In this document: positions 1-64,000 of the stretch, one piece after another | Layout of the letters: the number at the start of each line of letters is the position of its first letter | How positions within the stretch are numbered: position 1 is the first letter of the stretch | Notes under the pieces: model-generated | Told to the model about the DNA's origin: nothing | Database searches by the model: none | The model's input: only the letters and a program-made list of their open reading frames with translations | Program-made: the position numbers and the translations under genes | Assembly: GCF_013401515.1 (NCBI RefSeq) | Contig: NZ_CP058529.1 | Coordinates: 1,612,001 to 1,676,000, forward strand | Reading direction: 5' to 3' | DNA from: Halorarum halophilum | GTDB taxonomy: Archaea > Halobacteriota > Halobacteria > Halobacteriales > Haloferacaceae | DNA length: 64,000 nucleotides

Positions 1-88
1 TGCACACCGCCACGTCGCCGTACTCGGGGTCGATGTCCGACTCGTCGAGTCTCACCGGTCCGGTCGCCTCGTGGGTGACTTCGCGCAT
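1..88 (-). CDS. CDGSH-type iron-sulfur domain protein (5' part only)
   Basis: The 29 visible codons start at an ATG (86-88 on the plus strand) and read MREVTHEATGPVRLDE..., ending at GDVAVC where the window stops. This N-terminus, with a short basic/acidic lead, GP and then a GDVAVC segment, resembles small haloarchaeal CDGSH iron-sulfur proteins, in which that Cys would be one of the cluster ligands. The CDGSH signature itself lies outside the window, so the family call is inferred from the N-terminus alone. It is divergent from the potassium channel gene. Confidence 0.45.
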   Translation of the reverse strand, partial: MREVTHEATGPVRLDESDIDPEYGDVAVC

Positions 89-186
89 GGCGGGAGGTCC
101 GGGGGTCGCGGACGTAACCGTGTCGCCGCGATCGGTTGCGGCGAGCGGTGGTGTACACTGATTTGGTCTGCCGGAGTCGACGGGGA

Positions 187-192
187 TTTTAA
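187..192 (+). promoter_or_regulatory. TATA box of the K+ channel gene
   Basis: TTTTAA is centred about 27 nt upstream of the ATG at 216. This is the spacing expected for a leaderless haloarchaeal transcript, and it supports that start codon. Confidence 0.6.
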
Positions 193-215
193 CGGCTGGT
201 CACGCAACGCCCGGT

Positions 216-1838
216 ATGACGAATGCCAGCCGGCGCGTCGTCGAATACTTGCTCGGCGCGCTCGGTCTGATGGTCCTGTTGGCGTTCGTCTACCAGTGGG
301 GACTGTCAACGTTCGAGGGTGCGGAGGTGGACTACGTCCACGCGCTGTACGTCGTCGTGGAGACGTTCACGACGACCGGGTTCGGCCTCGACGTCGAGCG
401 GTGGACGACCGACCGGATGTACCTGTTGATGATCGGGCTCCAGCTCGCTGGGGTCGGGCTCATCTTCCTCGCGCTCCCGGCGGTCATCGTCCCGCTCGTC
501 GACGAGGCGCTCTCCTCCTCCCCGCCCGAATCGGTCGACCTGACCGGCCACGTCGTCATCTGCTCGTTCACCCCGCGCGGGGAGACCCTGGTTCGGGAAC
601 TGGACGCCAACGACCAGCCGTACGCTATCGTCGAGCCCGACCGCGACCGCGCCGTGGAACTCGCGGCCGAGCACTCCGTCGTCCACGGCGACCCGGAGGA
701 CGTGGATACGCTCCGGGCGGCGAGCGCGGCGGACGCACGGGCGCTCGTCGCCGACGCGGACGACGAGACGAACGCGAGCATCGTGCTCTCGGCCCGCGAG
801 GTCTCCGAGGACCTCCGAATCATCAGCCTCGTCGAGAAGGAGGACGTGGCCGACTACCACCGCTACGCCGGAGCCGACGAGGTCGTCTCCCCCCGGCGGG
901 GACTCGGACGGAGCCTCGGCGGGAAGGCGACCCAGATCGTCTCCGACGAACTCGGCGAGGCCGTCGAACTCGGCGAGGATCTGGAGATCGCGGAGTTGCT
1001 GATCCACCGCGATAGCCCGCTCGCCGACAGCACCGTCGCCGAGTCCCGGATCGGCGAACGGACGGGGGCCAACGTCATCGGCGCCTGGGTCCGGGGCGAG
1101 TTCGAGTCGCCGCCCGCCCCCGACCGCGTGCTCGACGAGCACACAGTGATCCTCGTGGCGGGCCGCGAGGAACAGCTCGAGGCGCTGAAACAGCTGACCC
1201 TCTCGGAGACTCGCCGGCACCGGCGGGGGCCGGTCATCGTCGCCGGCTACGGCGTCGTCGGCCGCGCCGCGGCCTCGCAACTCGCGGCCACCGACGACGT
1301 CGTCGTCGTCGACCTCGAGGACAAGGGCGGCGTGGACGTCGTCGGCGACGCGACCGAGCGCTCGACCCTGGAGGAGGCCGGCATCGACGAGGCCCGGAGC
1401 GTCCTCATCACGCTGGGATCGGACACGACGACCGTGTTCGCGGCACTCGCGGTGAAACAGGTCGCCCCGGAGGTGGAGGTCATCGCTCGCGCGAACGACG
1501 CCGAGAGCGTGCCGAAGCTCTACCGCGCCGGCGCCGGCTACGTGCTGGCGCTCTCGACGGTCGCGGGCCGCATGCTCGCCTCCCACCTCCTGGAGGAGGA
1601 GGTGCTCCGGCCGGAGTCGCAGGTCCAGCTCGTCCGCGTCACCGCGCCGAACCTGGGCGGGAGGACGCTCGCCGACGCCGAGGTCCGGGCGAGGACCGGC
1701 TGTTCGGTCGTCGCCATCGAGCGCGACGGCGAGATGCGCGGGGACGTCGGACCGAACACGGTCGTCCGCGAGGACGACACGCTCGTCATCGCCGGGACGG
1801 ACGAGGCGGTAGCACGGTTCAACGAGCGGCTCGCCTGA
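216..1838 (+). CDS. Potassium channel with two tandem RCK (TrkA-N/TrkA-C) domains
   Basis: 540 aa. The N-terminus holds two membrane helices (about residues 10-30 and 68-95) flanking a pore loop whose TTTGFG (52-57) matches a K+ selectivity filter. Two cytoplasmic RCK modules follow (about 108-330 and 337-540), each a Rossmann-like TrkA-N domain plus a TrkA-C domain. The second RCK has an intact nucleotide-binding glycine motif (GYGVVG). The first has a degenerate CSFTPRG in its place. By family knowledge it should be a ligand-gated K+ channel of the MthK type, acting in osmotic and K+ balance at the membrane. The 3' end overlaps the convergent DUF998 gene by 20 bp. Confidence 0.88.
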   Translation: MTNASRRVVEYLLGALGLMVLLAFVYQWGLSTFEGAEVDYVHALYVVVETFTTTGFGLDVERWTTDRMYLLMIGLQLAGVGLIFLALPAVIVPLVDEALSSSPPESVDLTGHVVICSFTPRGETLVRELDANDQPYAIVEPDRDRAVELAAEHSVVHGDPEDVDTLRAASAADARALVADADDETNASIVLSAREVSEDLRIISLVEKEDVADYHRYAGADEVVSPRRGLGRSLGGKATQIVSDELGEAVELGEDLEIAELLIHRDSPLADSTVAESRIGERTGANVIGAWVRGEFESPPAPDRVLDEHTVILVAGREEQLEALKQLTLSETRRHRRGPVIVAGYGVVGRAAASQLAATDDVVVVDLEDKGGVDVVGDATERSTLEEAGIDEARSVLITLGSDTTTVFAALAVKQVAPEVEVIARANDAESVPKLYRAGAGYVLALSTVAGRMLASHLLEEEVLRPESQVQLVRVTAPNLGGRTLADAEVRARTGCSVVAIERDGEMRGDVGPNTVVREDDTLVIAGTDEAVARFNERLA

Positions 1839-2439
1839 TCCGTGACGGGCGGATCGGCGCGACCGGCGACCCCGCGACCGCCCACCCGACGAACAGGAGC
1901 GCGCCGAGGAGTTCCGGGAGCGCCAGCCCCGGCCCGGGTCGAACCCCGGCCAGCCACGCCGCCCACCCGAGCACGTGGACCGCGGCCGCCACGAGCGCGG
2001 CCCGGCCGGTCGGGGACTGTCGGCGCCGAACGCCGTCGGCGACCAGCGTGACCGTGAGCAGGAGGTAGAAGGCGAGCGCCATCGGGAAGTGGAGCGGCGT
2101 GCCGGCCGGAAACGCGCCGACGCCCGCCATCGACAGCATCGCCAGCGCGAACGTGACCGCCGGCACCGGTGACTGTCCGTCCCCCTCACGGTGGAGCGCC
2201 CAGGCGTACGGGAGCGCGAGCAGCCCCCCGCAGATCAGGGCGCCGTTGAAGAGGGGAGCCGTCCCCCCCGCGACCCCGAGATCCGAGAGCGCGTTGGCGG
2301 ACCAGGAGAACCACGGGGCCAGCGCGGTGGCCCCGACGATGGCGAGGACCGTACCGACGCCCGCCGCCGCGCCAACCGCGGCGGCGACGCTGGTCCGCCC
2401 TGGAGTCTGGTCGGTGCGAGCGGTTCCGTCAGAACCCAT
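1819..2439 (-). CDS. DUF998 family integral membrane protein
   Basis: 206 aa. Six hydrophobic segments are visible, and the first carries the W-S-x-N-A-L-S-D-L-G sequence typical of DUF998 (after about residue 45). A basic C-terminal tail (RPSRIRRAAR) follows. No enzymatic motif is seen and the family has no settled function. Its tail is convergent with, and overlaps by 20 bp, the end of the K+ channel gene, so one strand's transcript is antisense to the end of the other. No operon partner is evident. Confidence 0.75.
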   Translation of the reverse strand: MGSDGTARTDQTPGRTSVAAAVGAAAGVGTVLAIVGATALAPWFSWSANALSDLGVAGGTAPLFNGALICGGLLALPYAWALHREGDGQSPVPAVTFALAMLSMAGVGAFPAGTPLHFPMALAFYLLLTVTLVADGVRRRQSPTGRAALVAAAVHVLGWAAWLAGVRPGPGLALPELLGALLFVGWAVAGSPVAPIRPSRIRRAAR

Positions 2440-2588
2440 CGCCTGACGGTGTCAGCCGGGGACGATAGTGATACTGGAACGCCCGGAACCACGTGGACAG
2501 TTTTCCGGCCGACCGCGGACACTTCCTGAGCCGCGGAACCCCCTTCCGGCCCCGCACGCTTTTGCGCGCTCCGCCCCCACGGAGTCCC

Positions 2589-3386
2589 GTGACGCTCTCG
2601 CTCCCGCCGCTCGGCCTTGGTACGTCCAACATCGACGACCGCGAGGAGTGCGCCGAAACGGTCGCACGCGCCCTCGAAGCGGGCTACCGCCACGTCGACA
2701 CCGCACAGATGTACGACAACGAAGCGGGCGTCGGCGAGGGCATCGCCCGCGCGGACGTCCCGCGCGAGGAGGTGGTGCTCGCGACGAAGATCGAACCGGG
2801 GAACCTCGCGTACGACGACGCGAAGCGCACCGCCCGCGAGTCGCTCGACCGACTCGGCGTCGACTCGGTCGACATGCTGTACGTCCACTGGCCCACCAAG
2901 GCGTACGACCCCGAGGAAACGCTTCAGGCGATGGACGAACTCCGCGAGGAGGGGGTCTGTGACCACGTCTGCCTGTCGAACTTCACGCCGGACCTGCTCG
3001 ACGAGGCGCACGACCTGCTGGACTCGCCGGTCGCCGCCCACCAGGTCGAGTGCCACCCGCGCTTCCGTCAGGACGAACTCCGCGCGTACGCCCGGGAACA
3101 CGGCCATCACCTGGTCGGCTACTCCCCGCTCGGACGCGGCGACCTGCTCGACGACCCGGACATCTCGGAGATCGCCGACGAGCACGACACCACGGCCGCA
3201 GCTGTCTGTCTGGCGTGGGCGTTCGCCCAGGACGCCCTCGTTCCCATCCCCAAGGGACGGGGCGACCACGTGGAGGCGAACCTGGCGGCGCGGGAAGTGG
3301 AGCTCGACGAGGCGGCCCTCGAGCGCATCGACGGCCTGGCGGAGGAGCGGTTCGTCGACCCGGACTCGGCCGCCTGGAACCGGTGA
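2589..3386 (+). CDS. Aldo/keto reductase, short AKR3/AKR5-like type
   Basis: 265 aa from a GTG at 2589. A longer in-frame extension exists, but the GTG sits about 27 nt after the T-rich element GCTTTTGC (2559-2566), and the protein then begins directly at the first beta strand (LPPLGLGT). The (alpha/beta)8 barrel has the AKR catalytic set: Asp in HVDTAQMY, the Tyr of that motif, Lys in ATKI and His in YVHWP. The C-terminal VPIPKG motif binds the NADP phosphate. It should reduce a sugar, aldehyde or ketone with NADPH in the cytoplasm. The substrate cannot be read from sequence. It is monocistronic. Confidence 0.87.
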   Translation: MTLSLPPLGLGTSNIDDREECAETVARALEAGYRHVDTAQMYDNEAGVGEGIARADVPREEVVLATKIEPGNLAYDDAKRTARESLDRLGVDSVDMLYVHWPTKAYDPEETLQAMDELREEGVCDHVCLSNFTPDLLDEAHDLLDSPVAAHQVECHPRFRQDELRAYAREHGHHLVGYSPLGRGDLLDDPDISEIADEHDTTAAAVCLAWAFAQDALVPIPKGRGDHVEANLAAREVELDEAALERIDGLAEERFVDPDSAAWNR

Positions 3387-3441
3387 TCGGCGAGCGGGGG
3401 ATCGGGTCGGCTACCGGCGGGTCGGCTCCTCCCTTCCGACG

Positions 3442-4602
3442 CTAATCGTCGCCGAACCGACCCTCCGACCTGCCGCCCGGCATCGTCTCGTCGCTCGACG
3501 TCGCGCCCTCGACCGGCGCGGTCGGCGCCATCGACCCGTTCCCCTCGATCGACCGCACGTCGTCCCGCATCGTGACGACCCGCTGTGGGAACGGGATCTC
3601 GATCCCCGCCTCCCGGAGCCCGTCGTAGATGCCGCGGTTCAGCCGGTGGGTCGCCTTCGCGTTCCTCGTTGGCGAGGCGACCCAGCAGAGCAGTTCGTAC
3701 CGGAGCGCCGAGTCGCCGAACGAGCGGAAGCGCATCCGCGGCCGCGGCGAGTCGAGGACGAGCGACTCGTCCGCCGCGACGTCGAGCACGAGCGACTCGA
3801 ACTCGTCGAGGTCGGTGCCGTAGGCGACGCCGATCGGCACCCGGATGCGACGGCGGCGGCCGGGCGCGGACTGGTTGATCACCTTCGCGGCGTTGAGCAC
3901 GGAGTTGGGGACGGTGACGAGCACCTCGTCGCGGGTCTGGAGCGTCGTCGAGCGGACGCCGACCTTCACGACCGTGCCGGCCTCGCCCGAGTCGAGTTCG
4001 ACGTAGTCGCCGACGCGGTAGGTGTCGTCGAAGTAGAGGGCGATGCCGCCGAAGAAGTTGGCGACGGTGTCCTTCGCGGCGAAGCCGACCGCGATGCCGG
4101 CGATGCCGGCGCCCGCGAGCAGCGGCGAGACGTCGATCTCCCAGATGGAGAGGGTGATCGCCAGCGCGCCCACGAGGACGACCAGCGTCCAGACGTTGGA
4201 GATGACCGGCGCGAAGTCGTAGCGGGCGCCGGACTCCTGGAGGTAGCCGACCGTCCGGTTCACCACGCCGTTGAGCGCCCAGGCCCACAGCAGGACGACC
4301 GTCGTGAGGGCGGGGCGACCGAAGTAGAACTCGAGGGCTTCGGCTGAAACGGGCACCGCGGCGACGACGCCCGGGATCCGCGTGAGCGCGAAGACCCCGA
4401 CGAGCGCGAAGGTGAGCACGAGCGGGAGCCTGAGCGATTCGAGCACGAGTTCGTCCAGTTCCGTCTCCGTCCGGGCGACCGCGTGCCGCGCGACCCTGAC
4501 GAGGACGACCTCCGTGACTACGGCCGCGCCGAGGGAGGCGACGAGCACGAGGGCCGCCGCCTGCCACGGCGGGAGGGCGTTCAGCGTCGTGACGAGATTC
4601 AT
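3442..4602 (-). CDS. MscS-family small-conductance mechanosensitive channel
   Basis: 386 aa from the ATG at 4602 (MNLVTTLN...). A longer start at 4644 is possible, but a TATATG box lies about 27 nt upstream of 4602. N-terminal membrane helices are followed by the pore-lining helix with the Gly/Ala pattern LLAGAGIAGIAVGFAAKD and then the MscS beta domain (VGDYVELDSGEAGTVVKV), where the loop after TVPNSVL is diagnostic. It should release solutes on hypo-osmotic shock. The C-terminal 40 residues are a poorly conserved charged tail. Confidence 0.9.
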   Translation of the reverse strand: MNLVTTLNALPPWQAAALVLVASLGAAVVTEVVLVRVARHAVARTETELDELVLESLRLPLVLTFALVGVFALTRIPGVVAAVPVSAEALEFYFGRPALTTVVLLWAWALNGVVNRTVGYLQESGARYDFAPVISNVWTLVVLVGALAITLSIWEIDVSPLLAGAGIAGIAVGFAAKDTVANFFGGIALYFDDTYRVGDYVELDSGEAGTVVKVGVRSTTLQTRDEVLVTVPNSVLNAAKVINQSAPGRRRRIRVPIGVAYGTDLDEFESLVLDVAADESLVLDSPRPRMRFRSFGDSALRYELLCWVASPTRNAKATHRLNRGIYDGLREAGIEIPFPQRVVTMRDDVRSIEGNGSMAPTAPVEGATSSDETMPGGRSEGRFGDD

Positions 4603-4625
4603 GCCGCTCGGAAGCCGGCTGAGGA

Positions 4626-4631
4626 CATATA
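4626..4631 (-). promoter_or_regulatory. TATA box of the MscS gene
   Basis: TATATG on the minus strand, about 27 nt before the ATG at 4602. It fits a leaderless promoter and favours the shorter start. Confidence 0.55.
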
Positions 4632-4697
4632 CCTTCCCCGTCACGTCCGCCGTTCTCGTTCCGTCCCCTTATCCGTGATTCCGCACAACTCCACGCC

Positions 4698-5192
4698 GTG
4701 TACCGAACGGGACACGTCGGCGTGTCGCTGTCGCTGTTCGCGCCGGTCGGCTACTGGCTGGTCACCAGCGGATACATCGCGCTCGCGGCCCTGGTCGGCG
4801 CGACGTTCGTGGCGCTGGCGATGCTGCCGGACTGTGACCACCGCCTCCCGGGGGTCTCTCACCGCGGGCCGACCCACTCGCTGTTGTTCGCCGCGCTTGT
4901 CGGGGGCGCCTTCGCGTACCTCGGCGCGCAGGTCGAGCCGGTGCTGGACGTGGCGGTCCCGGCCGGACTCTCCATGTCCGGCTTCGGCTTCCTGCTCGGG
5001 TTCGGGTCGGTGCTGGCGCACCTCCTTGCGGACGTGATCACGCCGATGGGGGTGAACTTCCTGTGGCCGCACCCGCACCGGTCGTCGCTGAACGTCGTCC
5101 CGTCGAAGGATCCGACGTGGAACGTCGGGCTGTTCGTCATCGGCGTCGTCTCGACCGGGTGGTCGATGGGGCACGCCTTCGGGTTGTTGTGA
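4698..5192 (+). CDS. YdjM-like membrane-bound metal-dependent hydrolase
   Basis: 164 aa from GTG 4698. The protein has four hydrophobic helices and the conserved metal-ligand clusters of the YdjM/PF04307 family: an early HxG (RTGHVGVS), PDCDHRLPGVSHRGPTHS (about residues 40-60) and HLLADVITPMGV (about 108-119). Related bacterial proteins are inner-membrane and sometimes LexA-controlled. The actual substrate is unknown. The gene is divergent from the MscS gene, with about 95 bp between the two starts, which must hold both promoters. Confidence 0.8.
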   Translation: MYRTGHVGVSLSLFAPVGYWLVTSGYIALAALVGATFVALAMLPDCDHRLPGVSHRGPTHSLLFAALVGGAFAYLGAQVEPVLDVAVPAGLSMSGFGFLLGFGSVLAHLLADVITPMGVNFLWPHPHRSSLNVVPSKDPTWNVGLFVIGVVSTGWSMGHAFGLL

Positions 5193-5265
5193 GTACGAAC
5201 TTCGGGTTCGGACGTCGCTGCCCGGTCGAGTGCTCGTAATAGTCGGGTACCGCTCTTACGGCTGC

Positions 5266-5922
5266 TTACTCCGCCACGTCCTCGAGCGCGAACGAGCTGT
5301 AATCGATCTCCCCCGCCCGCTCGTACCGGAGCATCTGGACCCCCGTGCTCGACGTCTCGACGTCCGTCAGTTCGAGGGCCGCGGGGATCGTCCCGTCGCC
5401 GAACAGCCGCTTTCCGTCCCCCAGGACCAGGGGGAACACCCAGATCCAGAACTCGTCGACGAGGTCGTGTGCGAGCAGCGTCTGGATCAGGTCGCTGCTC
5501 CCCTGCACCATGATCGTGTCCCCGCGCTCCGTCTCGAGGTCCTCGACGGCCTCCGCGACGTCGCCCGAGAGGAGCGTCGAGTTGTTCCACTCCACCGCGT
5601 CGAGGGTCCTGGAGGCGACGTACTTCGGCATGCTGTTCAGTTTCGTCGCCACGGGATCGCCCTCCGCGTCGACGTTGGGCCAGTGCGCGGCGAAGATCTC
5701 GTACGTCCGCCTGCCGAGCAGCAGCGCGTCGGCCTCGGCGAACTGATCGTCCATGATCTCGCCCATCTTATCGTCCCAGTAGTCGACCGTCCACCCTCCG
5801 TGCTCGAAGCCGCCGTCGCGGTCCTCGTCGGGACCACCCGGTGCCTGCATCACGCCGTCGAGCGTGAGGAACGTTCCGACGACGAGCTTTCCGGCCGATT
5901 CGTTCGGGTGATCATCGCTCAT
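5266..5922 (-). CDS. Dihydrofolate reductase-like (RibD C-terminal domain) protein
   Basis: 218 aa. A single RibD-C/DHFR-like fold is visible: VGTFLTLDGVMQAPGGP at the first strand, ALLLGRRTYEIF (about residues 65-76), YVASRTLD, and the nucleotide-binding IMVQGSSDLIQTLL (about 138-151). The spacing matches the stand-alone RibD-C proteins that are common in bacteria and haloarchaea and presumably bind NAD(P)H. There is no deaminase domain, so it is not a full riboflavin RibD. Its physiological substrate is not known. It is transcribed convergently with the YdjM-like gene. Confidence 0.82.
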   Translation of the reverse strand: MSDDHPNESAGKLVVGTFLTLDGVMQAPGGPDEDRDGGFEHGGWTVDYWDDKMGEIMDDQFAEADALLLGRRTYEIFAAHWPNVDAEGDPVATKLNSMPKYVASRTLDAVEWNNSTLLSGDVAEAVEDLETERGDTIMVQGSSDLIQTLLAHDLVDEFWIWVFPLVLGDGKRLFGDGTIPAALELTDVETSSTGVQMLRYERAGEIDYSSFALEDVAE

Positions 5923-6167
5923 GCATCCGACTAACGTGAGAACGGGCGATAGCTGTACCGTCCACCAAGCGATTCACGGGGCGTTTCCCGGAAGCGTCGT
6001 GAACCGAGCGGTCGAATCGTGAACTGAACAGTCGAACGGGTCGGTAGCGAGCGACGCCACACAGCCGCATCGAGCCGAACCGAACCCGGCCAAGCGGGCG
6101 AAGCGCCACCCGACGGGGAGGGCCGACGCTTTAAGCCACATCTCCGCGAACCCACGGGACGGTACGC

Positions 6168-6764
6168 ATGAGCGACGACACCTCCCCCGAACCCCGACTG
6201 AACGACGACGCCCAGCGACGGTTCCCCGTCCCCGACTACGACGACGTCCCCGAGGACCTGCGGGACCGGATCGCCGAGGAGACCGAGCGCGCCGGCTTCA
6301 CGCCGAACGTGTTCGCCGCGCTCGCGTACAAGCCGAGCCACTTCCGGGCGTTCATGGCCTACCACGACGCGCTCGTCGACGACACGGAGCTCGACCGCGA
6401 GGAGGTGGAGATGATCGTCGTCGCCGTCTCCGGCCGGAACCACTGCCTCTACTGCAACGTCGCCCACGGCGCGCTCGTCCGCATCTACGCGAAGGACCCC
6501 GCGCTCGCGGACCAGCTCGTCTCGAACTACCGCACTGCCGACGTGAGCGACCAGCGGATGGCGATGCTGGACGTGGCGGTGAAGCTCACCGAGGAGCCCG
6601 ATGGGGTGACGACCGACGACCTCGACATGCTCGTGGAGGCGGGCTACAGCGAGGAGGAGGTGTGGGACATCGGCGCCGTCGCCGCGTTCTTCAACCTCAG
6701 CAACCGGATGGCGACGTTCGCCGACTGGCGACCGAACGAGGAGTTCTACACGCTCGGCAGGTAG
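6168..6764 (+). CDS. AhpD-like carboxymuconolactone decarboxylase family peroxidase-related protein
   Basis: 198 aa. The helical CMD domain carries the redox motif C93-L-Y-C96 followed by His100, the AhpD-type arrangement, preceded by the usual acidic helix (REEVEMIVVAVSGRN). Proteins of this type act as thiol-based peroxidases or oxidoreductases. A TTTAAG box at 6130-6135 would place transcription start a few bases before the ATG. The gene stands alone between convergent and divergent neighbours. The peroxidase role is from family knowledge, not demonstrated here. Confidence 0.83.
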   Translation: MSDDTSPEPRLNDDAQRRFPVPDYDDVPEDLRDRIAEETERAGFTPNVFAALAYKPSHFRAFMAYHDALVDDTELDREEVEMIVVAVSGRNHCLYCNVAHGALVRIYAKDPALADQLVSNYRTADVSDQRMAMLDVAVKLTEEPDGVTTDDLDMLVEAGYSEEEVWDIGAVAAFFNLSNRMATFADWRPNEEFYTLGR

Positions 6765-6822
6765 CCGTCGCTCGCGAGCGCGTGGACCGTCGGAAGGGAA
6801 GCGCGACCTGCGGTCGGTCGTC

Positions 6823-7020
6823 TCAGGCCGAGTCCGCCTCGTACGGGTCGGGCACCGCGGCGATGAGGTCGAGCGGGTCCGCGTCGCCCTCGACGGTCAC
6901 GGTGTCCGTCTCCTCGTCCGCGGACGCGTCCTCAACGCCCTCGACCTCGCGCAGGGCGTTCTCGACGTTCTCCTCGCACCCGCTGCAGGTCATCCCGGTG
7001 ACGCGAAGGTTCGTCGTCAT
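6823..7020 (-). CDS. Heavy-metal-associated (HMA) domain copper chaperone
   Basis: 65 aa, essentially one HMA ferredoxin-like domain. GMTCSGC (residues 9-15) supplies the two Cys that bind Cu(I), and the body then follows the beta-alpha-beta-beta-alpha-beta pattern with an acidic surface. The start was chosen as the ATG at 7020, immediately before the domain; an upstream in-frame extension has no homologous look. It is divergent from copA, with 181 bp between starts. The pairing suggests a CopZ-like chaperone that delivers Cu(I) to CopA. Confidence 0.88.
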   Translation of the reverse strand: MTTNLRVTGMTCSGCEENVENALREVEGVEDASADEETDTVTVEGDADPLDLIAAVPDPYEADSA

Positions 7021-7201
7021 GGGCGACAGTAGGCGCCGTGGACTCAAGCGAGTTACGGTCCGGCCGGTCGTCCGAACGCGGAGCCGGTTTCGTTCGTAAT
7101 GTCGAGCATGCCCCCCACCCGAGGAATCCAAAGCAACGTCTGCTCTTACCCCCACCCTCGAAGGGACAACGTGCTTGAATGGGGAGCCCCTAGGGCTAGC
7201 C

Positions 7202-9781
7202 ATGAACGACAGGGACCGGGTGACGATCGAGATACGGGGCATGACGTGCGCGAACTGCTCTGCCACCATCGAGGACGCGCTCGCGGACCTCGAGGGCGTC
7301 TCGGCGGACGTGAACTACGCGACCGACGAGGCGACGGTCGAGTACGACCCCGAGCGAACCCCCCTCGCGGCGGTGTTCGACGCGATCGAGGGTGCCGGCT
7401 ACGAACCGATCGCCGAGACGGTCAACGTGGGCATCACCGGGATGACCTGCGCGAACTGCTCGGCCACCATCGAGGACGCCGTCGGCGGGTTGCCGGGCGT
7501 GCTCTCGGTCGACGCGAACTACGCGACCGACGAGGCGACCGTCCGGTACGCCCCGTCGGCGACCTCCCGGGCCGCCGTCTACGACGCCATCGAGGACGCT
7601 GGTTACGAACCCGTGCGCGACGAGGGCGGGGAGGCCGACGAGTCGGAGCGCCGCGACGCCGCCCGCAAGTCGGAGATCCGCCGACAGCTCAGGTTGACGC
7701 TGTTCGGCGCCGCGCTGGCGACGCCGCTGCTCGTCATGCTCGGCCTGGAACTGTTCGCCCCCGGGACGGTTCCGGAACAGGTTCCGGGCACGGGCCTCCC
7801 GTTCGGCTGGGTCGCGTTCGCGCTCGCGACGCCCGTCCAGGTCGTGCTCGGCAAGCCGTTCTACGAGAACTCCTACAAGGCGCTCGTCAGGAACCGGCGC
7901 GCGAACATGGACGTGCTCATCGCGCTCGGCTCGACGACGGCGTACGGCTACTCCGTCGTCGCCCTGCTCGGCGTGCTCCCCGAGGCGGGGCTGTACTTCG
8001 ACACGGCCGCGCTCATCCTCGTGTTCATCACGCTCGGCAACTACCTCGAGGCGCGCTCGAAGGGCCAGGCGAGCGAGGCGCTCCGCTCGCTGCTGGAGAT
8101 GGAGGCCGAGACGGCGACGGTCGTCAGAGAAGATGGCACCGAGGAGGAGGTCCCGCTGGAGGACGTCCAGGTCGGCGACCGCCTGAAGGTCCGGCCCGGC
8201 GAGAAGATCCCGACGGACGGCGTCGTCCGTGAGGGCGAGTCGGCCGTCGACGAGTCGATGGTCACCGGCGAGTCGATGCCGGTCGGGAAGGAGGCGGGCG
8301 ACGAGGTCATCGGCTCGACCGTGAACGAGAACGGGGTGCTCGTCGTCGAGGCGACGAAGGTCGGCGAGGAGACGGCCATCCAGCAGATCGTCAAGCGGGT
8401 GAAGGAGGCGCAGGCCCGCCAGCCGGAGATCCAGAACGTCGCCGACCGCATCTCGGCGTACTTCGTCCCCGCGGTCATCGGCAACGCGGTCCTCTGGGGC
8501 GCGGTCTGGTTCCTCTTCCCCGAGGCGCTGGCCGGGTTCGTCGGCGGCCTGCCGCTGTGGGGGCTCGCGGCCGGCGGGCCGGGCGCCGTCGGCGCGACGG
8601 AGTTCGCCGTGCTCGTGTTCGCCTCCGCGGTGCTCATCGCCTGCCCCTGCGCGCTCGGCCTGGCGACGCCGGCGGCGACGATGGTCGGGACGAGCATCGG
8701 CGCCCAGCACGGCGTCCTGTTCGAGGGCGGGGATATCCTCGAACGGGTGAAGGACGTCGAGGCGGTCGTCTTCGACAAGACCGGGACGCTCACAGAGGGC
8801 GAGATGACGCTCACCGACGCCCGGGTCGTCACGCCCGCAGCGGACGGCGCGGTTCCCTCCGACGCCGAGGCCGACGTGCCGGCGGACGTCACCAAGGAGT
8901 TCCTGCTCGAGGTCGCTGCGACCGCCGAGAGCGGCAGCGAGCACCCCATCGGCGAGGCGATCGTCGCCGGGGCCCGCGAACGCGGCACCCGGGTCGGCGA
9001 CCTCGACGTGCTCCAGAACGTCTCCGGCCGGGGCATCCGCGGACGGACCGAGCACGGGACGGTCGTCGTCGGCAAGCCCGACCTGCTCGCCGACGAGGGG
9101 GTCGAGACGGACCCCGCGCGCGACGCGATGGCGGACCTCGAGGAGGAGGGGAAGACGGCGGTCCTCGTCGCGCTCGACGGCGAACTCCTCGGCGTCCTCG
9201 CGGTCGCCGACGAGGTGAAGCCGAGCGCGCGCGAGGCCGTCTCCGCGCTCCGGGAGCGCGACGTGACGGTCCACATGATCACCGGCGACAACGAGCGCAC
9301 CGCCCGCGCGGTCGCCCGCGAGGTCGGCATCGACGAGGCGAACGTCCGGGCCGGGGTGCTCCCCGAGGACAAGGCCGACGCCGTCGAGGCCATCCAGGCC
9401 GACGGCTCGCGGGCGATGATGGTGGGCGACGGCGTCAACGACGCGCCGGCGCTCGCGACCGCCTTCGTCGGCGTCGCCATCGGTTCGGGCACCGACGTGG
9501 CCATCGAGGCCGCCGACGTGACGCTGATGCGCTCGGACCCCCGCGACGTGGTGAAGGCCATCAACGTCTCCGAGGGGACGCTGACGAAGATCAAGCAGAA
9601 CCTGTTCTGGGCGCTCGGCTACAACACGGCGATGATTCCCCTCGCCTCGCTCGGCCTGCTCCAGCCGGTGCTCGCGGCCGGGGCGATGGCGTTCTCCTCG
9701 GTGTCGGTGCTGACGAACAGCATGCTGTTCCGGAACTACGACCCGGACGAGCGCTACCGGCTGCTCGGCCGGTTCCGATAG
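7202..9781 (+). CDS. copA: Copper-exporting P-type ATPase CopA
   Basis: 859 aa. Two N-terminal HMA domains, each with GMTCANC, occupy about residues 10-75 and 80-145. The P1B ATPase core has the actuator motif VTGES, the transmembrane metal motif [10 protein letters not shown], the phosphorylated Asp in DKTGTLTEG, the nucleotide-binding SEHPIGEAI and the hinge GDGVNDAPA. In the last two helices YN and MAFSS match the Cu(I) signature of the P1B-1 group. It should pump Cu(I) out of the cell. The ATG at 7202 is preferred over a TTG 27 nt upstream. A short palindrome (AGCCC-CTA-GGGCT, 7185-7197) just before the start could be an operator. Confidence 0.95.
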
Positions 9782-9926
9782 CGGTCGTTCGCGGGCGGTT
9801 TCTCGGTGTGAGTCGGGACGACGCGACCGTTACGGGTGAGAAGGGAGACGACGCGACGACTCGATCGCTTCGATACGGGCGGAGCCGCACGAGCGACCGC
9901 GAGTGCGGTTCGAAGAACCGTCGAAC

Positions 9927-10781
9927 TTACTCGTCCCCGGCACTGCCAGTGTCGGGTTCGGGCGTGGCGGGGTCGTCGATCGGCAGCAGCCCGGTCGCCA
10001 TCAGCCGGCGGACGATCGTGACGAGCCCGTTGTCGAACCCCCGGCCGAACACCGCCTGCTCGTCCATCCGGTTCCCCGCATCGTCCTTGTGGGTCGAACT
10101 CACCAGGATCGTGCTCCGATCGACGAGCAGGAGCCGGCTGATCTCCGTGTCGTCGGAGGCCATGCTCGACTCGCTCAGCCACTCCAGCCCGGAGACGAAC
10201 ACCTCCGCGTCGGGAAGCGCCTCCTCGACCACCTCCTGTAACCCGGGGGCGATGGTCCCGATGACGATATCGACGCCCCGTTCCTGAGCCGCCAGTATCC
10301 GGTCGAGCAGCTTGTCGGTGAGCACCCCCTCGTGTCCGACGACGAGGACGAGCTCCCGGTCGGCTTCGTCGATCAGTTGCGTCGTCCGGTTCGCGATCGC
10401 CGACTCCCCCGAGAGCGACCAGACCTCGTGCGTGGTCGACGATTCGGCTTCCACCGTCACCGGTTCGATACCGCCGAGCGTCTCCCGAAGCGTTTCGGTT
10501 CGCTCCTCGTACTCGGTCCGGAGCGTCCCGGCCGCCTCGTCTATCGAGACGGCGCGGAACTGCTGAGGGCTCGAGTGCTGCACTTCGACGAGTCCCTTCG
10601 TTTCGAGCACCCGGATGGCATCGTAGACGCGGGTTCGAGGGACCTCCGAGATCTCGCTGATCTCCTTCGCCGTCCCCCCCGAAATCCGTGAAAGCGCCAC
10701 GAACGACTTCGCTTCGTACTCCTTGAGCCCGAGCTGCTGAAGCAGTTCGACTGCCTGCTGTTGATTCGTGAGTTCATTCAT
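9927..10781 (-). CDS. TrmB-family transcriptional regulator (intact copy)
   Basis: 284 aa from ATG 10781. The N-terminal winged helix (about residues 10-80: LGLKEYEAKSFVAL, then SEVPRTRVYDAIRVLETKGLVEV) is the TrmB DNA-binding domain. A helical linker (about 85-105) leads to a C-terminal effector domain (about 120-260) of the PLD-like/TrmB C type. Haloarchaeal TrmB proteins control sugar metabolism, but the ligand of this one cannot be read from sequence. It faces a related, decayed TrmB gene across about 390 bp. Its promoter is flanked by two perfect inverted repeats, which suggests autoregulation. Confidence 0.87.
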   Translation of the reverse strand: MNELTNQQQAVELLQQLGLKEYEAKSFVALSRISGGTAKEISEISEVPRTRVYDAIRVLETKGLVEVQHSSPQQFRAVSIDEAAGTLRTEYEERTETLRETLGGIEPVTVEAESSTTHEVWSLSGESAIANRTTQLIDEADRELVLVVGHEGVLTDKLLDRILAAQERGVDIVIGTIAPGLQEVVEEALPDAEVFVSGLEWLSESSMASDDTEISRLLLVDRSTILVSSTHKDDAGNRMDEQAVFGRGFDNGLVTIVRRLMATGLLPIDDPATPEPDTGSAGDE

Positions 10782-10807
10782 GGGTCCCAACCATTGCCAC
10801 CGGGAAA

Positions 10808-10857
10808 CCGGTAGCCTCGCTACCGGATATGTGCCCTAGCGGAAAGGGGTTTCCGCT
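10808..10857 (-). promoter_or_regulatory. Promoter of the intact TrmB gene with two perfect inverted repeats
   Basis: A TATA-like CACATATCC on the minus strand (10825-10833) lies about 47 nt before the ATG. Just downstream is a perfect inverted repeat, CCGGTAGC-ctc-GCTACCGG (10808-10826). Just upstream is a second one, AGCGGAAA-gggg-TTTCCGCT (10838-10857). Dyads on both sides of a TATA box are typical operator positions. The bound factor is unproven. Confidence 0.55.
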
Positions 10858-11090
10858 CCGGTATCGCGCCGGAGAGACGGGACTCGGAGCGGTCGATCGA
10901 CGGTTCCGTCCGGACCGTCGAGGTCGCACAGCAGCCGGCGTTCGAGTGTCACTGAGATAGTTAAAATACCAGCCGGCACATCGGTCCCAGTGAGCGCCTC
11001 TCAGACGGGTTGCGTCCGATTCACTCACATAATCACAATAAGGATAAAGGGCGTGGGTGGTAAGCAGGTACTGGCGCACGGTCACGGAAC

Positions 11091-11139
11091 GGGTCCCAAC
11101 CACTCTGTTACCGTGCGTCCGACCTACCCATCAGGGTAG
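11091..11139 (+). promoter_or_regulatory. Putative operator region of the broken TrmB gene
   Basis: CTACCC-atca-GGGTAG (11124-11139) is a perfect 6-bp dyad directly in front of the TATA-like GATTTAC, about 27 nt before the ATG at 11168. GGGTCCCAACCA (11091-11102) repeats exactly the 12 bases at 10782-10793, next to the other TrmB start. The remaining bases between the two genes (10858-11090) hold A/T-rich tracts near 10961 and 11030 but no credible gene. Confidence 0.4.
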
Positions 11140-11167
11140 ATTTACGGAGGAGGTCAGTGAGTTCACT

Positions 11168-11979
11168 ATGGTTTCCGACCCCTCGGACGAGCCGCGTTCC
11201 GTCGTGATCGAGCAACTGGAGGCATTCGGGTTGAGCGCCTACGCCGCGCGGACGTTCGTCGCGCTCGTCAGTTTGGGGGAAGGGACAGCGCAGGACGTGA
11301 GCGACGTGTCCGACGTTCCCCGGACGCGCGTGTACGACGCGGTCGAGGAACTTCGGAGTCGGGGACTCGTCGACGTACAGCAGTCGACGCCCAAGCGGTT
11401 CTGGGCAATCTCGGCGGAGACGACCGGACGGCAGTTCGAGCGGGAGTACACGGACCGGGCGAACAGTTGATGGAGGCGCTCGACTCGCTCGAATCGGTCC
11501 ACCGGACGGAGGAACAACGCGGCGTCTGGACCGTCACGGGACGCGACACCGTCACCGGTCGGGTGCTCGACTTCATCGAGGCGGCAGAGGAGGAGGTGGT
11601 CTACATGACCGTCGGCGACCTGCTCACGCACGAGATCGTCGAGCAGCTGCGAGCCGCGAGCGAGCGCGGCGTCTCCATCAGGATCGCGAGCATGTCGCGG
11701 ACCGCCGAGGACGACATCCGCGAGGAGGTGCCCGACGCCGAGGTGTTCGAATCGCTGTGGAACTGGTCGGACACGCCCACGGGGCGGCTTCTCATGGTGG
11801 ACGAGGATCGGACGCTCGTGAGCGTGCTCGTCCAGGGGTCCGGCGATCGGCCGTCGGAGGCCCGGGACGAGACGGCGATCTGAGGGTCGGGCGAGACCAA
11901 CAGTCTCGTGACCGTGCTGAAGGCGGTGTTCACGTGGCAACTCGACGGGGATCGTGACCGAGGGTCGGGCGCGCTGTGA
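11168..11979 (+). pseudogene. TrmB-family regulator disrupted by a frameshift and an in-frame stop
   Basis: The first part (11168-11470) encodes the winged helix (LEAFGLSAYAARTFVAL, then SDVPRTRVYDAVEELRSRGLVDV) and ends EYTDRANS at a TGA. Re-reading one G at 11461 (a -1 shift) gives EYTDRAEQLMEALDSLESV, which aligns with EYEERTETLRETLGGIEPV of the neighbouring intact paralogue. The second part then runs to a TGA at 11881. Translation past that stop continues GSGETNSLVTVLKAVF to 11979, matching the paralogue's GRGFDNGLVTIVRRLM. There are therefore two lesions in one gene. It may be a pseudogene, a recoded gene or (less likely, given two sites) sequencing error. The winged helix alone could still be made. 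Confidence 0.8.
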
Positions 11980-12110
11980 CTCGGATGGTCACAAAACACC
12001 TATGTGTCTCGGTAGCATGGGAATACTGCGGCGAATCAGCGGGCGACAGCGGTCATCTTCTCGCGACCGTGCGAACGGGAGGACGGCCCTGACCGGAGGA
12101 AACGCGAGCC

Positions 12111-12488
12111 ATGAGCGAGGACAAGCCATACCGGGACGTGGGTACGCTGGGCCCAGAATCGACTGGGCACCCGGATCCCGACGTCACCACTGTACGGACC
12201 GACTGGAGAGCCACGGGGCAACCGAGTATCGCGGTCGTGGAGGCCGTCGCCGAGGCGACCGACCGCGACCCGCTCGACGTCGCGTCCCTGTACGACCACC
12301 TGGACACCGACGCCCTCGACGCGCTCGTCGCGTCGCCGGAGGACGGTACCGGGGCGGACGTTCGCGTATCGTTCACCTACGACGGGGTTCGCGTTCTCGT
12401 CGAGGGGACCGGCGAAATCACGGCGTTCGTCGATTCCAGTCGAGGTGAGCGATCGGATCAGAGTCTCGGAGGCGTCGACTCAGGGTAG
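12111..12488 (+). CDS. HalOD1 output-domain protein
   Basis: 125 aa. After a variable N-terminal 35 residues, residues about 38-110 match the haloarchaeal output domain HalOD1: SIAVVEAVAEATDRDPLDVASLYDH, then DTDALDALV and a terminal VSFTYDGVRVLVEG. The domain is found alone or fused to receiver domains in haloarchaea and is presumed to act in signalling. It has no known enzymatic activity. A GGAGGA sequence lies about 10 nt before the ATG, so this transcript may be leadered. The 3' end overlaps the convergent wHTH gene by 9 bp. Confidence 0.83.
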   Translation: MSEDKPYRDVGTLGPESTGHPDPDVTTVRTDWRATGQPSIAVVEAVAEATDRDPLDVASLYDHLDTDALDALVASPEDGTGADVRVSFTYDGVRVLVEGTGEITAFVDSSRGERSDQSLGGVDSG

Positions 12489-12815
12489 TTCGTCGCCGAC
12501 GAAGCGGACGAGTTTCTCAAGTCGGGGCGTGACGTAGTAGCGAACGGTGGCGCTGCGGACGTCGTAGTCGACGACGCCGGCCTCGGCCAACTTCGGGAGG
12601 TGGACGTGCAGTAACTCGATCCCGAGTTGCTCGCCGTTCGCGTACCGAGCGCGGTCAGAAGCGGGCCGACCACCGACGATGACGTCGATCAGTTCCTCGA
12701 GGCGAACGCCCGTCTCACCGTTCTCGATCAGGTACTGGAGGACCCGCCGTCTGGTCCGGTCGGTAGCCAGTTCTAGCGCGCGTTCGGTCGATATCACGTG
12801 CGTCTCGGTAGCCAT
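12480..12815 (-). CDS. Haloarchaeal winged-helix protein, DUF7344-like
   Basis: 111 aa from the ATG at 12815; upstream in-frame ATGs exist but the domain starts after this one. It reads STERALELATDRTRRRVLQYLIEN, then a helix pair and HVHLPKLAEAGVVDYDVRSATVRYY, the wing of a small wHTH domain of the kind annotated DUF7344 in haloarchaea. It is likely a DNA-binding regulator. The gene ends inside the convergent HalOD1 gene, so the two are physically coupled. The 215 bp upstream (12816-13030) hold no further gene that I can support. Confidence 0.75.
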   Translation of the reverse strand: MATETHVISTERALELATDRTRRRVLQYLIENGETGVRLEELIDVIVGGRPASDRARYANGEQLGIELLHVHLPKLAEAGVVDYDVRSATVRYYVTPRLEKLVRFVGDELP

Positions 12816-13030
12816 TGGTAGTCCCCCCATGTTCGAACGGGACTTCGACGGGTGTGAACATGGACGCGTCCTAGGTGCACTCACAGGCCGAAACTACCGT
12901 CGTTGACCCGGATCGTCACGACATCGAGGAGAGCCCGTGCTCGGCCCGCGACGGTCGGGCTCGTCGCTCCCTCCGGAACCGGCGTCCGCCACCCACTGGG
13001 AGGCGCGTGTGACCGACGACGCCCGCCGAC

Positions 13031-13960
13031 TCAGAACACGCCGAGCACGAAGCCGGCCCCCATGAGGACGAGGACGGCCGCCGAGACGGTCGGGAAGTGC
13101 TCGGCGTAGCGCTCCATCCGCTCCTCGAAGCGCTCGTAGCCCGCGACGAGCAGCAGCGTGAGCGCCGTGATGACGACGACGACCGTGCCGGCGTACGCCA
13201 GCATGAGGCCGAGGCAGTGGTCGGTACCCGCGCAGATGGCGATGATCTCGAACTCCTCCTCGTGGGCGAACCCGAGCACGAACGCCGAGACGGCGATGCC
13301 GGAGAGCCCCTCGTCCGCGGAGAGTTCCTCGTGCGAGTGGCCGGCGTGGTCGTGGGAGTGACCGTCCCCGTCGCCGACGAACGGGAGCGCCGACGCGAGG
13401 CGGGCGAGGAGTCCGCCGCGGGAGCGGTCGTGGTTCGCGTGGTCGTGGGAGCGACCGCGTCCCCCGGCTGGCGCGACGGTCACGCTGTCGTGTAGCCGGC
13501 CGGGACCGGTCGCAGCGGCTTCGTGACTGTCGTGCTCGTGGGACCGTTCGTGATCGTGGCCGTCCGAGTGCTCGTTGTCGTGCCCGTGGGAGTGACCCTC
13601 CCCGTCCCCGTGGGAGTGGCCGCCGCCGCGGTACTCGCGAACGCCGAGGAGGATCAGCAGGACGCCGGCGAACACGCCGATGGCGGAGCCGACGGGGACC
13701 CCCGCGACGTGGAGGGGTTCGCTCAACCCCCGGAGGTCGAGTCGCGCCTTCAGGAGGAAGAACGCGCCGACGACGACGAGGCTCGAGATCAGGTGGCCGA
13801 CGCCGATGACGAGCCCCGCGATCAGGCCCGCCAGCCAGGCGTTCGTCCTGTCGAAGGCGTAAGCGGCGGCGACCGGCCAGCCGTGGCCCGGTTCCGCGCC
13901 GTGGACCGCGCCGAGCGCGAGCGCCCCGAGCAGGAGTCCCGGCGCGACGTCGTGGAGCAT
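13031..13960 (-). CDS. NicO-family nickel/cobalt transporter with large His-rich loop
   Basis: 309 aa. The first helix has HGAEPGHGW, and a second motif is GLIAGLVIGVGHLISSL; these resemble the His motifs of the NicO (RcnA/HoxN-like) family. A cytoplasmic or external loop of about 110 residues (about 115-225) carries some 20 His, mostly in HSH, HDH or HGH runs. Three more helices follow, with GFAHEEEFEIIAICAG. It should move Ni(II) or Co(II), probably as an exporter by similarity to RcnA, but import is possible. It is divergent from nikR, which strongly suggests nickel control. Confidence 0.86.
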   Translation of the reverse strand: MLHDVAPGLLLGALALGAVHGAEPGHGWPVAAAYAFDRTNAWLAGLIAGLVIGVGHLISSLVVVGAFFLLKARLDLRGLSEPLHVAGVPVGSAIGVFAGVLLILLGVREYRGGGHSHGDGEGHSHGHDNEHSDGHDHERSHEHDSHEAAATGPGRLHDSVTVAPAGGRGRSHDHANHDRSRGGLLARLASALPFVGDGDGHSHDHAGHSHEELSADEGLSGIAVSAFVLGFAHEEEFEIIAICAGTDHCLGLMLAYAGTVVVVITALTLLLVAGYERFEERMERYAEHFPTVSAAVLVLMGAGFVLGVF

Positions 13961-14061
13961 GGCCGGAAGTGGTCGCCGGGTACCTAAATCGGCTGTTATG
14001 AACCGAACGGGGGGACCGTAATACCGAAACGCGGAACCGGCGCCGGTGCGGAGGGGCGACC
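13961..14061. promoter_or_regulatory. nicO/nikR divergent control region
   Basis: The minus-strand box ATTTAG (13984-13989) is 27 nt before the nicO ATG. On the plus strand an A/T-rich CGTAATAC (14017-14024) precedes nikR. GTTATG (13995-14000) and GTAATAC (14018-14024) form an imperfect, widely spaced dyad that is a candidate NikR operator. The match to the bacterial GTATGA-type consensus is only partial. Confidence 0.4.
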
Positions 14062-14460
14062 ATGCGGACGAGTCTGAACGTTCCCGACGGGGCGCTCGCG
14101 GAGTTCGACGCCGTCGCGGAGGCCGAGGGGTTCGAGTCGCGTTCCCGGGCGGTCCGGGAGGCGATGGCCGAATACGTCGAGCGCCACAGCCGGCTGGAGG
14201 GGGCGACCGGGGAGGTCGCCGCGGTCGTCGCGTTCGACTACGTCCACGACGAGGTCATCCGCGACCTCCACGACGTCCAGCACGAGTACCAGGACGTGCT
14301 CACGACGACCTCGCACGTCCACCAGGACGGCTGGTGCCTGGAGACCGTGTTCTGCCAGGGCGACGTAGGGCGCGTCCGCGAACTGGTGTACCGCCTCCGC
14401 GACTTCGACGCCGTTCGGCGCGTTCGCGTCCTCTCGCTCGTCGACGGGGACGACCGGTAG
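14062..14460 (+). CDS. nikR: Nickel-responsive regulator NikR
   Basis: 132 aa, the usual NikR length. An N-terminal ribbon-helix-helix (MRTSLNVPDGALAEFDAVAE, about residues 1-45) is followed by an ACT-like metal-binding domain. The four high-affinity nickel ligands are all present as His74, His85, His87 and Cys92 (HDVQHEY, SHVHQDGWC). It should be a tetramer that represses its targets when Ni(II) is bound. The obvious target is the divergent NicO transporter gene. Confidence 0.94.
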   Translation: MRTSLNVPDGALAEFDAVAEAEGFESRSRAVREAMAEYVERHSRLEGATGEVAAVVAFDYVHDEVIRDLHDVQHEYQDVLTTTSHVHQDGWCLETVFCQGDVGRVRELVYRLRDFDAVRRVRVLSLVDGDDR

Positions 14461-14492
14461 TCCGTTCGAACTTGGGTGCGGCCGGTGCCCGG

Positions 14493-14702
14493 CTACGGCC
14501 GGTCGTTACGGTTCGCTCCCTGCTCGCCCCCGTCCGCGCTGCGCCCGTCCAGATCCTTCCGTGCGGCGCGTTCGGCGGACGAGCGGTCGGTGACGTTCGT
14601 CGCGTCCCGCTTCCGCTCGTCCCGAACGAACGCGTACAGGACGAGCGGCGCGCCGATGGCGAACACCAGGAACAGCAGGAGCAACGCGGCCTCGGCGGCC
14701 AT
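14493..14702 (-). CDS. Small membrane protein of unknown function
   Basis: 69 aa. One N-terminal hydrophobic helix (about residues 5-24: ALLLLFLVFAIGAPLVLYAF) is followed by a hydrophilic tail of mixed charge. The ATG is directly adjacent to the stop codon of the upstream Zn-ribbon gene, so the two form a bicistronic unit. I do not recognise a family. The tight linkage and sensible codon use make it a real gene. Confidence 0.65.
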   Translation of the reverse strand: MAAEAALLLLFLVFAIGAPLVLYAFVRDERKRDATNVTDRSSAERAARKDLDGRSADGGEQGANRNDRP

Positions 14703-14924
14703 CTACCCGAAGAACACGTCCACGAGGTCGCTCCCCGAGGAGCCGACGTCGCGGTAGAGCTCCGAGTAGCCGCAGTTCGTGCAGGAGACGACCCGGAACT
14801 TGTTCGTCTGGATGTCGAACATCTTCGACAGGCCGCCGCCCGTGGTCGAGATGCTCCCGACCTCGGCGTCCATGTGTCCGCACTTCGGGCAGCCGTCGTC
14901 GCGCGTGGAGGGCTCGGATGCCAT
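14703..14924 (-). CDS. Zn-ribbon nucleic-acid-binding-type protein (DUF2082-like)
   Basis: 73 aa from ATG 14924. CPKCGHMD (residues 12-19) and CTNCGYSELY (about 49-58) form a four-Cys zinc ribbon. Between them is GGGLSKMFDIQTNKF, the conserved linker of the PF09855 (DUF2082) family, often described as nucleic-acid-binding. A minus-strand AAAACTTATC box about 30 nt upstream marks a promoter. The small membrane protein follows with no spacing. Confidence 0.8.
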   Translation of the reverse strand: MASEPSTRDDGCPKCGHMDAEVGSISTTGGGLSKMFDIQTNKFRVVSCTNCGYSELYRDVGSSGSDLVDVFFG

Positions 14925-14989
14925 GGTTCCGCGTTTCCTGTGAGGTGGGATAAGTTTTGGGCGTTCCTCGATGGGGGCGGGCCGTCGAA

Positions 14990-16039
14990 TCACCCCGAGA
15001 GTGAGTTGTTCGCGACCCGGTTCCCCGACGACCTGACGACCGACACGCCGCGGGCGTTCTCCGAGCCGACGTTCCCGACGACCTCGTTGCGGTCGCTCGA
15101 TATCAGGAGGATCGCCGTGTCGCCGCTCCCGCGGACGGTGTTCTCAGTGACCCGGTTCCCGTCGCAGGAGCGGAGGCGGACGCCCACCCGGTTCGACGCG
15201 GCGACGCTGTTCGAGACGACGTTCCCGTTCGAGCGGTCGGCGAGGAAGACCCCGTAGAACCGGTTCGAGACCCGGTTGTCGACGACTCGGTTCCCGGTCG
15301 AGCCCGACAGCCAGACGCCGGCGATCCGGTTTCCGTTCGCGGTGGTCCGGGTCACGACGTTGTCGTGGACGCCGATCAGGACGACGCCGAACTCGTTGTT
15401 CGACGCGGTGTTGTTCACCAGCGTGTTGTTCCGGACGCCGCCCTCGACGAGGTGGATGCCGTACAGCGCGTTGTCGGACGCGACGTTATTCGCCAGCGTG
15501 TTGTTCGCGCTCGATTCGAGGAGCGAGATGCCCCGGAGCCTGTTCTCGCGGGCGACGTTGTCCGCAACGCGGACGTCGCGGGCGTTCAACAGCGACAGTC
15601 CGACCCGGTTGTTCGCGGTCGTCGTCCCGACGACTGCGCCGCCCTCGACCCCGATGAAGCGGACGCCGTCGTCCCAGTCGGAGACCGTCGCGTTCCGCAC
15701 GGTCACGTTCGAGAGGCGGTCGTCCCCGTCGGCCCGGACGACGACCCCCGCGGTTCCGAACGTCCCGACGCCGTCGATACGGTGGCCGCCGCCGTCGAGG
15801 ACGACGTCGCTCGACCTGATTCGGATGCACGTGGACGCCTCGCTGTCGGTGAGGTTCGCGGCGAGTTCGTAGCTTCCCGGTCGGGTGATCTCCGTACAGG
15901 AGTCGATCGTCGTCGCCTAGCGGGAGTCGGGTGCCGACCCGTCGGAGCGAAGCAGGGACGGGGCGCCGACGGCGCTCACGGACACGAGCACCAGCGCCAG
16001 CACGACCGCGCCCGAACGGACGGCGTCGACGTCGGGCAT
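14990..16039 (-). pseudogene. Secreted NosD-like right-handed beta-helix protein, interrupted by an in-frame TAG
   Basis: One reading frame runs from ATG 16039 to 14990 (350 codons) and is broken only by TAG at 15917-15919. Before it lies a signal-peptide-like sequence (SGAVVLALVLVSVSAVGA). After it, ATTIDSCTEITRPGSYELA leads into a beta-helix of repeated units such as RVADNVARENRL and NTLANNVASDNALYGIHL, rich in Asn ladders as in NosD/CASH proteins. The mature domain has no good start of its own before GTG 15706. Possible explanations are a recent nonsense mutation, stop readthrough or a base-call error. The likely role was a cell-surface or copper/carbohydrate-related beta-helix protein; no precise function can be given. 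Confidence 0.75.
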
Positions 16040-16154
16040 CCCGTACGGGTTCGACGCGGACGTCGAAAGGTCTGACGCGAACCCCGTTCGAGTCCGACGC
16101 CCGACGGACCCTAGTTCGACTCGCTCGCTCGCTCGACTCTCCCTGTCTAGGACC

Positions 16155-17813
16155 CTACTCGCCGAACTGTTCGACCTCGCGCTCCCGGAGTTCGATGCGT
16201 CGCGTCTTCCCGGAGGAGGTCTTGGGGAGTTCGTCGACATACTCGACCCGGCGGGGATACTTGTACGGCGCCGTCTCCTCCTTCATGTACTCCTGCAACT
16301 CGCCGGTGAGGTCCTCCGAACCCGTGTAGCCGTCAGCGAGGACGACGTACGCCTTCACCACGTTCCCGCGCTCGTCGTGCGGTGACGCCACGGCCGCGGC
16401 CTCCGCGACCGCCTCGTGGCTCACCAGCGCGTCCTCCACCTCGAACGGACCGATGCGGTAGCCCGCCGAGAGGATGATGTCGTCCGCGCGACCCTCGAAG
16501 AAGAAGTAGCCGTCCTCGTCGCGGCTCGCGAGGTCGCCCGTCCGGTAGTAGTCGCCCGAGAACGTCTTCTCGTCGAGCCGGGGCTTCTCGAAGTAGCCGT
16601 CGAAGATGCCCGGGTTGCCGACCGGGACGGCGATCTCGCCGATCTCGCCAGTCTCGACCTCCGTCTCCTCCTGAGTGTCGATGATGGTCGTGCCGAGGCC
16701 GGGCGTCGGCTTGCCCATCGATCCCTCCTTCACGTCGATTCCGGGGTAGTTCGACACGAGCGCGACCGTCTCGGTCTGCCCGTAGCCGTCCCGCGGCGTG
16801 ATGTCGAAGGCGTCCTGGAGCGCCTCGATGGGCTCGCGGTTCAGCGGCTCGCCCGCCGAGAGCGCCTCCGTCAGGTCGAGGTCGTACCCGGAGAGGTCCG
16901 TCTGGGTGAACATCCGGTACTGGGTCGGCACGGCACACAGCCTGGTCACGCCCTCCCGCTCCATCACCGAGAGGAACTCGTCGGCGTCGAAGTCGCCCTC
17001 GTAGAGGAGCTGTGAGGCGCCCACCGTGAGCCCGACGCCGACCGGCGACCAGAACCACTTCGCCCAGCCGGTGCCGGTCGTGGCCCACAGGAACTCCTCG
17101 TCGAGGTCGACGTCTTCGGAGCCGTCGTCGCCCGGTACCGCGGTGCCCTCGGCGCTGACGCCCCACCAGTACGGCGCGTTCACCAGCTCGAAGGCGCGCA
17201 TCCAGCGGTGCCGGTGGAGCACCGGCTTCGGCTGGCCGGTAGTGCCGGAGGTGTAGTTGATGCTCATCGGGTCCTGGGCGCCCACGTCGGGGCCGTCGTG
17301 CTCGCCGGACTGCCCGTCGAGCAGGTCGGCGAACGACTCCCAGCCGTCCGCCTCGCCGTCGAGCACGATTCGCGTCTCCAGGGGCGCCTCGTCAAGGATG
17401 GGTTCGACCATGTCGGTCAGGTCGGCGTGGGCCACCATCGTCGTCGCCTCGCAGTCGTTCGCGCGGAACCCGAGGTCCTTCGGCTTGAGCATCGCCGAAC
17501 ACGGCACCAGCAGCGCGCCGCGCTTCAGGACGCCGAGCTGGATCGCGAAGGCGTCGGGGTGGCGCGGCAGCAGGTGCATCACGCGGTCGCCCTCGCCGAC
17601 GCCCAGGCCCGCCAGCGCGTTGGCGAAGCGGTTCGCGTCGCGCGCCACGTCGGCGTACGTCCGCTCCTCGCGCGTCCCCTCGTCGTCGAGGAACGTCACC
17701 GCCGTCCGGTCGCCGTGGGCCTCGGCGTGGCCCTCGACGACCGACGGGAGGTTGTAGTCGTCCGGGATGTCCCACTCGAACGTGGAGACCGCCTCCTCGT
17801 ACGAAACTGCCAT
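16155..17813 (-). CDS. AMP-forming acyl-CoA synthetase, medium-chain type
   Basis: 552 aa, normal for the family. The ANL core shows the P-loop-like YTSGTTGQPKPV (about residues 182-193), the adenylate motif DGYGQTE (about 345-351), YRTGDLA (about 422-428) and the C-terminal catalytic Lys in TSSGKTRR (about 537). It activates a carboxylic acid to acyl-AMP and then acyl-CoA, with the overall sequence closer to the ACSM/medium-chain or benzoate-type ligases than to acetyl-CoA synthetase. It is cytoplasmic. It is divergent from an aldo/keto reductase gene. Confidence 0.9.
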   Translation of the reverse strand: MAVSYEEAVSTFEWDIPDDYNLPSVVEGHAEAHGDRTAVTFLDDEGTREERTYADVARDANRFANALAGLGVGEGDRVMHLLPRHPDAFAIQLGVLKRGALLVPCSAMLKPKDLGFRANDCEATTMVAHADLTDMVEPILDEAPLETRIVLDGEADGWESFADLLDGQSGEHDGPDVGAQDPMSINYTSGTTGQPKPVLHRHRWMRAFELVNAPYWWGVSAEGTAVPGDDGSEDVDLDEEFLWATTGTGWAKWFWSPVGVGLTVGASQLLYEGDFDADEFLSVMEREGVTRLCAVPTQYRMFTQTDLSGYDLDLTEALSAGEPLNREPIEALQDAFDITPRDGYGQTETVALVSNYPGIDVKEGSMGKPTPGLGTTIIDTQEETEVETGEIGEIAVPVGNPGIFDGYFEKPRLDEKTFSGDYYRTGDLASRDEDGYFFFEGRADDIILSAGYRIGPFEVEDALVSHEAVAEAAAVASPHDERGNVVKAYVVLADGYTGSEDLTGELQEYMKEETAPYKYPRRVEYVDELPKTSSGKTRRIELREREVEQFGE

Positions 17814-17836
17814 GGGGGAGGGTGGAAACTGCGGAG

Positions 17837-17843
17837 GTTAATC
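17837..17843 (-). promoter_or_regulatory. TATA box of the acyl-CoA synthetase gene
   Basis: GATTAAC on the minus strand about 27 nt before the ATG at 17813. The divergent reductase has its own T-rich element, GCTTTTTCG (17968-17976), about 28 nt before its ATG. Confidence 0.5.
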
Positions 17844-17999
17844 GTTTGGGTCCCCCTGATTCGGTCGACGCTGGTTGCCAGCCAATCCACCCCTGCCGGA
17901 CGTGGGGTTGATCGAAGGCAGTCGAACGGATCGACACTCCCTGGACCCGCGGTCGCCCCGACGCCCGGCTTTTTCGTCCCGGAGGTCGACACCGCACCC

Positions 18000-18977
18000 A
18001 TGGAGTACACCACGCTGGGTGACACGGGAATGGAGGTGTCCCGGATCTGCCTCGGCTGCATGAGCTTCGGCGACGTCGACTGGCGCGACTGGGTCCTCGA
18101 CGAGGAGGAGGGGATCGAACTGGTCGAGCGGGCCATCGACCTCGGGATCAACTTCTTCGACACCGCGAACATGTACTCGGAGGGCGGCTCCGAGCGCGTG
18201 CTCGGCGACGCGCTCGCCGATTACGACCGCGACCGCTTCGTCGTCGCGACGAAGGGCTTCCACCCGATGCGCGAGGACGACCCGAACTCGGGCGGGCTCT
18301 CGCGGAAGGCCGTCGAGCAGGAACTCGACAACTCGCTCGACCGGCTGGGCATGGACACCGTGGACCTCTATCAGACCCACCGCTGGGACTACGACACGCC
18401 CATCGAGACGACGATGCGCGCGCTCGACGCGGCCGTCGACCGGGGGAAGGCGCGGTACGTGGGCGCCTCGTCGATGTGGACCCACCAGTTCGCCGACGCG
18501 CTCCGGACGAGCGAACGCCTCGGCCTCGAGCGGTTCCACACGATGCAGAACCACTACAACCTCCTCTACCGCGAGGAGGAGCGCGAGATGCTCCCGTTCT
18601 GCGAGCGGGAGAACGTCGGCGTCATCCCGTGGTCGCCGCTGGCGCGCGGGTGGCTCGCCCGCCCGCACCAGGAGGCGCGGTCGACGACGCGGGGCGAGTC
18701 GGACTCCTACGCCCACCAGCACCCGTACCTCGAGGGCGGCGGCCGCGAGGTGAACGAGCGCGTGCAGGAGCTCGCGGCCGAGAAGGGCGTGAAGATGGCC
18801 CAGATCGGCCTCGCGTGGCTGTTCGACAAGGACGTGGTGGACGCGCCCATCGTCGGCACCACCAGTATCGAGCACCTGGAGGACGCCGCGGAGGCGCTCG
18901 ACGTGAAGCTGTCCGCGAGCGACGTGGCGTACCTGGAGGAGCCGTACGAGCCGGTCCGGGTGTCCGGCCACGAGTAG
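18000..18977 (+). CDS. Aldo/keto reductase, YajO/AKR11-like
   Basis: 325 aa from ATG 18000. Typical opening MEYTTLGDTGMEVSRICLG, then the catalytic Asp/Tyr in FFDTANMYSEGGSE, Lys in ATKG and His in YQTHRWD. NADP-binding motifs SPLARGWL and PIVGTTSIEHLEDA lie in the C-terminal half. The barrel is of the longer potassium-channel-beta/YajO type, about 60 residues longer than the reductase at 2.6 kb. It should be NADPH-dependent; the substrate is unknown. Confidence 0.9.
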   Translation: MEYTTLGDTGMEVSRICLGCMSFGDVDWRDWVLDEEEGIELVERAIDLGINFFDTANMYSEGGSERVLGDALADYDRDRFVVATKGFHPMREDDPNSGGLSRKAVEQELDNSLDRLGMDTVDLYQTHRWDYDTPIETTMRALDAAVDRGKARYVGASSMWTHQFADALRTSERLGLERFHTMQNHYNLLYREEEREMLPFCERENVGVIPWSPLARGWLARPHQEARSTTRGESDSYAHQHPYLEGGGREVNERVQELAAEKGVKMAQIGLAWLFDKDVVDAPIVGTTSIEHLEDAAEALDVKLSASDVAYLEEPYEPVRVSGHE

Positions 18978-19161
18978 GTCGAGCACGGATCAGCCCGGTC
19001 GGAGACCGCCTCCTCGCCGATGGGACGGTTTCGGGGGGACGCACTCACGCGGTTTCCCGCCGATCGTAGTCATCCTATAGTTACCGTTTAACGACCAGTT
19101 GCAACGGTTCGGCGACCGATAATGGACTCATTACTAACTCGGTAGGGACCAGTTCACACCC

Positions 19162-19314
19162 ATGGGGTTCGTATGGGTGTCCCAGTTCGAGTGTGCATCG
19201 TGCGGCGCGCGGGAGGCGACCACGCGGCTCGAGTACGACGACCTCGGGTACGCCGTCTGTCCGGGCTGTGGCCGGAACGGGAAGCCGGCCCCGAAGCAGG
19301 TGGCCGGCCAGTAG
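19162..19314 (+). CDS. Small double-CxxC zinc protein
   Basis: 50 aa, short enough to be missed by ORF length cut-offs. It reads MGFVWVSQFECASCGAREAT, then VCPGCGRNGKP, so two CxxC knuckles (Cys11/14 and Cys33/36) could bind one zinc. Codon use and third-position G+C match the neighbours. Many haloarchaeal micro-proteins of this type exist, and I cannot give a function. An A/T-rich patch (TTACTAAC near 19133) may supply the promoter. Confidence 0.65.
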   Translation: MGFVWVSQFECASCGAREATTRLEYDDLGYAVCPGCGRNGKPAPKQVAGQ

Positions 19315-19390
19315 CCGATCGGTAGGCCGGTCGGGCCGGATCCGGCGTCGAACCGGCCGATTGACGGGGCCGCGTCGCGAGCGGACGCGC

Positions 19391-19618
19391 ATGAGCTGGC
19401 AGCGCGTCGACGCGGCGGGACCGTACGACGAGTACGAGCGCGCGGACGGCCTGGCCACCGTCAGGGTCCGCGAGCGACCGGGCGGCGGCTTCGCCGTCCG
19501 GCTCGACTGTCTGAGGCAGGCCCCCGACGGGCCGGAGTACCGGCGCGAGACTGCCGACGACCGGGAGACAGCCGACGCGCTCGCCGAGGAGTGGATGGAC
19601 GCGTTCGACGGGGAGTAA
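19391..19618 (+). CDS. Haloarchaeal conserved protein, DUF7543-like
   Basis: 75 aa. The sequence MSWQRVDAAGPYDEYERADG, VRVRERPGGGFAVRLDCLRQAP and YRRETADDRETADALAEEW fits a small single-domain haloarchaeal family with a beta-meander followed by a helix (probably the one named DUF7543). No catalytic motif is visible. It starts about 75 bp after the small zinc protein on the same strand, so co-transcription is possible. Confidence 0.65.
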   Translation: MSWQRVDAAGPYDEYERADGLATVRVRERPGGGFAVRLDCLRQAPDGPEYRRETADDRETADALAEEWMDAFDGE

Positions 19619-19631
19619 GTGACGTGCACGC

Positions 19632-19712
19632 CCGAATGGAAATTATAACTGGCGCGCGTGACGCGACCGCCTCCGGGAGCGAGCAAACGCGCGCGAGAAG
19701 TCCGAATGGAAA
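19632..19712. repeat. R2-like repeat fragment between 11-bp direct repeats
   Basis: CCGAATGGAAA occurs at 19632-19642 and again at 19702-19712. Between them 19651-19697 starts GGCGCGCGTGACGCGA and ends ACGCGCGCGAG, the same start and internal landmark as the R2 repeats near 39.5 and 62.4 kb. It looks like a truncated R2 copy. Confidence 0.5.
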
Positions 19713-19725
19713 CCCTCGAAAACTG

Positions 19726-19744
19726 AGGCCGGGAACCGGCCTTT
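19726..19744. terminator. Hairpin between convergent genes
   Basis: AGGCCGG-gaa-CCGGCCT followed by TT lies between the convergent genes ending at 19618 and 19770. A 7-bp perfect GC stem in this position is a plausible bidirectional transcription terminator, although archaeal termination depends mainly on T tracts. Confidence 0.45.
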
Positions 19745-19769
19745 CCGTTCCCCGATAGGACCCGACGAC

Positions 19770-20594
19770 CTACTCGTTCTGGAAGCGCTTCGTCGTCTCC
19801 ACCAGCGGGTGCCTCGCGTAGTCGACCACCTCGATGTCCGCCAGCGAGGAGAGCCCCTCCTTGCGCGCCGTCTTCTGCATGCCGAGGTCGATCTCGTCGT
19901 CGATGACGATGACGTAGGCGTCCATCTCGTCGATGTCGGCCCGGTCGGCGGCCATCACGCGGTGGTGGCCGTCCGCGAGCACCAGCGTCCCGTCGTTGTC
20001 GATGACGACGAGCGGTTCCGCGAGGCCTCGCTTCAGTTCATAGTGGCGCCCCTCCAGTTCGTCGGCGTACACCCGCGCCTGGGTGGGGATGAGGTCCGCG
20101 AGTTCCACCGTCCGGCGCTCCTCGGACACGGTGACGCCGTGGATCTCCTCGAGCGTCCGCATCAGTTTCCCGACCTTCTCGGGGGTGGCGCGCTCGATCT
20201 GGCTCCGAACAACGTCCGTGTTGGAGATGATGCCGACGAGGTTGCCCGCGTCGTCGACGACGGGGAGCTTCTGAATGCCCGAGCGGAGGATGACCCGGGC
20301 GGCGTCGGTGACGTTCATCTCCGGGTGGGCGACGATGATGTCGTCGGTCATCACCGTGAACAGCGGCGCGTCGGGGTCGGCGAGCAGCAGGTCGCTCGCG
20401 CTGACGAAGCCGACGACCGTCCGGCCGTCCGTGACCGGGAAGCCGTTGTGCCCGTCGCTCTCGACCACCTCCTTCGCGACCTCCCGAACCGTGTCGTCGG
20501 GCGACACCGTCGCGACGTCGCGGGTCATGTACTCCTTGACCTTGGCGCGCCGCGTGTCGAGCGAGAAGTCGTGGTTGCCGGATGAGCTACTCAT
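19770..20594 (-). CDS. CBS-pair protein with C-terminal ParB-like domain
   Basis: 274 aa from ATG 20594. Two CBS motifs (about residues 20-75 and 80-140: MTRDVATVSPDDTVREVAKE and MTDDIIVAHPEMNVTDAARV) are followed by a ParB/Srx-like domain (about 160-250) with VELADLIPTQARVY and the catalytic-type LADGHHRVMAADRA. CBS pairs sense adenine nucleotides or S-adenosylmethionine; ParB-like domains bind DNA or hydrolyse nucleotides. The fusion is seen in archaea but its target is not known. It is monocistronic. Confidence 0.8.
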   Translation of the reverse strand: MSSSSGNHDFSLDTRRAKVKEYMTRDVATVSPDDTVREVAKEVVESDGHNGFPVTDGRTVVGFVSASDLLLADPDAPLFTVMTDDIIVAHPEMNVTDAARVILRSGIQKLPVVDDAGNLVGIISNTDVVRSQIERATPEKVGKLMRTLEEIHGVTVSEERRTVELADLIPTQARVYADELEGRHYELKRGLAEPLVVIDNDGTLVLADGHHRVMAADRADIDEMDAYVIVIDDEIDLGMQKTARKEGLSSLADIEVVDYARHPLVETTKRFQNE

Positions 20595-20775
20595 ACGAAC
20601 CTGTCGCGGCGTGTGTGCGAGCGATCGGGCTCGATCGTCCGGGGGTGTAGTACGTCCATGTGCAACGTTCCGCGGGGCCGGGTCGGCGGCGATGCCGTCC
20701 GGTTCACGCCGGAACCTCACGCTCCAGGGGTATCAACACTTAGGATTGCCGTGCGCCCGGATCGCCGGGCCGCGA

Positions 20776-21549
20776 TCAAGCCCACGTGACGGACTCGATC
20801 GACGCGTCCCACCGGTTGACGCGCACGTCCCCGGCGGAGTGCGCGACCTCGCCCTCCCACGTCCCCAGGGGGCCGAGTTCGCTGGCCCGCCGTTCCGACA
20901 GGATGCTCCCGTCCGCGTGCCACCACGTGACGGAGAGTTCCACCCGAACGTCGGACGTGTTGGCGTTGTCGATGCGGAAGCGGACCGCGTCCACGCCGGA
21001 CTGGTCGTTCCGGTCGTACCTGGCGAACACGCCCTGCCTCGGCGGTCGTGACGGCGTTGGGGCCGGCGTCGGCGTCTCGCGCGTCCCCGTCGGCACCGTC
21101 GTCTCCGTGGGTGTCGCGGTCTCCTGGCGCGTCGACGTGGACGTCCGGGGATCCGTGGGCGACGGCGTTTTCGGGGCCGGCGGTGCGTCCCCTGGAGTCG
21201 ATACGTCCGAGGATACCTGCGACCGGGTCGTTCGCGGCGTCCCGGTCGAGACGGTCGTCGACTGCGAGGTACCCGTCGGCGTCGGGGCCGTCGGTGGCGT
21301 TCGACCGCTCGTCGGCGTCCGGACGGACGTCGGCCGCCCGGTCCGGGCGTTCGAACGCACCCCGGTGGCAGGCGCTGTCGACGTGTTCCCGTCGGCCCCG
21401 GTAACGGAGGTGACCGGGGGGTTCGCCGCCCTGACGGTCCCGTCTCCCGCGGTTCGCTCGGCGTCGTCCCCCACGTCGGCGGCGCATCCGGCACCGACGA
21501 GCAGTCCGCCCACCCCGACCGCGCCGAGGAGGACGTCCTGACGGTTCAT
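20776..21549 (-). CDS. Secreted lipoprotein with Thr/Ser/Pro-rich linker
   Basis: 257 aa. The N-terminus MNRQDVLLGAVGVGGLLVGAGC ends in a lipobox (GAGC, Cys22), so the protein should be lipid-anchored outside the cell. Residues about 45-175 are a low-complexity Thr/Pro/Ser stretch that resembles heavily O-glycosylated stalks. The last 80 residues form a small beta domain (VDAVRFRIDNANTSDVRVEL) of unknown type. I do not recognise the domain. Confidence 0.75.
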   Translation of the reverse strand: MNRQDVLLGAVGVGGLLVGAGCAADVGDDAERTAGDGTVRAANPPVTSVTGADGNTSTAPATGVRSNARTGRPTSVRTPTSGRTPPTAPTPTGTSQSTTVSTGTPRTTRSQVSSDVSTPGDAPPAPKTPSPTDPRTSTSTRQETATPTETTVPTGTRETPTPAPTPSRPPRQGVFARYDRNDQSGVDAVRFRIDNANTSDVRVELSVTWWHADGSILSERRASELGPLGTWEGEVAHSAGDVRVNRWDASIESVTWA

Positions 21550-21909
21550 ATTTCAGGATCGGGAGCTGGTGAGATAAGCGTTGGCCGCGATTATCCATCT
21601 TGAGAACCCGGTCCGGCCGATCCGCCGCCCGCATCGACGCGGCGCTCGGAGATGGGATTCGTAGGCGGGAAAAACGGCCCCGGGACACGCTCATGACACC
21701 GCGCAGTAGGGCCGTTTCGAGCACGCCCGAACGTCGACCGGGTGCTCCATGCTGTCATGGGACGCGATCGTGCATAATACAACCGATTCGAGCAGTACTG
21801 ACGGATCCTGTGCATCGGGAGGTCCGATTCTCGCGGTCCACGGGACGATCGAGTCGCGACGGCGGCGGCGCGGATTGCATCCGGGGTTCCGACGACCGCT
21901 GCCGGACGG
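21550..21909. other. 360-bp intergenic stretch without a recognisable gene
   Basis: It lies upstream of the lipoprotein gene (minus strand) and downstream of the DHH gene. A minus-strand GCTTATCTC box (about 21573-21581) could be the lipoprotein promoter. A plus-strand GCATAATACAAC (about 21771) looks promoter-like but leads to no credible ORF. I see no RNA gene. Confidence 0.4.
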
Positions 21910-23370
21910 TCAGTCGTCCTCCTCTCCAGGGAAGGTGACGATCCGGTCCACGTCGTGGGTCGGCGCCGAGGGGGCGTCCGCGAGCGTCTCGAAGAAGCGG
22001 CCGGCGATGACGTCTCGGACGATCTCGGTCATCGACTCGGTCTCGTCCTCCACCTCCCCGAGGATGCCCAGCGGTACCTGCGCGCCCGCCATGTCGGCGT
22101 GTCCGCCCGCGCTGCCGATCTGGTCGAGGGCGTCGCGGAGCGTCTCGCCGAGGTCGAGATCCGTCCCGCGCGTGCGCCCCGAGACGTACACCGTCCCGTC
22201 CGTGAACCCGTACACGAGCGTGGTGGTCACGCCGTCCATGTCGAGGAGCTTGTCCGCCGCCTGGGCGAGCGCGTCGCGGTCCGACAGCTCGCCCACGCAG
22301 GAGGCGGTCGCGTCCCCGCGCGTCTCGCGGTTCCGGATCGCCCGCGCGATCGTGTCGAGCACGTCCGAACTCACGCTCGGGGACTCCACCTTGGCCAGCA
22401 CTTCCGGGTCGGTCTGCGGGAGGAGGAACGCGGCCGCGTCGAAGTCGGCGTCGGCGGTCTCGCGGGTGAAGTCCTTCGTGTCGACGCGGATCCCGTACAG
22501 CAGCGCGGTCGCGACCTGCTCGTCGGGGGCCAGGCCGAACCGTTCGAGGTAGTCGGCGAGCAGCGTCGACGTGGCCCCCACGTCCGAGCGGATGTCGATG
22601 AACGTCGCCTCGATCGGCATCCGCGGCGGGTGGTGGTCGACCACGACCACCGGCCTGATCTCCCTCGGCAGGCTGTCGTTCACGCCCGGGCGGGAGTGGT
22701 CCACCAGCGCGAACGCGTCGTACTCCTCGCGCGGATCCATCCCGGGGTCGAGGTTCCGCATGTCCAGGTCGAGGAGGTTCACCAGCGCGCGGTTCTCCTG
22801 GTGGGAGATGTCGCCGTAGTAGCACGCCTCCGCCTCGACGTCCGCGAACTCCGCGAGCCTGACCAGCGCGATCGCAGAGGCGATGGCGTCCGGATCGGGG
22901 TTGTCGTGGGCGACCACCGCGAGGGGACCGTCGACGTCCCGGAGCGCCCGCAGGAGCTTCCACATCCGCTCTGCCGGCTCGCCGCGCGAGGACGCGAGCA
23001 CCCTGTCGGCGACGAGTCCGACGGGGTCGACGAGGCGATCCGAGAGGTCGGCGAGCTCCTCCCGGTCGGCCCGGTCGGCGTCGTCCCCGACGTACGAGAG
23101 GATGAACGCCTCCGGGAAGCGGGACCGTGCGAGCGCGGCCATCGTCCGGTTCCTGCTCGTGGAGTCGTCCGCGACGACGACCATGTCGGCGTGGTCCGGG
23201 TAGGTGGACGCGTCCGTCGGGTCCGCTTCGACCGCGCCCACGCTCTCCTCGCGGAGCGCCGTCACTCGGCCGCGGTCGTCGGTGATGACGTGGAGTTCGT
23301 CGGGGCCGCCGGCCAGCGACGCGACGATGTCGTGGCCGACCGCTCCGCACCCGAGGACGAGCCGACGCAT
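21910..23370 (-). CDS. DHH/DHHA1 phosphoesterase with N-terminal TrkA-N domain
   Basis: 486 aa. Residues about 1-130 are a Rossmann NAD-binding domain (LGCGAVGHDIVASL, VVVADDSTSRNRTM). A DHH domain follows, with VAHDNPDPDAIASAIAL (about 155-171) and the DHH box VVVDHHPP (about 250). The C-terminal DHHA1 domain has SAGGHADMAGA. It should hydrolyse a phosphodiester such as a nano-RNA, c-di-AMP or pAp. The TrkA-N fusion suggests control by NAD(H) or another nucleotide. It is well conserved in haloarchaea. A GGTTTTCCC box about 27 nt before the ATG may be the promoter. Confidence 0.88.
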   Translation of the reverse strand: MRRLVLGCGAVGHDIVASLAGGPDELHVITDDRGRVTALREESVGAVEADPTDASTYPDHADMVVVADDSTSRNRTMAALARSRFPEAFILSYVGDDADRADREELADLSDRLVDPVGLVADRVLASSRGEPAERMWKLLRALRDVDGPLAVVAHDNPDPDAIASAIALVRLAEFADVEAEACYYGDISHQENRALVNLLDLDMRNLDPGMDPREEYDAFALVDHSRPGVNDSLPREIRPVVVVDHHPPRMPIEATFIDIRSDVGATSTLLADYLERFGLAPDEQVATALLYGIRVDTKDFTRETADADFDAAAFLLPQTDPEVLAKVESPSVSSDVLDTIARAIRNRETRGDATASCVGELSDRDALAQAADKLLDMDGVTTTLVYGFTDGTVYVSGRTRGTDLDLGETLRDALDQIGSAGGHADMAGAQVPLGILGEVEDETESMTEIVRDVIAGRFFETLADAPSAPTHDVDRIVTFPGEEDD

Positions 23371-23450
23371 TACAGGATGAGGACGTGACCGCGTGGGAAA
23401 ACCCTACCGTACTCCGCCGCCTGCCGATTTCCCCCTCCGGTCGTGTCAAC

Positions 23451-23458
23451 AATTAAAT
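23451..23458 (+). promoter_or_regulatory. TATA box of the lipoprotein gene at 23.5 kb
   Basis: AATTAAAT is 27 nt upstream of GTG 23482, which makes that GTG rather than the upstream GTG 23443 the likely start. Confidence 0.55.
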
Positions 23459-23481
23459 CGCGAGCCCGAGAATCGCTCCGG

Positions 23482-23952
23482 GTGAAGCGGACGTCCAGAC
23501 GCGCCCTCCTCGCGGGCGTCACGACGATCAGCCTCGCGGGCTGTCTCTCCGTCGGCGAGGACCGGGGAGCGTCGGTCCTCGGTCACGTCGTCGTCGTCAA
23601 CCGCCACGACGAGGACGAGACGGTCGACTTCCGCGTCCGGTGGGACGACGAGGTGGTCCACGAGTCGACCCACGAACTCGAAGCGCGGGGCGAAACCGCC
23701 GACGACGACGTGGTTCCCGCGCGAACGTGGCCGGACGAACCCGGCCGGTTCACCGTCTCCGCTCGAACACCGGGTGAGGACTGGCGAACGGTCGATCCGG
23801 CCGATCGTGACTACCCCGACTGCTACGGCGTCCTCGTCGAGGTCGACCGCGACGGCCGACTGGGGATAGCCGTCTCGACGAACGAGGACGAGTGCTCCGA
23901 GGACGCGCTCGAACCCGGGCGACGGGCGAACGAATCGGCCAGCCACGGCTGA
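23482..23952 (+). CDS. Tat-exported lipoprotein of unknown function
   Basis: 156 aa. The N-terminus MKRTSRRALLAGVTTISLAGC has a twin-arginine pair, a hydrophobic run and a lipobox (LAGC). The rest is a beta-rich domain: VLGHVVVVNRHDEDETVDFRVRWDDEVVHEST reads like a haloarchaeal Ig-like or carboxypeptidase-regulatory-like fold with acidic surface. No active site is seen. It is convergent with nuoN. Confidence 0.75.
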   Translation: MKRTSRRALLAGVTTISLAGCLSVGEDRGASVLGHVVVVNRHDEDETVDFRVRWDDEVVHESTHELEARGETADDDVVPARTWPDEPGRFTVSARTPGEDWRTVDPADRDYPDCYGVLVEVDRDGRLGIAVSTNEDECSEDALEPGRRANESASHG

Positions 23953-24035
23953 TCGCGGCGCGTAGAACGCGAACGAAAACGGGATCGCGAACGAACCGGG
24001 AACGGAGCAGGACGGCGGCTGGCCGACGGGCCCCG

Positions 24036-25544
24036 TCAGGGGGCCAGCGCGGCCGCCGCGGCCTGGGCGGTCTCGATGACCGGGCCGAAGCCGGGCAGCA
24101 GCAGCAGCGTGGCGACCGCCGCGAACAGGACCGCGGCGTACAGCGCCGTCGGCGTCGCGCCGAGTTCGAAGTCGGTCGTCGCCTCGTCGAACCAGAGCGC
24201 CTTCACGACGCGGCTGTAGTAGAACAGCGACAGCGCGCTGTTGATGGCGCCGACGGCGGCGAGCCACCAGTAGCCCGCGCCCACGGCCGCCGCGAACAGG
24301 AAGTACTTCGAGAAGAAGCCCCCGAACGGCGGCAGCCCCGCGAGCGAGAACATGAACACGGACATGGCGACCGACGCCATCGGCGCCCGCGCGCCGAGGC
24401 CGGCGTAGTCCTCGAACGTCCGGCCGACCTCCCAGTGCTCGACGAGCGCGATGAACAGGAACGCGCCGGTGTTCATGAAGCCGTAGACGAGCAGGTGGGC
24501 CATCGCAGCGCCCATCACCGCGCCGCCGTCGGCCGTGGTCCACGCGGCGAGGCCGATGAGCGCGTAGCCGGCGTGCCCGATGGACGAGTACGCCAGCATC
24601 CGCTTGACGTTCTCCTGGGTCGCGGCGGCGAAGTTGCCGAGCGTCATCGTGGCGACCGCGAGGATCTGGAACAGGAGCACCCAGTCGATCGACGCGACGA
24701 CGTCGGCGCCCGGAAGCGGGAAGCCGACGACGAACACGCGGAACAGGAGCGCGAACCCGGCGGCCTTCGAGGCCGACGAGAGGAACGCGCTGACGGGTGC
24801 GGGCGCGCCCTCGTACGCCTCGGGCGCCCAGAAGTGGAACGGGACGGAGGCGGTCTTGAACGCGAAGCCGCCGGCGACCATCAGGATGCCGATGCCGGCC
24901 ACCCCGGCTAGCCCGGCACCCGCCTCGGTCAGCCCGGAGGCCACGGCGGGCAGCAGGAGGCTCCCGGTCGCGGCGTACACGAGCGAGATGCCGAAGACGA
25001 ACACCGCAGAGGAGAGCGCGCCGATGAGGAAGTACTTCAGCCCCGCCTCGACGCTCCCGCGGTTCCCCTTCAGGAACGAGACGAGCGCGTACGACGGGAG
25101 CGACGAGAGCTCCAGCGCGACGAACGCCACCGCGAGCGAGTTCGCGGACGCCATCAGCGCCATGCCGGTCGCGGCGAACAGCGTGAGGCTGTAGAACTCG
25201 GCGCGGTGGGGGTTCTCCGCCAGGTAGTCGTAGCTCGCGACGACGACGAGCGCCGTCACGGACGCGAACACGGCCGAGAAGAACAGCGACATGCCGTCGA
25301 CGACGAGCGCGTCGGCGTACAGCGTCACGCTGTCCTCGGGACCGGACAGGACGCCGCCGACGCCCGTCAGCAGGGCGCCGGCAGCGACGAGCGACGCCAG
25401 GGAGCCGACGGTCGAGACGACCGCCAGCAGCGTCGGCCGGTCCTCAGTCGGGTACACCGCGTTGATGAGCAGCACGAGCAGGCCCGTGAGCGCGAGCAAC
25501 AGTGCGGGTGCGAGGGCGCCGAGCCCCCAGAGGAGGGTCGCCAT
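24036..25544 (-). CDS. nuoN: NADH dehydrogenase-like complex subunit N
   Basis: 502 aa. About 14 membrane helices, one of the three antiporter-like proton-pumping subunits of complex I. Conserved features include the Lys/Glu-bearing helices and the segment PFHFWAPEAYEGAPAPVSAFLSSASKAAGFALL. It is the last gene of the nuo operon, starting directly after the nuoM stop. It should pump protons in the membrane arm. Confidence 0.95.
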   Translation of the reverse strand: MATLLWGLGALAPALLLALTGLLVLLINAVYPTEDRPTLLAVVSTVGSLASLVAAGALLTGVGGVLSGPEDSVTLYADALVVDGMSLFFSAVFASVTALVVVASYDYLAENPHRAEFYSLTLFAATGMALMASANSLAVAFVALELSSLPSYALVSFLKGNRGSVEAGLKYFLIGALSSAVFVFGISLVYAATGSLLLPAVASGLTEAGAGLAGVAGIGILMVAGGFAFKTASVPFHFWAPEAYEGAPAPVSAFLSSASKAAGFALLFRVFVVGFPLPGADVVASIDWVLLFQILAVATMTLGNFAAATQENVKRMLAYSSIGHAGYALIGLAAWTTADGGAVMGAAMAHLLVYGFMNTGAFLFIALVEHWEVGRTFEDYAGLGARAPMASVAMSVFMFSLAGLPPFGGFFSKYFLFAAAVGAGYWWLAAVGAINSALSLFYYSRVVKALWFDEATTDFELGATPTALYAAVLFAAVATLLLLPGFGPVIETAQAAAAALAP

Positions 25545-27074
25545 CTACGCACCACCTCCGAGCAACGGAACGACGGCGTCTGTGATCATGCCGAAGAACA
25601 CCTCGGGGGCGACCCCCAGCGCGATGGTACACAGCAGGAGCACCGCGAGCGGCGCGGTGTCGTGGAACTGTGCGCGGGTCACCTCGTAGTCGGTCTCGAC
25701 GCTGAACTCGCCGAACAGCGTGCGCTGGATCGCCCAGAGCAGGTAGCCGGCGACGATGACGATGCCGAACATCGCCGCCGCGGTGAACAGCGGCGCCGCC
25801 GGGAGCACCGTCGAGGTGAACGAGCCCTGGAAGATGAAGAACTCCGCGGCGAAGCCGGCCATGAGCGGGAGGCCCATGTAGCCGAACGCGCCGGCGATCA
25901 GGATGCCGGTCGTGATCGGCATCCGGTCGGCCATGCCGGACATGTCGCCCAGCATGCGCGTGTGCGTCACGTTGTAGATGACGCCGACGGCCATGAACAT
26001 CAGCCCGGAGATGAGGCCGTGTGCGACCATCTGGAACGTCGCGCCGCCGATGCCGAACTCGGTGTAGGCGACGAGGCCGAGGATGACGTACCCCATCGAC
26101 GAGACGGAGGAGTACGCGACGATGCGCTTGAGGTCCTGCTGGGCCAGCGCGAGCATCGCGCCGTAGATGACCGAGAGGACGGCGATCGCGGCGATGGGCA
26201 CCGCCAACTGCTGGGCGACGTCGGGCATCATGGTGAAGTTGAACCGCAGCAGGGCGTACGTCCCCATCTTCAGGAGGACGCCCGCCAGCATCACCGAGGC
26301 CGGCGTCGGGGCCTCCACGTGAGCGTCGGGCAGCCACGTGTGGACGGGGACGACCGGCACCTTCACCGCGAAGCCGAAGAACATCGCGGCGAACGCGACG
26401 GTCGCGAGCGCGTCCGGCGCCAGGCCGAGGAAGCCGCCGAGTTCGCCGGCCCGGAGCGCCCCCGCGATGGCCGGCAGCCCGAAGCTGTCGACGGGGAGGT
26501 TGAACACGAGCGCCATGAACCCGATGAACATGATCAGCGAGGCGACGTTCGTGTACACGAAGAACTTGATCGCCGCGTACTCCCGGCGGGGGCCGCCCCA
26601 GACGCCGATGAGGAAGTACATCGGGACCAGCACGGCCTCCCAGAAGACGAACCAGACGAAGAAGTCCAGCGCCGAGAAGACGCCGATGAGGTTCGCCTCC
26701 ATGAACAGCATCAGGCCGTAGAACTGGCTCTGCCGTACGTCGATCGGCGTCCACGCCGACAGGATCGCGAGGGACGTGAGCACCGTCGACAGCACGATGA
26801 GCGGGAGGCTGATACCGTCGAGCCCCACGAACCACTGCAGCGTGTAGCCGCCGACCGTGAGCCAGTCGATCTGCGTCGCGAACGCGAGGCTCCCGCCCTC
26901 GACGAGCGCGTTTCCGGTCGCGTCGAACTGCGACCACATGTACAGGCTCCCGACGACCGGGAGCAGGCTGAGGCCGAACGCCAGTTGCCCGGCGTACTCG
27001 TCCGGCGAGAGGAACACTGCCAGCGCGGCCACGAACGTGAATCCGATGAGTGTCTCGAGTATCACAGTAACCAA
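25545..27074 (-). CDS. nuoM: NADH dehydrogenase-like complex subunit M
   Basis: 509 aa. Antiporter-like subunit with KVPVVPVHTWLPDAHVEAPTPASVMLAG and the conserved helix-breaking Lys. About 14 membrane helices. The start overlaps the nuoL stop by 13 bp and the stop abuts nuoN, so translation is likely coupled. It belongs to the membrane proton-pumping arm. Confidence 0.96.
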   Translation of the reverse strand: MVTVILETLIGFTFVAALAVFLSPDEYAGQLAFGLSLLPVVGSLYMWSQFDATGNALVEGGSLAFATQIDWLTVGGYTLQWFVGLDGISLPLIVLSTVLTSLAILSAWTPIDVRQSQFYGLMLFMEANLIGVFSALDFFVWFVFWEAVLVPMYFLIGVWGGPRREYAAIKFFVYTNVASLIMFIGFMALVFNLPVDSFGLPAIAGALRAGELGGFLGLAPDALATVAFAAMFFGFAVKVPVVPVHTWLPDAHVEAPTPASVMLAGVLLKMGTYALLRFNFTMMPDVAQQLAVPIAAIAVLSVIYGAMLALAQQDLKRIVAYSSVSSMGYVILGLVAYTEFGIGGATFQMVAHGLISGLMFMAVGVIYNVTHTRMLGDMSGMADRMPITTGILIAGAFGYMGLPLMAGFAAEFFIFQGSFTSTVLPAAPLFTAAAMFGIVIVAGYLLWAIQRTLFGEFSVETDYEVTRAQFHDTAPLAVLLLCTIALGVAPEVFFGMITDAVVPLLGGGA

Positions 27075-29107
27075 CCTCCGAAGATGCCGAAGGCGATGAG
27101 AAGGGCCGTCAGGCCGAGCGTGATCAGCGCCGCGTAGTTACCCACGATGCCGGTCTGGATGCGGCGGACCCGCGAGCCCGAAAAGAGGCTGACGGAGGAG
27201 ACGGCGTTGACCGAGCCGTCCACCACACCCTGATCGAAGGTGTCCGCCGCGCGCGAGAGCGGGGCGACGACCCGCTCGGCGAGGAACACCTGGTACTCGT
27301 CCTGGTAGTAGTTGTTGTACAGTACGCCCTGCAGGGAGCCGAGCTTCGCGGTGTGCTCCTCGGGCTCCGGGACCGCGTACAGCGAGTACGCGAGGCCGGC
27401 CCCGAGCAGCGCGAGCGCGAGCGACACGACCGCACCGCCGAGCACGGTGACGACCTCGCTCCCCAGGGTACCCGCCGTGTAGTGCGCGTAGTCGTGGGTG
27501 AGGTCCTCGTAGTGGTGGGCCGTCAGGCCCTCGAAGCCGCCGTCGAGCCACTGGTGCAGGAAGTCGATGTGGCCGCCGACGACCGTCTGGACCGGCACCA
27601 TGTTGACGAACCCGACCGTGGCGGCCAGGATGCCGAGCACGACGAGCGGTGCCTTCACGTTCCAGCCGACCGGTTCGGGCGACTCGGCCACCCCGGTCCG
27701 GGGCTCGCCGTGGAATGTGAGCGCCACCATCCGGAACGTGTAGAACGCCGTCACGGGCACCGCGAGCAGGCCCATGGCGTAGCCGACGTACAGCAGCGGC
27801 GCCCCGCCGAGGCCGTGTGCGAGCGCCTCGTAGAGGATCTCGTCCTTCGACCAGAAGCCCGCGAACGGGAAGATGCCCGCGAGCGCGAGCGAGCCGGCGA
27901 GGAACGTGTAGTAGGTGACGGGCATCCTGTCCTTCAGCCCGCCCATGTCCCACATGTTCTCGTTGTGGTGCATCGCGATGATGACCGAGCCGGCGCCGAG
28001 GAACAGCAGCGCCTTGAAGAACGCGTGGGTGAGCAGGTGGAACGTCGCGGCGACGTAGCCGCCCGCGCCGAGCGCGAGCATCATGTAGCCGTACTGTGAG
28101 ATGGTGGAGTACGCGAGAACCTGCTTCAGTTCGCGCTTGACGACGCCCATCGTCGCCGCGAACAGCGCGGTGAACCCGCCGACGAGCGCGATGATCCCGA
28201 GTGCGGTCGGCGAAATCGCGTAGAAGCCGTACATCCGCGCCACGAGGTAGACGCCGGCCGCGACCATCGTCGCCGCGTGGATGAGCGCGGAGACCGGCGT
28301 GGGACCCTCCATCGCGTCGGGGAGCCACGTGTGCAGCGGGAACTGCGCGGACTTGCCAATGACGCCGCCGAGCACGAGCAGGCCGACGACCGTGAACCAC
28401 GCCTGCGGCGCGAGTCCGAGGAACGTGTTCACGGACGCGCCGCCGTCGAGGGCGGCCGCGGCAAGCGCGGGGAACGACTCCTCGCCCGCGAACTGCGCGG
28501 TGCCGAAGGTCGCGAAGACGGCGACGACGCCGACGAGGAAGAAGTAGTCCCCGAAGCGGGTGACGAGGAACGCCTTCTTCGCGGCCGACGGCGGGCCGAG
28601 TTCGCGGAAGTTGAAGCCGATGAGGAGGTACGAGCAGAGGCCGACCAGCTCGAAGAACATGAACGCCATCAGCAGGTTGTCGGCGACGACGAACCCGAGC
28701 ATCGAGGCGGTGAACAGACCGAGCCCGGCGTAGTAGCGCGGGAGGCCGGTTTCGCCCTCGTCGTTCATGTAGCCGAGCGAGAAGACGTGGACCAGGAGCG
28801 CGACCAGCGAGACGATGACGAGCATCATCGACGACAGTGGGTCGAGCAACAGTCCGAACGTGAGTTCGAGGTCGCCCGCCGCGGCCCACGTGTAGATCGT
28901 CTCGTCGTACACGGAGCCGTTGCTGACGGTGAGGAACACCCAGAGCGAGAGGATCAGCGAGCCAGCGGTCGCTGCGATGCCGGCGAGCGCGCCGCCCTTC
29001 GGGAGCACGCCCCGCTCCTCCCCGTACATCGCGCCCCCGAGCGCGATGAGGAACGACAGGAACGGCAGCAGGACGATGGCCGGCGCGTAGTCGAATGCAC
29101 CCGCCAT
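27062..29107 (-). CDS. nuoL: NADH dehydrogenase-like complex subunit L
   Basis: 681 aa. The antiporter core has SAQFPLHTWLPDAMEGPTPVSALIHAATMVAAG. The C-terminal extension includes the long lateral helix that couples the membrane arm, ending in a final membrane helix. Length is normal for NuoL. It is separated from nuoK by one base. Confidence 0.96.
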   Translation of the reverse strand: MAGAFDYAPAIVLLPFLSFLIALGGAMYGEERGVLPKGGALAGIAATAGSLILSLWVFLTVSNGSVYDETIYTWAAAGDLELTFGLLLDPLSSMMLVIVSLVALLVHVFSLGYMNDEGETGLPRYYAGLGLFTASMLGFVVADNLLMAFMFFELVGLCSYLLIGFNFRELGPPSAAKKAFLVTRFGDYFFLVGVVAVFATFGTAQFAGEESFPALAAAALDGGASVNTFLGLAPQAWFTVVGLLVLGGVIGKSAQFPLHTWLPDAMEGPTPVSALIHAATMVAAGVYLVARMYGFYAISPTALGIIALVGGFTALFAATMGVVKRELKQVLAYSTISQYGYMMLALGAGGYVAATFHLLTHAFFKALLFLGAGSVIIAMHHNENMWDMGGLKDRMPVTYYTFLAGSLALAGIFPFAGFWSKDEILYEALAHGLGGAPLLYVGYAMGLLAVPVTAFYTFRMVALTFHGEPRTGVAESPEPVGWNVKAPLVVLGILAATVGFVNMVPVQTVVGGHIDFLHQWLDGGFEGLTAHHYEDLTHDYAHYTAGTLGSEVVTVLGGAVVSLALALLGAGLAYSLYAVPEPEEHTAKLGSLQGVLYNNYYQDEYQVFLAERVVAPLSRAADTFDQGVVDGSVNAVSSVSLFSGSRVRRIQTGIVGNYAALITLGLTALLIAFGIFGGWLL

Positions 29108-29108
29108 C

Positions 29109-29411
29109 TTACCACCTCATCGTCGTCGCGTCGGTGACGTCGACGCCGCCGAAGTTCCGGTACAGCACCAGGATGATTCCGAGCCCGACCGCGACCTCCG
29201 CCGCGGCGAGCGCCATCGTGAACAGTCCGAACGTCTGGCCCGTCACGTTCCCCCAGTACTGGGAGAACGCCACGAGGTTGATGTTGGCAGCGTTGAGCAT
29301 GAGTTCCACGGACATCAGGAACATCAGCGCGTTCCGCCGCGTGAGCAGCCCGAACACGCCGATACAGAAGATCGCCGCCGCGAGCACCAGGTAGTACTGC
29401 GGGGGAACCAT
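29109..29411 (-). CDS. nuoK: NADH dehydrogenase-like complex subunit K
   Basis: 100 aa. Three membrane helices with the conserved Glu residues (IGVFGLLTRRNALMFLMSVELMLNA). The start overlaps the stop of nuoJ2 by one base. Part of the proton channel next to subunits J and N. Confidence 0.95.
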   Translation of the reverse strand: MVPPQYYLVLAAAIFCIGVFGLLTRRNALMFLMSVELMLNAANINLVAFSQYWGNVTGQTFGLFTMALAAAEVAVGLGIILVLYRNFGGVDVTDATTMRW

Positions 29412-29785
29412 CAGTCGTCCCCTCCGTTCCGACGTCCGTCGGTGCCGCCGTCGGTGCGGAGCGGTTCGAGGACGCCCTCCTCGCCGCGCTTGGCGAGGAA
29501 GATGGCGCCGTCGATGGCGATGTCCAGCGCGACGGCGATCACGAGGAACGCGACGAGGAAGCCCTCGGCGTTGACGTCCCCCTGGCCGATGTTGAACATC
29601 GCGTAGCCGATGCTCGCGGTGATCGAGGCCCCCTCGGGGAAGCCACGCGCCTCCGCGAGCGGGAACGACGACGTGAGGAAGACGAGTGCCATCACGGCGA
29701 ACAGCGCCACCGCCGCGAGGCCGGGGACGAGGTGCGAGCCGAGCTTCAGCTCGGGTTTCGTCCCGCGCGTGCCGTCCGAACTCAC
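29411..29785 (-). CDS. nuoJ2: NADH dehydrogenase-like complex subunit J, C-terminal half (J2)
   Basis: 124 aa from GTG 29785, which overlaps the nuoJ1 stop in a GTGA tetranucleotide. Two or three helices: VPGLAAVALFAVMALVFL and INGQ-like IGYAMFNIGQGDVNAEGFLVAFLVIAVALDIAIDGAIFL. Most bacteria have one nuoJ gene; haloarchaea have two, of which this is the second. An upstream in-frame extension in the same frame is antisense-like noise. Confidence 0.88.
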   Translation of the reverse strand: MSSDGTRGTKPELKLGSHLVPGLAAVALFAVMALVFLTSSFPLAEARGFPEGASITASIGYAMFNIGQGDVNAEGFLVAFLVIAVALDIAIDGAIFLAKRGEEGVLEPLRTDGGTDGRRNGGDD

Positions 29786-30057
29786 GTGCGCGTCACCCCC
29801 ATGTCCGTCTGCATCTCGTGTCGCACGAGCATCACGGCGAACGTGATGAGGACGAGCACCCCGCCGACGTAGACGAGGATCTGCATGGCGGCCAGGAACT
29901 CCGCCTGCAGCATCACGTAGTGCACCGCGACGCTCAACAGGGCGACCCCCAGCAGGAGTGCGGAGTGCCACACGTCCTCCACGAGGACGACGCCCAGGCT
30001 GGCCCCCACCGTGACGAGGGCGAACAGCGCGAACGCGATAGTCTCTGCTACAACCAT
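29782..30057 (-). CDS. nuoJ1: NADH dehydrogenase-like complex subunit J, N-terminal half (J1)
   Basis: 91 aa from ATG 30057. Three helices: AFALFALVTVGASLGVVLV, HSALLLGVALLSVAVHYVML and MQILVYVGGVLVLITFAVML, the last being the pi-bulge helix of NuoJ (AAMQILVYVGGVLVL). It corresponds to the first half of bacterial NuoJ. The gene begins 518 bp after nuoI, the only real gap in the operon. Confidence 0.9.
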   Translation of the reverse strand: MVVAETIAFALFALVTVGASLGVVLVEDVWHSALLLGVALLSVAVHYVMLQAEFLAAMQILVYVGGVLVLITFAVMLVRHEMQTDMGVTRT

Positions 30058-30575
30058 TACGCGACACTCCCGTCGGAGGGCGTTTGAAGGTTTCGAGAAC
30101 GTTCCGCGCGTATGCGTGTGTGTGCGGGGATTACCGGTGGTACGTTGAGTGTTATTTCGGTCGGTCGAGCGCAGTTCGCGGGTCGAGTTCCGGTCGGTGC
30201 GAACGTCGGGAGCCGGTCTTACGGGACGGATACCGGAAGGTAGCGTGAGCGGGTTTCGACTCCCAACGGTGGTGAGAGCCACTCCCGACGCGATGGAAGC
30301 AACACGTACCTCGACGCACGCTCGCCGAACTCGCCCCCGCTCCATTCGGTCGCTCACGTGAACCCCACGAGGGGGCTCGTGCCACACACTCCCACCACGA
30401 CCGGGAGGCTGTCGGTCTCTGACTAACCACGCTCGCCCGTCGTCCGTCAAGGTGGAACTGAGACAGGGTCACCGCTGGCCTTCGAATTCACTACGATAGT
30501 CGAAGCGAGAGAACACCGAGCAGCGAGCCGACGGCGGAAGAACGGGAGAACCGAAACGCCGAGCGGAGCGAGGGA
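30058..30575. other. 518-bp non-coding gap inside the nuo operon
   Basis: This gap separates nuoI from nuoJ1; every other nuo junction is between 13 bp of overlap and 2 bp of spacing. ORFs of 70-106 codons exist on both strands, but their composition is Arg/Ser-rich with no recognisable domain. I found no tRNA-like cloverleaf. A minus-strand A/T-rich patch near 30148-30153 could provide an internal promoter for J1-N. Confidence 0.5.
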
Positions 30576-31037
30576 CTACTGGTAGTCCAGTTCGCCCTCG
30601 CCCTCGCCGATCCAGGCGCCGCGGTCCGGTTCGCGCGAGGCGAGCGGGTCGATGCCCTTGTACCAGGGGACGTTCTTCAGCTGCTCTTTGTTGTAGACGA
30701 ACTCGTCTTTCGTGTCGGCGGTGAACTCGAAGTTCTGCGTCAGCAGAATCGCGTCCACCGGACACACCTCCTCGCACAGCCGGCAGTAGATGCACTGGCC
30801 GATGTGGAGGTTGTACTGCTCGCCGTTCCGCTGTTCGTCCATCACGATCTGGATCGTGTCGTTCGGACAGACGTTCTCGCACTGGCGGCACCAGATGCAC
30901 CGCTCCTGCGAGAACTTGTGCACCCCGCGGAACCGGGGGCTCACTTCGGGCGCGACGTCCGGGTACTCCACCGTGAACGTCGTGCCGTCCAGTGCGTGCT
31001 TCATCGTCGTCGCCATTCCTTTGAGGAGTCCGATCAT
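30576..31037 (-). CDS. nuoI: NADH dehydrogenase-like complex subunit I (8Fe ferredoxin type)
   Basis: 153 aa from ATG 31037 (MIGLLKGMATTM). Two 4Fe-4S cluster motifs are complete: CIWCRQCENVCP (about residues 47-58) and CIYCRLCEEVCP (about 82-93). They carry electrons between the peripheral arm and NuoB. It follows nuoH after two bases. Without NuoEFG, the electron donor is probably ferredoxin, F420H2 or another carrier rather than NADH directly; this is inference. Confidence 0.96.
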   Translation of the reverse strand: MIGLLKGMATTMKHALDGTTFTVEYPDVAPEVSPRFRGVHKFSQERCIWCRQCENVCPNDTIQIVMDEQRNGEQYNLHIGQCIYCRLCEEVCPVDAILLTQNFEFTADTKDEFVYNKEQLKNVPWYKGIDPLASREPDRGAWIGEGEGELDYQ

Positions 31038-31039
31038 GG

Positions 31040-32107
31040 TTACGCGAGCACCCCCACGAGCACCGCCGTGAGGACGAGGTTTGCGAAGGCCAGCACGAGC
31101 ATGCCCTTCCAGCCGATCTCGATGAACTGGTCCACGCGAAGCCGCGGGATCGCCGAGCGCGCCCACTGCGTGAACAGGAAGAACGCCCAGATCTTCATCG
31201 TGAACCAGACGATACCGAGCGCCGCGGGGCCGGGCCCCGCCGCGCCGCCGAGGAACAGCACCGCCGTCAGCGCGCCGCCGAGGAATATGTGGATGAACTC
31301 GCCGAGGTAGATGAGCACGAAGTACACCGAACTGTACTCCGTCTGGTACCCCGCCACGATCTCGGTCGGCGCCTCGGGCACGTCGAACGGGTTGCGCCCG
31401 ACCTCCGCTAGGTTCGCCGCGACGAACAGCACGAACGCGAACGGGTTCACGAACGCGAACCACTGCGGGATGGTGACCCCGCCGAGCGTGATGAACGCCT
31501 CGCCCTGCTGGGCGACGATCTCGCTGGTCTGGAGCGTCCCGGTGAACACGACGATCGAGAGGGCGGTGACGATGAGCGGGATCTCGTAGGCGATGTTCGA
31601 GGCCACCGCGCGGAGTCCGCCCAGCAGCGAGTACTTATTGTTCGACGCGTAGCCCATCATCATCAGCCCCAGCGAGGCGATCGAGGAGGCGGCGAACGCG
31701 AACGCGAGCCCCGTCTCCGGGTCCGCGAGCTGGATGCCGCTCCCCATCGGGATCACCGCGAACCCGAGCAGCGCCGAGAACGGGATGAGCAGCGGGCCGA
31801 GGTCGTACGCCGGCCGGTCGGCGCCGTCCGGGATGATGAGCTCCTTCGAGAGCAGGCGGACCGCGTCGGCGACGATGACGAACAGCCCGAACGGGCCGAT
31901 GCGGTTCACCGCGATTCGGTCCGTGAACGCCGCCGTGATCTTCCGCTTCGCCCACGGCCCGGCGACGGCCGTGTTGATGAGCAGGAAGTTGGCGATGAGG
32001 AACGCGCCGATCAGCGCGCCGACGATGTCCGCCGCGAGCCCGCCGAACGGGAGCAGTCCCGCGATGGTCTCGGGCAGCATCTGCTGGAGCGTGACGACGG
32101 CGACCAT
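31040..32107 (-). CDS. nuoH: NADH dehydrogenase-like complex subunit H
   Basis: 355 aa. Eight membrane helices with the quinone-site loops: RIGPFGLFVIVADAVRLLSKE and the acidic loop GRNPFDVPEAPTEIVAGYQTEYSSVYFVLIYLGEF. It anchors the peripheral arm and forms the quinone chamber, in haloarchaea for menaquinone. The start overlaps the nuoCD stop by one base. Confidence 0.96.
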   Translation of the reverse strand: MVAVVTLQQMLPETIAGLLPFGGLAADIVGALIGAFLIANFLLINTAVAGPWAKRKITAAFTDRIAVNRIGPFGLFVIVADAVRLLSKELIIPDGADRPAYDLGPLLIPFSALLGFAVIPMGSGIQLADPETGLAFAFAASSIASLGLMMMGYASNNKYSLLGGLRAVASNIAYEIPLIVTALSIVVFTGTLQTSEIVAQQGEAFITLGGVTIPQWFAFVNPFAFVLFVAANLAEVGRNPFDVPEAPTEIVAGYQTEYSSVYFVLIYLGEFIHIFLGGALTAVLFLGGAAGPGPAALGIVWFTMKIWAFFLFTQWARSAIPRLRVDQFIEIGWKGMLVLAFANLVLTAVLVGVLA

Positions 32108-33786
32108 TACCGGTCCACCTCGCCGAGCACGATGTCGAGACTACCCAGCGCCGCAACGAGGTCGGGCACGTATTCGCCCTGGGACATCTCCGGTAGCGTC
32201 TGCAGGTTCGAGAAGCACGGCGAGCGGATCTTGAACCGCGCCGGCTTGTCCGTCCCGTCCGCGCGGATGTAGATGCCGAGTTCGCCCTTCGCGCCCTCAA
32301 CCGCGCGGTACACTTCCGTATCGTCCTCCGGTTTCAGCGTCCGGGGGACGTTCGCCTGGATCTCGCGGTCGTCCTCGGGCCAGTCCTCGAGCAGGTCGAC
32401 GCACTGCTCGATGATCTTCGCCGACTCCTCGACCTCGCGCATGCGCACGAGCAGGCGGCTGAAGTTGTCGCAGCCGTCCTCCGTGATGACGTTCCAGTCG
32501 AGTTCATCGTAGTAGCCGTACGGGTCGTCCCGGCGCAGGTCGTAGTCGATGCCGGAGCCCCGGGCGACCGGCCCGGTCGCGCCGTAGTCCTTCGCGACTT
32601 CCGGCGGGAGGACGCCCGTGCCGACCGTCCGCATCTGGAGGATCTCGTTCGAGGTGATGAGGTCGTGGTACTCCTGGAGCGCCTCGGGGAGCTCCTCGAG
32701 GAAGTCGCGGACCTTCTCGAAGAACTCCTCGCGCGGCTCCGGGATGTCCCAGACGACGCCGCCGAGCCGGAAGTAGTTGAACATCAGCCGCTGGCCCGTC
32801 AGGTCCTCCAGCAGGTTCTGGGTCTTCTCGCGGTCCCGGATGGCGTACATGAAGATGGCCGTGAAGTCGCCGTACACGTCCAGCGCGAACGTCCCCACCG
32901 CGAGCAGGTGGCTCGCGATGCGACACAGTTCCGCGCCCAGCGTCCGGATGACCTGCGCGTACTCGGGTACCTCGATGTCGGCGAGGTCCTCGGCGACTCG
33001 AGCGTACGCCCACTCGTTCAGCATGCCGGCCGAGATGTAGTCCCATCGGTCGGGGTACGGCATGATCTGGTGGCGGTACGTGCCGTTCTGGCACATCTGC
33101 TCCTCGCAGCGGTGGAGGTAGCCGATGTCCGAGTCCACGTCGGCGACCTGCTCGCCGTCGAGCGTCGTCTTCAGGTGGAGCACGCCGTGGGTCGCCGGGT
33201 GGTGCGGCCCGATGTTCAGGAACATCGTGTCCGCGTCCGGGTCGTCCTCCTCGCGGGTGTCCCCGGCGAGGGGGTTCGCGTGCTCGCGGAGGGAGACGAC
33301 CTGCGGCCGCTCCTGGTCGTAGTTCAGCGCGAGCGGGTGACCTTGCCAGGTCTCGGGAAGCAGGATGCGCCGGAGGTCGGGGTGTCCCTCGTACTCGATG
33401 CCGACGAGGTCGTACGCCTCCCGCTCGTGCCAGTCGGCCGTTCGGAACACGGGTTCGCCGGATTGGCTCACCGGGTTCTCGCGGTCGGTCGGGACGACGA
33501 CGCTGACCTCCTGGGTCGGATCGTCGAACTTCTTCAGGTGGTAGATCGACTCGTAGCGGTCCTCGTACTCCTGGGCCGTGACACAGGAGAGGTGGTCGAA
33601 GCCGGCCTCCGTCTTCAGCGTCGAGAGGACGTCCTGGACCGCGTCGGGGCGGACGACGTAGCCCGGCGCGTTGAGGTGCTCCTCGCGGGCCAGCACGTGC
33701 TCGCCGAGCAGGTCGGCCAGGTCGTCGGCGGACAGTTCCGCGGGCGTCGCGTCGACGCCGTGCGGATCGGGGTTTTCGAGACTCAT
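32107..33786 (-). CDS. nuoCD: NADH dehydrogenase-like complex fused subunits C and D
   Basis: 559 aa. Residues about 1-165 are the NuoC domain (DLVGIEYEGHPDLRRILLPETWQGHPL). After a linker, about 185-559 is NuoD, with GPHHPATHGVLHLKTTLDGE near its start and the quinone-site His in that motif. The fusion is known in several bacteria and in haloarchaea. Peripheral arm, quinone reduction. Confidence 0.95.
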   Translation of the reverse strand: MSLENPDPHGVDATPAELSADDLADLLGEHVLAREEHLNAPGYVVRPDAVQDVLSTLKTEAGFDHLSCVTAQEYEDRYESIYHLKKFDDPTQEVSVVVPTDRENPVSQSGEPVFRTADWHEREAYDLVGIEYEGHPDLRRILLPETWQGHPLALNYDQERPQVVSLREHANPLAGDTREEDDPDADTMFLNIGPHHPATHGVLHLKTTLDGEQVADVDSDIGYLHRCEEQMCQNGTYRHQIMPYPDRWDYISAGMLNEWAYARVAEDLADIEVPEYAQVIRTLGAELCRIASHLLAVGTFALDVYGDFTAIFMYAIRDREKTQNLLEDLTGQRLMFNYFRLGGVVWDIPEPREEFFEKVRDFLEELPEALQEYHDLITSNEILQMRTVGTGVLPPEVAKDYGATGPVARGSGIDYDLRRDDPYGYYDELDWNVITEDGCDNFSRLLVRMREVEESAKIIEQCVDLLEDWPEDDREIQANVPRTLKPEDDTEVYRAVEGAKGELGIYIRADGTDKPARFKIRSPCFSNLQTLPEMSQGEYVPDLVAALGSLDIVLGEVDR

Positions 33787-34487
33787 TAGGGTGAATCAGC
33801 CCAGTTGTACCGCATGACGAGGTCCTCCTCGTCGATCTGTTCCGCGAGCTGGTCGATGACCTCGTCGCGGTCGAGGTCGCCGAACTGCTCCAGCTCGTAG
33901 GGCTTCACCGTCACCGGGGAGGACTCGCCGTTGGCGATGCGCTCCTGGAGCTTCGCGACGCCGTACACCAGCGCCTCGGGGCGGGGCGGGCAGCCGGGGA
34001 CGTGGATGTCCACCGGGATGACCTCCTCGGCGCCCTTGATGACGTTGTACCCCTCCTGGAACGGGCCGCCGGAGATGGTACACGAGCCCATGCCGACGAC
34101 GAACTTCGGCTCGGGCATCTGGTCGTACACGCGCTTCATCCGCGGGGCGAACTTCGAGACGATGGTGCCCGGCACGATGATGACGTCCGCCTGGCGCGGC
34201 GACGCGCGGGGGACGCCGGAGCCGAAGCGGTCGAGGTCGTGTTTGACCCCGTAGGTGTGCATCATCTCGATGCTGCAGCAGGCGATGCCGAACTGCAGCA
34301 TGAACATCGAGGAGCCCCGCACCCAGTTCATGAACTTGTCGAACTTGGTGAGGATGAACGGGGAGGAACCGAACGCCTCCCGGAGCTTCGAGTTGAAGCG
34401 GTCGTCCTGCCCGGCGAGCCGGGCGTCGCGGGTCTCGGTCAGTACCTCCGAGTCGTCCGTGATGAACGGTCTGTTGTCGCTACTCAT
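33786..34487 (-). CDS. nuoB: NADH dehydrogenase-like complex subunit B (N2 cluster)
   Basis: 233 aa. The N2 4Fe-4S ligands are visible: the adjacent pair in IACCSIEMM, one in VGMGSCTISGGPF and one in PGCPPRPEAL. The N-terminal 50 residues are longer than usual and hydrophilic. Its start overlaps nuoA by 4 bp. It passes electrons to quinone. Confidence 0.96.
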   Translation of the reverse strand: MSSDNRPFITDDSEVLTETRDARLAGQDDRFNSKLREAFGSSPFILTKFDKFMNWVRGSSMFMLQFGIACCSIEMMHTYGVKHDLDRFGSGVPRASPRQADVIIVPGTIVSKFAPRMKRVYDQMPEPKFVVGMGSCTISGGPFQEGYNVIKGAEEVIPVDIHVPGCPPRPEALVYGVAKLQERIANGESSPVTVKPYELEQFGDLDRDEVIDQLAEQIDEEDLVMRYNWADSP

Positions 34488-34900
34488 GATTGACGCTCCG
34501 TCTTTCGCCGCGTCGCCCGCGGGCTACTCGTCCAGTTGACGGCTCCCTGCCGCCACGCCCACACGAGGCCGACGAGAAGGACACCGATGAACACCAGCAT
34601 CGGGAGGAGCAGGTCCGTCAGCGGGACGCCTGCCTCCAGTGCCGGGCTGTAGATGACCGCCCACGGGAACACGAGGACGGTCTCGATGTCGAAGACGACG
34701 AACAGCAACGCGACCATGTAGTACTGGACGTTAAACTGGATGCCGATCGCCGACTCGGTGGGGATCTCGCCGGACTCGTAGGTGGCGCTCTTCCCCTGTT
34801 CCGGCACGCTCGGCCGAAGTATCGCGGACGCGGCCATCATCCCCAGCGGGATTCCCACGCCCATCAACGCCAACGCGCCGATAGCTATCCATGGATTCAT
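34484..34900 (-). CDS. nuoA: NADH dehydrogenase-like complex subunit A
   Basis: 138 aa. Three membrane helices and the conserved KSATYESGEIPTESAIGIQFNVQYYMVALLFVVFDIETVLVFPWA. First gene of the operon. A Shine-Dalgarno AGGAG (34909-34913 on the minus strand) precedes the ATG, unlike most genes here. Confidence 0.96.
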   Translation of the reverse strand: MNPWIAIGALALMGVGIPLGMMAASAILRPSVPEQGKSATYESGEIPTESAIGIQFNVQYYMVALLFVVFDIETVLVFPWAVIYSPALEAGVPLTDLLLPMLVFIGVLLVGLVWAWRQGAVNWTSSPRATRRKTERQS

Positions 34901-34938
34901 TCGGGGTTCTCCTATCGTTCGTGGCTAGGAAACGCCCG

Positions 34939-34948
34939 TACATAAGCG
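34939..34948 (-). promoter_or_regulatory. Promoter of the nuo operon
   Basis: CGCTTATGTA on the minus strand, about 44 nt before the nuoA ATG. That leaves a leader of roughly 20 nt containing the AGGAG ribosome-binding site at 34909-34913. Confidence 0.55.
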
Positions 34949-35019
34949 TTCATTTACGAGTTCCCGGCCGGCCGCCGTCGCTCCTCCGGGAAGAGCCAGT
35001 CTCCGCACACCTGTCGGCC

Positions 35020-35520
35020 TCACGGGACGAGTTCGAACCGGACTGCGATCGCCGGTTCGTCGAGACCCCAGTAGACGAACCGGTACGCTCCGGTGGACAG
35101 GTCGCCGCACATCACGTGATCGCGAGAGAATCCGTCGGCCGTGGCGGGGAACGTCCACGAGAACCCTTCGTCCGGTTCGTGGGTCGTGACGATACTGGAG
35201 TTGCCAGTCGCGTCCGTAAACAGGAGATCACGATACCCTGAATCGGTTAACTGCTGGAACGCGTACGCGTACTTAGACCCCGCTTTTCGCTCTTCAGCGG
35301 TCACGTTGACGAGGCGAAACTCGACGTGTCCGCCCATCTGGACACGCTCGGTCTCCACCAGTAGCTCGAACCCGTGGCTCACGTCGTACGTGACCCTGGA
35401 GAACTCGTCAGAGAGGGGGATGTTTGCCTCGCAGTCGATGGTCCGTCCGACCGAGAGACAACCGGTTCCCAGAGTCGAACCGGCGAGCATCGTTTTCACG
35501 AGGGCGCGTCGAGTAGCCAT
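35020..35520 (-). CDS. Secreted lipoprotein of unknown function
   Basis: 166 aa. MATRRALVKTMLAGSTLGTGC has a twin-arginine pair and a lipobox (GTGC), so it is likely Tat-exported and lipid-anchored. The remaining domain is beta-rich with VETERVQMGGHVEFRLVNV and YRFVYWGLDEPAIAVRFEL; it resembles a small Ig/cupredoxin-like fold but lacks obvious copper ligands. A minus-strand GTAAAAAAGT box lies about 30 nt upstream of the start. Confidence 0.75.
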   Translation of the reverse strand: MATRRALVKTMLAGSTLGTGCLSVGRTIDCEANIPLSDEFSRVTYDVSHGFELLVETERVQMGGHVEFRLVNVTAEERKAGSKYAYAFQQLTDSGYRDLLFTDATGNSSIVTTHEPDEGFSWTFPATADGFSRDHVMCGDLSTGAYRFVYWGLDEPAIAVRFELVP

Positions 35521-35550
35521 TTCGGGGGGTTAGCGCGGGTGGGGACTTTT

Positions 35551-36165
35551 TTACTCCCGCGACTCGCGGAACCCCTCGACGCCCAGATCGTGGAGGTCCC
35601 GCGAGACCGAAGCCACGTCGGCCACCAGCCCGTCGTGGTACGCGACCAGCGCGTCGCGAAGCTCCTCGTGCTCCCGTGCGAGGATCTGGCCGGCCGAGAG
35701 CCCGGCGTTGAACGACTTGCCGGCGTCGACGGCGACGATGGGCGCGCCGGTCGGCATCCCGATGACGGAGTCGACGGACTTCTCCTGGACGGGTACGCCG
35801 ACCACCGGAATCGGGTAGGCGATGCTCGCGGTCATGTTCGGCAGGTCGGCCGACTTCCCGCCGGCACCCGCAATGATGACGTCGATTCCGCGGTCCGCCG
35901 CGGTCTCGCCGTACGCGTACATCAGTTCGGGAGTTCGGTGGGCCGAGACGACGTACGCCTCGTAGGTGAACCGCTCGTCGGGCGGGTCGCCGAAGTCGGT
36001 CTGCTCGGCGAACCCGAGTTCGTCGAGGGCGTCGAACGCCCCCTGCATCGTGTCGAGGTCGGAGTCGGAGCCCATGATGACCCCGACGTCCGGCGTCGTC
36101 TCCGGGTCGGCGTCGGCCGACGCCTCGGATTCCAACCGGTCGATGAGGTCCTGGACGGCCATCAT
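35551..36165 (-). CDS. purE: N5-carboxyaminoimidazole ribonucleotide mutase PurE
   Basis: 204 aa. The class I PurE signature is complete: VGVIMGSDSDLDTM, VVSAHRTPELMYAY, IIAGAGGKSADLPNM and GVPVQEKSVDSVIGMPTGAPI. It converts N5-CAIR to CAIR in purine synthesis. The start overlaps the purK stop in an ATGA tetranucleotide, giving a purK-purE operon. About 25 extra N-terminal residues are acidic, and about 30 C-terminal residues are specific to this group. Confidence 0.95.
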   Translation of the reverse strand: MMAVQDLIDRLESEASADADPETTPDVGVIMGSDSDLDTMQGAFDALDELGFAEQTDFGDPPDERFTYEAYVVSAHRTPELMYAYGETAADRGIDVIIAGAGGKSADLPNMTASIAYPIPVVGVPVQEKSVDSVIGMPTGAPIVAVDAGKSFNAGLSAGQILAREHEELRDALVAYHDGLVADVASVSRDLHDLGVEGFRESRE

Positions 36166-37352
36166 GTCGGAGTCCCCTCGCTGGCGTCGTGGTCCGCGTC
36201 GAACGTCAGTTCCTCCCGCAGGTCGCGCGCCTCCGCGAGGAGGTCCTCGGCGTCCGAGTCGGCGTCGGTGAGCGTCACGTGACCCATCTTCCGCAGCGGG
36301 CGCACTTCGCGTTTGCCGTACCAGTGTAAATGTGCGTTCGGTGCCGAGAGCGCGCGTTCGACCCCCCCAAGCCGCGCCTCCCGTGGCTCCGACACGTCGC
36401 CGAGCAGGTTCGTGGTCACGGTCGGCGCACGGGCCTCCGCCGGCGCGAGCGGCCAGCCGAGCACCGCCCGGACGTGCTGTTCGAACTGCGAGGCGGTCGC
36501 CCCCTCGATTGTCCAGTGGCCCGAGTTGTGCGGGCGCGGGGCGACCTCGTTGAGCAGCACCTCGCCGCCCTCGACCTCGAACAGTTCGATGCCGAAGGTG
36601 CCGCGCCCGTCGAGCACCGATAGCGCGTCGCGAGCGACCTCGCGGGCGCGCTCGGCCACCGCGTCGTCGGTGCGCGCCGGGACGACGGTCTCCCGCATGA
36701 TCTCCGCCTCGTGGACGGTCTCGGTGAGCGGGAACGTGCGGACCTCGTCGTCGCCGCGGACGCCGATGACGGCGACCTCGCGCTCGAAGGGGACGAGTTC
36801 CTCGGCGAGTGCTCCACCCTCCTCGGCACCGACATCGTCGAGCGCCGCCTCGTAGTCGTCGCCCGCCTCGACGGGGAGGTTCCCGCGGCCGTCGTAGCCG
36901 CCGGTCCGCGCCTTCAGCATCGCGGCGCCGCCGAACCGCTCGACCGCGTCCGCCAGGTCGTCGGCGTCGTCGACGCGGACGAACTCCGGGACGGGCACGC
37001 CGGCGTCCTCGAACGCCCGGTTCTGCACGAGTTTGTCCCGGATCGTCCGGAGCGCGTCCGGCGACGGGTGGACCGGAACGCCGTACTCCGCGCCGGCCGC
37101 CTCGAGGACGTCGGGGTCGGCGAGTTCGATCTCCAGGGTCAGCGCGTCCGCCCGTTCGGCGAGGGCGCGTACCGCGTTGGCGTCGTCGAACGTTCCCTCG
37201 ACCTGCTCGGCGACGCGGGAGGCCGGGCAGTTCGGCGTCGGGTCGAGCACGACCACGTCGACGCCGAGCGGCGAGGCGGCCTCGGCGAGCATCCGGCCGA
37301 GTTGGCCCCCGCCGACGACGCCGAGGGTCGGACCGGGACACGTCGGTTTCAC
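36162..37352 (-). CDS. purK: N5-carboxyaminoimidazole ribonucleotide synthase PurK
   Basis: 396 aa from GTG 37352. An ATP-grasp enzyme with LGVVGGGQLGRMLAEAASPLG at the N-terminus and KARTGGYDGRGN in the ATP-binding part; EVAPRPHNSGHWTIEG is near the end. It carboxylates AIR with ATP and bicarbonate. A TTG start 39 nt upstream is possible, but ATTTATT (37377-37383, minus strand) is exactly 27 nt before the GTG and would lie inside the longer version. Confidence 0.93.
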   Translation of the reverse strand: MKPTCPGPTLGVVGGGQLGRMLAEAASPLGVDVVVLDPTPNCPASRVAEQVEGTFDDANAVRALAERADALTLEIELADPDVLEAAGAEYGVPVHPSPDALRTIRDKLVQNRAFEDAGVPVPEFVRVDDADDLADAVERFGGAAMLKARTGGYDGRGNLPVEAGDDYEAALDDVGAEEGGALAEELVPFEREVAVIGVRGDDEVRTFPLTETVHEAEIMRETVVPARTDDAVAERAREVARDALSVLDGRGTFGIELFEVEGGEVLLNEVAPRPHNSGHWTIEGATASQFEQHVRAVLGWPLAPAEARAPTVTTNLLGDVSEPREARLGGVERALSAPNAHLHWYGKREVRPLRKMGHVTLTDADSDAEDLLAEARDLREELTFDADHDASEGTPT

Positions 37353-37376
37353 GGCCGCGAGTTCGGCATCTCCGCG

Positions 37377-37383
37377 AATAAAT
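37377..37383 (-). promoter_or_regulatory. TATA box of the purK-purE operon
   Basis: ATTTATT on the minus strand about 27 nt before GTG 37352; it decides the purK start. Confidence 0.6.
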
Positions 37384-37444
37384 CTTGCCAAGCCGTCGAG
37401 GATATGGGCACGTTCGTGGTTACATCACGCGCCCCGACGCCCCC

Positions 37445-39334
37445 TCAGTTATCGGCCGCGCGTGCGTCCCGCAGCGTCTCCCGTTCGAAGAGGAACACGA
37501 CGTCCTCACCCCACAGTTTGAACGGGTACGTCCGCGCCTCGTACCCGTCGTACCGGGCCTGCAGTTCGTCGCGGTCGCGCGGCATCGCGACGATGACCGG
37601 CGGCGGGTCCGCCGGGAGGCCGTCGTAGCGCGCCTCGGGCGACGTCGAGGTCACCACCGCGCCCGACCGCTCCATGTACCACGGGAGGGGGAGCCGGGAG
37701 TGCCACGCCGGCCCGCCGGGCGGCATCCTGTCCGCGCTCGACTCGTTCGAGACGTACAGTTCGACCTCGCCGGCGCCGTTCTCCGACCCGACGAACAGCA
37801 CGTCTGTTCCCTCGTTGTGCGCGGCGACGAGGTGGACGTCCTCGAGGGCCGGCCGGACGTCGTTGCCAGGCTGGGCCCACTGGAGCACCTGTTTGTCCTC
37901 CTCGGCCGCCGAGTTCCAGTAGTCGACGTTCGCGGCCGCGACGCCGCCGACCGCCGCGAACACGAGCAGCCCCGCGAGCGCGACGCCGACGGCGTCCTCG
38001 GTCGCGAGCGACCGGTCGAAGGCGTCCGCGACCGTCGCCGCGCCGACGGCCGCGGGGATGGCGAGCGGGAGGACGATGTGGACGGCGGCCCAGGGCGCCT
38101 GGATGTCCGTCGCCACCGGGTAGCCGACGAGCGAGGCCGCCGCCCAGTACGCGGAGAAGGCGACGATCGCCCGGTTCCCGCCGCCGTAGCCGTCCGCGAG
38201 GAACCCCAGCCCGGCGAGGACGACGACGGCGGCGGAGCCGTACGCGAGCGTCTCCGCGATGTCCAGCAGGTAGGGGACGTACGTGTGGCCGGAGTGGGCC
38301 CCCGACACCCACGTCCCGTGGAACCGCTCGGCGGCCCCGATCGTCCCGTCGTGCAGGACCGGTTCGAGCGGGGCCGCGCCGCCGAGCGCGTCCCAGAGCT
38401 CCGGGCGCGGCGCGTAGAAGAACGCGACGACCGCGAGAAACGTGACGGCGACCCCGAGCGTCACCAGCGGAACCCACACGAGGACGTGCCCGAGGACGCC
38501 CGCCTCCGGCGCGAAGGGGGAGCCCCTGTCGCGCCGGTCGACGACGGACCGCTCGATGGCAGCCCGGGTCCGCTTGCCGGCCGTCCACTCGCGGGCGAAC
38601 CCGACGAGTGAGACGACCCCGCCGACGACCGCGTCGGCCAGCGAACCAGTCTCCCGGGCCGACCGGACGAGGTAGTGATCCGCGAGCAGGAACGCGGCGC
38701 CGGCGAAGCAGACGACGTAGACGAGCGCGTTCTCCTTGGAGGCGACCCCGAACGCGAGGAGGACGGCCGCCGGGAACAGCGGGAGGACGCGCCGTCGGTC
38801 GATGGCGTAGACGGTCAGCGCGAAGGCGCCGAAGGCGAACCCGCCGACGAGCACGTCCCCGCGCATGAACCGCGAGTAGTAGAGCAACAGCGGGTCGAGC
38901 GCCAGCACGAGCGCGAGCGCGACCCGCTCGCGGCCCGACAGGCGGTCGACGAAGCACAGCGCCGCGAGCGGGAGCAGGCCGCCGACGACGGCGACCGGGA
39001 GCCGTGCGGCGAGGTCGCTGGCGCCGAGGACGTCGAACAGCGCGTTGTTCACGACCGGGAGGAACGGTCCGTGGATGATGGGGCGGTAGAAGAACTCGCC
39101 CGTGGCGTCGAAGCGGAGGATCCAGTAGCCGACACGGCCCTCGTCCCAGTGGAACACCCGGCCGCCGAGGTCGACGATCCGGAGCAGCAGCGAGAGGACG
39201 GTGACGAGGACGACCCCCTGGGTCGCCGGGGAGCCCGGAAGCCGGTCGAGGGGGCCTGCGGACTCGCGTCGACCGCCGGACGGTGTGGAGTCGCCGGATT
39301 CGGGGGAAGGCGCGTCGGCGGCCGCCTCGCTCAT
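37445..39334 (-). CDS. Agl23-like multi-spanning membrane protein (TIGR03663 family)
   Basis: 629 aa from ATG 39334. About 12 membrane helices with the GT-C-like first loop FHWDEGRVGYWILRFDATGEFFYRP, where DE near the start of the first loop is the usual acidic metal site. The hydrophilic C-terminus (about 500-629) lies outside. This matches the TIGR03663 'flippase activity-associated protein Agl23' group, linked to N-glycosylation in archaea. Direct glycosyltransferase activity is likely but unproved. Confidence 0.85.
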   Translation of the reverse strand: MSEAAADAPSPESGDSTPSGGRRESAGPLDRLPGSPATQGVVLVTVLSLLLRIVDLGGRVFHWDEGRVGYWILRFDATGEFFYRPIIHGPFLPVVNNALFDVLGASDLAARLPVAVVGGLLPLAALCFVDRLSGRERVALALVLALDPLLLYYSRFMRGDVLVGGFAFGAFALTVYAIDRRRVLPLFPAAVLLAFGVASKENALVYVVCFAGAAFLLADHYLVRSARETGSLADAVVGGVVSLVGFAREWTAGKRTRAAIERSVVDRRDRGSPFAPEAGVLGHVLVWVPLVTLGVAVTFLAVVAFFYAPRPELWDALGGAAPLEPVLHDGTIGAAERFHGTWVSGAHSGHTYVPYLLDIAETLAYGSAAVVVLAGLGFLADGYGGGNRAIVAFSAYWAAASLVGYPVATDIQAPWAAVHIVLPLAIPAAVGAATVADAFDRSLATEDAVGVALAGLLVFAAVGGVAAANVDYWNSAAEEDKQVLQWAQPGNDVRPALEDVHLVAAHNEGTDVLFVGSENGAGEVELYVSNESSADRMPPGGPAWHSRLPLPWYMERSGAVVTSTSPEARYDGLPADPPPVIVAMPRDRDELQARYDGYEARTYPFKLWGEDVVFLFERETLRDARAADN

Positions 39335-39507
39335 TGGCTCCTCCGTCGCGGCCCGCCGGTAACAACTCTTGTGATTGCGTGTTTTCGTTGGGTTCAGCGT
39401 TGATTTGTTCTTCTGGAGAACCTCGACCGGGTCTGGGACCAGCACCGTCGTCTGTTCAGGTGTGTACAGGCCGACCACTGCTGCTGGGCGTGACGAGACA
39501 CCACCGG
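39335..39507. other. Intergenic stretch before the first repeat locus
   Basis: This 173-bp part of the 675-bp Agl23/ribH intergenic region has an in-frame minus-strand extension of the Agl23 gene without homologous look. I see no convincing gene. The rest of the gap holds R2 (39508-39608), R1 (39668-39844) and the ribH upstream sequence (39845-40009). Confidence 0.4.
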
Positions 39508-39608
39508 CCTCCCCGGCCGATTCGCTCTCGGGTGGCGCGCCACAGGGGCGCGCCGGTTCCCTCATCCCTCGCGCGCGTCGCTCGCCTTCGGCTCGCGTCA
39601 CGCGCGCC
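39508..39608 (-). repeat. R2 repeat, copy 1
   Basis: On the minus strand it begins GGCGCGCGTGACGCGAGCCG, continues GGCGAGCGACGCGCGCGAGG and GATGAGG, and ends GCGAATCGGCCGGGGAGG. The same landmarks (GCGCGAGRGATGAG near the middle, CGCAATCGG or GCGAATCGG at the end) occur near 43.2, 54.9 and 62.4 kb. This copy has an extra hairpin made of two GGCGCGCC palindromes (39533-39553). Confidence 0.65.
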
Positions 39609-39667
39609 AACCGCAAAGGCGCGCTCACCGGACAGCCGCCAACGACGCTGGATCGGAACGACAGCGG

Positions 39668-39844
39668 GTGGGACTGAAAGGGGCCGCGGCATTCACGGGC
39701 GCAAGCGCCCGTGAATTCGGGAGAGCTTGCTCTCCCGTAACTCGGGGAAGCACGGGCGGTCAAGCACCGCAGCGCGAACGAGCGAAGCGAGTGAGCGCGA
39801 GGAGCTCAGCCGTCCGCACGAGCCGAGAGCCGCGGGGGCTTTCG
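39668..39844 (+). repeat. R1 repeat, copy 1, with an inserted twin-hairpin cassette
   Basis: Left arm TGGGACTGAAAGGGGCCGCG and right arm CCGAGAGCCGCGGGGGCTTT are conserved in the copies at 54.9 and 62.1 kb, with CAAGCACCGCA and GCGAGGAG between them. The arms can pair as a long stem. Here a 50-bp cassette (39691-39740) interrupts the left arm between GCGGC and CTCGG. Confidence 0.65.
39691..39740. repeat. Twin-hairpin cassette inside R1
   Basis: Two back-to-back perfect hairpins: ATTCACGGGCGC-aa-GCGCCCGTGAAT (39691-39716) and CGGGAGAGC-tt-GCTCTCCCG (39718-39737). The same two-hairpin architecture with different stem cores is found at 43268-43319. Confidence 0.65.
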
Positions 39845-40009
39845 CGGTAACGTTCACGCTGTCCCCACGCGATCCCGACGGATCACCGGTACGCCGACCG
39901 ACGCCCTTCCGACGACGCTCGACCAATCGATCACAATACTGCTCGCGTTCGATGGGCGACATCGGCCCCGAGCGGTACGCCTTTCACCGGCGCCGCCGAC
40001 CGCCCGCGT

Positions 40010-40420
40010 ATGACAGTCACACTGGGGCTGGTGGTGGCGCGCTACAACGCGTCCGTCACCGAACCGATGGAGGAGGCGGCGCTCGAGGCGTCCGCCGAGC
40101 GCGACGTGGAGGTCGCCGAGACCGTCCGCGTACCGGGCGTGTACGACGCGCCGCTGGCCGCCGACCGCCTCGCGCGCCGGGAGGACGTGGACGCCGTCGT
40201 CGTCGTCGGTGCCATCGTCTCCGGCGACACCGACCACGACCAGGTCATCGGGCAAGCCGCCGCCCAGAAGCTGACCGACGTGAGCCTCGACCGCGACAAG
40301 CCGGTCACCTTCGGCGTGTCCGGGCCCGGACAGAGCGGCGCGGTGGCGCGCGAACGCGTCCACAAGGGTGCCGAGGCCGTGAACGCCGCCGCCGACCTCG
40401 CGGAGGGGCTGCCGGCATGA
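40010..40420 (+). CDS. ribH: 6,7-dimethyl-8-ribityllumazine synthase
   Basis: 136 aa, the usual archaeal length. LGLVVARYNASVTEPM at the start, VPGVYDAPLAADRLA, VVVVGAIVSGDTDHDQVI and PVTFGVSG are the conserved lumazine synthase segments; the catalytic His is in DTDHDQV. It joins the ribitylamino-uracil and butanone phosphate in the next-to-last step of riboflavin synthesis. The stop overlaps the aminotransferase start (ATGA), so the two are co-translated. Confidence 0.94.
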   Translation: MTVTLGLVVARYNASVTEPMEEAALEASAERDVEVAETVRVPGVYDAPLAADRLARREDVDAVVVVGAIVSGDTDHDQVIGQAAAQKLTDVSLDRDKPVTFGVSGPGQSGAVARERVHKGAEAVNAAADLAEGLPA

Positions 40421-41571
40421 CGGCGTACGACTTCGCCGAGCGCGTCGGGCGCGTGGAGCCCTCGGCGACGCTCGCCATCGGCAACGCCGCGGCCGAACTC
40501 GAGGCCGACGGCGTCGACGTGGTCGACCTCTCCGTGGGGGAGCCCGACTTCCCGACGCCGGAGAACGTCGTCCGGGCCGGCCAGGAATCGATGGAGTCCG
40601 GCCACACGGGCTACACGTCCTCGAACGGCATCCCCGAACTCAAGGAGGCCATCGCCGGAAAGCTCCGGGACGACGGAGTCGACGCCGAGGCGGGCGAGGT
40701 CATCGTCACGCCCGGCGCGAAGCAGGCCCTCTACGAGGTCGTCCAGACGCTGATCGACGAGGGTGACGAGGTCGTGCTGCTCGACCCCGCCTGGGTGTCC
40801 TACGAGGCGATGGTGAAGCTCGCCGGCGGCGACCTGAGTCGGGTCGACCTCGCCCCGCACGACTTCCAGCTCGAACCGGCGCTCGACGCGCTCGGCCAGG
40901 CGGTCTCGGACGACACCGAACTCCTCGTCGTGAACTCCCCCGCGAACCCGACCGGCGCCGTGTTCTCCGACGCGGCCCTGGAGGGCGTGCGCGACCTCGC
41001 GGTCGAGCACGACATCGCGGTCATCTCGGACGAGATCTACGAGCAGATCACCTACGGCGTCGAGCCGACGAGCCTCGGTAGCCTGGACGGGATGGCCGAC
41101 CGGACCATCACGGTCAACGGCTTCTCGAAGGCGTACTCGATGACCGGCTGGCGGCTGGGCTACTTCCACGCGAAGGGCGACCTCGTCTCCCAGGCCGGGA
41201 AGCTCCACAGCCACTCCGTCTCCTGCGCGACGAACTTCGTCCAGCACGCCGGCGTCGAGGCGCTCGGGAACACGGAGACGGCGGTCGACCAGATGGTCGA
41301 GGCGTTCCGCGACCGGCGCGACCTCGTGCTCGACCTGCTCGCCGAGCACGGCGTCGAACCACCGAGGCCAGACGGCGCGTTCTACATGATGCTCCCGGTC
41401 GCCGACGACGACTCGACGTGGGCCGAGGACGCCATCGAGCAGGGCCACGTGGCCACCGTTCCGGGCTCGGCGTTCGGCGCGCCGGGCTACGCCCGCATCT
41501 CCTACGCCGCGAGCGAGGAGCGCCTCCGCGAGGGGATCGGCCGGCTTGCCGACGGCGGCTTCTTCGACTGA
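40417..41571 (+). CDS. Pyridoxal-phosphate aminotransferase, aspartate aminotransferase class I
   Basis: 384 aa. VDLSVGEPDFPTP at the start, GYTSSNGIPELKEAI, NSPANPTGAVFSD, DEIYEQITYG and the PLP Lys in NGFSKAYSMTGWRLGY are the class I fold-type markers. The terminal Arg is in ARISYAASEERL. It probably transfers the amino group of aspartate or another amino acid to 2-oxoglutarate. The tie to ribH is by translational coupling; a direct role in riboflavin synthesis is not expected. Confidence 0.92.
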   Translation: MTAYDFAERVGRVEPSATLAIGNAAAELEADGVDVVDLSVGEPDFPTPENVVRAGQESMESGHTGYTSSNGIPELKEAIAGKLRDDGVDAEAGEVIVTPGAKQALYEVVQTLIDEGDEVVLLDPAWVSYEAMVKLAGGDLSRVDLAPHDFQLEPALDALGQAVSDDTELLVVNSPANPTGAVFSDAALEGVRDLAVEHDIAVISDEIYEQITYGVEPTSLGSLDGMADRTITVNGFSKAYSMTGWRLGYFHAKGDLVSQAGKLHSHSVSCATNFVQHAGVEALGNTETAVDQMVEAFRDRRDLVLDLLAEHGVEPPRPDGAFYMMLPVADDDSTWAEDAIEQGHVATVPGSAFGAPGYARISYAASEERLREGIGRLADGGFFD

Positions 41572-41681
41572 GTCGGCCGGCCCTCGCGTCGAACACGGAT
41601 CACCAAGTTCCCGAACCACCGCCGACCTTTCGAGCACCGTGGGCCGGCGGGACTTTCACCGACCCCCGACTACGGAGGGGC

Positions 41682-42314
41682 GTGCTCGGAGTCGATCTCG
41701 TCCCCCTCGCCGAGCAGTTGCTCGCCCAGTACGGCTACCTCGCGGTGTTCTGCTTCACGTTCCTCGAGTCGTCGATGCTGTTCCCGCTACTGCCGAGCGA
41801 GGCGGTCCTCCCGCTCTCGGCGGCCCTGCTCGTCACGGGCGTGCCGTCGCTCGCGGCGTTCGCCCTCGCGGCGACGGCCGGCGTCGTCGTCGGGAGCGTC
41901 GTCGCCTACTACCTGTTCGGTCGTGGAGGCGAGGAGCTCGCCGACCGGTACAGCCCGTTCCTCAGCGTCTCGGAGCGCGAACTGGAGTGGACCAAGCGGG
42001 CGTTCGACAGGTACGGCGAGTCGTCGGTGTTCTGGGGCCGGTTCCTCCCGGTGCTTCGGTCGGTCGTCTCGGTCCCCGCCGGGTTCGCCGGGATGGACGT
42101 GCGGCGGTTCGCAGCCTACTCGGCGGGCGGCGGGTTGCTGTTCAACCTCGCGGTGGGCGCGCTCGCGCTCGGCGGCGGCGAGTCCCGGTCGGTGTACGGG
42201 ACGGCGTACGCGCTGGTCAGGCAGATCGTCACGACCTGGCCCGTGCTCGCGGCGGCGGTGGTCGCGGTCCTCCTCGTCGGTACGGCGGTCGCCTGGTGGC
42301 GGTTCAGCGACTGA
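41682..42314 (+). CDS. DedA-family membrane protein
   Basis: 210 aa from GTG 41682. GYLAVFCFTFLESSMLFPLLPSE is the DedA first-helix motif, and FWGRFLPVLRSVVSVPAGFAGMDVRRFAAYS is the conserved re-entrant and Arg-bearing segment (GRFxPxxRxxxxxPAG). Four to five helices in total. DedA proteins are linked to undecaprenyl or phospholipid flipping. An ACTTTCACC element about 30 nt upstream may be its promoter. Confidence 0.87.
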   Translation: MLGVDLVPLAEQLLAQYGYLAVFCFTFLESSMLFPLLPSEAVLPLSAALLVTGVPSLAAFALAATAGVVVGSVVAYYLFGRGGEELADRYSPFLSVSERELEWTKRAFDRYGESSVFWGRFLPVLRSVVSVPAGFAGMDVRRFAAYSAGGGLLFNLAVGALALGGGESRSVYGTAYALVRQIVTTWPVLAAAVVAVLLVGTAVAWWRFSD

Positions 42315-42349
42315 CGGCGACCGCCCGGCCGTGCCCATTCGTACCAAGA

Positions 42350-42355
42350 TTTTAG
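42350..42355 (+). promoter_or_regulatory. TATA box of the nitrile hydratase cluster
   Basis: TTTTAG is 27 nt before the nthB ATG at 42379, a typical leaderless haloarchaeal promoter. Confidence 0.6.
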
Positions 42356-42378
42356 CCTCGACACCCCGAGGGTCGCAT

Positions 42379-43053
42379 ATGGACGGCATCCACGACGTCG
42401 GCGGTATGGACTCCTTCCGCCACCTCCCGCCGGACCAGCCCGACGACGCGAGCCCGTTCCATCACGAGTATGAGGGCGTCGTCCAGGCGCTCTACCTCGC
42501 TGGGCTCGGCTCCGGGGCGTTCGAACTCGACCGCTTCAGGTACGAACTCGAGGGCCACGAGCCGGAGTACTACCTCGAAACCCCGTACTACGAGCGCTGG
42601 CTGACGGCGATCGAGTCGCTGTTCGCCGAGGCGGGCGTCGTGGACTCGGAGGAGCTCCGCGAACGCGCCCGGGCGCTTGAAGCCGGCGAGGGCGAGGTGA
42701 CCGAGGAGACGGACCCCGAGCGCCTCCCGGAGCTCCTCGACGGCGTCCGCGACGTGTACATGAGCGAGCGCGAGGGCGGGGAGCCGGCGTTCTCGGAGGG
42801 CGACCGGGTCCGCGTTCGGAAGGAACACCCGTCATCGCACACGCGCTGCCCGCGGTACGTCAGGGGCTGTGAGGGCGAGGTGGTGGCGGTTCGAGGGACG
42901 CACGTCTTCCCGGACGCGAACGCGCACGGCGAGGAGCGTGCCGAACCGCTGTACAACGTCCGGTTCGAATCTAGCGAGTTGTGGGGCGAGGCGAACACCG
43001 ACGGGGACGGGTTGCACATCGAACTCTGGGAACCGTACCTCTCACCGCCCTGA
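42379..43053 (+). CDS. nthB: Nitrile hydratase beta subunit
   Basis: 224 aa. It opens MDGIHDVGGMDSF, the near-invariant NHase beta start. The N-terminal helical part contains YYERWLTAIESLFAE. The C-terminal SH3-like barrel has FSEGDRVRVRKEHPSSHTRCPRYVRGCEGEV and PLYNVRFESSELWGE, which contact the alpha subunit. It forms the alpha-beta dimer that hydrates nitriles to amides. The gene comes first in the cluster, an order typical of cobalt-type enzymes. Confidence 0.93.
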   Translation: MDGIHDVGGMDSFRHLPPDQPDDASPFHHEYEGVVQALYLAGLGSGAFELDRFRYELEGHEPEYYLETPYYERWLTAIESLFAEAGVVDSEELRERARALEAGEGEVTEETDPERLPELLDGVRDVYMSEREGGEPAFSEGDRVRVRKEHPSSHTRCPRYVRGCEGEVVAVRGTHVFPDANAHGEERAEPLYNVRFESSELWGEANTDGDGLHIELWEPYLSPP

Positions 43054-43171
43054 ATCGATCGCTGGGCCGGCTCCGTTTTCTGGGCTACCGATCCGCAGTC
43101 CGTCAGGGGAACTACCGGATCGACGGTCGACACGAATCTGAAAGGCGCACCCATCGTACCGCAGCCTCGTA

Positions 43172-43246
43172 CCTCCCCAACCGATTCGCTCCTCGGCTCG
43201 GTCGCTCCGCTCCCTCGCCTGCGGTGCTCATCCCTCGCGCGCATCC
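43172..43246 (-). repeat. R2 repeat, copy in the nthB-nthA gap
   Basis: On the minus strand: GGATGCGCGCGAGGGATGAG, then CGAGGGAGCGGAGCGACCGA, ending AGCGAATCGGTTGGGGAGG. It shares the R2 landmarks and about 75 bp with the copies at 39.5, 54.9 and 62.4 kb. It sits inside an operon rather than between divergent genes. Confidence 0.6.
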
Positions 43247-43267
43247 GGTGGGCACGGAGGCCCGCCG

Positions 43268-43319
43268 TTCACGAGAGCGAAGCTCTCGTGAGCTCACGAG
43301 ACGCTGTGCGTCTCGTGAA
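43268..43319. repeat. Twin-hairpin cassette in the nthB-nthA gap
   Basis: TCACGAGAGC-gaa-GCTCTCGTGA (10-bp stem) and TCACGAGACGC-tgt-GCGTCTCGTGA (11-bp stem) stand back to back. The architecture is that of the cassette at 39691-39740, with different stem cores. Together with R2 it fills most of the 341-bp gap. A CTAAGT patch at 43366-43371 may serve as a weak promoter for nthA. Confidence 0.65.
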
Positions 43320-43394
43320 CGGCACGCGCTTGACGGTTGATCGAACACCGCCGAGGGGCCAACGGCTAAGTCCGCGCGAACGCCACCACTTCAC

Positions 43395-44030
43395 ATGGCA
43401 GAGGAGACGCCGGAACCGCCGGAGACACCGAACCCGGACCTCCGCGACATCGACCCGCAGGCGCGTGCCCGCGCCCTCCAGTCCATCCTCGTGGAAGAGG
43501 GCATCCTGAGCACCGACGCGGTCGACGAGGTGATCTCGACCTACGAGAGCGACGTCGGGCCGATGAACGGCGCCCGGGTCGTCGCGCGGGCCTGGAGCGA
43601 CCCCGACTACCGCGAGCGCCTGCTCGAGGACGGCATCTCAGCGGTCGCCGAACTGGATATCGGGGTGAACGACGAGGTGATGGAGCTCAGGGTGGTCGAG
43701 AACACGCCCGAGGTCCACAACGTCGTTGTCTGCACGCTCTGCTCGTGTTACCCCTGGGCCGTGCTCGGCCTGCCGCCGACGTGGTACAAGTCGCCCGCGT
43801 ACCGTTCCCGCGTGGTCGACGAACCCCGCGCGCTGCTGCGCGAGGAGTTCGACACCGACCTCCCCGACTCGGTCGACGTGGAGGTGTGGGACTCCAACTC
43901 GGAGATCCGGTACATGGTGCTCCCCCAGCGCCCCGAGGGGACCGAGGACCTGAGCGAGGACGGACTGGCCGGGCTGGTCACCCGGAACTCGATGATCGGC
44001 GTCAAGCGACTCGGAGAGGTGGAGGCGTGA
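43395..44030 (+). CDS. nthA: Nitrile hydratase alpha subunit, cobalt type
   Basis: 211 aa. The metal-binding claw is V112-C113-T114-L115-C116-S117-C118, in which Thr at the second claw position is the cobalt signature (iron enzymes have Ser). Cys116 and Cys118 are expected to be oxidised to sulfinic and sulfenic acid. PPTWYKSPAYRSRVVDEPR and IRYMVLPQRPEGTEDLSE are further family markers. It catalyses R-CN to R-CONH2 with nthB. The stop overlaps the accessory gene start. Confidence 0.94.
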   Translation: MAEETPEPPETPNPDLRDIDPQARARALQSILVEEGILSTDAVDEVISTYESDVGPMNGARVVARAWSDPDYRERLLEDGISAVAELDIGVNDEVMELRVVENTPEVHNVVVCTLCSCYPWAVLGLPPTWYKSPAYRSRVVDEPRALLREEFDTDLPDSVDVEVWDSNSEIRYMVLPQRPEGTEDLSEDGLAGLVTRNSMIGVKRLGEVEA

Positions 44031-44497
44031 GCACGCGCGACCACCGGCGCCCTCTGGCCGACGATGAGGACGGCCCGACGTTCGCCGAACCGTGGCAGGC
44101 CCGCGCGTTCGCGCTCGCGGTGGCGCTCACCGACGAGGACGAACGGGACCGGAACTGGGACGACTTCCAGCGCGAACTCGTCGCGGAACTCGACCGGACC
44201 CCCGGCGCGGAATCGGGGGACGAGGACGACTACTACGGCGCGTGGCTCTCGGCGCTCGAACGGTTCCTGGTCGAGCGCGACGTGGTCGACCCCGGGGCGT
44301 TCGCCGAGCGCGCGACCGAGTTCGCCGGCGGCGACCGCGACGCGCACGAGTTCGTCGATGGCGACCCGCACGCCCACGCCGACAGGCTCCCGGAGGGGCA
44401 CGCGGACGGGTCCGACCACCACCACGACCACCCGCACGGTCACGGGCACGAGCACGGTCACGACGGCCACGTTCAGGACGACGGCCACGACCACTGA
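44027..44497 (+). CDS. Nitrile hydratase accessory protein with His-rich tail
   Basis: 156 aa from GTG 44027. Residues about 18-105 (FAEPWQARAFALAVALTDED, WDDFQRELVAEL, YYGAWLSALERFLVERDVVD) match the NHase accessory/activator family, which is related to the beta subunit N-terminus and delivers the metal. The last 50 residues carry 16 His in DHHHDHPHGHGHEHGHDGH-like runs, a likely Co(II) or Ni(II) store. Start and stop are translationally coupled to nthA. Confidence 0.85.
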   Translation: MSTRDHRRPLADDEDGPTFAEPWQARAFALAVALTDEDERDRNWDDFQRELVAELDRTPGAESGDEDDYYGAWLSALERFLVERDVVDPGAFAERATEFAGGDRDAHEFVDGDPHAHADRLPEGHADGSDHHHDHPHGHGHEHGHDGHVQDDGHDH

Positions 44498-44551
44498 CGT
44501 CCCACAGTCGGCGAACCCTTTTACCACGTAGCGACGGAGTACACCACATCC

Positions 44552-46513
44552 GTGCGCGTCGACGACCTCCCGCTGGCCCCCGAGTACGTGAACCACTTCG
44601 AGTCGGCGGGGATCGAGGAGCTCTACCCCCCGCAGGCGGCCGCCGTCGACGCCGGCGTCTGCGAGGGAGGCAACGTCGTCGCCGCCATCCCGACCGCCTC
44701 CGGGAAGACGTTCATCGCCGAACTCGGCCTGCTCACCGCCGACGGGCCGGGGCTGTACATCTGCCCGTTGCGCGCGCTCGCCCGCGAGAAGTACGAGGAG
44801 TTCGACGCCCTCCCCGGCGTCAGCGTCGGCATCTCGACGGGCGACTACGACTCCCCGGCCGCTGAACTCGCCGACCACGACGTCGTCGTCGCCACGTCCG
44901 AGAAGGTGGACTCGGCCATCCGCAACGGCGCCGCCTGGGTCGCGGACCTCGCCTGCGTCGTCGTCGACGAGGTCCACCTGCTGGGCGCCGAAGGTCGCGG
45001 CCCGACCCTCGAGGTGACGCTGGCGACGCTCCGCCGGCGCGCGCCCGACGCCCAGATCGTCGCGCTGTCGGCTACTGTCGACAACCCCGAACACATCGCG
45101 GCCTGGCTCGACGCGGAACTCGTCGAGTCCGACTGGCGGCCCGTCGACCTCCGGACCGGCGTGTACGCCGACGCGTCGGTCGCGTTCGACGACGACACCA
45201 CCGTCGCGGTCGAGGGCATCGACGCCGACGACCCCGCCAACGCCGGCGATACCGAGGCGACAGCCGCGCTCGTCCGCGACGCGGTCGCCGCCGGCGGGCA
45301 GGCGCTCGCGTTCGTCCGCTCGCGCCGGGAGGCCGAACGGCTGGCCGACCGCCTCCGAGAGGACGGACTGGCCGAGGCCGCCGGCATCGGGATGGACGCG
45401 GCGGCGGTCGCCGAGGAGGTCCGGGACGCCGGCGGCACCGAGATGGGCGAACGGCTCGCCGAGAACGCGGCCTGGGGTGTCGCGTTCCACCACGCCGGGC
45501 TCCGGTCGGACCACCGCGCGGTCGTCGAACGGGCGTTCCGCGAGCGCCGGCTCTCGGTCATCTGCGCGACGCCGACGCTCGCCGCCGGCGTCAACGTCCC
45601 CGCCCGCCGCGTCGTCGTCCGCGACCAGCAGCGGTACACGGGTACCGGAACAGAGTGGCTCCCCGTGCTGGAGGTCCACCAGATGTGCGGCCGGGCGGGG
45701 CGCCCGCATCTCGACCCGTACGGCGAGGCGGTGCTCGTCGGCGACGCGGACGACCGGGACGAACTCTGGACGCGGTACGTCGAGGGCGAACCCGAGGCCG
45801 TCGAGTCGCAGCTCCGGGACCGTGGGGCGCTCCGGACCCACACGCTCGCGCTCGTCGCCACCGGCATCGCCGGCTCGCAGGCCGGCGTGCTCGACGCGCT
45901 CGGCGGGACGTTCTACGCCTCCCGGACCCCGAACCCCGACCTCGGGGGCGTGGTCGGCGACGTCATCGCGGAGCTCATCGACATGGAGATGCTCGCGCCG
46001 GACGGGAGCGGCATCGCCGCGACCGAACTCGGCGCGCAGGTGTCCCGGCAGTACGTCAAGCCCGAGACGGGCCGGAAGCTGGTCGCCGGGCTCCGGACCG
46101 CGGCGGCGATGGACCCTGACGACGTGACCGCGCTCACCGCGCTCGAACTCGTCTGTAACACCCCGGACATGCACGACACCTACCTCGGCGAGCGCGAGCG
46201 GGCGGCGATGTACCAGTACGTCCGCGGGCACGGCGCCGAACTCACGACGGGGATGAACGAGACCGACGACTTCGAGGGGTGGCTGGAGTCGGTGAAGACC
46301 GCGAGAATCCTCGCGGAGTGGGTCGAGGGGGCCACGACCGAGGAACTCGTCGCAGGCTACCGGATCGGGCCGGGCGACCTCGAGTCGCGGGTCGAGCGGG
46401 CCGAGTGGCTCCTCGGTGCCGCCGAGGCGATGGCCGCGGTCATCGGCGTCGAACTCCCGGTGCTGGGGTCGACACGGGAGAAACTCGCGCCGGCGGCGGC
46501 GGAACAGCGCTAG
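44552..46513 (+). CDS. Superfamily 2 DNA helicase, Hel308/Ski2-like
   Basis: 653 aa from GTG 44552, slightly shorter than typical Hel308 (about 700). Motif I AIPTASGKT (about residues 45-53), II VVVDEVHLL, III ALSATVDNP, IV-V FHHAGLRSDHR and ATPTLAAGVNVPARRVV, and VI QMCGRAGR (about 375) are all present. The helical ratchet follows and the C-terminus is shorter. It should unwind DNA at stalled forks. It could also be the second Hel308-like paralogue known from haloarchaea. A CTTTTACC box is about 30 nt upstream. Confidence 0.88.
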   Translation: MRVDDLPLAPEYVNHFESAGIEELYPPQAAAVDAGVCEGGNVVAAIPTASGKTFIAELGLLTADGPGLYICPLRALAREKYEEFDALPGVSVGISTGDYDSPAAELADHDVVVATSEKVDSAIRNGAAWVADLACVVVDEVHLLGAEGRGPTLEVTLATLRRRAPDAQIVALSATVDNPEHIAAWLDAELVESDWRPVDLRTGVYADASVAFDDDTTVAVEGIDADDPANAGDTEATAALVRDAVAAGGQALAFVRSRREAERLADRLREDGLAEAAGIGMDAAAVAEEVRDAGGTEMGERLAENAAWGVAFHHAGLRSDHRAVVERAFRERRLSVICATPTLAAGVNVPARRVVVRDQQRYTGTGTEWLPVLEVHQMCGRAGRPHLDPYGEAVLVGDADDRDELWTRYVEGEPEAVESQLRDRGALRTHTLALVATGIAGSQAGVLDALGGTFYASRTPNPDLGGVVGDVIAELIDMEMLAPDGSGIAATELGAQVSRQYVKPETGRKLVAGLRTAAAMDPDDVTALTALELVCNTPDMHDTYLGERERAAMYQYVRGHGAELTTGMNETDDFEGWLESVKTARILAEWVEGATTEELVAGYRIGPGDLESRVERAEWLLGAAEAMAAVIGVELPVLGSTREKLAPAAAEQR

Positions 46514-47496
46514 CCGTCGTCGCGGACCCGCGGGTCGAGCACGGCGTGGAGCACGTCCTGGACCCACGAACCGGCGACGCCGACGAGGACGACGACGAAC
46601 GTCGTGCCGAGGACAAGCGGCACGTCGCGCGCCCGGATGGCGCCGTAGCTCAGCGCGCCGATCCCGGGGATGCCGATCGCGTACTCGACGACGTAGACGG
46701 TGACGACGAGCGCGGCGAGCAGGTCGCCGTACAGCAGCGTGAGCAGAGGGACGGCGGCGGGACGGAGCAGGTGCCGCGCAGTCGCCAGGGGGCCGGCACC
46801 GGTCGCCGCGACGAACGAGACGTAGTCCTCGTTCCGGCGGGCGAGCGCGTTCGACCGCGTGTGCCGGTGTGCGGCCGCGAGCGTCCCGGTCGCCGTCACG
46901 GCGGCCGGGAGGGCCATCCGGAGCCAGTACTGCGCCGGCCACGGTCCCGACTGCCAGCCGGTGGCGTCCCAGCCGAACGCGGTACCGACGAGGGCGAGCA
47001 GGACGACCGCGAGGTAGAAGTTCGGGACGCCCGCGAGCAGGTACGTCGTCGTCGACACGGCGCGGCCGATTCGTCGACCGCCGGCGAGCGCCGAGGCCGC
47101 GCCGCTCGCGACGCCCAGCGTCGCGCCGACCAGGAACCCGGGGATCAGGTACGCGAGCGTGTACGGCGCGGCGCGGCCGATGGCGTCGGTGACGCTCCCG
47201 GGAACGCTGCTCGCCTCGCCCCAGTTCAGCGTGGTGATGGCGACGAGCCAGCGGACGTACCGCTGGTGGAGCGGTTCGTCGAGGTTGTTCGCCGCCCGGT
47301 ACGCCTCCACCTGCGACTCGATGTAGGCCGCGCGCTCGGACTCGTTCCCCGTCGCCTCCATGGCCGCCGCCTGTCGCACCGACGCCGTGTTCGGATCGCC
47401 GGGTATCGCGACCAGCAGGAACGACAGCGAACAGACGAGGTAGACGGTGAGGACGGCGAAGGCGGTCCGACGCAGGACCCGGCGACGGAGCGACAC
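46510..47496 (-). CDS. ABC transporter permease, DppB/OppB type (orphan)
   Basis: 328 aa from GTG 47496; a TTG at 47523 is an alternative, but GTTTTTGA (47521-47528) lies about 27 nt before the GTG. Six helices, with FLLVAIPGDPNT at the N-terminus and the cytoplasmic EAA loop near VAATGAGPLATARHLLRPAAVP. No binding protein or ATPase gene is nearby. It is divergent from a DppC-like gene with 94 bp between starts. Its 3' end overlaps the helicase by 4 bp. Confidence 0.85.
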   Translation of the reverse strand: MSLRRRVLRRTAFAVLTVYLVCSLSFLLVAIPGDPNTASVRQAAAMEATGNESERAAYIESQVEAYRAANNLDEPLHQRYVRWLVAITTLNWGEASSVPGSVTDAIGRAAPYTLAYLIPGFLVGATLGVASGAASALAGGRRIGRAVSTTTYLLAGVPNFYLAVVLLALVGTAFGWDATGWQSGPWPAQYWLRMALPAAVTATGTLAAAHRHTRSNALARRNEDYVSFVAATGAGPLATARHLLRPAAVPLLTLLYGDLLAALVVTVYVVEYAIGIPGIGALSYGAIRARDVPLVLGTTFVVVLVGVAGSWVQDVLHAVLDPRVRDDG

Positions 47497-47561
47497 GACC
47501 TCCGACAGTACTCCCTCCCTCAAAAACGATGCTGAAGTGACCAGTTCAGTATCGGATACCG

Positions 47562-47567
47562 TTATAT
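47562..47567 (+). promoter_or_regulatory. TATA box of the DppC-like permease gene
   Basis: TTATAT is about 27 nt before ATG 47591. The divergent DppB-like gene has its own T-rich element some 35 bp away, so both promoters could be read together. Confidence 0.5.
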
Positions 47568-47590
47568 GCCAAGCGGGTTACGAATCCTCG

Positions 47591-48709
47591 ATGCGCGAGG
47601 AGGAAGCCGTCCGTCGCCGCGACACCGCCCTCACGCTCGCGGCCGCGGTCGTCGTCGCGGCGGCGATGACGGTCGACCTCCTCGGCGGCGGCGTCCCCGG
47701 CGAGCAGTCGCCGACGGACTGGCTGTTCCTGCTCTCCGCGGTCGCGGGCGTCCGTGTCGTCGTGCTACCGCTCGCTCGCGACCCGACGCGGCGGGAGCGG
47801 TACCGCGCGGCGTTCGCCGGCCGCACCGGTGCCACGCTGGCCGGCGCCTACCTCGGCCTCTTCGCGGTCGTCGGCGTGCTCGGACCGGTCGTCGTCCCGG
47901 AGCCGCTCGGCGACCCCGCGCACGCCTACCTGCCGCCGGTCGGGTTCACGGTCGACGCGTTCGTCGCCGCCGAGTGTCTCGGCCCGGTCGTCGAGAACCG
48001 ATGTCACGGGACGCTCGCCCACCCCCTCGGAACCGACCCGTTCGGCCGCGACGTGCTGCTGCTGCTGGTCCGCGGGACGCGGGTCAGCCTCGAGGTCGCC
48101 GTCGTCGCGTCCGCGCTCGTCGTCCCCGTCGGCACCGCGGTCGGCGTCGTCGCCGGGTCGCGGCGCGGGTGGACGGACACCCTCCTCATGCGGTACGTCG
48201 ACGTGCAGGAGACCGTGCCGGCGTTCGTCGTCTACGTCCTGCTGGCGTACGTGTACGGCCGACACCTCTGGCTGGTTGTGCTCGCGTTCGGCCTGCTCGG
48301 CTGGGGGAGCATCGCGCGACTCGTCCGCAGCGAGACCATCCGGGTCACCGAGTCCTCGTTCGTCGAGGCAGGCAGGGTCGCCGGCGTCGGCCGGATCGGG
48401 CTGCTCCGCCGGTACGTGCTCCCGAACGTCGCCGACTCGGTCATCGTCGCGGCGTTCGCCCGCGCGCCGGCGCTCATCCTCGTCGAGGCGGCGCTGGCGT
48501 ACATGAAGCTCACCGACCTCGACCTGCTATCGTGGGGCGCCATCGCCGCCCGCGGCCTCGACCAGTTCTTCCCGCTGAACTGGTGGGTGTCGGCCGCCCC
48601 GGCGGTCGCGCTCGTCGTGACAGCCGTCGCCGCGAGCGTCGTCGGCGACGCGGCCAGGGACGCGCTCGACCGGGGGTCCTCGACGGTCGCAGGGCCGGAC
48701 GAGGTGTAG
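47591..48709 (+). CDS. ABC transporter permease, DppC/OppC type (orphan)
   Basis: 372 aa. The core permease (about residues 150-360) has HPLGTDPFGRDVLLLLVRGTRVSLEVA and the EAA loop SFVEAGRVAGVGRIGLLRRYVLPN. An N-terminal extension of about 80 residues with two extra helices is unusual. The partner DppB-like gene is divergent; ATP-binding and solute-binding genes are not seen within the window. Confidence 0.85.
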   Translation: MREEEAVRRRDTALTLAAAVVVAAAMTVDLLGGGVPGEQSPTDWLFLLSAVAGVRVVVLPLARDPTRRERYRAAFAGRTGATLAGAYLGLFAVVGVLGPVVVPEPLGDPAHAYLPPVGFTVDAFVAAECLGPVVENRCHGTLAHPLGTDPFGRDVLLLLVRGTRVSLEVAVVASALVVPVGTAVGVVAGSRRGWTDTLLMRYVDVQETVPAFVVYVLLAYVYGRHLWLVVLAFGLLGWGSIARLVRSETIRVTESSFVEAGRVAGVGRIGLLRRYVLPNVADSVIVAAFARAPALILVEAALAYMKLTDLDLLSWGAIAARGLDQFFPLNWWVSAAPAVALVVTAVAASVVGDAARDALDRGSSTVAGPDEV

Positions 48710-48756
48710 GCCGCTGAACGAGGCCGAGGCGTAGGCCGGCGCGCGAACGTGACGGG

Positions 48757-50142
48757 TCAGGCGTCCGACTCCCCGTCGCCGTCGGTGTCGATTCCGGTGG
48801 ACTCCGACGGCCAGTCGTACTCGCCCGCCAGCCGACGCTCCCCCACCCGGCGGAGCACCGACGGCGTCCGGCAGACGCCCGGTTCGCCCGCGGCCTGCGG
48901 GACGACGCAGTTGTTGCAGTTCTCGCAGGCGACCGACGTCCCGGAGTCGACGCCGTCCTCCCCGCCTGATTCCGACTCCCTCAGCAGGCGGGCCGGGAGC
49001 CGCGGTTCGGCGTAGAACGGGCGCGCCATCCCGACCGCGTCGCAGGCGTCGCCGAGGAGGTCGTCGACGGTTCCGCGGTCGCGGATCCCTCCCTCGCAGA
49101 ACACCGGAACGTCGACGCGCTCGCGAACCCGCCGGCAGAGGTCGGCGTTCCAGGCCGGGTCGAACCCGTACCGGCGCGACTCGACCCAGTTCGCCAGGGC
49201 GACGAGCGCGGCCCGCCAGCGCGAACCGAACGCGGCGGCGTACCCCCGACGGAACCGACCGTCGCGCCAGGACCGCGCGGGGAACTCCCCGCGGACGATG
49301 CTCATGTCCCAGAAGACGGAGCCGGACACCGGGACGAGCCCGTCGTAGCCGGCGGCGTCGAGGCGCCGACAGAGTCGGACGCTGTCGGCGGCCGAGAGCC
49401 GTCGACGGACGAACGGCGGCGCCTCCGTCTCCGCGGGCACCTTCGTCAGGACGGGGACGTCGCCGGCGCGGTCGCGGATCTCCTCGCGGACGAGTTCGAG
49501 GAAGCGCGCACCGTCGCCGAACTCGTCGTCCCGGCGGTTGTAGAACGGCGAGAGGAACTGGTGGACGATGCCCATGTTCGCCCCGGCGACGTGGATCAGG
49601 TCGTAGCCGGCGTCGACCGCGTACGCCGCCGACCGGCCGAAGTCCGCGGCGAGATCGTACACCTCGTCGGTCGTGAGGACGTGCGCGTCGTACGAGAGGA
49701 AACCGGCGCGGTCGAGCGCGCGGAGGGGGAGTGGCGGCTCCGAGACGGCGAGCTGTCGGAGGTCCGGGTTGGCGCGCCGGTACCCGTGGTGCCACGTCTC
49801 CATCGAGCGCAGGCCGCCGTGTTCGAGCTGGAGGGCGATTTTGCCGCCGTGCGAGTGGACCGCGTCGGTGAGCCGTTCGAGGTCGGCGACGAAGTCCGGG
49901 TCGTGGACACGGGTCATCCCCGGCGCCGCACAGCCCCCCTCGGCGCGGACGATGGTCGCGCCCTGGCAGACGAGCCCCGCTCCCGACTCCGCGGCCGGTT
50001 CGAGGTCGGCGACGAGTGTCTCGACCGCGTCGGGGGCGTTGCCCGCGCACTCGAGGAGCGGCGCGCGGTAGAGCCGGTTCGGGAGTACGACGTCCCCCAC
50101 CTCGACGGGCGCGTCGAGACGGACTCCGGGGGCGCTCGGCAT
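48757..50142 (-). CDS. Old-yellow-enzyme family NADH:flavin oxidoreductase with Fe-S motif
   Basis: 461 aa from ATG 50142. The N-terminal TIM barrel has VVLPNRLYRAPLLEC, GKIALQLEHGGLRSM and DLIHVAGANMGIVHQFLSPFYNRR with active-site residues. The C-terminus carries CENCNNC (about 418-424) and a further Cys in GEPGVC, likely a 4Fe-4S cluster as in 2,4-dienoyl-CoA reductases. There is no C-terminal FAD/NAD domain, so it is shorter than the bacterial enzyme. It likely reduces an enone. Confidence 0.84.
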   Translation of the reverse strand: MPSAPGVRLDAPVEVGDVVLPNRLYRAPLLECAGNAPDAVETLVADLEPAAESGAGLVCQGATIVRAEGGCAAPGMTRVHDPDFVADLERLTDAVHSHGGKIALQLEHGGLRSMETWHHGYRRANPDLRQLAVSEPPLPLRALDRAGFLSYDAHVLTTDEVYDLAADFGRSAAYAVDAGYDLIHVAGANMGIVHQFLSPFYNRRDDEFGDGARFLELVREEIRDRAGDVPVLTKVPAETEAPPFVRRRLSAADSVRLCRRLDAAGYDGLVPVSGSVFWDMSIVRGEFPARSWRDGRFRRGYAAAFGSRWRAALVALANWVESRRYGFDPAWNADLCRRVRERVDVPVFCEGGIRDRGTVDDLLGDACDAVGMARPFYAEPRLPARLLRESESGGEDGVDSGTSVACENCNNCVVPQAAGEPGVCRTPSVLRRVGERRLAGEYDWPSESTGIDTDGDGESDA

Positions 50143-50225
50143 GGTCGGGGGTACGGTCGTCGAGGGTTTCAACCCACCTCCGAGGCACCCGATTCGAGGC
50201 TCCGCCCCCGATTTCGGCCCCGCGC

Positions 50226-50231
50226 CTTAAC
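50226..50231 (+). promoter_or_regulatory. TATA box of the FNT gene
   Basis: CTTAAC about 27 nt before ATG 50255. Confidence 0.5.
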
Positions 50232-50254
50232 AGGCGCCGACGTGAATCGGGGAT

Positions 50255-51100
50255 ATGGCTGTCGAGGACGCCGATGACGCCGAGGACCCTTCCGGCGCGT
50301 CGCTCTCGTATCGGAACATCCTCGAACGGGAGATGGACAACGCGTTGACGGAGATGAACCGACCCATGGCGGGGCTGTTCCTGTCGGGGGTGGGGGCGGG
50401 GCTGAACCTGAGTTTCGGCGCGCTGTTCATGGGACTCGTCCTGACCCTTTCCGGGGGGTTCCAGTCGGACCTCGTCCAGCAGACCGCGCTGGCGGGGGCG
50501 TCCTCGATCGCGTTCCTCTTCGTCGTCGTCGGCCAGACGGAGCTGTTCACCGCCCACTCGACCATGGGCATCCTGCCGGTGCTGGACGGGCGGTCGTCGA
50601 CGCGCGATCTCGCCCGGCTGTGGGCGATCACGTACTCGTCGAACCTCGTCGGCTGCGTCGTGTTCTCGATCCTGCTGGCGGGCGTCGTCGCCTCCCGCGA
50701 CGTGCTCGCGGCCTCGGCGTTCGGAAGCCTCGCGGGCGCGCTGGTCCCGCTCCCCTGGTGGTCGATCCTCCTCAGCGGCGTGCTGGCCGGGTGGCTGATG
50801 GGGATGGTCACGTGGCTCTCGGCGGCGAGCCGCGACACCATCGGTCGCGCGGCGTTCGTCGTGCTCGGGACGGGCGCCATCGGGTTCGCGCCGTTCCACC
50901 ACAGCATCCTCGGGGCGACGGAGGTGCTGACCGCGCTGCTGCTGGGTCAGGGGGTCTCGGCGGCCGGATTCGTCCACTTCCTGGCCTGGACGACGCTCGG
51001 GAACGTGATCGGCGGGACGGTGTTCGTCGGCCTGCTCAACTACGGTCACGTCGCGCTCGTCGGACGGGACGTCGAACTGGAGCCCGAGGACGGGGGGTAG
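50255..51100 (+). CDS. Formate/nitrite transporter family channel
   Basis: 281 aa. Six membrane helices of the FNT fold. SGVGAGLNLSFGALFMGL and VVVGQTELFTAHSTMGILPVL (about residues 45-110) contain the helix-break signatures. It may move formate, nitrite or another small anion; the exact substrate is not evident. An acidic N-terminus of about 25 residues precedes the first helix. Confidence 0.85.
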   Translation: MAVEDADDAEDPSGASLSYRNILEREMDNALTEMNRPMAGLFLSGVGAGLNLSFGALFMGLVLTLSGGFQSDLVQQTALAGASSIAFLFVVVGQTELFTAHSTMGILPVLDGRSSTRDLARLWAITYSSNLVGCVVFSILLAGVVASRDVLAASAFGSLAGALVPLPWWSILLSGVLAGWLMGMVTWLSAASRDTIGRAAFVVLGTGAIGFAPFHHSILGATEVLTALLLGQGVSAAGFVHFLAWTTLGNVIGGTVFVGLLNYGHVALVGRDVELEPEDGG

Positions 51101-51166
51101 GTCCCGCTGCGGCAGCTGCAGAGCGGCCGTGGACGTAGACGTATCCTTGGACGACGGACCGACGAC

Positions 51167-52399
51167 TTACCCTGACAGCTGGTTCCGCGTGTACTTCGCG
51201 ACCAGTGGAACGTCTCGAGCCTTCAGCAGGCCGAAGAGCGCCCGGAGGTTCCCCTCGTTGGCGCGCTTCAGGGTGTCCTCGCCGAGGCGGTTGAGGTCGG
51301 ACACTAGCCGGTCGTACCGCTCGTTCGAGCCGAGGTAGAGCAGTTCGGTCATGATCAGCCGGTAGCGCGCCTTGGGCGCGACGTCCTCGTGCCAGAGCCT
51401 GTCGTAGACGGACGTCGCCTCGGCGCTCGTGTCCGGTTCGTCGGGGGTGAGACAGGCGTCGACCGTGGCGGCGGCGGCCCGGCCCGAGCGCATGCACTTG
51501 GCGATCCCCTCGCCCCAGAGCGGGTCGATCGACGGCACGGTGTCGCCGATGGCCATGAAGTTGTCCGTCGACAGGCCCGTCGGGAGCTGGATGTGCGCGG
51601 AGCCGCGGTGCTGTTTCCCCGCGATGCGCTCGGCGTTCTCGAACCGGGGATCGGTGTCGACCCAGTTCGTGAGGTAGTCGTCGATGGTGAAGCCGTCGCG
51701 GGCGTTCTCGCGGTGGCCCTCGTTCTGGAGGTAGCAGACGCCGACCTTCGCGGTGTCCTCGCCGGTGTGGAACAGCCACGAGTAGCCGCCGGGCGCCATC
51801 CGGTGGTCGAGCCGGAGCATCATCGCGTCGGTCAGGTCCGCGTAGCCGTCGGCGTCGACGTCGACGCCCTCGTACTCGTACTCGATGCCGATCGCCTGGT
51901 TCTCGCGCTCCAGATCGGCCACGCCGAGCTTCTTCGCGAGCGGGGCGCTCGGACCGGTCGCGTCGATGACGACCTCGCCGCGGACCTCCTCGTCGCCGTT
52001 GTAGACGACGCCGACGATCTCCCCGTCCTCCATCAGGGGCTTCGACACCCGCGCGTCGAACCAGTACTCCGCCCCGTCGGCGCGCCCCTCCTCGACGAGC
52101 CAGTTCTTGAAGTCGGCGAACTCCAGGACCGCCCCGGACTGCGTCCGCTCGTAGTGGTGGTTCGGCGACTCGATGACGACGCTGTCGGTGAAGTTCATCA
52201 CGACGTCGTCGGGGATGCCGAACGAGGACATCGTCGAGGGGAACGTCCCCGCCGTCGACTTGTTGCTCCTGCTCGGGAACTCCTCCTCCGTCTCCGTCTC
52301 GAGGACGACCACGTCGTACCCTCGTGCGGCGATGTCGCGGGCGCACTGAGCCCCCGCCGGGCCGGCGCCTGCGATCACCGCGTCGTATGGTTGGCTCAT
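51167..52399 (-). CDS. Geranylgeranyl reductase family FAD oxidoreductase
   Basis: 410 aa from ATG 52399. FAD-binding VIAGAGPAGAQCARDIAARGYDVVVLE at the N-terminus, with the usual DG-like IDATGPSAPLAKKLGV and a C-terminal GDTVPSIDPLWGEGIAKCMRSGRAA (the GD...P motif). It belongs to the digeranylgeranylglycerophospholipid reductase group that saturates archaeal lipids, or is a close paralogue acting on menaquinone or carotenoid chains. Confidence 0.84.
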   Translation of the reverse strand: MSQPYDAVIAGAGPAGAQCARDIAARGYDVVVLETETEEEFPSRSNKSTAGTFPSTMSSFGIPDDVVMNFTDSVVIESPNHHYERTQSGAVLEFADFKNWLVEEGRADGAEYWFDARVSKPLMEDGEIVGVVYNGDEEVRGEVVIDATGPSAPLAKKLGVADLERENQAIGIEYEYEGVDVDADGYADLTDAMMLRLDHRMAPGGYSWLFHTGEDTAKVGVCYLQNEGHRENARDGFTIDDYLTNWVDTDPRFENAERIAGKQHRGSAHIQLPTGLSTDNFMAIGDTVPSIDPLWGEGIAKCMRSGRAAAATVDACLTPDEPDTSAEATSVYDRLWHEDVAPKARYRLIMTELLYLGSNERYDRLVSDLNRLGEDTLKRANEGNLRALFGLLKARDVPLVAKYTRNQLSG

Positions 52400-52558
52400 G
52401 TGTAGTAGATGCGGACGGATAGTCCGCCGCGCTGGATTGTCGGTGTGTTCGGTGTCGTGCCTGTAAGGTATTCCCATTTGACCGGACGGATGATACCGAG
52501 TCACTCCCACCGCCGGGGGCCGCGGAATACCGCCGGTCCGGGACCGGCGAAGTCGAGA

Positions 52559-54715
52559 CTACGCCGACTCCGAGCGTCCGTGCGGGTCGGTTCCCGCGTC
52601 GTCGCCGACGGCCGGGTCGTGACGCTCGTACCACGCGACGAGTTCCTCCAGCCGGTGAACGGCGCGGTCCGGCGTCCCGATGTCGTGGTGCTCGTCCTCG
52701 TAGAGCACCAGCCGCGCGTCGACGCCCCGCGCCTTCGCGGCGACGTACAGCTGTTCGGACTGGGAGGGCGGGCAGCGCCAGTCCTCCCTCCCGGCCGTGA
52801 CGAGCAGCGGCGTCTCGAGGTTCCCCACGTCGGTGATGGCCGAGGAGGCGTCGATCTCCTCGGGCACCTCCCACGGGTAGCCGTACTCGTTCTCCATCCA
52901 GAGGTGGGAGTCGTCGGTACCGTACGCCGACCGGAGGTCGTAGATGCCGTGTTCGGGGGCGGCGGCCGCGAACAGCTCCGGCTCCTGGGTGACGAGGAAC
53001 CCCTGGGCGATGCCGCCGTAGGAGAAGCCGTAGCCGAACACGCGCTCGGGGTCGACCCAGCCGCGCTTGACCATCGACTCCACGCCGTTGGCGATGTCGG
53101 TCACCTCGTGGGTTCCCCACTGGCCGTGGAGCGCCTCGCAGAAGTCCCGGCCGTACGAGGAGCCGCCCCGGTAGTTCGGTCGCAGGACGACGTAGCCCCG
53201 CGACGTGAGGACCGCATGGTCGAACGAAAAGGTCGGCTCGTCATAGCTGACGGGGCCGCCGTGGATGGCGACGACCAGCGGGTGGTCGCCCGACTCGGGG
53301 TCCACGTCGGGGTCGTGGTAGACGATCCCCGAGATGGACTCGCCGTCGCTCTCCCACTCGACGCGCCGTACCTCGGGCATCGCGTACTCGGCGGTGAGGT
53401 CGGCGTTCACCTCGGAGAGGCGGGTGAGCGAATCCGGTTCTGCCCCGGCGTCCGAGTCGGAATCCGAGTCGCCGCCGGGACGGGCGTCGAGGTCGGCCGT
53501 GTCGACCGCGTACACGTCCTGCCCGTCGCTCGGGTGCGAGAACACCAGGGCGGTCCGCCCGTCGCCGACGTCGACGTTCTCCAGCGCGCGGTCGGTCCCC
53601 TGGGCCTCGAAGACGCGCTCGACGGTCCCGTCGGCCGAGACGCGGACGAGCCGGGTCCGGGCCTCGTCGCCGATCGTGGTGTAGACGGTCTCCTCGTCGG
53701 CCCAGTGGAGGGTCGCGCCACGGGCGAGCGTCCGGTCGAGGTCGGCGGTCAGTGACTCGTACTCGCCGTCCTCGTAGCAGTACACCTGCGTCGGGACGCA
53801 CCAGTTTTCCGGGTCGCCGGCGGCGAACGCGACGCGGTCGCCCGAGGGGGACCACTCGGGCGAGTTCACCGAGAGGTCGGAGTCGGTGAGCTTCCGGAGG
53901 CCGGTTCCGTCCGACGCGACGGTGAACACGTCGGTCACGAGCGTCGCGTCCCCGTCGTCGCCGTGGTACGCGCAGAAGGCGATGCGGTCGGTCGCCCCCC
54001 ACGCCGGCTGGAGGCCGCTCAGGTCCGCGAACGCGCCGCCGTCGTGGGCGTCCTCGAGCGTCTCGGCGTCGCCGGAGTCGACGTCGACGACGTGGAGGTA
54101 CGTCCGCACGGTGTCGGTGTAGCCGACGCCGTCGAGCTTGTGCTGGAGGCGTTCGGTCTCCACGGGTCCGCCCTCCTCCCGCTCGTCGAGGTACGCTCGC
54201 TCCTCCTCGGTCGGGTCGCGCGCGGCGACGACGAGGCGGTCGCCGTCGGGGCTCCAGTCGAACTCCGCCGCACCCTCGTTGAATTCGGTCACCTGGCGGG
54301 CGTCGCCCCCGAGCGCGAGGTCGAACAGCCAGACCTGCCGTTTCGGTTCGTCGTCGCCTCCGGCGGTCCCGTCCTCGTCGTCACCGTCGCCATCGGCGTC
54401 ACCATCGTCATCGGTGTCGTCGGTGTCGGCGTCGTCGCCGCCGACCCTGCGGGCGTTGTCCTCCTCGCGGGCGGCGAGGAACGCCAGGCGGTCGCCGTCA
54501 GGCCCCCACTTCGGGCTCCCCGCGTCGGCGACGCGGGTGAGCCGGTGCGGGTCGCGCGAGCCGTCGGTCGGGGCGACGAACATCGAGGCGACTCGCTCGT
54601 CCTCGTCGGCGTCGAACTCGTCGGCGAGGAAGGCGACGCGGGAGTCGTCGGGGGAGAGGGCGACGTCGAGGACCTGCGTGAGGTCGTAGTAGGCGTCGAT
54701 GGGGAGTTCGCTCAT
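52559..54715 (-). CDS. S9 family serine peptidase (prolyl oligopeptidase/acylaminoacyl type)
   Basis: 718 aa. N-terminal beta-propeller (about residues 1-440), which contains an Asp-rich insert (about 95-120). The C-terminal alpha/beta hydrolase has the nucleophile Ser in GYGFSYGGIA, the Asp in TAGREDWRCPP and the His in DEHHDIG. It removes acylated or other N-terminal residues from peptides. It is divergent from a DUF3237 gene, with the R2/R1 repeats between. Confidence 0.92.
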   Translation of the reverse strand: MSELPIDAYYDLTQVLDVALSPDDSRVAFLADEFDADEDERVASMFVAPTDGSRDPHRLTRVADAGSPKWGPDGDRLAFLAAREEDNARRVGGDDADTDDTDDDGDADGDGDDEDGTAGGDDEPKRQVWLFDLALGGDARQVTEFNEGAAEFDWSPDGDRLVVAARDPTEEERAYLDEREEGGPVETERLQHKLDGVGYTDTVRTYLHVVDVDSGDAETLEDAHDGGAFADLSGLQPAWGATDRIAFCAYHGDDGDATLVTDVFTVASDGTGLRKLTDSDLSVNSPEWSPSGDRVAFAAGDPENWCVPTQVYCYEDGEYESLTADLDRTLARGATLHWADEETVYTTIGDEARTRLVRVSADGTVERVFEAQGTDRALENVDVGDGRTALVFSHPSDGQDVYAVDTADLDARPGGDSDSDSDAGAEPDSLTRLSEVNADLTAEYAMPEVRRVEWESDGESISGIVYHDPDVDPESGDHPLVVAIHGGPVSYDEPTFSFDHAVLTSRGYVVLRPNYRGGSSYGRDFCEALHGQWGTHEVTDIANGVESMVKRGWVDPERVFGYGFSYGGIAQGFLVTQEPELFAAAAPEHGIYDLRSAYGTDDSHLWMENEYGYPWEVPEEIDASSAITDVGNLETPLLVTAGREDWRCPPSQSEQLYVAAKARGVDARLVLYEDEHHDIGTPDRAVHRLEELVAWYERHDPAVGDDAGTDPHGRSESA

Positions 54716-54820
54716 CGACCGTCGGTGCCGCCGGCGGCCGAAATAGCTTCCCCAAGCGGCCGCGACGGCCGGAGTATGACGTCGGGTGGGTCGAACGTCG
54801 TGGTGGAAACCACCTGTTCG

Positions 54821-54916
54821 GCGCGCGGCGGCCGCGCCCTGTGCGCGGCCGAATTGCGCGAGGGATGAGCGACTGACCGAGCGACAGCGAGGGAAGGCGC
54901 GAATCGGCTGGGGAGG
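54821..54916 (+). repeat. R2 repeat, copy at 54.8 kb
   Basis: From 54856 it reads GCGCGAGGGATGAGCGACTG, then GCGAGGGAAGGCGCGAATCG and GCTGGGGAGG to 54916. The G+C-rich flank 54821-54855 is probably its degenerate start. It sits directly before R1 in the 444-bp divergent gap between the peptidase and DUF3237 genes. Confidence 0.6.
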
Positions 54917-54933
54917 ATGTGGCGGTCGCGGTC

Positions 54934-55062
54934 GGGTAGGACTGAAAGGGGCCGTGGCTCTCGGGGAAGGAGTGGACCGACAAGCACCGCAACCGAGGGA
55001 GCGAAGCGACCGAAGTGAGGAGCGCAGCGGCCGCACCGACCCGAGAGCCACGGGGGCTTTCG
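54934..55062 (+). repeat. R1 repeat, copy at 54.9 kb
   Basis: Left arm GACTGAAAGGGGCCGTGGCT continuing CTCGG, right arm CCGAGAGCCACGGGGGCTTT. The stem pairs GTGGCTCTCGG with CCGAGAGCCAC, whereas the other copies have GCGGCTCTCGG with CCGAGAGCCGC: a C-to-T change on one side matched by G-to-A on the other. Confidence 0.65.
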
Positions 55063-55159
55063 AACACTCCGTCGCAGGCCGGACCAGCCGCCAAACTATT
55101 CGAGTCGTACGCCCCAACCCTGCACCAACTACTTGCCCTCCCACGCAACTACCGAAGGC

Positions 55160-55648
55160 ATGAGTAACGACCCCGAAGAACACGAGAACGAGCACCTCAG
55201 ACCCACCCTCGAACACGCCTTCGACCTGGACATCGAGGTCGAGGAGCCCATCGAGATCGGCGAGACCGGCGACGGGCAGCGCCGCATCATCCGTATCCTC
55301 GACGGGACGGTGTCCGGCCGGATCGAGGGGCACGTCCTGTCCGGCGGCGCGGACTACCAGCTGTTCCGTACCGAGCGTCCGAGCGAACTCGTCGCGAAGT
55401 ACGCCTTCGAGACCGACGACGGGTCACGGGTGTACGTGGAGAACCGCGGCATCCGGTTCGCCTCGCCGGAGGACAGCGAGCGCCTGCGCGACGGCCTCCC
55501 CGTCGACCCCGACGACGTCTACTTCCGCTCGGTCCCGGAGTTCGAGACCGCCGACCCGGAGCTCTCCTGGTTGACCGAGAGCGTCTTCGTGGCCGCCGGC
55601 ACCCGCCAGCCGAAGGGCGTGAAGTTGGCCGTCTACCGCGTCGGCTGA
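55160..55648 (+). CDS. DUF3237 family protein
   Basis: 162 aa from ATG 55160. LRPTLEHAFDLDIEVEEPIEIGETGDGQRRIIRILDGTVSG reads as the beta-barrel DUF3237 fold (related to UPF0311). No catalytic residues are known. It may bind a hydrophobic ligand. It is divergent from the peptidase gene. Confidence 0.8.
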   Translation: MSNDPEEHENEHLRPTLEHAFDLDIEVEEPIEIGETGDGQRRIIRILDGTVSGRIEGHVLSGGADYQLFRTERPSELVAKYAFETDDGSRVYVENRGIRFASPEDSERLRDGLPVDPDDVYFRSVPEFETADPELSWLTESVFVAAGTRQPKGVKLAVYRVG

Positions 55649-55715
55649 AGGGTTCGGAGGGCGAAAAAGACTGACTGCGGGTCCTCGACTGCCGACCCCC
55701 GACCGTCGATTCCCG

Positions 55716-56624
55716 CTACGGGAGGTCCGGCCCGCGCCGGTAGAGGAGCGCCACCGCCACCGCCGGGATACCGACGAGGAACGCGTACGGCAGCGCGTAC
55801 ACGGAGAACACCACGGCGGAGCGAACGAGCACGATCGCCCCGTCGACCGACTCCATGAACGCCTCGAGCAGCGGCGTCTCGTGGAACTGCGTCCGCTCGA
55901 CCGGCCCGTAGTCCGGGCGCGGCTCCTCGATCCGGACCGTGATGGTGCTGTAGGCGACCCGGCGTTCCAAGCTCTGGAGCTTCGCCTCGGTGCGCTCGAT
56001 CTCCGTCTGCACGTCCGAGAGCTCCCGCTGGACCGCCAGCACCTCCTCGGTGTCGTTCGCCTGCTGGTACAGCTCCCTGAGCCGGTCGCGCTCGGCCCGG
56101 AGGCTGTCGAGGCGGGCGCGGAGGTCGACCACCTGGTCGGTCACGTCGTCCGTGTTCTCGGTGGCCTGGAGCACCGTCCCCGTGTCGTTCACGGCCGTCA
56201 TCGCCCCGGAGTAGTTGCCCGAGGGGACGCGGAGGGTCATCGTGCCGACCACCCAGGTCTCGTTCCCGCTGCCGCGGACCCGCCGGCTGGCGTCGCCGAC
56301 GTAGCCGCCGCGCCGCGTGGTGGCCTCGGTGAGCTGCCGGCGTGCCTCCCCGTAATCGTCGACCTGAAGGGTCACCTCCGCGGTGTAGATGATCTCCCTG
56401 TTCTGGACGCTGGCCTGGATGCCGGCGCTGCCGCCGGCGTCGTCCCCGCCGCGCTCGCCCGCGCTGTCGCCACCGGACGGGGTCGACTCGGGGACGCCAG
56501 TGGCACCCTGATCCGCGGCGAGTCCGCCACCGTCGCCGCCGTCGCCGCCGCCGCCCGCGCCCGAGCAGCCGGCGAGGACGACCGCGAGCGCGCAGACGAC
56601 CGCGAGGAGGTGTTTCCGACGCAT
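55716..56624 (-). CDS. DUF4349 lipoprotein with coiled coil
   Basis: 302 aa from ATG 56624. MRRKHLLAVVCALAVVLAGC is a lipoprotein signal with lipobox (LAGC). A Gly-rich linker precedes the domain (about residues 65-225: IIYTAEVTLQVDDYGEARRQL, GGYVGDASRRVRG), then a coiled coil (about 165-215) and one C-terminal membrane helix. The DUF4349 family is of unknown function, often in the cell envelope. Confidence 0.83.
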   Translation of the reverse strand: MRRKHLLAVVCALAVVLAGCSGAGGGGDGGDGGGLAADQGATGVPESTPSGGDSAGERGGDDAGGSAGIQASVQNREIIYTAEVTLQVDDYGEARRQLTEATTRRGGYVGDASRRVRGSGNETWVVGTMTLRVPSGNYSGAMTAVNDTGTVLQATENTDDVTDQVVDLRARLDSLRAERDRLRELYQQANDTEEVLAVQRELSDVQTEIERTEAKLQSLERRVAYSTITVRIEEPRPDYGPVERTQFHETPLLEAFMESVDGAIVLVRSAVVFSVYALPYAFLVGIPAVAVALLYRRGPDLP

Positions 56625-56798
56625 ACCCCGCCATCTCCGTGGGTCGTCGTAATACCTCGGGAATATGAAAGAGTCGTTTGACTCATCCGTCCTCGGCGGG
56701 ACCCCGCCCAAGCGACCGATAGGGAGAGCGTTCTCGACGTCCCTGCTCGGGTAGGAACCTCGTAAACGGGCCGAAAGGCGGGTCGGCGGCGATTAACA

Positions 56799-57014
56799 AT
56801 GCACCCACGAGACGGTGGTGTTCTCGAACCAGCAGTGACGGACGTAACAGAGTTCGAATCCAGACTCCGGCCCGCCCCCATCAAGGAGCGCTGTCGCGAC
56901 CGCCCGCTGAACGGGCAGCTCGCCGTCCAGATATTCGCGTACGACGGCGACGGACCGTCCGAGACCGAGTGGGTCCACTCGACCCGCTGGCTGGACCCCG
57001 TCGCCAAGCGGTGA
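56799..57014 (+). CDS. Small protein of unknown function
   Basis: 71 aa from ATG 56799. Central RLRPAPIKERCRDRPLNGQLAVQIFAYDGDGP is of the type seen in small haloarchaeal proteins with one helix-strand unit. A GATTAACAA element precedes it by about 10 nt, which is too close for a standard leaderless TATA. No family was recognised. Confidence 0.5.
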   Translation: MHPRDGGVLEPAVTDVTEFESRLRPAPIKERCRDRPLNGQLAVQIFAYDGDGPSETEWVHSTRWLDPVAKR

Positions 57015-57050
57015 CGCCCGGACGGGCAGCGCCCTCCTTCCGCCCGTCGA

Positions 57051-57683
57051 CTACCGCGCCTCGTCGATGACCGACCGGAAGGTCCGTGCCCGCTCGGTGA
57101 TGGCGTCGAAGTCGCCCGACTCCACCGCGGCCCGGTCCACGAGCGCGGACCCGGCGCCGACGGCGACCGCTCCGGCCTCGATGTAGTCGCCGGCGTTGTC
57201 CGTGGAGACGCCGCCGGTCGGGATCATCGGGATCTGCGCGAGCGGCCCCTTCATCGCGGCGAGGTGGTCCGGGCCGAGCGTCTTGGCCGGGAACACCTTC
57301 ACCACGTCGGCGCCCGCCTCGAACGCCTCGACCGCCTCCGTCGGCGTCATCACGCCCGGCGCGACGAGGACACCGTAGCGGTTGCACGTCTCCACCACGT
57401 CCTCGTGGTACGACGGCGAGACGACGAACTCCGCGCCGGCGGCGATGGCCGACTGCGCGGTCGCCGCGTCGAGGACGGTTCCGGCCCCGACGAGCACCTC
57501 GTCGTCGAGTTCCTCGGAGAGCGTGCGGATCATCTCCGTCGACCCGGGCGTGTCGGCGGTCACCTCGAGCGCCGTAACGCCGCCCTCGACCAGCGCCTCT
57601 GCGGTGTCGACGACCGTTTCAGGCTCCGCACCTCGCATGACGGCAACGACGCCGCTCTCCCGCAGCACCTCGAGCGTACTCAT
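57051..57683 (-). CDS. eda: 2-dehydro-3-deoxy-phosphogluconate (KDPG) aldolase
   Basis: 210 aa from ATG 57683. The class I, bacterial-type KDPG aldolase signatures are present: the Glu in VTALEVTADTPG, VGAGTVLDAATAQSAIAAGAEFVVSP, and the Schiff-base Lys in VVKVFPAK. It splits KDPG to pyruvate and glyceraldehyde-3-phosphate, the last step of the semi-phosphorylative Entner-Doudoroff route used by haloarchaea. Confidence 0.92.
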   Translation of the reverse strand: MSTLEVLRESGVVAVMRGAEPETVVDTAEALVEGGVTALEVTADTPGSTEMIRTLSEELDDEVLVGAGTVLDAATAQSAIAAGAEFVVSPSYHEDVVETCNRYGVLVAPGVMTPTEAVEAFEAGADVVKVFPAKTLGPDHLAAMKGPLAQIPMIPTGGVSTDNAGDYIEAGAVAVGAGSALVDRAAVESGDFDAITERARTFRSVIDEAR

Positions 57684-57806
57684 GCGCGAGTGAACACTCG
57701 CGGCGTCCATAAACACGGGGGAATCGGCCGTGACGTCGGCTCCGGTCGTGCGCCGCGGGGTCCAGACCGCGAGCGGGGTATGCGAGTCGAGCGCATAGGT
57801 CGAGGG

Positions 57807-58850
57807 ATGAGGACGCACTCCCTCGATTTCGAACTGCTCTACGAGGCCGTCGCCCCCTCGGTCGTCTCCGTCTACGTCGGCTCCTCCTCGGGCGCCCGCG
57901 GCGCCGGCTCCGGGTTCGTCTACGACCGGCGCCACGTCGTGACGAACGACCACGTCGTCCGCGACGAGCGGGAGGTCCACGTCCGCCTCGCGGACGGCCG
58001 CTGGCGCGCCGGCCGCGTCGTCGGCACCGACGCCTACACCGATCTCGCGGTCGTCCGGGTTCCCGACCTGCCGGACGACGCCCCGCCGCTGACTGTCGCC
58101 GCCGACGTCCCAGAACCGGGCCGCCCGGTCGCCGCGCTCGGGAATCCGATGGGGCTCGACGGCTCCGTCTCGGCCGGCATCGTCTCGGGCGTGAACCGGT
58201 CGATGGCGACGCGCGGGGGCTTCGCCATCCCCGACGTCGTGCAGACCGACGCCCCCATCAACCCCGGGAACAGCGGCGGGCCGCTGGTCGCGCGATCGAC
58301 CGACGCGGGTGGCGACGTCGGATTGGCGGAGGACGACAACCCGTCGACGGGCGAAGCCAAGACGGACCCCCAGGCGAGCTACGAGGTCGTCGGCGTCAAC
58401 CGCGCGAAGGGTGGCGACAACATCGGCTTCGCGATCTCCTCGCGGCTGGTGAACCGGGTCGTCCCGGCGCTCGTCGAGGACGGCGTCTACCGCCACTCGT
58501 ACCTCCGCGCTCGGACGCTCGACGCGACACCCGCCATCGCGGAGGCGAACGGGCTCCCGGAACCCGGCGGCGTCCTCGTCGTCGACGCCGGCGACGATGG
58601 GCTCCGGGGCTGTGACCGCACCGCCCGCGTCGGCGGCCGCGAGGTGCCCGTCGGCGGCGACGTCGTCGTCGCGATCGACGGGGAGCCGGTCCAGTCGGGC
58701 GAGGAGCTGATCCGGCTGCTCATCGTCGACACCGAACCGGGCGATTCGGTCGACGTGACCGTGCTCCGCGAGGGCGTCTTCGGCGACGTCACCGTCCCGG
58801 TGGAGCTCCGCGAGCGGCCCGGCACCGCCGACAGCGTGCCGATCAGGTAG
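57807..58850 (+). CDS. HtrA/Deg-like trypsin-fold serine protease with PDZ domain, cytoplasmic
   Basis: 347 aa from ATG 57807. Catalytic triad: His in VTNDHVV, Asp in YTDLAVVRV and Ser in NPGNSGGPL. A PDZ domain with GGVLVVDAGDDG and VVVAIDGEPVQSGEEL follows (about residues 240-340). There is no signal peptide or membrane helix, so it acts in the cytoplasm, unlike most HtrA proteins. It is divergent from eda. Confidence 0.88.
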   Translation: MRTHSLDFELLYEAVAPSVVSVYVGSSSGARGAGSGFVYDRRHVVTNDHVVRDEREVHVRLADGRWRAGRVVGTDAYTDLAVVRVPDLPDDAPPLTVAADVPEPGRPVAALGNPMGLDGSVSAGIVSGVNRSMATRGGFAIPDVVQTDAPINPGNSGGPLVARSTDAGGDVGLAEDDNPSTGEAKTDPQASYEVVGVNRAKGGDNIGFAISSRLVNRVVPALVEDGVYRHSYLRARTLDATPAIAEANGLPEPGGVLVVDAGDDGLRGCDRTARVGGREVPVGGDVVVAIDGEPVQSGEELIRLLIVDTEPGDSVDVTVLREGVFGDVTVPVELRERPGTADSVPIR

Positions 58851-58891
58851 TCGGTCGGTAACACGGACTACGGGAGGGATGAGTCCCACCC

Positions 58892-60154
58892 TCAGTCAAC
58901 GAAGCGCTCGGTGTCGACGGGTTCGTCGGCCGCCCCCAGCGCCATGCGCTCGATGCCCCGACGGAGCAATCGGGAACTGGAGAGGAGCGAGTTACTGGCT
59001 CGCGCCCCCGTGAGCGCCAGCGACGGCGGGACGTACCGGCCGTAGCGGAGGAACAGTCCGAGCCCGCGCTCCGCGCGACGCTGGAGCCGGATGGTCTCCT
59101 CGACCGCCGGTCGGCGTCTGGTCTCGTACCGCGCGAGCGACGCGGCGGGGAGGGGCGTCTCCGGCAGGTCCAGCGCCTCCGCGATGGTCGAGTGGGCGGC
59201 GACCGCGTCCGCGACGGCGAGCGGGTTTCCCTGCGCGCCGATGGGCGAGGCGACGTGGGCCGCGTCGCCCAGCAGGAGGAGGCCGTCCCGGACCCACTCC
59301 GGGGCGAGGCCGGGGGCGACCTCCAGCAGCGAGCAGTCGTCGTAGCCGTCGATGTGCTCCTCCAGGGCGGGCCGGAGCGTCGGGTCGATGGCCGCCACGC
59401 GGTCGCGGAACGCCCCGATTCCCGCGGCCCGGAGCTCCGGGTACGACCCGGCGAGGATGGGGAGGCCGACCTGGAACTCGCCGCCGCCGATGCCGAACGA
59501 GACGAGCACGCCGTCGCGGCCGATGCGGACCTGCGTGTCGTCGGCCGGATCGACGTCCTCGACCGGGAGCTTGAACCAGACGAGGTCGAGAACCGGGTCG
59601 AACAGCCCGGCGTCGATGCCGGCGGCCGACCGAACTCGGGAGTACCGGCCGTCCGCGCCGACGACGAGGCGGCCCCGGAACGTCACGTCCTCGTCGGTCG
59701 ATCGGTCGTGCGCCTCCACGCCGGCGACGCGCCCGCCCTCGGTCACGAGTCCCTCGACGGTCGTCGCCGGCTGGAACGTGAAGCCGTCGTACCCGTCGGC
59801 GCGGGAGACGACCAGTTCGAGGAGCGCCGGCTGTTCCATCATCATCACGTACGGGTGGGTGGCGTCGAGCGTTCCCACGTCGAACAGGTCCACCTGCTCG
59901 CCGTACAGCGTCGCCGCCCCCTGCGTGACGATCTCGTGGTCGAGTCCCTTCAGGTCCTCCAGCAGGCCCATCCGGTCGAACAGTTCGATGACGCCGGGAC
60001 TCCAGCCGAATCCCCGGAACTCCCGTTCGAAGGTGCGCTCGCGCTCGACGAGCGTCACGTCGACGCCGCTCCGCGCGAGGAGGTAGCTCAGGACGGCACC
60101 GCCCGGGCCGGCGCCGACCACGACCACGTCGGCGTCCGGCTCGTGTTCGCTCAT
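58892..60154 (-). CDS. FAD-dependent monooxygenase/hydroxylase
   Basis: 420 aa. VVVVGAGPGGAVLSYLLARSG (about residues 10-30) binds FAD; LVVGADGRYSRVRSAAG is the DG motif and LLLGDAAHVASPIGAQGNPLAVADA is the GD motif of class A flavin hydroxylases. It needs NAD(P)H. The hydroxylated compound is unknown. It is upstream of, and codirectional with, nothing obvious. Confidence 0.85.
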   Translation of the reverse strand: MSEHEPDADVVVVGAGPGGAVLSYLLARSGVDVTLVERERTFEREFRGFGWSPGVIELFDRMGLLEDLKGLDHEIVTQGAATLYGEQVDLFDVGTLDATHPYVMMMEQPALLELVVSRADGYDGFTFQPATTVEGLVTEGGRVAGVEAHDRSTDEDVTFRGRLVVGADGRYSRVRSAAGIDAGLFDPVLDLVWFKLPVEDVDPADDTQVRIGRDGVLVSFGIGGGEFQVGLPILAGSYPELRAAGIGAFRDRVAAIDPTLRPALEEHIDGYDDCSLLEVAPGLAPEWVRDGLLLLGDAAHVASPIGAQGNPLAVADAVAAHSTIAEALDLPETPLPAASLARYETRRRPAVEETIRLQRRAERGLGLFLRYGRYVPPSLALTGARASNSLLSSSRLLRRGIERMALGAADEPVDTERFVD

Positions 60155-60227
60155 GGGTCCGGATGAGCGCGTGCCGTCAAGAAGCTACGCCGGATTCGTT
60201 GCGGCCCGGAGGTGGAAAGTGGGAATC

Positions 60228-61007
60228 TCAGTCAGTCCGCGGGATGGCGTACGCCCCGGCGACGAAGAAGGCGGCCGCCAGGACCGCCAGCACGGCGAGG
60301 TTCCCGACGACGCCGAGGGGCGGGACGTAGAGCGAGCCGTCGACGGCGTAGGTGACGCCCCGCACCCCCCGCGCGAAGTAGGTGAGCGGCGAGAGGTTCA
60401 CGACCGGGGCGAACCAGCCCGGCAGGAGGTCGGTCGTGACGAACGTGTCCGAGAGGAACAGCAGCGGGAGCGCGATGGTGTTCGAGGCCGCGATGACGCC
60501 GTCCTGGGAGTCGGCCAGCCGGCCGAGCACCGCGCCGAAGCCGCAGAACAGCACGACGCCGAGGACGACCAGCGGGACGAGTAGGGCGAGCGCCGGAGTC
60601 ACGGGAATGGTCGCGCCAGTGAGCAGGAGCGTGAGCGCGAGGATGAGCGCCGACGCGGCGCCGATGATGGCGACGTTGACCGCGGTGTGGGCGAGCAGCC
60701 ACTCGGCGCGGGTGAGCGGCGTGGTCGCCAGCTTCTCGAACCGGTTGTCGTCGCGGTGCCGGGCGATCTCGGAGCCGACCCGCGAGAGCGGCGTGAACAG
60801 CACGACGGTCGCGAGGTAGCCCGGGACGTAGAACGCCGCCGGCTCGGCGAACAGGCCGCCGCCGCCCGGCCGGGTCCGGACGAGCGCGCCGAAGATGACG
60901 ACGAGGATGACCGGGAAGAAGAACGTGAAGAAGACGGCCGTCTTCCGGCGGAGGAACGACCGGTACGAGGCCGTCGCCTCGGCGCGGACGCGGCGGAGGC
61001 GGCTCAT
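60228..61007 (-). CDS. ABC-2 type transporter permease
   Basis: 259 aa. Six helices; the N-terminal FLRRKTAVFFTFFFPVILVVIFGALV is typical of ABC-2 exporters (NodJ/DrrB-like). The start overlaps the ATPase stop in an ATGA tetranucleotide, so the two make one export complex. The exported substrate is unknown. Confidence 0.9.
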   Translation of the reverse strand: MSRLRRVRAEATASYRSFLRRKTAVFFTFFFPVILVVIFGALVRTRPGGGGLFAEPAAFYVPGYLATVVLFTPLSRVGSEIARHRDDNRFEKLATTPLTRAEWLLAHTAVNVAIIGAASALILALTLLLTGATIPVTPALALLVPLVVLGVVLFCGFGAVLGRLADSQDGVIAASNTIALPLLFLSDTFVTTDLLPGWFAPVVNLSPLTYFARGVRGVTYAVDGSLYVPPLGVVGNLAVLAVLAAAFFVAGAYAIPRTD

Positions 61008-62020
61008 CCGTCGACCTCCGATCCGGCGACGACGTCCTCCACTTCCCCTTCCCCCGGTTCAGTCCCCGCTTCCTCGCCGTCGACGACGCTCGCGCCGGGC
61101 GTGAACGCCCCTTCGAACTGCTCGCCCGTGAGCCGGAGGTACACGTCCTCCAGGGTCGGTTCGGTCCATGTCAGCGACTCGAAGGCGACGCCGGCGTCGT
61201 CCAGCGCGGCGACCGCCCGTCCGAGGTCTGCGGGGGTGACGCCCTCGACGACGAGTTCCCCTTCGCCGCGTTCGACCCGGAACCCGGCCACCCGGATTGC
61301 CTCGGCGCCGGCGTCGGTCGCGGCCGGGTCCGCCGTCCCGACGACGAGTCGCGCGGGGCCGCCGTGCTCGCCGATCAGGTCGGCCGGCGTGCCGACCGCG
61401 ACGAGTCGGCCGTCGCGGAGGAGGCCGACGCGGTCAGCCAGCGCCTCGACCTCGTCCATCGAGTGGCTCGTGAGGAAGACGGTCGTGCCGCCCGCAGCGA
61501 GGCCCTCCAGGAGTTCCCAGAGGTCGCGCCGGCCGGCCGGGTCGATGCCGGTCGTCGGCTCGTCGAGGAACAGCAGGTCGGGGTCGTTGACGAGCGCGAC
61601 GCCGACGCACGCGCGTCGTTTCTGTCCGCCCGAGAGCTCCTCGTACCAGGTGTCGGCGTCGTCGCTCAGGCCGACGTCCGCGAGCACCGACTCGGCGTCG
61701 CGCGATTCGTCGTACAGCCCGCCGTAGTAGGCCAGCAGTTCGCGGGGCGTGAGTCGCTCGGGCGGGGAGAACTCCTGCGGGAGCAGGCCGACTCGCGAGC
61801 GGTCCGCGTCGGCGGGCCGGACGCCGAACGTCCGCGCCTCGCCCTCGACGGCGGTCGTCCCGGTGAGCGCCCGGACGAGCGTCGTCTTCCCCGCGCCGTT
61901 CGGGCCGATGAGCCCGAACACCTCGCCCGCGTCGACGGAGAGGGAGACGCCGTCGAGCGCGACGGTGTCGCCGTACGACTTGCGGAGGTCCGTCGCGGTG
62001 ACCACTGGGCCCTCGCTCAT
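61004..62020 (-). CDS. ABC-2 exporter ATP-binding protein
   Basis: 338 aa from ATG 62020. Walker A GPNGAGKTTL (about residues 42-51), signature LSGGQKRRAC and Walker B LLFLDEPTTGID are intact. A C-terminal extension (about 230-338) of DrrA type regulates coupling. A CTTACGCC element about 27 nt upstream is the likely promoter. A longer in-frame start at 62071 would place the TATA in the coding region. Confidence 0.92.
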   Translation of the reverse strand: MSEGPVVTATDLRKSYGDTVALDGVSLSVDAGEVFGLIGPNGAGKTTLVRALTGTTAVEGEARTFGVRPADADRSRVGLLPQEFSPPERLTPRELLAYYGGLYDESRDAESVLADVGLSDDADTWYEELSGGQKRRACVGVALVNDPDLLFLDEPTTGIDPAGRRDLWELLEGLAAGGTTVFLTSHSMDEVEALADRVGLLRDGRLVAVGTPADLIGEHGGPARLVVGTADPAATDAGAEAIRVAGFRVERGEGELVVEGVTPADLGRAVAALDDAGVAFESLTWTEPTLEDVYLRLTGEQFEGAFTPGASVVDGEEAGTEPGEGEVEDVVAGSEVDG

Positions 62021-62137
62021 TGGTTCGGGTTCCGGTGGTTGCCGGCGTAAGGGTTCCGAAGCGGGAATCACGGACTGGGTTCGACGGGGCGTTCGGTCTC
62101 GATGGAACGGACGTCCTACCGACGACTGCTACTGGCT

Positions 62138-62259
62138 CGAAAGCCCCCGCGGCTCTCGGCTCGCGCGGCACGCTCTGCGCTCCTCGCTCGCCGTTGTCTC
62201 GCTGTGGTGCTTGAGGTGCCGGGCTTCCCCGAGAGCCGCGGCCCCTTTCAGTCCCACCC
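62138..62259 (-). repeat. R1 repeat, copy at 62.1 kb
   Basis: On the minus strand GGGACTGAAAGGGGCCGCGG continuing CTCTCGGGGAAG; the opposite end is CCGAGAGCCGCGGGGGCTTT. CAAGCACCACA and GCGAGGAGCGCAG lie between. Stem as in the other copies. Confidence 0.65.
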
Positions 62260-62390
62260 GTCGGAGGTGTTACCGAGCGATGCCACCTGACTACCGCGTG
62301 TGGATGCCGTCGGTAGTCCACCGAGGACGTTCGCCCGGCGGAAGGCGAGTGGTGGCAGCAGCGGTGCGGTGGTAGCACATTCCAGCGGGT

Positions 62391-62482
62391 GGCGCGCGTG
62401 ACTGCGAGCCGAAGGCGAGCAGACGCGCGCGAGAGATGAGAAGCACAGCGAGCGTAAGCGAGCGAGCATCGCAATCGGCTGG
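62391..62482 (+). repeat. R2 repeat, copy at 62.4 kb
   Basis: GGCGCGCGTGACTGCGAGCC, then GACGCGCGCGAGAGATGAG and CGCAATCGGCTGG. Its first half closely matches copy 1 at 39.5 kb. R1 and R2 share the 678-bp divergent gap between the ABC ATPase and aldo/keto reductase genes. Nothing else was recognised between 62483 and 62660. Confidence 0.6.
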
Positions 62483-62666
62483 TCACGCGAGCGAGCGTGC
62501 GAGCGAGGGTGACTTCCGAGGAGCGTTCTCCGAGGTAAGGGGGACGTGGCCCTCATGACGCTTGGGTGGAGAGATCTACCTCTTCACAACCCACCTGACG
62601 ACCGGGTATGCTGAGCCAGCGTTCGCGCCCCTAACTCACACAGTCACGAGTGTCGGAGCACCCGCG

Positions 62667-62672
62667 TTTTAG
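62667..62672 (+). promoter_or_regulatory. TATA box of the third aldo/keto reductase
   Basis: TTTTAG about 28 nt before ATG 62699. Confidence 0.55.
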
Positions 62673-62698
62673 TCGCTCCCACCACAACCGTACAACCG

Positions 62699-63703
62699 AT
62701 GACCGACATGGAATACCGACGGCTCGGCTCCACCGGAACCCAGGTCTCCAGCCTCTGTTTCGGCACCTGGCGCTTCGGCAAGCGATCGAACGGTGTCGTC
62801 GAGACGGACAAGCACGACGCGCACGATCTCCTCGACGCGTTCGCCGACGCCGGCGGGACCTTCATCGACACGGCGAACGTGTACGGCGACCCGAACGGCA
62901 CCGCCGAGGAGTACATCGGCGACTGGCTCGCCGGGCGCGAGCGCGAGCAGTACGTGCTCGCCTCGAAGGTGTACTTCGGCTTCGACCCCGACAACCCCAA
63001 CGGCTCGGGGCTCTCGCGGGGCCACATCCGCCGGCAGATCGAGGGCACCCTCGACCGCCTCGGCACCGACTACCTCGACCTCTACTACATCCACCGCTTC
63101 GACGAGGACACGCCCGTCGAGGAGACGCTCTCGACGCTGAACGGCCTCGTCGAGGACGGCCGGGTCAACTATCTCGGCGCCTCCTCGATGGCGGCCTGGC
63201 AGCTCACGAAGATGCTCTGGAAGAGCGACGTGGAGGACCTCGAACGCTTCGAGGTGACCCAGCCGCTGTTCCACGCCGCGTACCGCGACACCGAGGAGTA
63301 CCTCGACGTCTGCGCCGACCAGGACCTCGCGGTCTGCCCGTACTCGCCGCTCGCCGGCGGCTTCCTCACGGGCAAGTACGAGCGCGCCGAGGACGGCTCG
63401 GCGGTCGGCCCCGAGGGCTCCAGGGCGGACCTCGTCGACCACTTCCAGGACTACTACGTCGACGAGCGGAGCTGGCGCGTCCTCGACGAGATCCGGTCGG
63501 TCGCCGACGAACTCGACGCGACCCCCCCGCAGGTCGCTCTCCGGTGGCTCATCGAGCGTCCGCAGTTCACCTGCGTTCCCATCGTGGGCGCGCGGACGGT
63601 CGAGCAACTGGAGGACAACCTCGGCGCCGTGGAGATCGAACTCTCGGACGACCAGCGCGGACGCATCACCGAGGCCCGGGAGTTCGAGGACGAGAGCGAG
63701 TAA
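62699..63703 (+). CDS. Aldo/keto reductase, KCNAB/YghZ-like
   Basis: 334 aa from ATG 62699 (a second ATG 9 nt on is possible). It reads MEYRRLGSTGTQVSSLCFGT, with the Asp/Tyr in FIDTANVYGDPNGTAEE, Lys in ASKV and His in YYIHRFD. The NADP-binding SPLAGGFLTGKYE and PIVGARTVEQLEDNL are typical of the longer class. It is distinct from the two reductases at 2.6 and 18 kb. Confidence 0.9.
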   Translation: MTDMEYRRLGSTGTQVSSLCFGTWRFGKRSNGVVETDKHDAHDLLDAFADAGGTFIDTANVYGDPNGTAEEYIGDWLAGREREQYVLASKVYFGFDPDNPNGSGLSRGHIRRQIEGTLDRLGTDYLDLYYIHRFDEDTPVEETLSTLNGLVEDGRVNYLGASSMAAWQLTKMLWKSDVEDLERFEVTQPLFHAAYRDTEEYLDVCADQDLAVCPYSPLAGGFLTGKYERAEDGSAVGPEGSRADLVDHFQDYYVDERSWRVLDEIRSVADELDATPPQVALRWLIERPQFTCVPIVGARTVEQLEDNLGAVEIELSDDQRGRITEAREFEDESE

Positions 63704-63774
63704 CGCGGCCGCCCCGACGAGACCGGGTGACGTGCGACCCCAAGTTTCTTTCCGGCGTTCCGTGACCCTTCCCC

Positions 63775-64000
63775 GTGACGGACGACGGCGACGGCGGGCG
63801 TTGGGATTGCGGCGACGGCGAGCGTGCGACCGGCGGCGACGACCGGACGGCCTGCGACGACGAACGAGCGCAGCGGCGCGCCGTCCGCGACGGCTACGAC
63901 GCGCTGGCGGACGACTACGGGAAGTCTCGCGACCCGCCGGAGGGGTCCCTCGTCGAATCGTTCCTCGCCGACCTGCCGCCCGGAAGTCGACTGCTCGACG
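63775..64000 (+). CDS. SAM-dependent methyltransferase (N-terminal part)
   Basis: 75 codons from GTG 63775 to the window end. After an acidic Gly/Asp-rich lead, RRAVRDGYDALADDYGKSRD and LADLPPGSRLLD lead into what should be the SAM-binding GxGxG strand of a class I methyltransferase, cut off by the window end. The substrate cannot be told. A T-rich AAGTTTCTTT element (63742-63751) lies about 28 nt before the start. Confidence 0.78.
   Translation, partial: MTDDGDGGRWDCGDGERATGGDDRTACDDERAQRRAVRDGYDALADDYGKSRDPPEGSLVESFLADLPPGSRLLD

Follow-up and report, generated by a model that had tools for sequence, protein, structure and literature searches.

Within the window, by which we mean the whole 64,000-nucleotide stretch of Halorarum halophilum DNA analyzed here, one copy of an intergenic repeat, R1, is split by 50 bp of DNA that forms two hairpins lying back to back. 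This raises the question of what the insert is, how it came to lie within the repeat, and what kind of activity might have moved it.

The twin-hairpin cassette and its host repeat

Examination of the locus confirms that the R1 copy is interrupted, between CCGCGGC and CTCGG, by a pair of perfect hairpins set side by side, whose stems measure 12 and 9 bp, as an earlier sequence-only reading had described (Table 1). In so GC-rich a window a lone 12-bp hairpin is nothing unusual, 0.7 being expected per 64 kb; back-to-back pairs are rare, and 60 shuffles of the window under a third-order Markov model produced 2. A strict pair scan lists only the pair at 39.7 kb, because an overlapping middle palindrome masks the pair at 43.3 kb, which is present in the hairpin listing. 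The same reading had taken the other R1 copies to be uninterrupted. This holds for the two other copies in the window but not genome-wide, where 15 of the 46 complete copies examined in H. halophilum carry extra hairpin insertions at a few recurrent places. Three of these insertions are of the type seen here, type A, and all three lie at the same place in R1.

Table 1. Features of the window discussed in the text, with their positions and strands.
Feature	Positions	Strand	Remarks
R1 structured repeat, filled copy	39666-39844	+	Intergenic, upstream of ribH (40010-40420); covariance model/covariation and sequence
R1 conserved 5' box GGGTGGGACTGAAAGGGGCC	39666-39685	+	Conserved in 29-copy alignment
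R1 stem P1 5' arm, pre-insertion part CCGCGGC	39684-39690	+	Sequence and covariation
Type-A twin-hairpin cassette	39691-39740	+	50 bp, in R1 P1 5' arm; like type and site in L071, L074
Hairpin 1 of type-A cassette	39691-39716	+	ATTCACGGGCGC-AA-GCGCCCGTGAAT; 12-bp stem, loop AA; loop TT in the L071 copy
Hairpin 2 of type-A cassette	39718-39737	+	CGGGAGAGC-TT-GCTCTCCCG; 9-bp stem, loop TT
R1 stem P1 5' arm, post-insertion part CTCGG	39741-39745	+	Sequence
R1 inner module AAGCACCGCAG-hairpin-GAGGAGCTCAG	39760-39809	+	Two bulges are type-B insertion sites, empty in this copy
R1 stem P1 3' arm CCGAGAGCCGCGG	39823-39835	+	Sequence; covariation
R1 conserved 3' box GGGGGCTTTCG	39834-39844	+	29-copy alignment
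R2 repeat	43172-43331	-	Has GCACCGCAG-hairpin-GAGGAGCG module in common with R1
Type-D twin-hairpin cassette GTT-hp-AGCT-hp-AAC	43268-43319	-	Inside R2 hairpin; empty R2 copies L038, L045, L019
R1 copy without cassette (L011)	54934-55061	+	Sequence comparison
R1 copy without cassette (L006)	62139-62259	-	Sequence comparison

The host repeat is about 125 nt long. Its conserved boxes, GGGNGGGA(C/A)TG(A/G)AAGGGGCC and GGGGGCTT(T/C)C, enclose a long stem (P1) together with another helix and an inner hairpin. Pattern and BLAST searches, which give a lower bound, place 46 or more complete copies of R1, and several minimal cores besides, in the H. halophilum genome. A covariance model, applied to no more than 30 candidates in each genome, found R1 in 100 of 116 sampled genomes of the class Halobacteria, often in 30 copies or more. 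Alignment of 29 uninterrupted copies revealed two-sided compensatory changes in 18 of the 26 predicted pairs, which makes R1 a structured element with covariation. P1 has 13 G.T mismatches against a single A.C, indicating that the structure is carried by one strand; this bias fits RNA and single-stranded DNA alike and does not separate them. We observed no Rfam match for R1 in the window and only chance-level matches in nine R1 loci, and a literature search on the R1 sequence found no description of it. A role as a strict 5' leader was considered and rejected, since by crude ORF calling the flanking gene starts next to R1 in about 26 cases and ends there in about 18, indicating that R1 is intergenic rather than a leader.

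Several R1 copies depart from this plan. In one H. halophilum copy (L010:1453-1583) the entire interior of P1 is inverted between normally oriented outer boxes, and two G116 copies (L329, L334) carry GAAAGCCCCCGCGG, which is the 3' box in reverse complement, where the 5' box should be. Minimal cores of about 33 bp (GGGYGGGACTGAAAGGGGCCGCGGGGGCTTTC) lack the whole interior (L002 on the minus strand near 1221, L016:1779, L021 and L064 on the plus strand, and L227:1300 in G026); their CCGCGG direct repeats mean that simple deletion would be possible. Four conserved G-tracts (GGG-N-GGG, GGGG, GGGGG) in the boxes bracket P1, as at 39666-39685 and 39834-39844, and judging from these tracts a G-quadruplex at the base of the stem is conceivable. 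In the inner hairpins (39770-39809 and others), 2-bp helices take turns with tandem GA/GA mismatches, and the hairpin often terminates in GCGAAGC, a mini-hairpin known for its high stability. Similar GA-rich hairpins are borne by the 3' ends of tnpB genes.

Insertions into R1 recur at four places. Site 1 is the P1 5' arm (the window copy, L071 and L074), and site 2 is the junction that follows GGGGAAG (L019, L024, L028, L045, L069). Sites 3 and 4, CACCG^CAG and GAGCG^CAG, are used in L012, L015, L022, L024, L064, L069 and others. A reversed cassette occupies the inner hairpin of one copy, L068. In the predicted fold of R1, sites 3 and 4 are GCA bulges with unpaired probabilities of 0.62-0.99 against an R1 average of 0.39; the two main insertion sites of type-B cassettes are thus unpaired bulges of R1 as modeled.

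The sequence-only reading had placed a second twin hairpin next to the repeat R2. The two-hairpin design is indeed present there, as a type-D cassette with back-to-back stems of 10 and 11 bp and 3-nt loops, but its position is inside R2's own hairpin; R2 copies without the cassette read straight through from GCGCGTGCCG into GCTGGCC. Before many R1 copies, for example L006, L008 and L068, a further repeat hairpin, GGACTACCGACGGCG..CGGTAGTC, takes the place of R2.

A constant frame with changing stems

The best-documented cassettes, type B, have the layout TGGTT-hairpin-TCATCA-hairpin-AACGA throughout the family. The pattern TTCGA..CGTCATCACGA matched in 89 of 119 family genomes, with some of the matches falling in coding sequence, and the reversed control gave 0 matches. 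All 47 type-B cassettes parsed from fetched loci show the layout. The parser accepted only cassettes with that linker and one of a few listed ends, so what carries information is how varied the intervening stems are, together with the family-wide pattern count. Among the 47 there are 43 distinct first hairpins, and the hairpins are perfect in 43 of 47 first positions and 40 of 47 second positions. Of the 174 variable stem positions in 21-nt hairpins, 171 form Watson-Crick pairs, compared with a mean of 120 and a maximum of 135 after shuffling. The ends and linker of the cassette are therefore constant, while the stems turn over and yet stay perfectly paired. This bears out, in 47 cassettes, the earlier claim that architecture is kept as stem sequence varies. 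To call the stem cores unrelated was too strong, as the arms GAGAGC, GACGGC and AAGGCGC recur in many cassettes; in type B, the arms AGAGAGC, AAAGGCGC, AGACGGC and AAAATC are seen repeatedly in both hairpin positions.

In H. halophilum, 7 of the 24 exact matches to the linker fold as hairpins, and all 7 lie in R1-family elements (L146 by an R1-like 3' end only); the remainder look like ordinary non-palindromic, apparently coding sequence. Cassettes in other genomes also occur within other palindromic repeats, and on named plasmids of Natribaculum, Natrinema, Halomontanus and others; no type-B cassette was found in the phage records searched. At L064 (R1 on the minus strand) and at L335 (G026), four-hairpin cassettes carry two more hairpins nested within the type-B TCATCA linker. 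As a candidate box C/D motif, the linker (reverse complement TGATGA) was rejected, no box D partner being seen. Some paralogous hairpins differ in nothing but an inverted loop (AA/TT in L001/L071, GGA/TCC in L022/L024). As a general rule loop inversion fails: at 24 of 213 same-stem pairs, against 9% when loops are paired at random over all hairpins, it is no commoner than chance would give.

Filled and empty sites among close relatives

Orthologous sites were compared in three genomes of the genus: H. halophilum (G000), G026 and G116. The type-B cassette of L015 in H. halophilum corresponds to an empty site at GAGGAGCG^CAGC in G026 (L333), and the type-C cassette of L028 likewise to an empty site in G026 (L330). 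At the L019 locus H. halophilum has type C, G026 has type C plus a four-hairpin type B, and G116 has neither; the L071 locus holds type A in H. halophilum and, at a different site within R1, type D in G116. The type-A orthologues offer no clean empty site, R1 or its interior being absent: upstream of ribH, only the 33-bp R1 core is present in G026, and R1 is not recognizable in G116. No target-site duplication was seen in the filled/empty comparisons. Thus, each cassette is a separable module that can be present at an R1 site in one genome and missing from the orthologous site in another, without target duplication. Empty or differently filled sites in two same-genus genomes indicate that cassettes have been gained and lost, the polarity of single gains and losses not being fixable from three genomes. 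The sequence-only reading had held that the cassette inserted into R1, a view that predicts empty sites; orthologous empty sites are present and support it.

Within G026, non-allelic cassettes of 60-bp scale are identical at L285 and L286 and near-identical at L283 and L287, which points to copying. At L286, a cassette links the left half of an R1 copy to the sequence flanking another repeat on its right, and this arrangement suggests that cassettes may have recombined with each other.

Origin of the cassettes and comparison with known systems

The sequence-only reading had proposed a mobile or templated palindromic element, such as one that is REP/BIME-like or derived from IS200/605 ends, and had suggested a search for a Y1/TnpA-REP transposase. 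None is found in the genus: Y1_Tnp (PF01797) has 0 matches in all three genomes, despite 8, 19 and 10 type-B pattern matches and polymorphic sites there, and TnpB is likewise absent from H. halophilum. Here, an enzyme other than Y1 would have to move the cassettes. The absence of Y1 already weakens the idea that the cassettes are REP/REPIN- or PATE-like, that is, fused IS200/IS605 ends moved in trans by Y1 (TnpA/RAYT), which we consider unlikely. In its favor, the cassettes match the 52-bp terminal-only IS605-derived PATEs of Haloquadratum (PMC3119063) in being twin palindromes of about 50 bp that lack target duplication, Y1 genes are present in 80 of the 119 family genomes, and one cassette overlaps the tnpB 3' end of an IS605 element in Halovenus salina. 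However, about 25 further tnpB 3' ends were read in other genomes and not one terminates in a cassette, and the stems are not conserved, whereas recognition by a RAYT would need conservation. R1 itself was rejected as an IS605 or omega-RNA end, as no R1 was found near 30 tnpB genes. A distant link of the cassettes to IS605 elements is conceivable, given the Halovenus salina case and the short mobile repeats of Haloquadratum that target IS605 ends (PMC3119063).

Three further explanations were considered. If R1 were a functional RNA, the cassettes could be non-mobile expansion helices grown in its loops, which would suit the covarying structure of R1, the excess of G.T over A.C mismatches in P1 and the placement of insertions in unpaired bulges. 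We regard this as quite improbable, because the same cassettes occur in R2 and other palindromic repeats, lie reversed in R1 at L068 and are identical at non-allelic sites; their occurrence in other repeats and in reverse we count as evidence of mobility. A local origin, with each twin hairpin created where it lies when replication switches templates at a palindrome, would account for perfect stems, for the loop inversions in L001/L071 and L022/L024, for hypervariable loops and for the inverted interior in L010, but is very unlikely: the ends and TCATCA linker are invariant across genera and stems are shared by distant genomes, so that dispersal from a common source is needed. Slightly less probable still is RNA-mediated spread, in which a cassette transcript is copied back into DNA, as suggested for Allomyces (PMC2800124). 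The lack of target duplication agrees with it, as does a host element that is structured and strand-asymmetric; against it, loop orientation is not fixed, so that no strand-specific selection on the cassette is visible.

We instead favor, as a probable though far from certain explanation, a transposase-free mobile double-hairpin element inserted without target duplication into R1, an older structured palindromic repeat. Such elements would probably move as folded single strands, with a single-stranded DNA intermediate carrying the cassette. Folding would produce a three-way junction made of a closing stem (GTGGTT/AACGAC), two arms and, in type B, the invariant TCATCA linker. An activity supplied in trans may recognize this junction, through the closing stem and linker, rather than the arms, and may then paste the junction into other palindromic repeats, either where these bulge out as single strands or at the base of their hairpins, most likely while DNA is being replicated or repaired. 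Correction of quasi-palindromes by template switching from one arm to the other would keep stems perfect and would allow loops to flip and arms to be exchanged. More tentatively, R1 may be a class-wide, undescribed landing platform for self-standing double-hairpin mobile DNA, whose machinery, neither Y1 nor a known transposase, would read the folded junction of invariant ends and TCATCA linker and leave the arms free to be exchanged.

With close relatives filled, empty or differently filled, a junction that is invariant, arms that are free and the usual enzyme missing, the cassettes offer a testable system for the spread of transposase-free palindromes. They also exposed R1, which, being covarying, present in tens of copies per genome in many Halobacteria and absent from Rfam, turned out to be a larger finding than the cassette.

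The closest description in the literature searched is that of SMR-A of Haloquadratum walsbyi (HqIRS42/43/55), a likeness by description rather than by comparison of sequences. SMR-A insert without target duplication into palindromes of IS605-type elements and PATEs, and in 2011 the authors called their mobilization enigmatic (PMC3119063). Like SMR-A, the cassettes are haloarchaeal and non-coding, occur in tens of copies, lie inside palindromes of other repeats, here R1 and R2, without target duplication, and are moved by unexplained means. SMR-A, however, are about 110 bp long, have inverted terminal repeats that are conserved, exist as nearly identical copies and target PATE/IS605 ends; the cassettes are about 50-70 bp, consist of two hairpins with variable stems, and target R1 and R2. 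PATEs and terminal-only IS605 derivatives of Haloquadratum share with the cassettes palindromes near both ends (PMC3119063), but no adjacent or related IS605 element was found in H. halophilum, and no fixed terminal oligonucleotide or target tetranucleotide was recognized. REPINs mobilized by RAYTs likewise consist of paired palindromes, are extragenic and can nest in each other, but their palindromes are conserved in sequence and depend on a RAYT (Y1) (PMC3116915). Neither feature applies to the cassettes, with their 43 distinct first hairpins.

The mitochondrial double-hairpin elements of Allomyces and Schizosaccharomyces, together with yeast GC clusters, also have two adjacent hairpins, lie between genes or within a structured RNA gene, and are present or absent between close relatives. 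Those of Allomyces lack target duplications, which is why RNA-mediated spread was suggested (PMC2800124), and in S. octosporus one lies inside the structured RNA gene rnl (PMC10085805). These elements are organellar and eukaryotic, whereas the cassettes are on an archaeal chromosome, have ends and a linker conserved over many genera, and have a repeat family as their main host; the two resemble each other by design, sequences aside. Because length and copy identity differ from SMR-A, which were compared by description, and the mitochondrial likeness is one of design, we file the cassettes under neither. By analogy, the best reading places them nearest to two groups, the small mobile repeats of Haloquadratum and the mitochondrial double-hairpin elements.

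Follow-up and report, generated by a model that had tools for sequence, protein, structure and literature searches.

R1 copies in the window

Three copies of a hairpin element, here called R1, lie in the window (the whole 64,000-nucleotide stretch that was analysed), and they are listed with their parts and neighbouring modules in Table 1. The R1 rod runs from a short outer stem (P0) through two variable stems (P1 and P2) and fixed internal motifs to a tip (P3). On the plus strand, the 54.9 kb copy carries GTGGCTCTCGG at 54954-54964 and CCGAGAGCCAC at 55041-55051; the arms of the minus-strand copy at 62.1 kb are GCGGCTCTCGG and CCGAGAGCCGC, and the right arm at 39.8 kb ends in ...GAGCCGC. A preliminary description had proposed that one P1 pair is T-A in the first of these copies and C-G in the others, with both partners changed, and the letters at 54.9, 62.1 and 39.8 kb confirm that this difference is real. 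At 39.8 kb the agreement covers the right arm, the left arm being cut by a 51-nt insert that leaves only part of it comparable. It is also true of all three window copies, as had been stated, that the outer GAAAG/CTTTC arms pair. A DUF3237 gene at 55133-55648 adjoins the 54.9 kb R1 and has no counterpart at the corresponding place in the two relatives, the Halobaculum genomes G001 and G002.

Table 1. Coordinates of the R1 copies, their structural parts and the adjoining modules in the window
Feature	Position	Strand	Remark
R1 copy, complete hairpin element (GGGT + AGGACTGAAAG ... CTTTCG)	54934..55062	+	CM match 120.4 bits
P0 5' arm GAAAG, partner CTTTC at 55057-55061	54944..54948	+	copies differ by a double change, A-T to G-C
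P0 3' arm CTTTC	55057..55061	+	
P1 5' arm CCGTGGCTCTCGGG	54952..54965	+	
P1 3' arm CCCGAGAGCCACGG	55040..55053	+	
P2 5' arm (GG.GTGG.CCG)	54969..54979	+	
P2 3' arm (CGGCCGC.CC)	55028..55037	+	
Conserved internal motif AAGCACCGCA(G/A)	54982..54992	+	
Conserved internal motif GAGGAGCGCAG	55017..55027	+	
P3 tip, 2-bp steps between tandem G.A, C(GAA)G triloop at 55003-55005	54993..55016	+	
Second full R1 copy	62138..62259	-	orthologue L126 in G001
Third R1 copy, with a two-hairpin insert of 51 nt (39691-39741) in its left P1 arm	39670..39843	+	
Type B structured module directly 5' of R1 (GGCGCGCGGCGGCC...GAGGGATGAGC...GAATCGGCTGGGGAGG)	54820..54933	+	limits approximate
Type A hairpin (GACTACC..GGTAGTC, 62289-62318) together with a type B module, both 5' of the 62.1 kb copy	62289..62482	-	limits approximate

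Size and distribution of the family

The Halobaculum genome to which the window belongs (G000, 4.28 Mb) contains about 70 R1 copies, the 54.9 kb one included. A blastn search with this copy gave 49 matches there, and a covariance model built from 26 copies gave 75 at E<=0.01, some of them the two strands of one place; 71 elements were listed, including 11 minis of 32-39 nt. Long blastn matches to the 54.9 kb copy in this genome are 71-87% identical. No near-identical copy was seen, the best match being the one at 87%, and this counts against recent movement. Copies appear to be sparse in the first 1 Mb of contig C1 of G000 and denser at about 1.6-2.9 Mb.

R1 matches were present in 39 of 60 sampled genomes (own genome included), with 0 to at least 57 copies each; up to 57 candidates were scored per genome, so that high copy counts are lower bounds. 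A phylum-wide sample gave matches in 16 of 148 genomes, all 16 of the same haloarchaeal order, and exact 20-mer matches came from many named genera, all haloarchaea among the matches listed. The R1 family is real, order-specific and conserved in structure. Plasmid records held two Halobaculum matches with nothing annotated under the match, and the phage records searched held no R1 match. We did not find a description of an R1-type element in the open-licence PMC literature, by which we do not claim its absence from print; the consulted part of a paper on archaeal G-quadruplex repeats concerns methanogens (PMC8044849).

Covariation of the stem

A structure of 29 pairs was evaluated on an alignment of 26 own-genome copies (MAFFT). 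Standard pairs filled 91.2% of cells, compared with 77.7% after shuffling (0/500), and pairing dropped to 36-49% when the partner was slid by 1-3 columns. Double changes occurred at 19 of the 29 pairs in these copies. An alignment of 39 rows from about 30 genomes, which was fitted to the structure, was 96.9% paired versus 73.0% and had double changes at 25 of 29 pairs, including all 14 pairs of P1. Alignments A3-A5 were fitted to the model, and alignment A2 was made without the insert-bearing copies and one copy with an inverted interior. P0 exists in two states, GAAAG/CTTTC and GGAAG/CTTCC, both of which also occur in minis.

A structure-blind, tree-aware test was also run on 40 own-genome copies of 105-135 nt, with flank statistics calculated without seven odd-ended copies. 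Its null was our own script rather than R-scape and used 60 simulated alignments with an exponential tail. Twelve of 7626 column pairs were significant at E<0.05, and ten of these are Watson-Crick stem pairs (one in P0, six in P1 and three in P2); the remaining two link P0 with its own subfamily marker and lie within P2 (55% paired), respectively. Since significant covariation was found at ten predicted stem pairs, the objection that it might be confined to the single pair of the preliminary description does not hold. The arm letters drift while the fold is kept.

Paired changes at orthologous loci

In G001 the 62.1 kb locus also carries an R1 (L126), beside the same ABC-transporter gene. Comparison of the 62.1 kb arms with those of L126 (GCGGCTGTCGG and CCGACAGCCGC) revealed a C-G to G-C change in P1; P2 has C-G versus T-A and, in addition, one A-T versus G.T. 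Ten sets of copies share matching coding flanks between loci. In some of these the arms differ with pairing kept (for example L171/L105, L173/L110 and L134/L100), and others are interrupted or hard to align (for example L138/L069, L142/L086 and L152/L109). Several loci are common to Halobaculum species, with R1 retained amid diverged flanks. Orthologous loci were sought among 56 relative loci that had been picked for holding R1, so the sets carry no estimate of the fraction of loci that is shared. No clean empty site was found, although both G001 and G002 lack the 54.9 kb R1 at the place that matches. Conversion from another genomic copy could replace both arms at once.

Tip architecture and strand asymmetry

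The typical form of P3 is NN-GA-NN-GA-NN-GNA-NN-GA-NN-GA-NN. Of 174 unique sequences, 148 had both internal motifs and 131 could be parsed; parsing was confined to tips of 7-34 nt that had two closing Watson-Crick pairs and a loop of three or four bases. The 131 parsed tips comprise 126 triloops and 5 tetraloops. GNA loops number 95 (GAA 43, GGA 33, GCA 17 and GTA 2), with a C-G closing pair at 89. G.A or A.G accounts for 391 of 464 non-Watson-Crick tip positions, and the 5' neighbour of the 179 tandem units is a pyrimidine in 280 cases versus a purine in 54. Hairpins of the d(GCGAAGC) type are extra-stable in DNA, and natural RNA hairpins are more often capped by tetraloops. The C(GNA)G three-base loops suggest that the folding molecule is probably DNA rather than RNA.

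P1 was read on the strand carrying GGGACTGAAAG, in 147 of the 159 matches in A3-A5 (duplicates, matches shorter than 85 nt and those with fewer than 20 of 29 Watson-Crick pairs were dropped; this filtering increases the percentages of pairing and excludes decayed copies and those with an inverted interior). This strand has 55 G.T but only 8 A.C oppositions (p about 1e-9). The counts were 13 versus 1 when no covariance model was used and 28 versus 12 in a crude gapless count. Strand-symmetric mutation would not give such an excess, which therefore indicates that one strand folds and argues against both a symmetric cruciform and simple homogenisation of the arms. The earlier proposal of selection on a folded form, either RNA or a cruciform, is upheld by the covariation as far as the fold is concerned; the asymmetry speaks against a cruciform in which the two strands are under equal constraint. 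Folding with DNA parameters gave both strands of two window copies similar energies (z -2.2 to -4.0), which counts against a one-strand DNA reading. The wobble share of P1 is 2.8% (55/1940), compared with 8.9% (9/101) in the SRP RNA of the same genome, a small control.

Doublets, minis and nested inserts

The R1 unit is either a rod of about 125 nt or a rodless mini of 33 nt, and it occurs singly or in inverted doublets, whose GGGTGGGACTG sides point towards one another. All 11 close pairs (<300 nt) in the own genome are divergent with their left ends facing, and 7 of 7 close pairs face likewise among 30 loci, 29 of which are from other genomes. Among 120 loci from many genera, 25 of 28 pairs within 400 nt are divergent and three (L213, L269 and L270) are convergent; the G001 and G002 loci contain eight divergent close pairs, and L156, L135 and L142 also have weak or partial same-strand neighbours. 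These locus sets may overlap, and the doublet frequency is given without a formal null. Doublets have the inverted ends AGAAAGCCCC..GGGGCTTTCT; outside Halobaculum a spacer of 18-27 nt is common, as are outer ends that form the inverted repeat GAACARCC/GGYTGTTC, both judged by eye. The P1 arms of the two members of a doublet are unrelated, so the arms are not simply copied between partners.

None of the 71 own-genome copies lies inside a gene predicted by our home-made gene caller. The flanking genes are co-directional at 37 copies, divergent at 17, convergent at 15 and undecided at 2, with no evident bias. A typical mini, GGGTGGGACTGAAAGGGGCC-GC-GGGGGCTTTCG, consists of the ends without the rod, and in the 33-nt mini the rod (about 95 nt) has its place at the central CCGCGG. 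The minis fit either a loss of the rod, through slippage between the GCCGCGG repeats at its base, or a gain of the rod at CCGCGG. Minis with the variant GAACG..CTTTC, which breaks P0, recur in G001 and G002. In four G000 copies (C1:739295, 2056324, 2457825 and 2559216; L070, L087, L095 and L098) the rod interior is inverted relative to the ends. Two-hairpin modules are nested in R1 at 39691-39741 of the window and at L021:374-609, L028:374-622 and L034:359-588. One type of nested module recurs within the internal motifs, at CG^CAG, which resembles insertion into hairpin loops. No target-site duplications were obvious by eye in the outer flanks.

Search for a mobilising enzyme

The Y1 (REP/IS200) transposase domain PF01797 gave 0 matches in the three Halobaculum genomes G000, G001 and G002, with a positive result for the Haloferax volcanii control. 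Y1 was present in 32 of the 60 sampled genomes: 4 of 13 with at least 25 R1 copies, 17 of 26 with 1-24 copies and 11 of 21 with none. Its presence did not track R1 copy number (Spearman -0.08, p 0.55, 60 genomes), and no Y1 was seen by eye beside R1 among the coordinates listed. A Y1/RAYT protein is thus unsupported as the present mobiliser, being missing in the three Halobaculum genomes and unrelated to copy number, and on these grounds we do not claim membership in REPINs or PATEs. Two other candidates were rejected. The frames between the convergent copies at 1.86 and 1.94 Mb, considered as an autonomous version, looked ordinary, and no transposase was recognised among them by eye; beside the copy in genome G041 (L041), one of three frames tested had a domain, HVO_A0114, and nothing else was found.

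Interpretation

REPs and the ends of IS200/IS605 elements are recognised as a folded single strand. On balance, we favour the view that the interspersed R1 hairpins of haloarchaea are REPIN-like elements, likewise read as a folded single strand of DNA. One R1 strand would fold when it is single-stranded, be it during lagging-strand replication, by supercoil-driven extrusion or as an excision intermediate. A structure-specific protein would then read the shape together with a few fixed bases, namely those of P0, of the T-A pair that hardly varies in P1, of both internal motifs and of the C(GNA)G-capped G.A ladder. If so, the shape would be kept while the arm letters drift by paired changes. The element presumably spreads, or once spread, as mobile DNA. 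A more specific version is tentative and, to us, rather doubtful: R1 would represent a REPIN-like class, either selfish or domesticated, that is maintained as folded ssDNA with a tandem-G.A ladder under a C(GNA)G minihairpin cap and is handled by a structure-reading protein other than a Y1 transposase, an undescribed enzyme.

Several known systems share features with R1. REPs and REPINs, which are associated with RAYTs, are also short interspersed extragenic hairpins that form inverted doublets and singlets, and compensatory changes have been reported in them with a predicted fold as ssDNA or mRNA; in the parts of that report consulted, they differ from R1, which has a much longer rod of about 125 nt, is archaeal and has strongly diverged arms (PMC3116915). 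A further difference is the lack of Y1/RAYT in the three Halobaculum genomes. The PATEs of Haloquadratum are IS605-type and transposase-free, and SMR-A inserts of about 110 bp with inverted ends occur in them; like R1, these elements are haloarchaeal, palindromic and heterogeneous, with nested inserts (PMC3119063, consulted in part). The position of SMR-A within near-terminal palindromes is reminiscent of the R1 rod within the 33-nt mini, although rod loss would explain the minis too. In contrast to R1, whose matches are 71-87% identical, SMR-A copies are commonly more than 95% identical, and PATEs are described there without the terminal inverted repeats that R1 doublets have. A DNA hairpin with a C-G closing pair and a G..A triloop is also found in the promoters of the phage N4 virion RNA polymerase, where the closing pair and the G..A loop bases are needed for extrusion from duplex DNA; the hairpin is extruded by supercoiling, its loop is ordered on only one of the two strands and it is read by a protein (PMC4496689, in the sections consulted). 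Those hairpins are small phage promoters, however, and we claim no sequence relation to R1.

Some of our evidence would also suit a structured RNA, with R1 transcribed from its own gene or by read-through and the RNA fold selected. The covariation is strong, G.T is tolerated on one strand, tandem G.A and G-U tolerance suit RNA as well, the internal motifs are fixed and the RNA fold of the 54.9 kb window copy is very stable (-64.2 kcal/mol, z -5.95). We nevertheless think this rather unlikely. The genes on either side of R1 may be convergent, divergent or co-directional, the tips are triloops with almost no tetraloops, the wobble share is low, Rfam returned 0 matches in the window at the gathering score, and the G-rich 5' side of R1 has no obvious TATA-like element by eye. 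Paired changes could also arise with no selection on shape, by template switching (quasipalindrome correction) that homogenises inverted arms, and the long, near-perfect arms and the four interior-inverted copies of the own genome, which strand switching could give, agree with such a process. Correction would, however, erase the mismatches that persist (the tandem G.A steps, a GGG/GGG internal loop and the fixed motifs), and the G.T/A.C asymmetry is not predicted by a duplex-symmetric process, which makes this origin highly improbable.

Bacterial BIMEs have been proposed as nucleoid, replication or topoisomerase sites, and R1 might similarly be a resident host DNA element that is not mobile. 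The loci common to Halobaculum species, where R1 has outlasted its flanks, fit a resident element too and so count against mobility, and intergenic placement without orientation bias is in keeping with it. The range of copy numbers within one order and the complete lack of copies in near-complete relatives speak against residence, as do the nested inserts and minis, which are typical of mobile repeats; we judge it improbable. A narrower form of our preferred reading, overlapping with it, is that R1 is an IS200/IS605-type PATE or REPIN moved by a past Y1 transposase that has since been lost in Halobaculum. In its hairpin ends, inverted doublets and nested inserts R1 is similar, as far as the consulted parts of the two reports go, to REPINs (PMC3116915) and to PATEs with SMR-A (PMC3119063), and Y1 is common in the order. 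This form is nonetheless unlikely given the Y1 results in Halobaculum, around R1 and across copy numbers.

Were the folded-DNA reading of R1 correct, the family would be the haloarchaeal counterpart of bacterial REPINs, with a much larger hairpin and mostly without the usual transposase in copy-rich genomes. It would also be a clear natural case of a selected fold of DNA, not RNA, that includes sheared G.A steps and GNA loops, and the search for the cognate protein would become straightforward. It would, in addition, caution against taking covariation by itself as proof of an RNA.

Associated hairpin modules

Two further kinds of module were observed near R1. Type B (GGCGCGCGGCGGCC..CGCGCGAGGGATGAGC..GAATCGGCTGGGGAGG) represents a second dispersed hairpin-rich family, with members at 54820-54933 and 62374-62482 of the window and at L301-L307; the piece at 62374-62482 also has matches at places without a listed R1. 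The type A hairpin is located upstream of many R1 copies, and its variants, GACACCC..GGGTGTC and CAACTGAC..GTCAGTTG, stay paired, so that this hairpin seems to covary as well.
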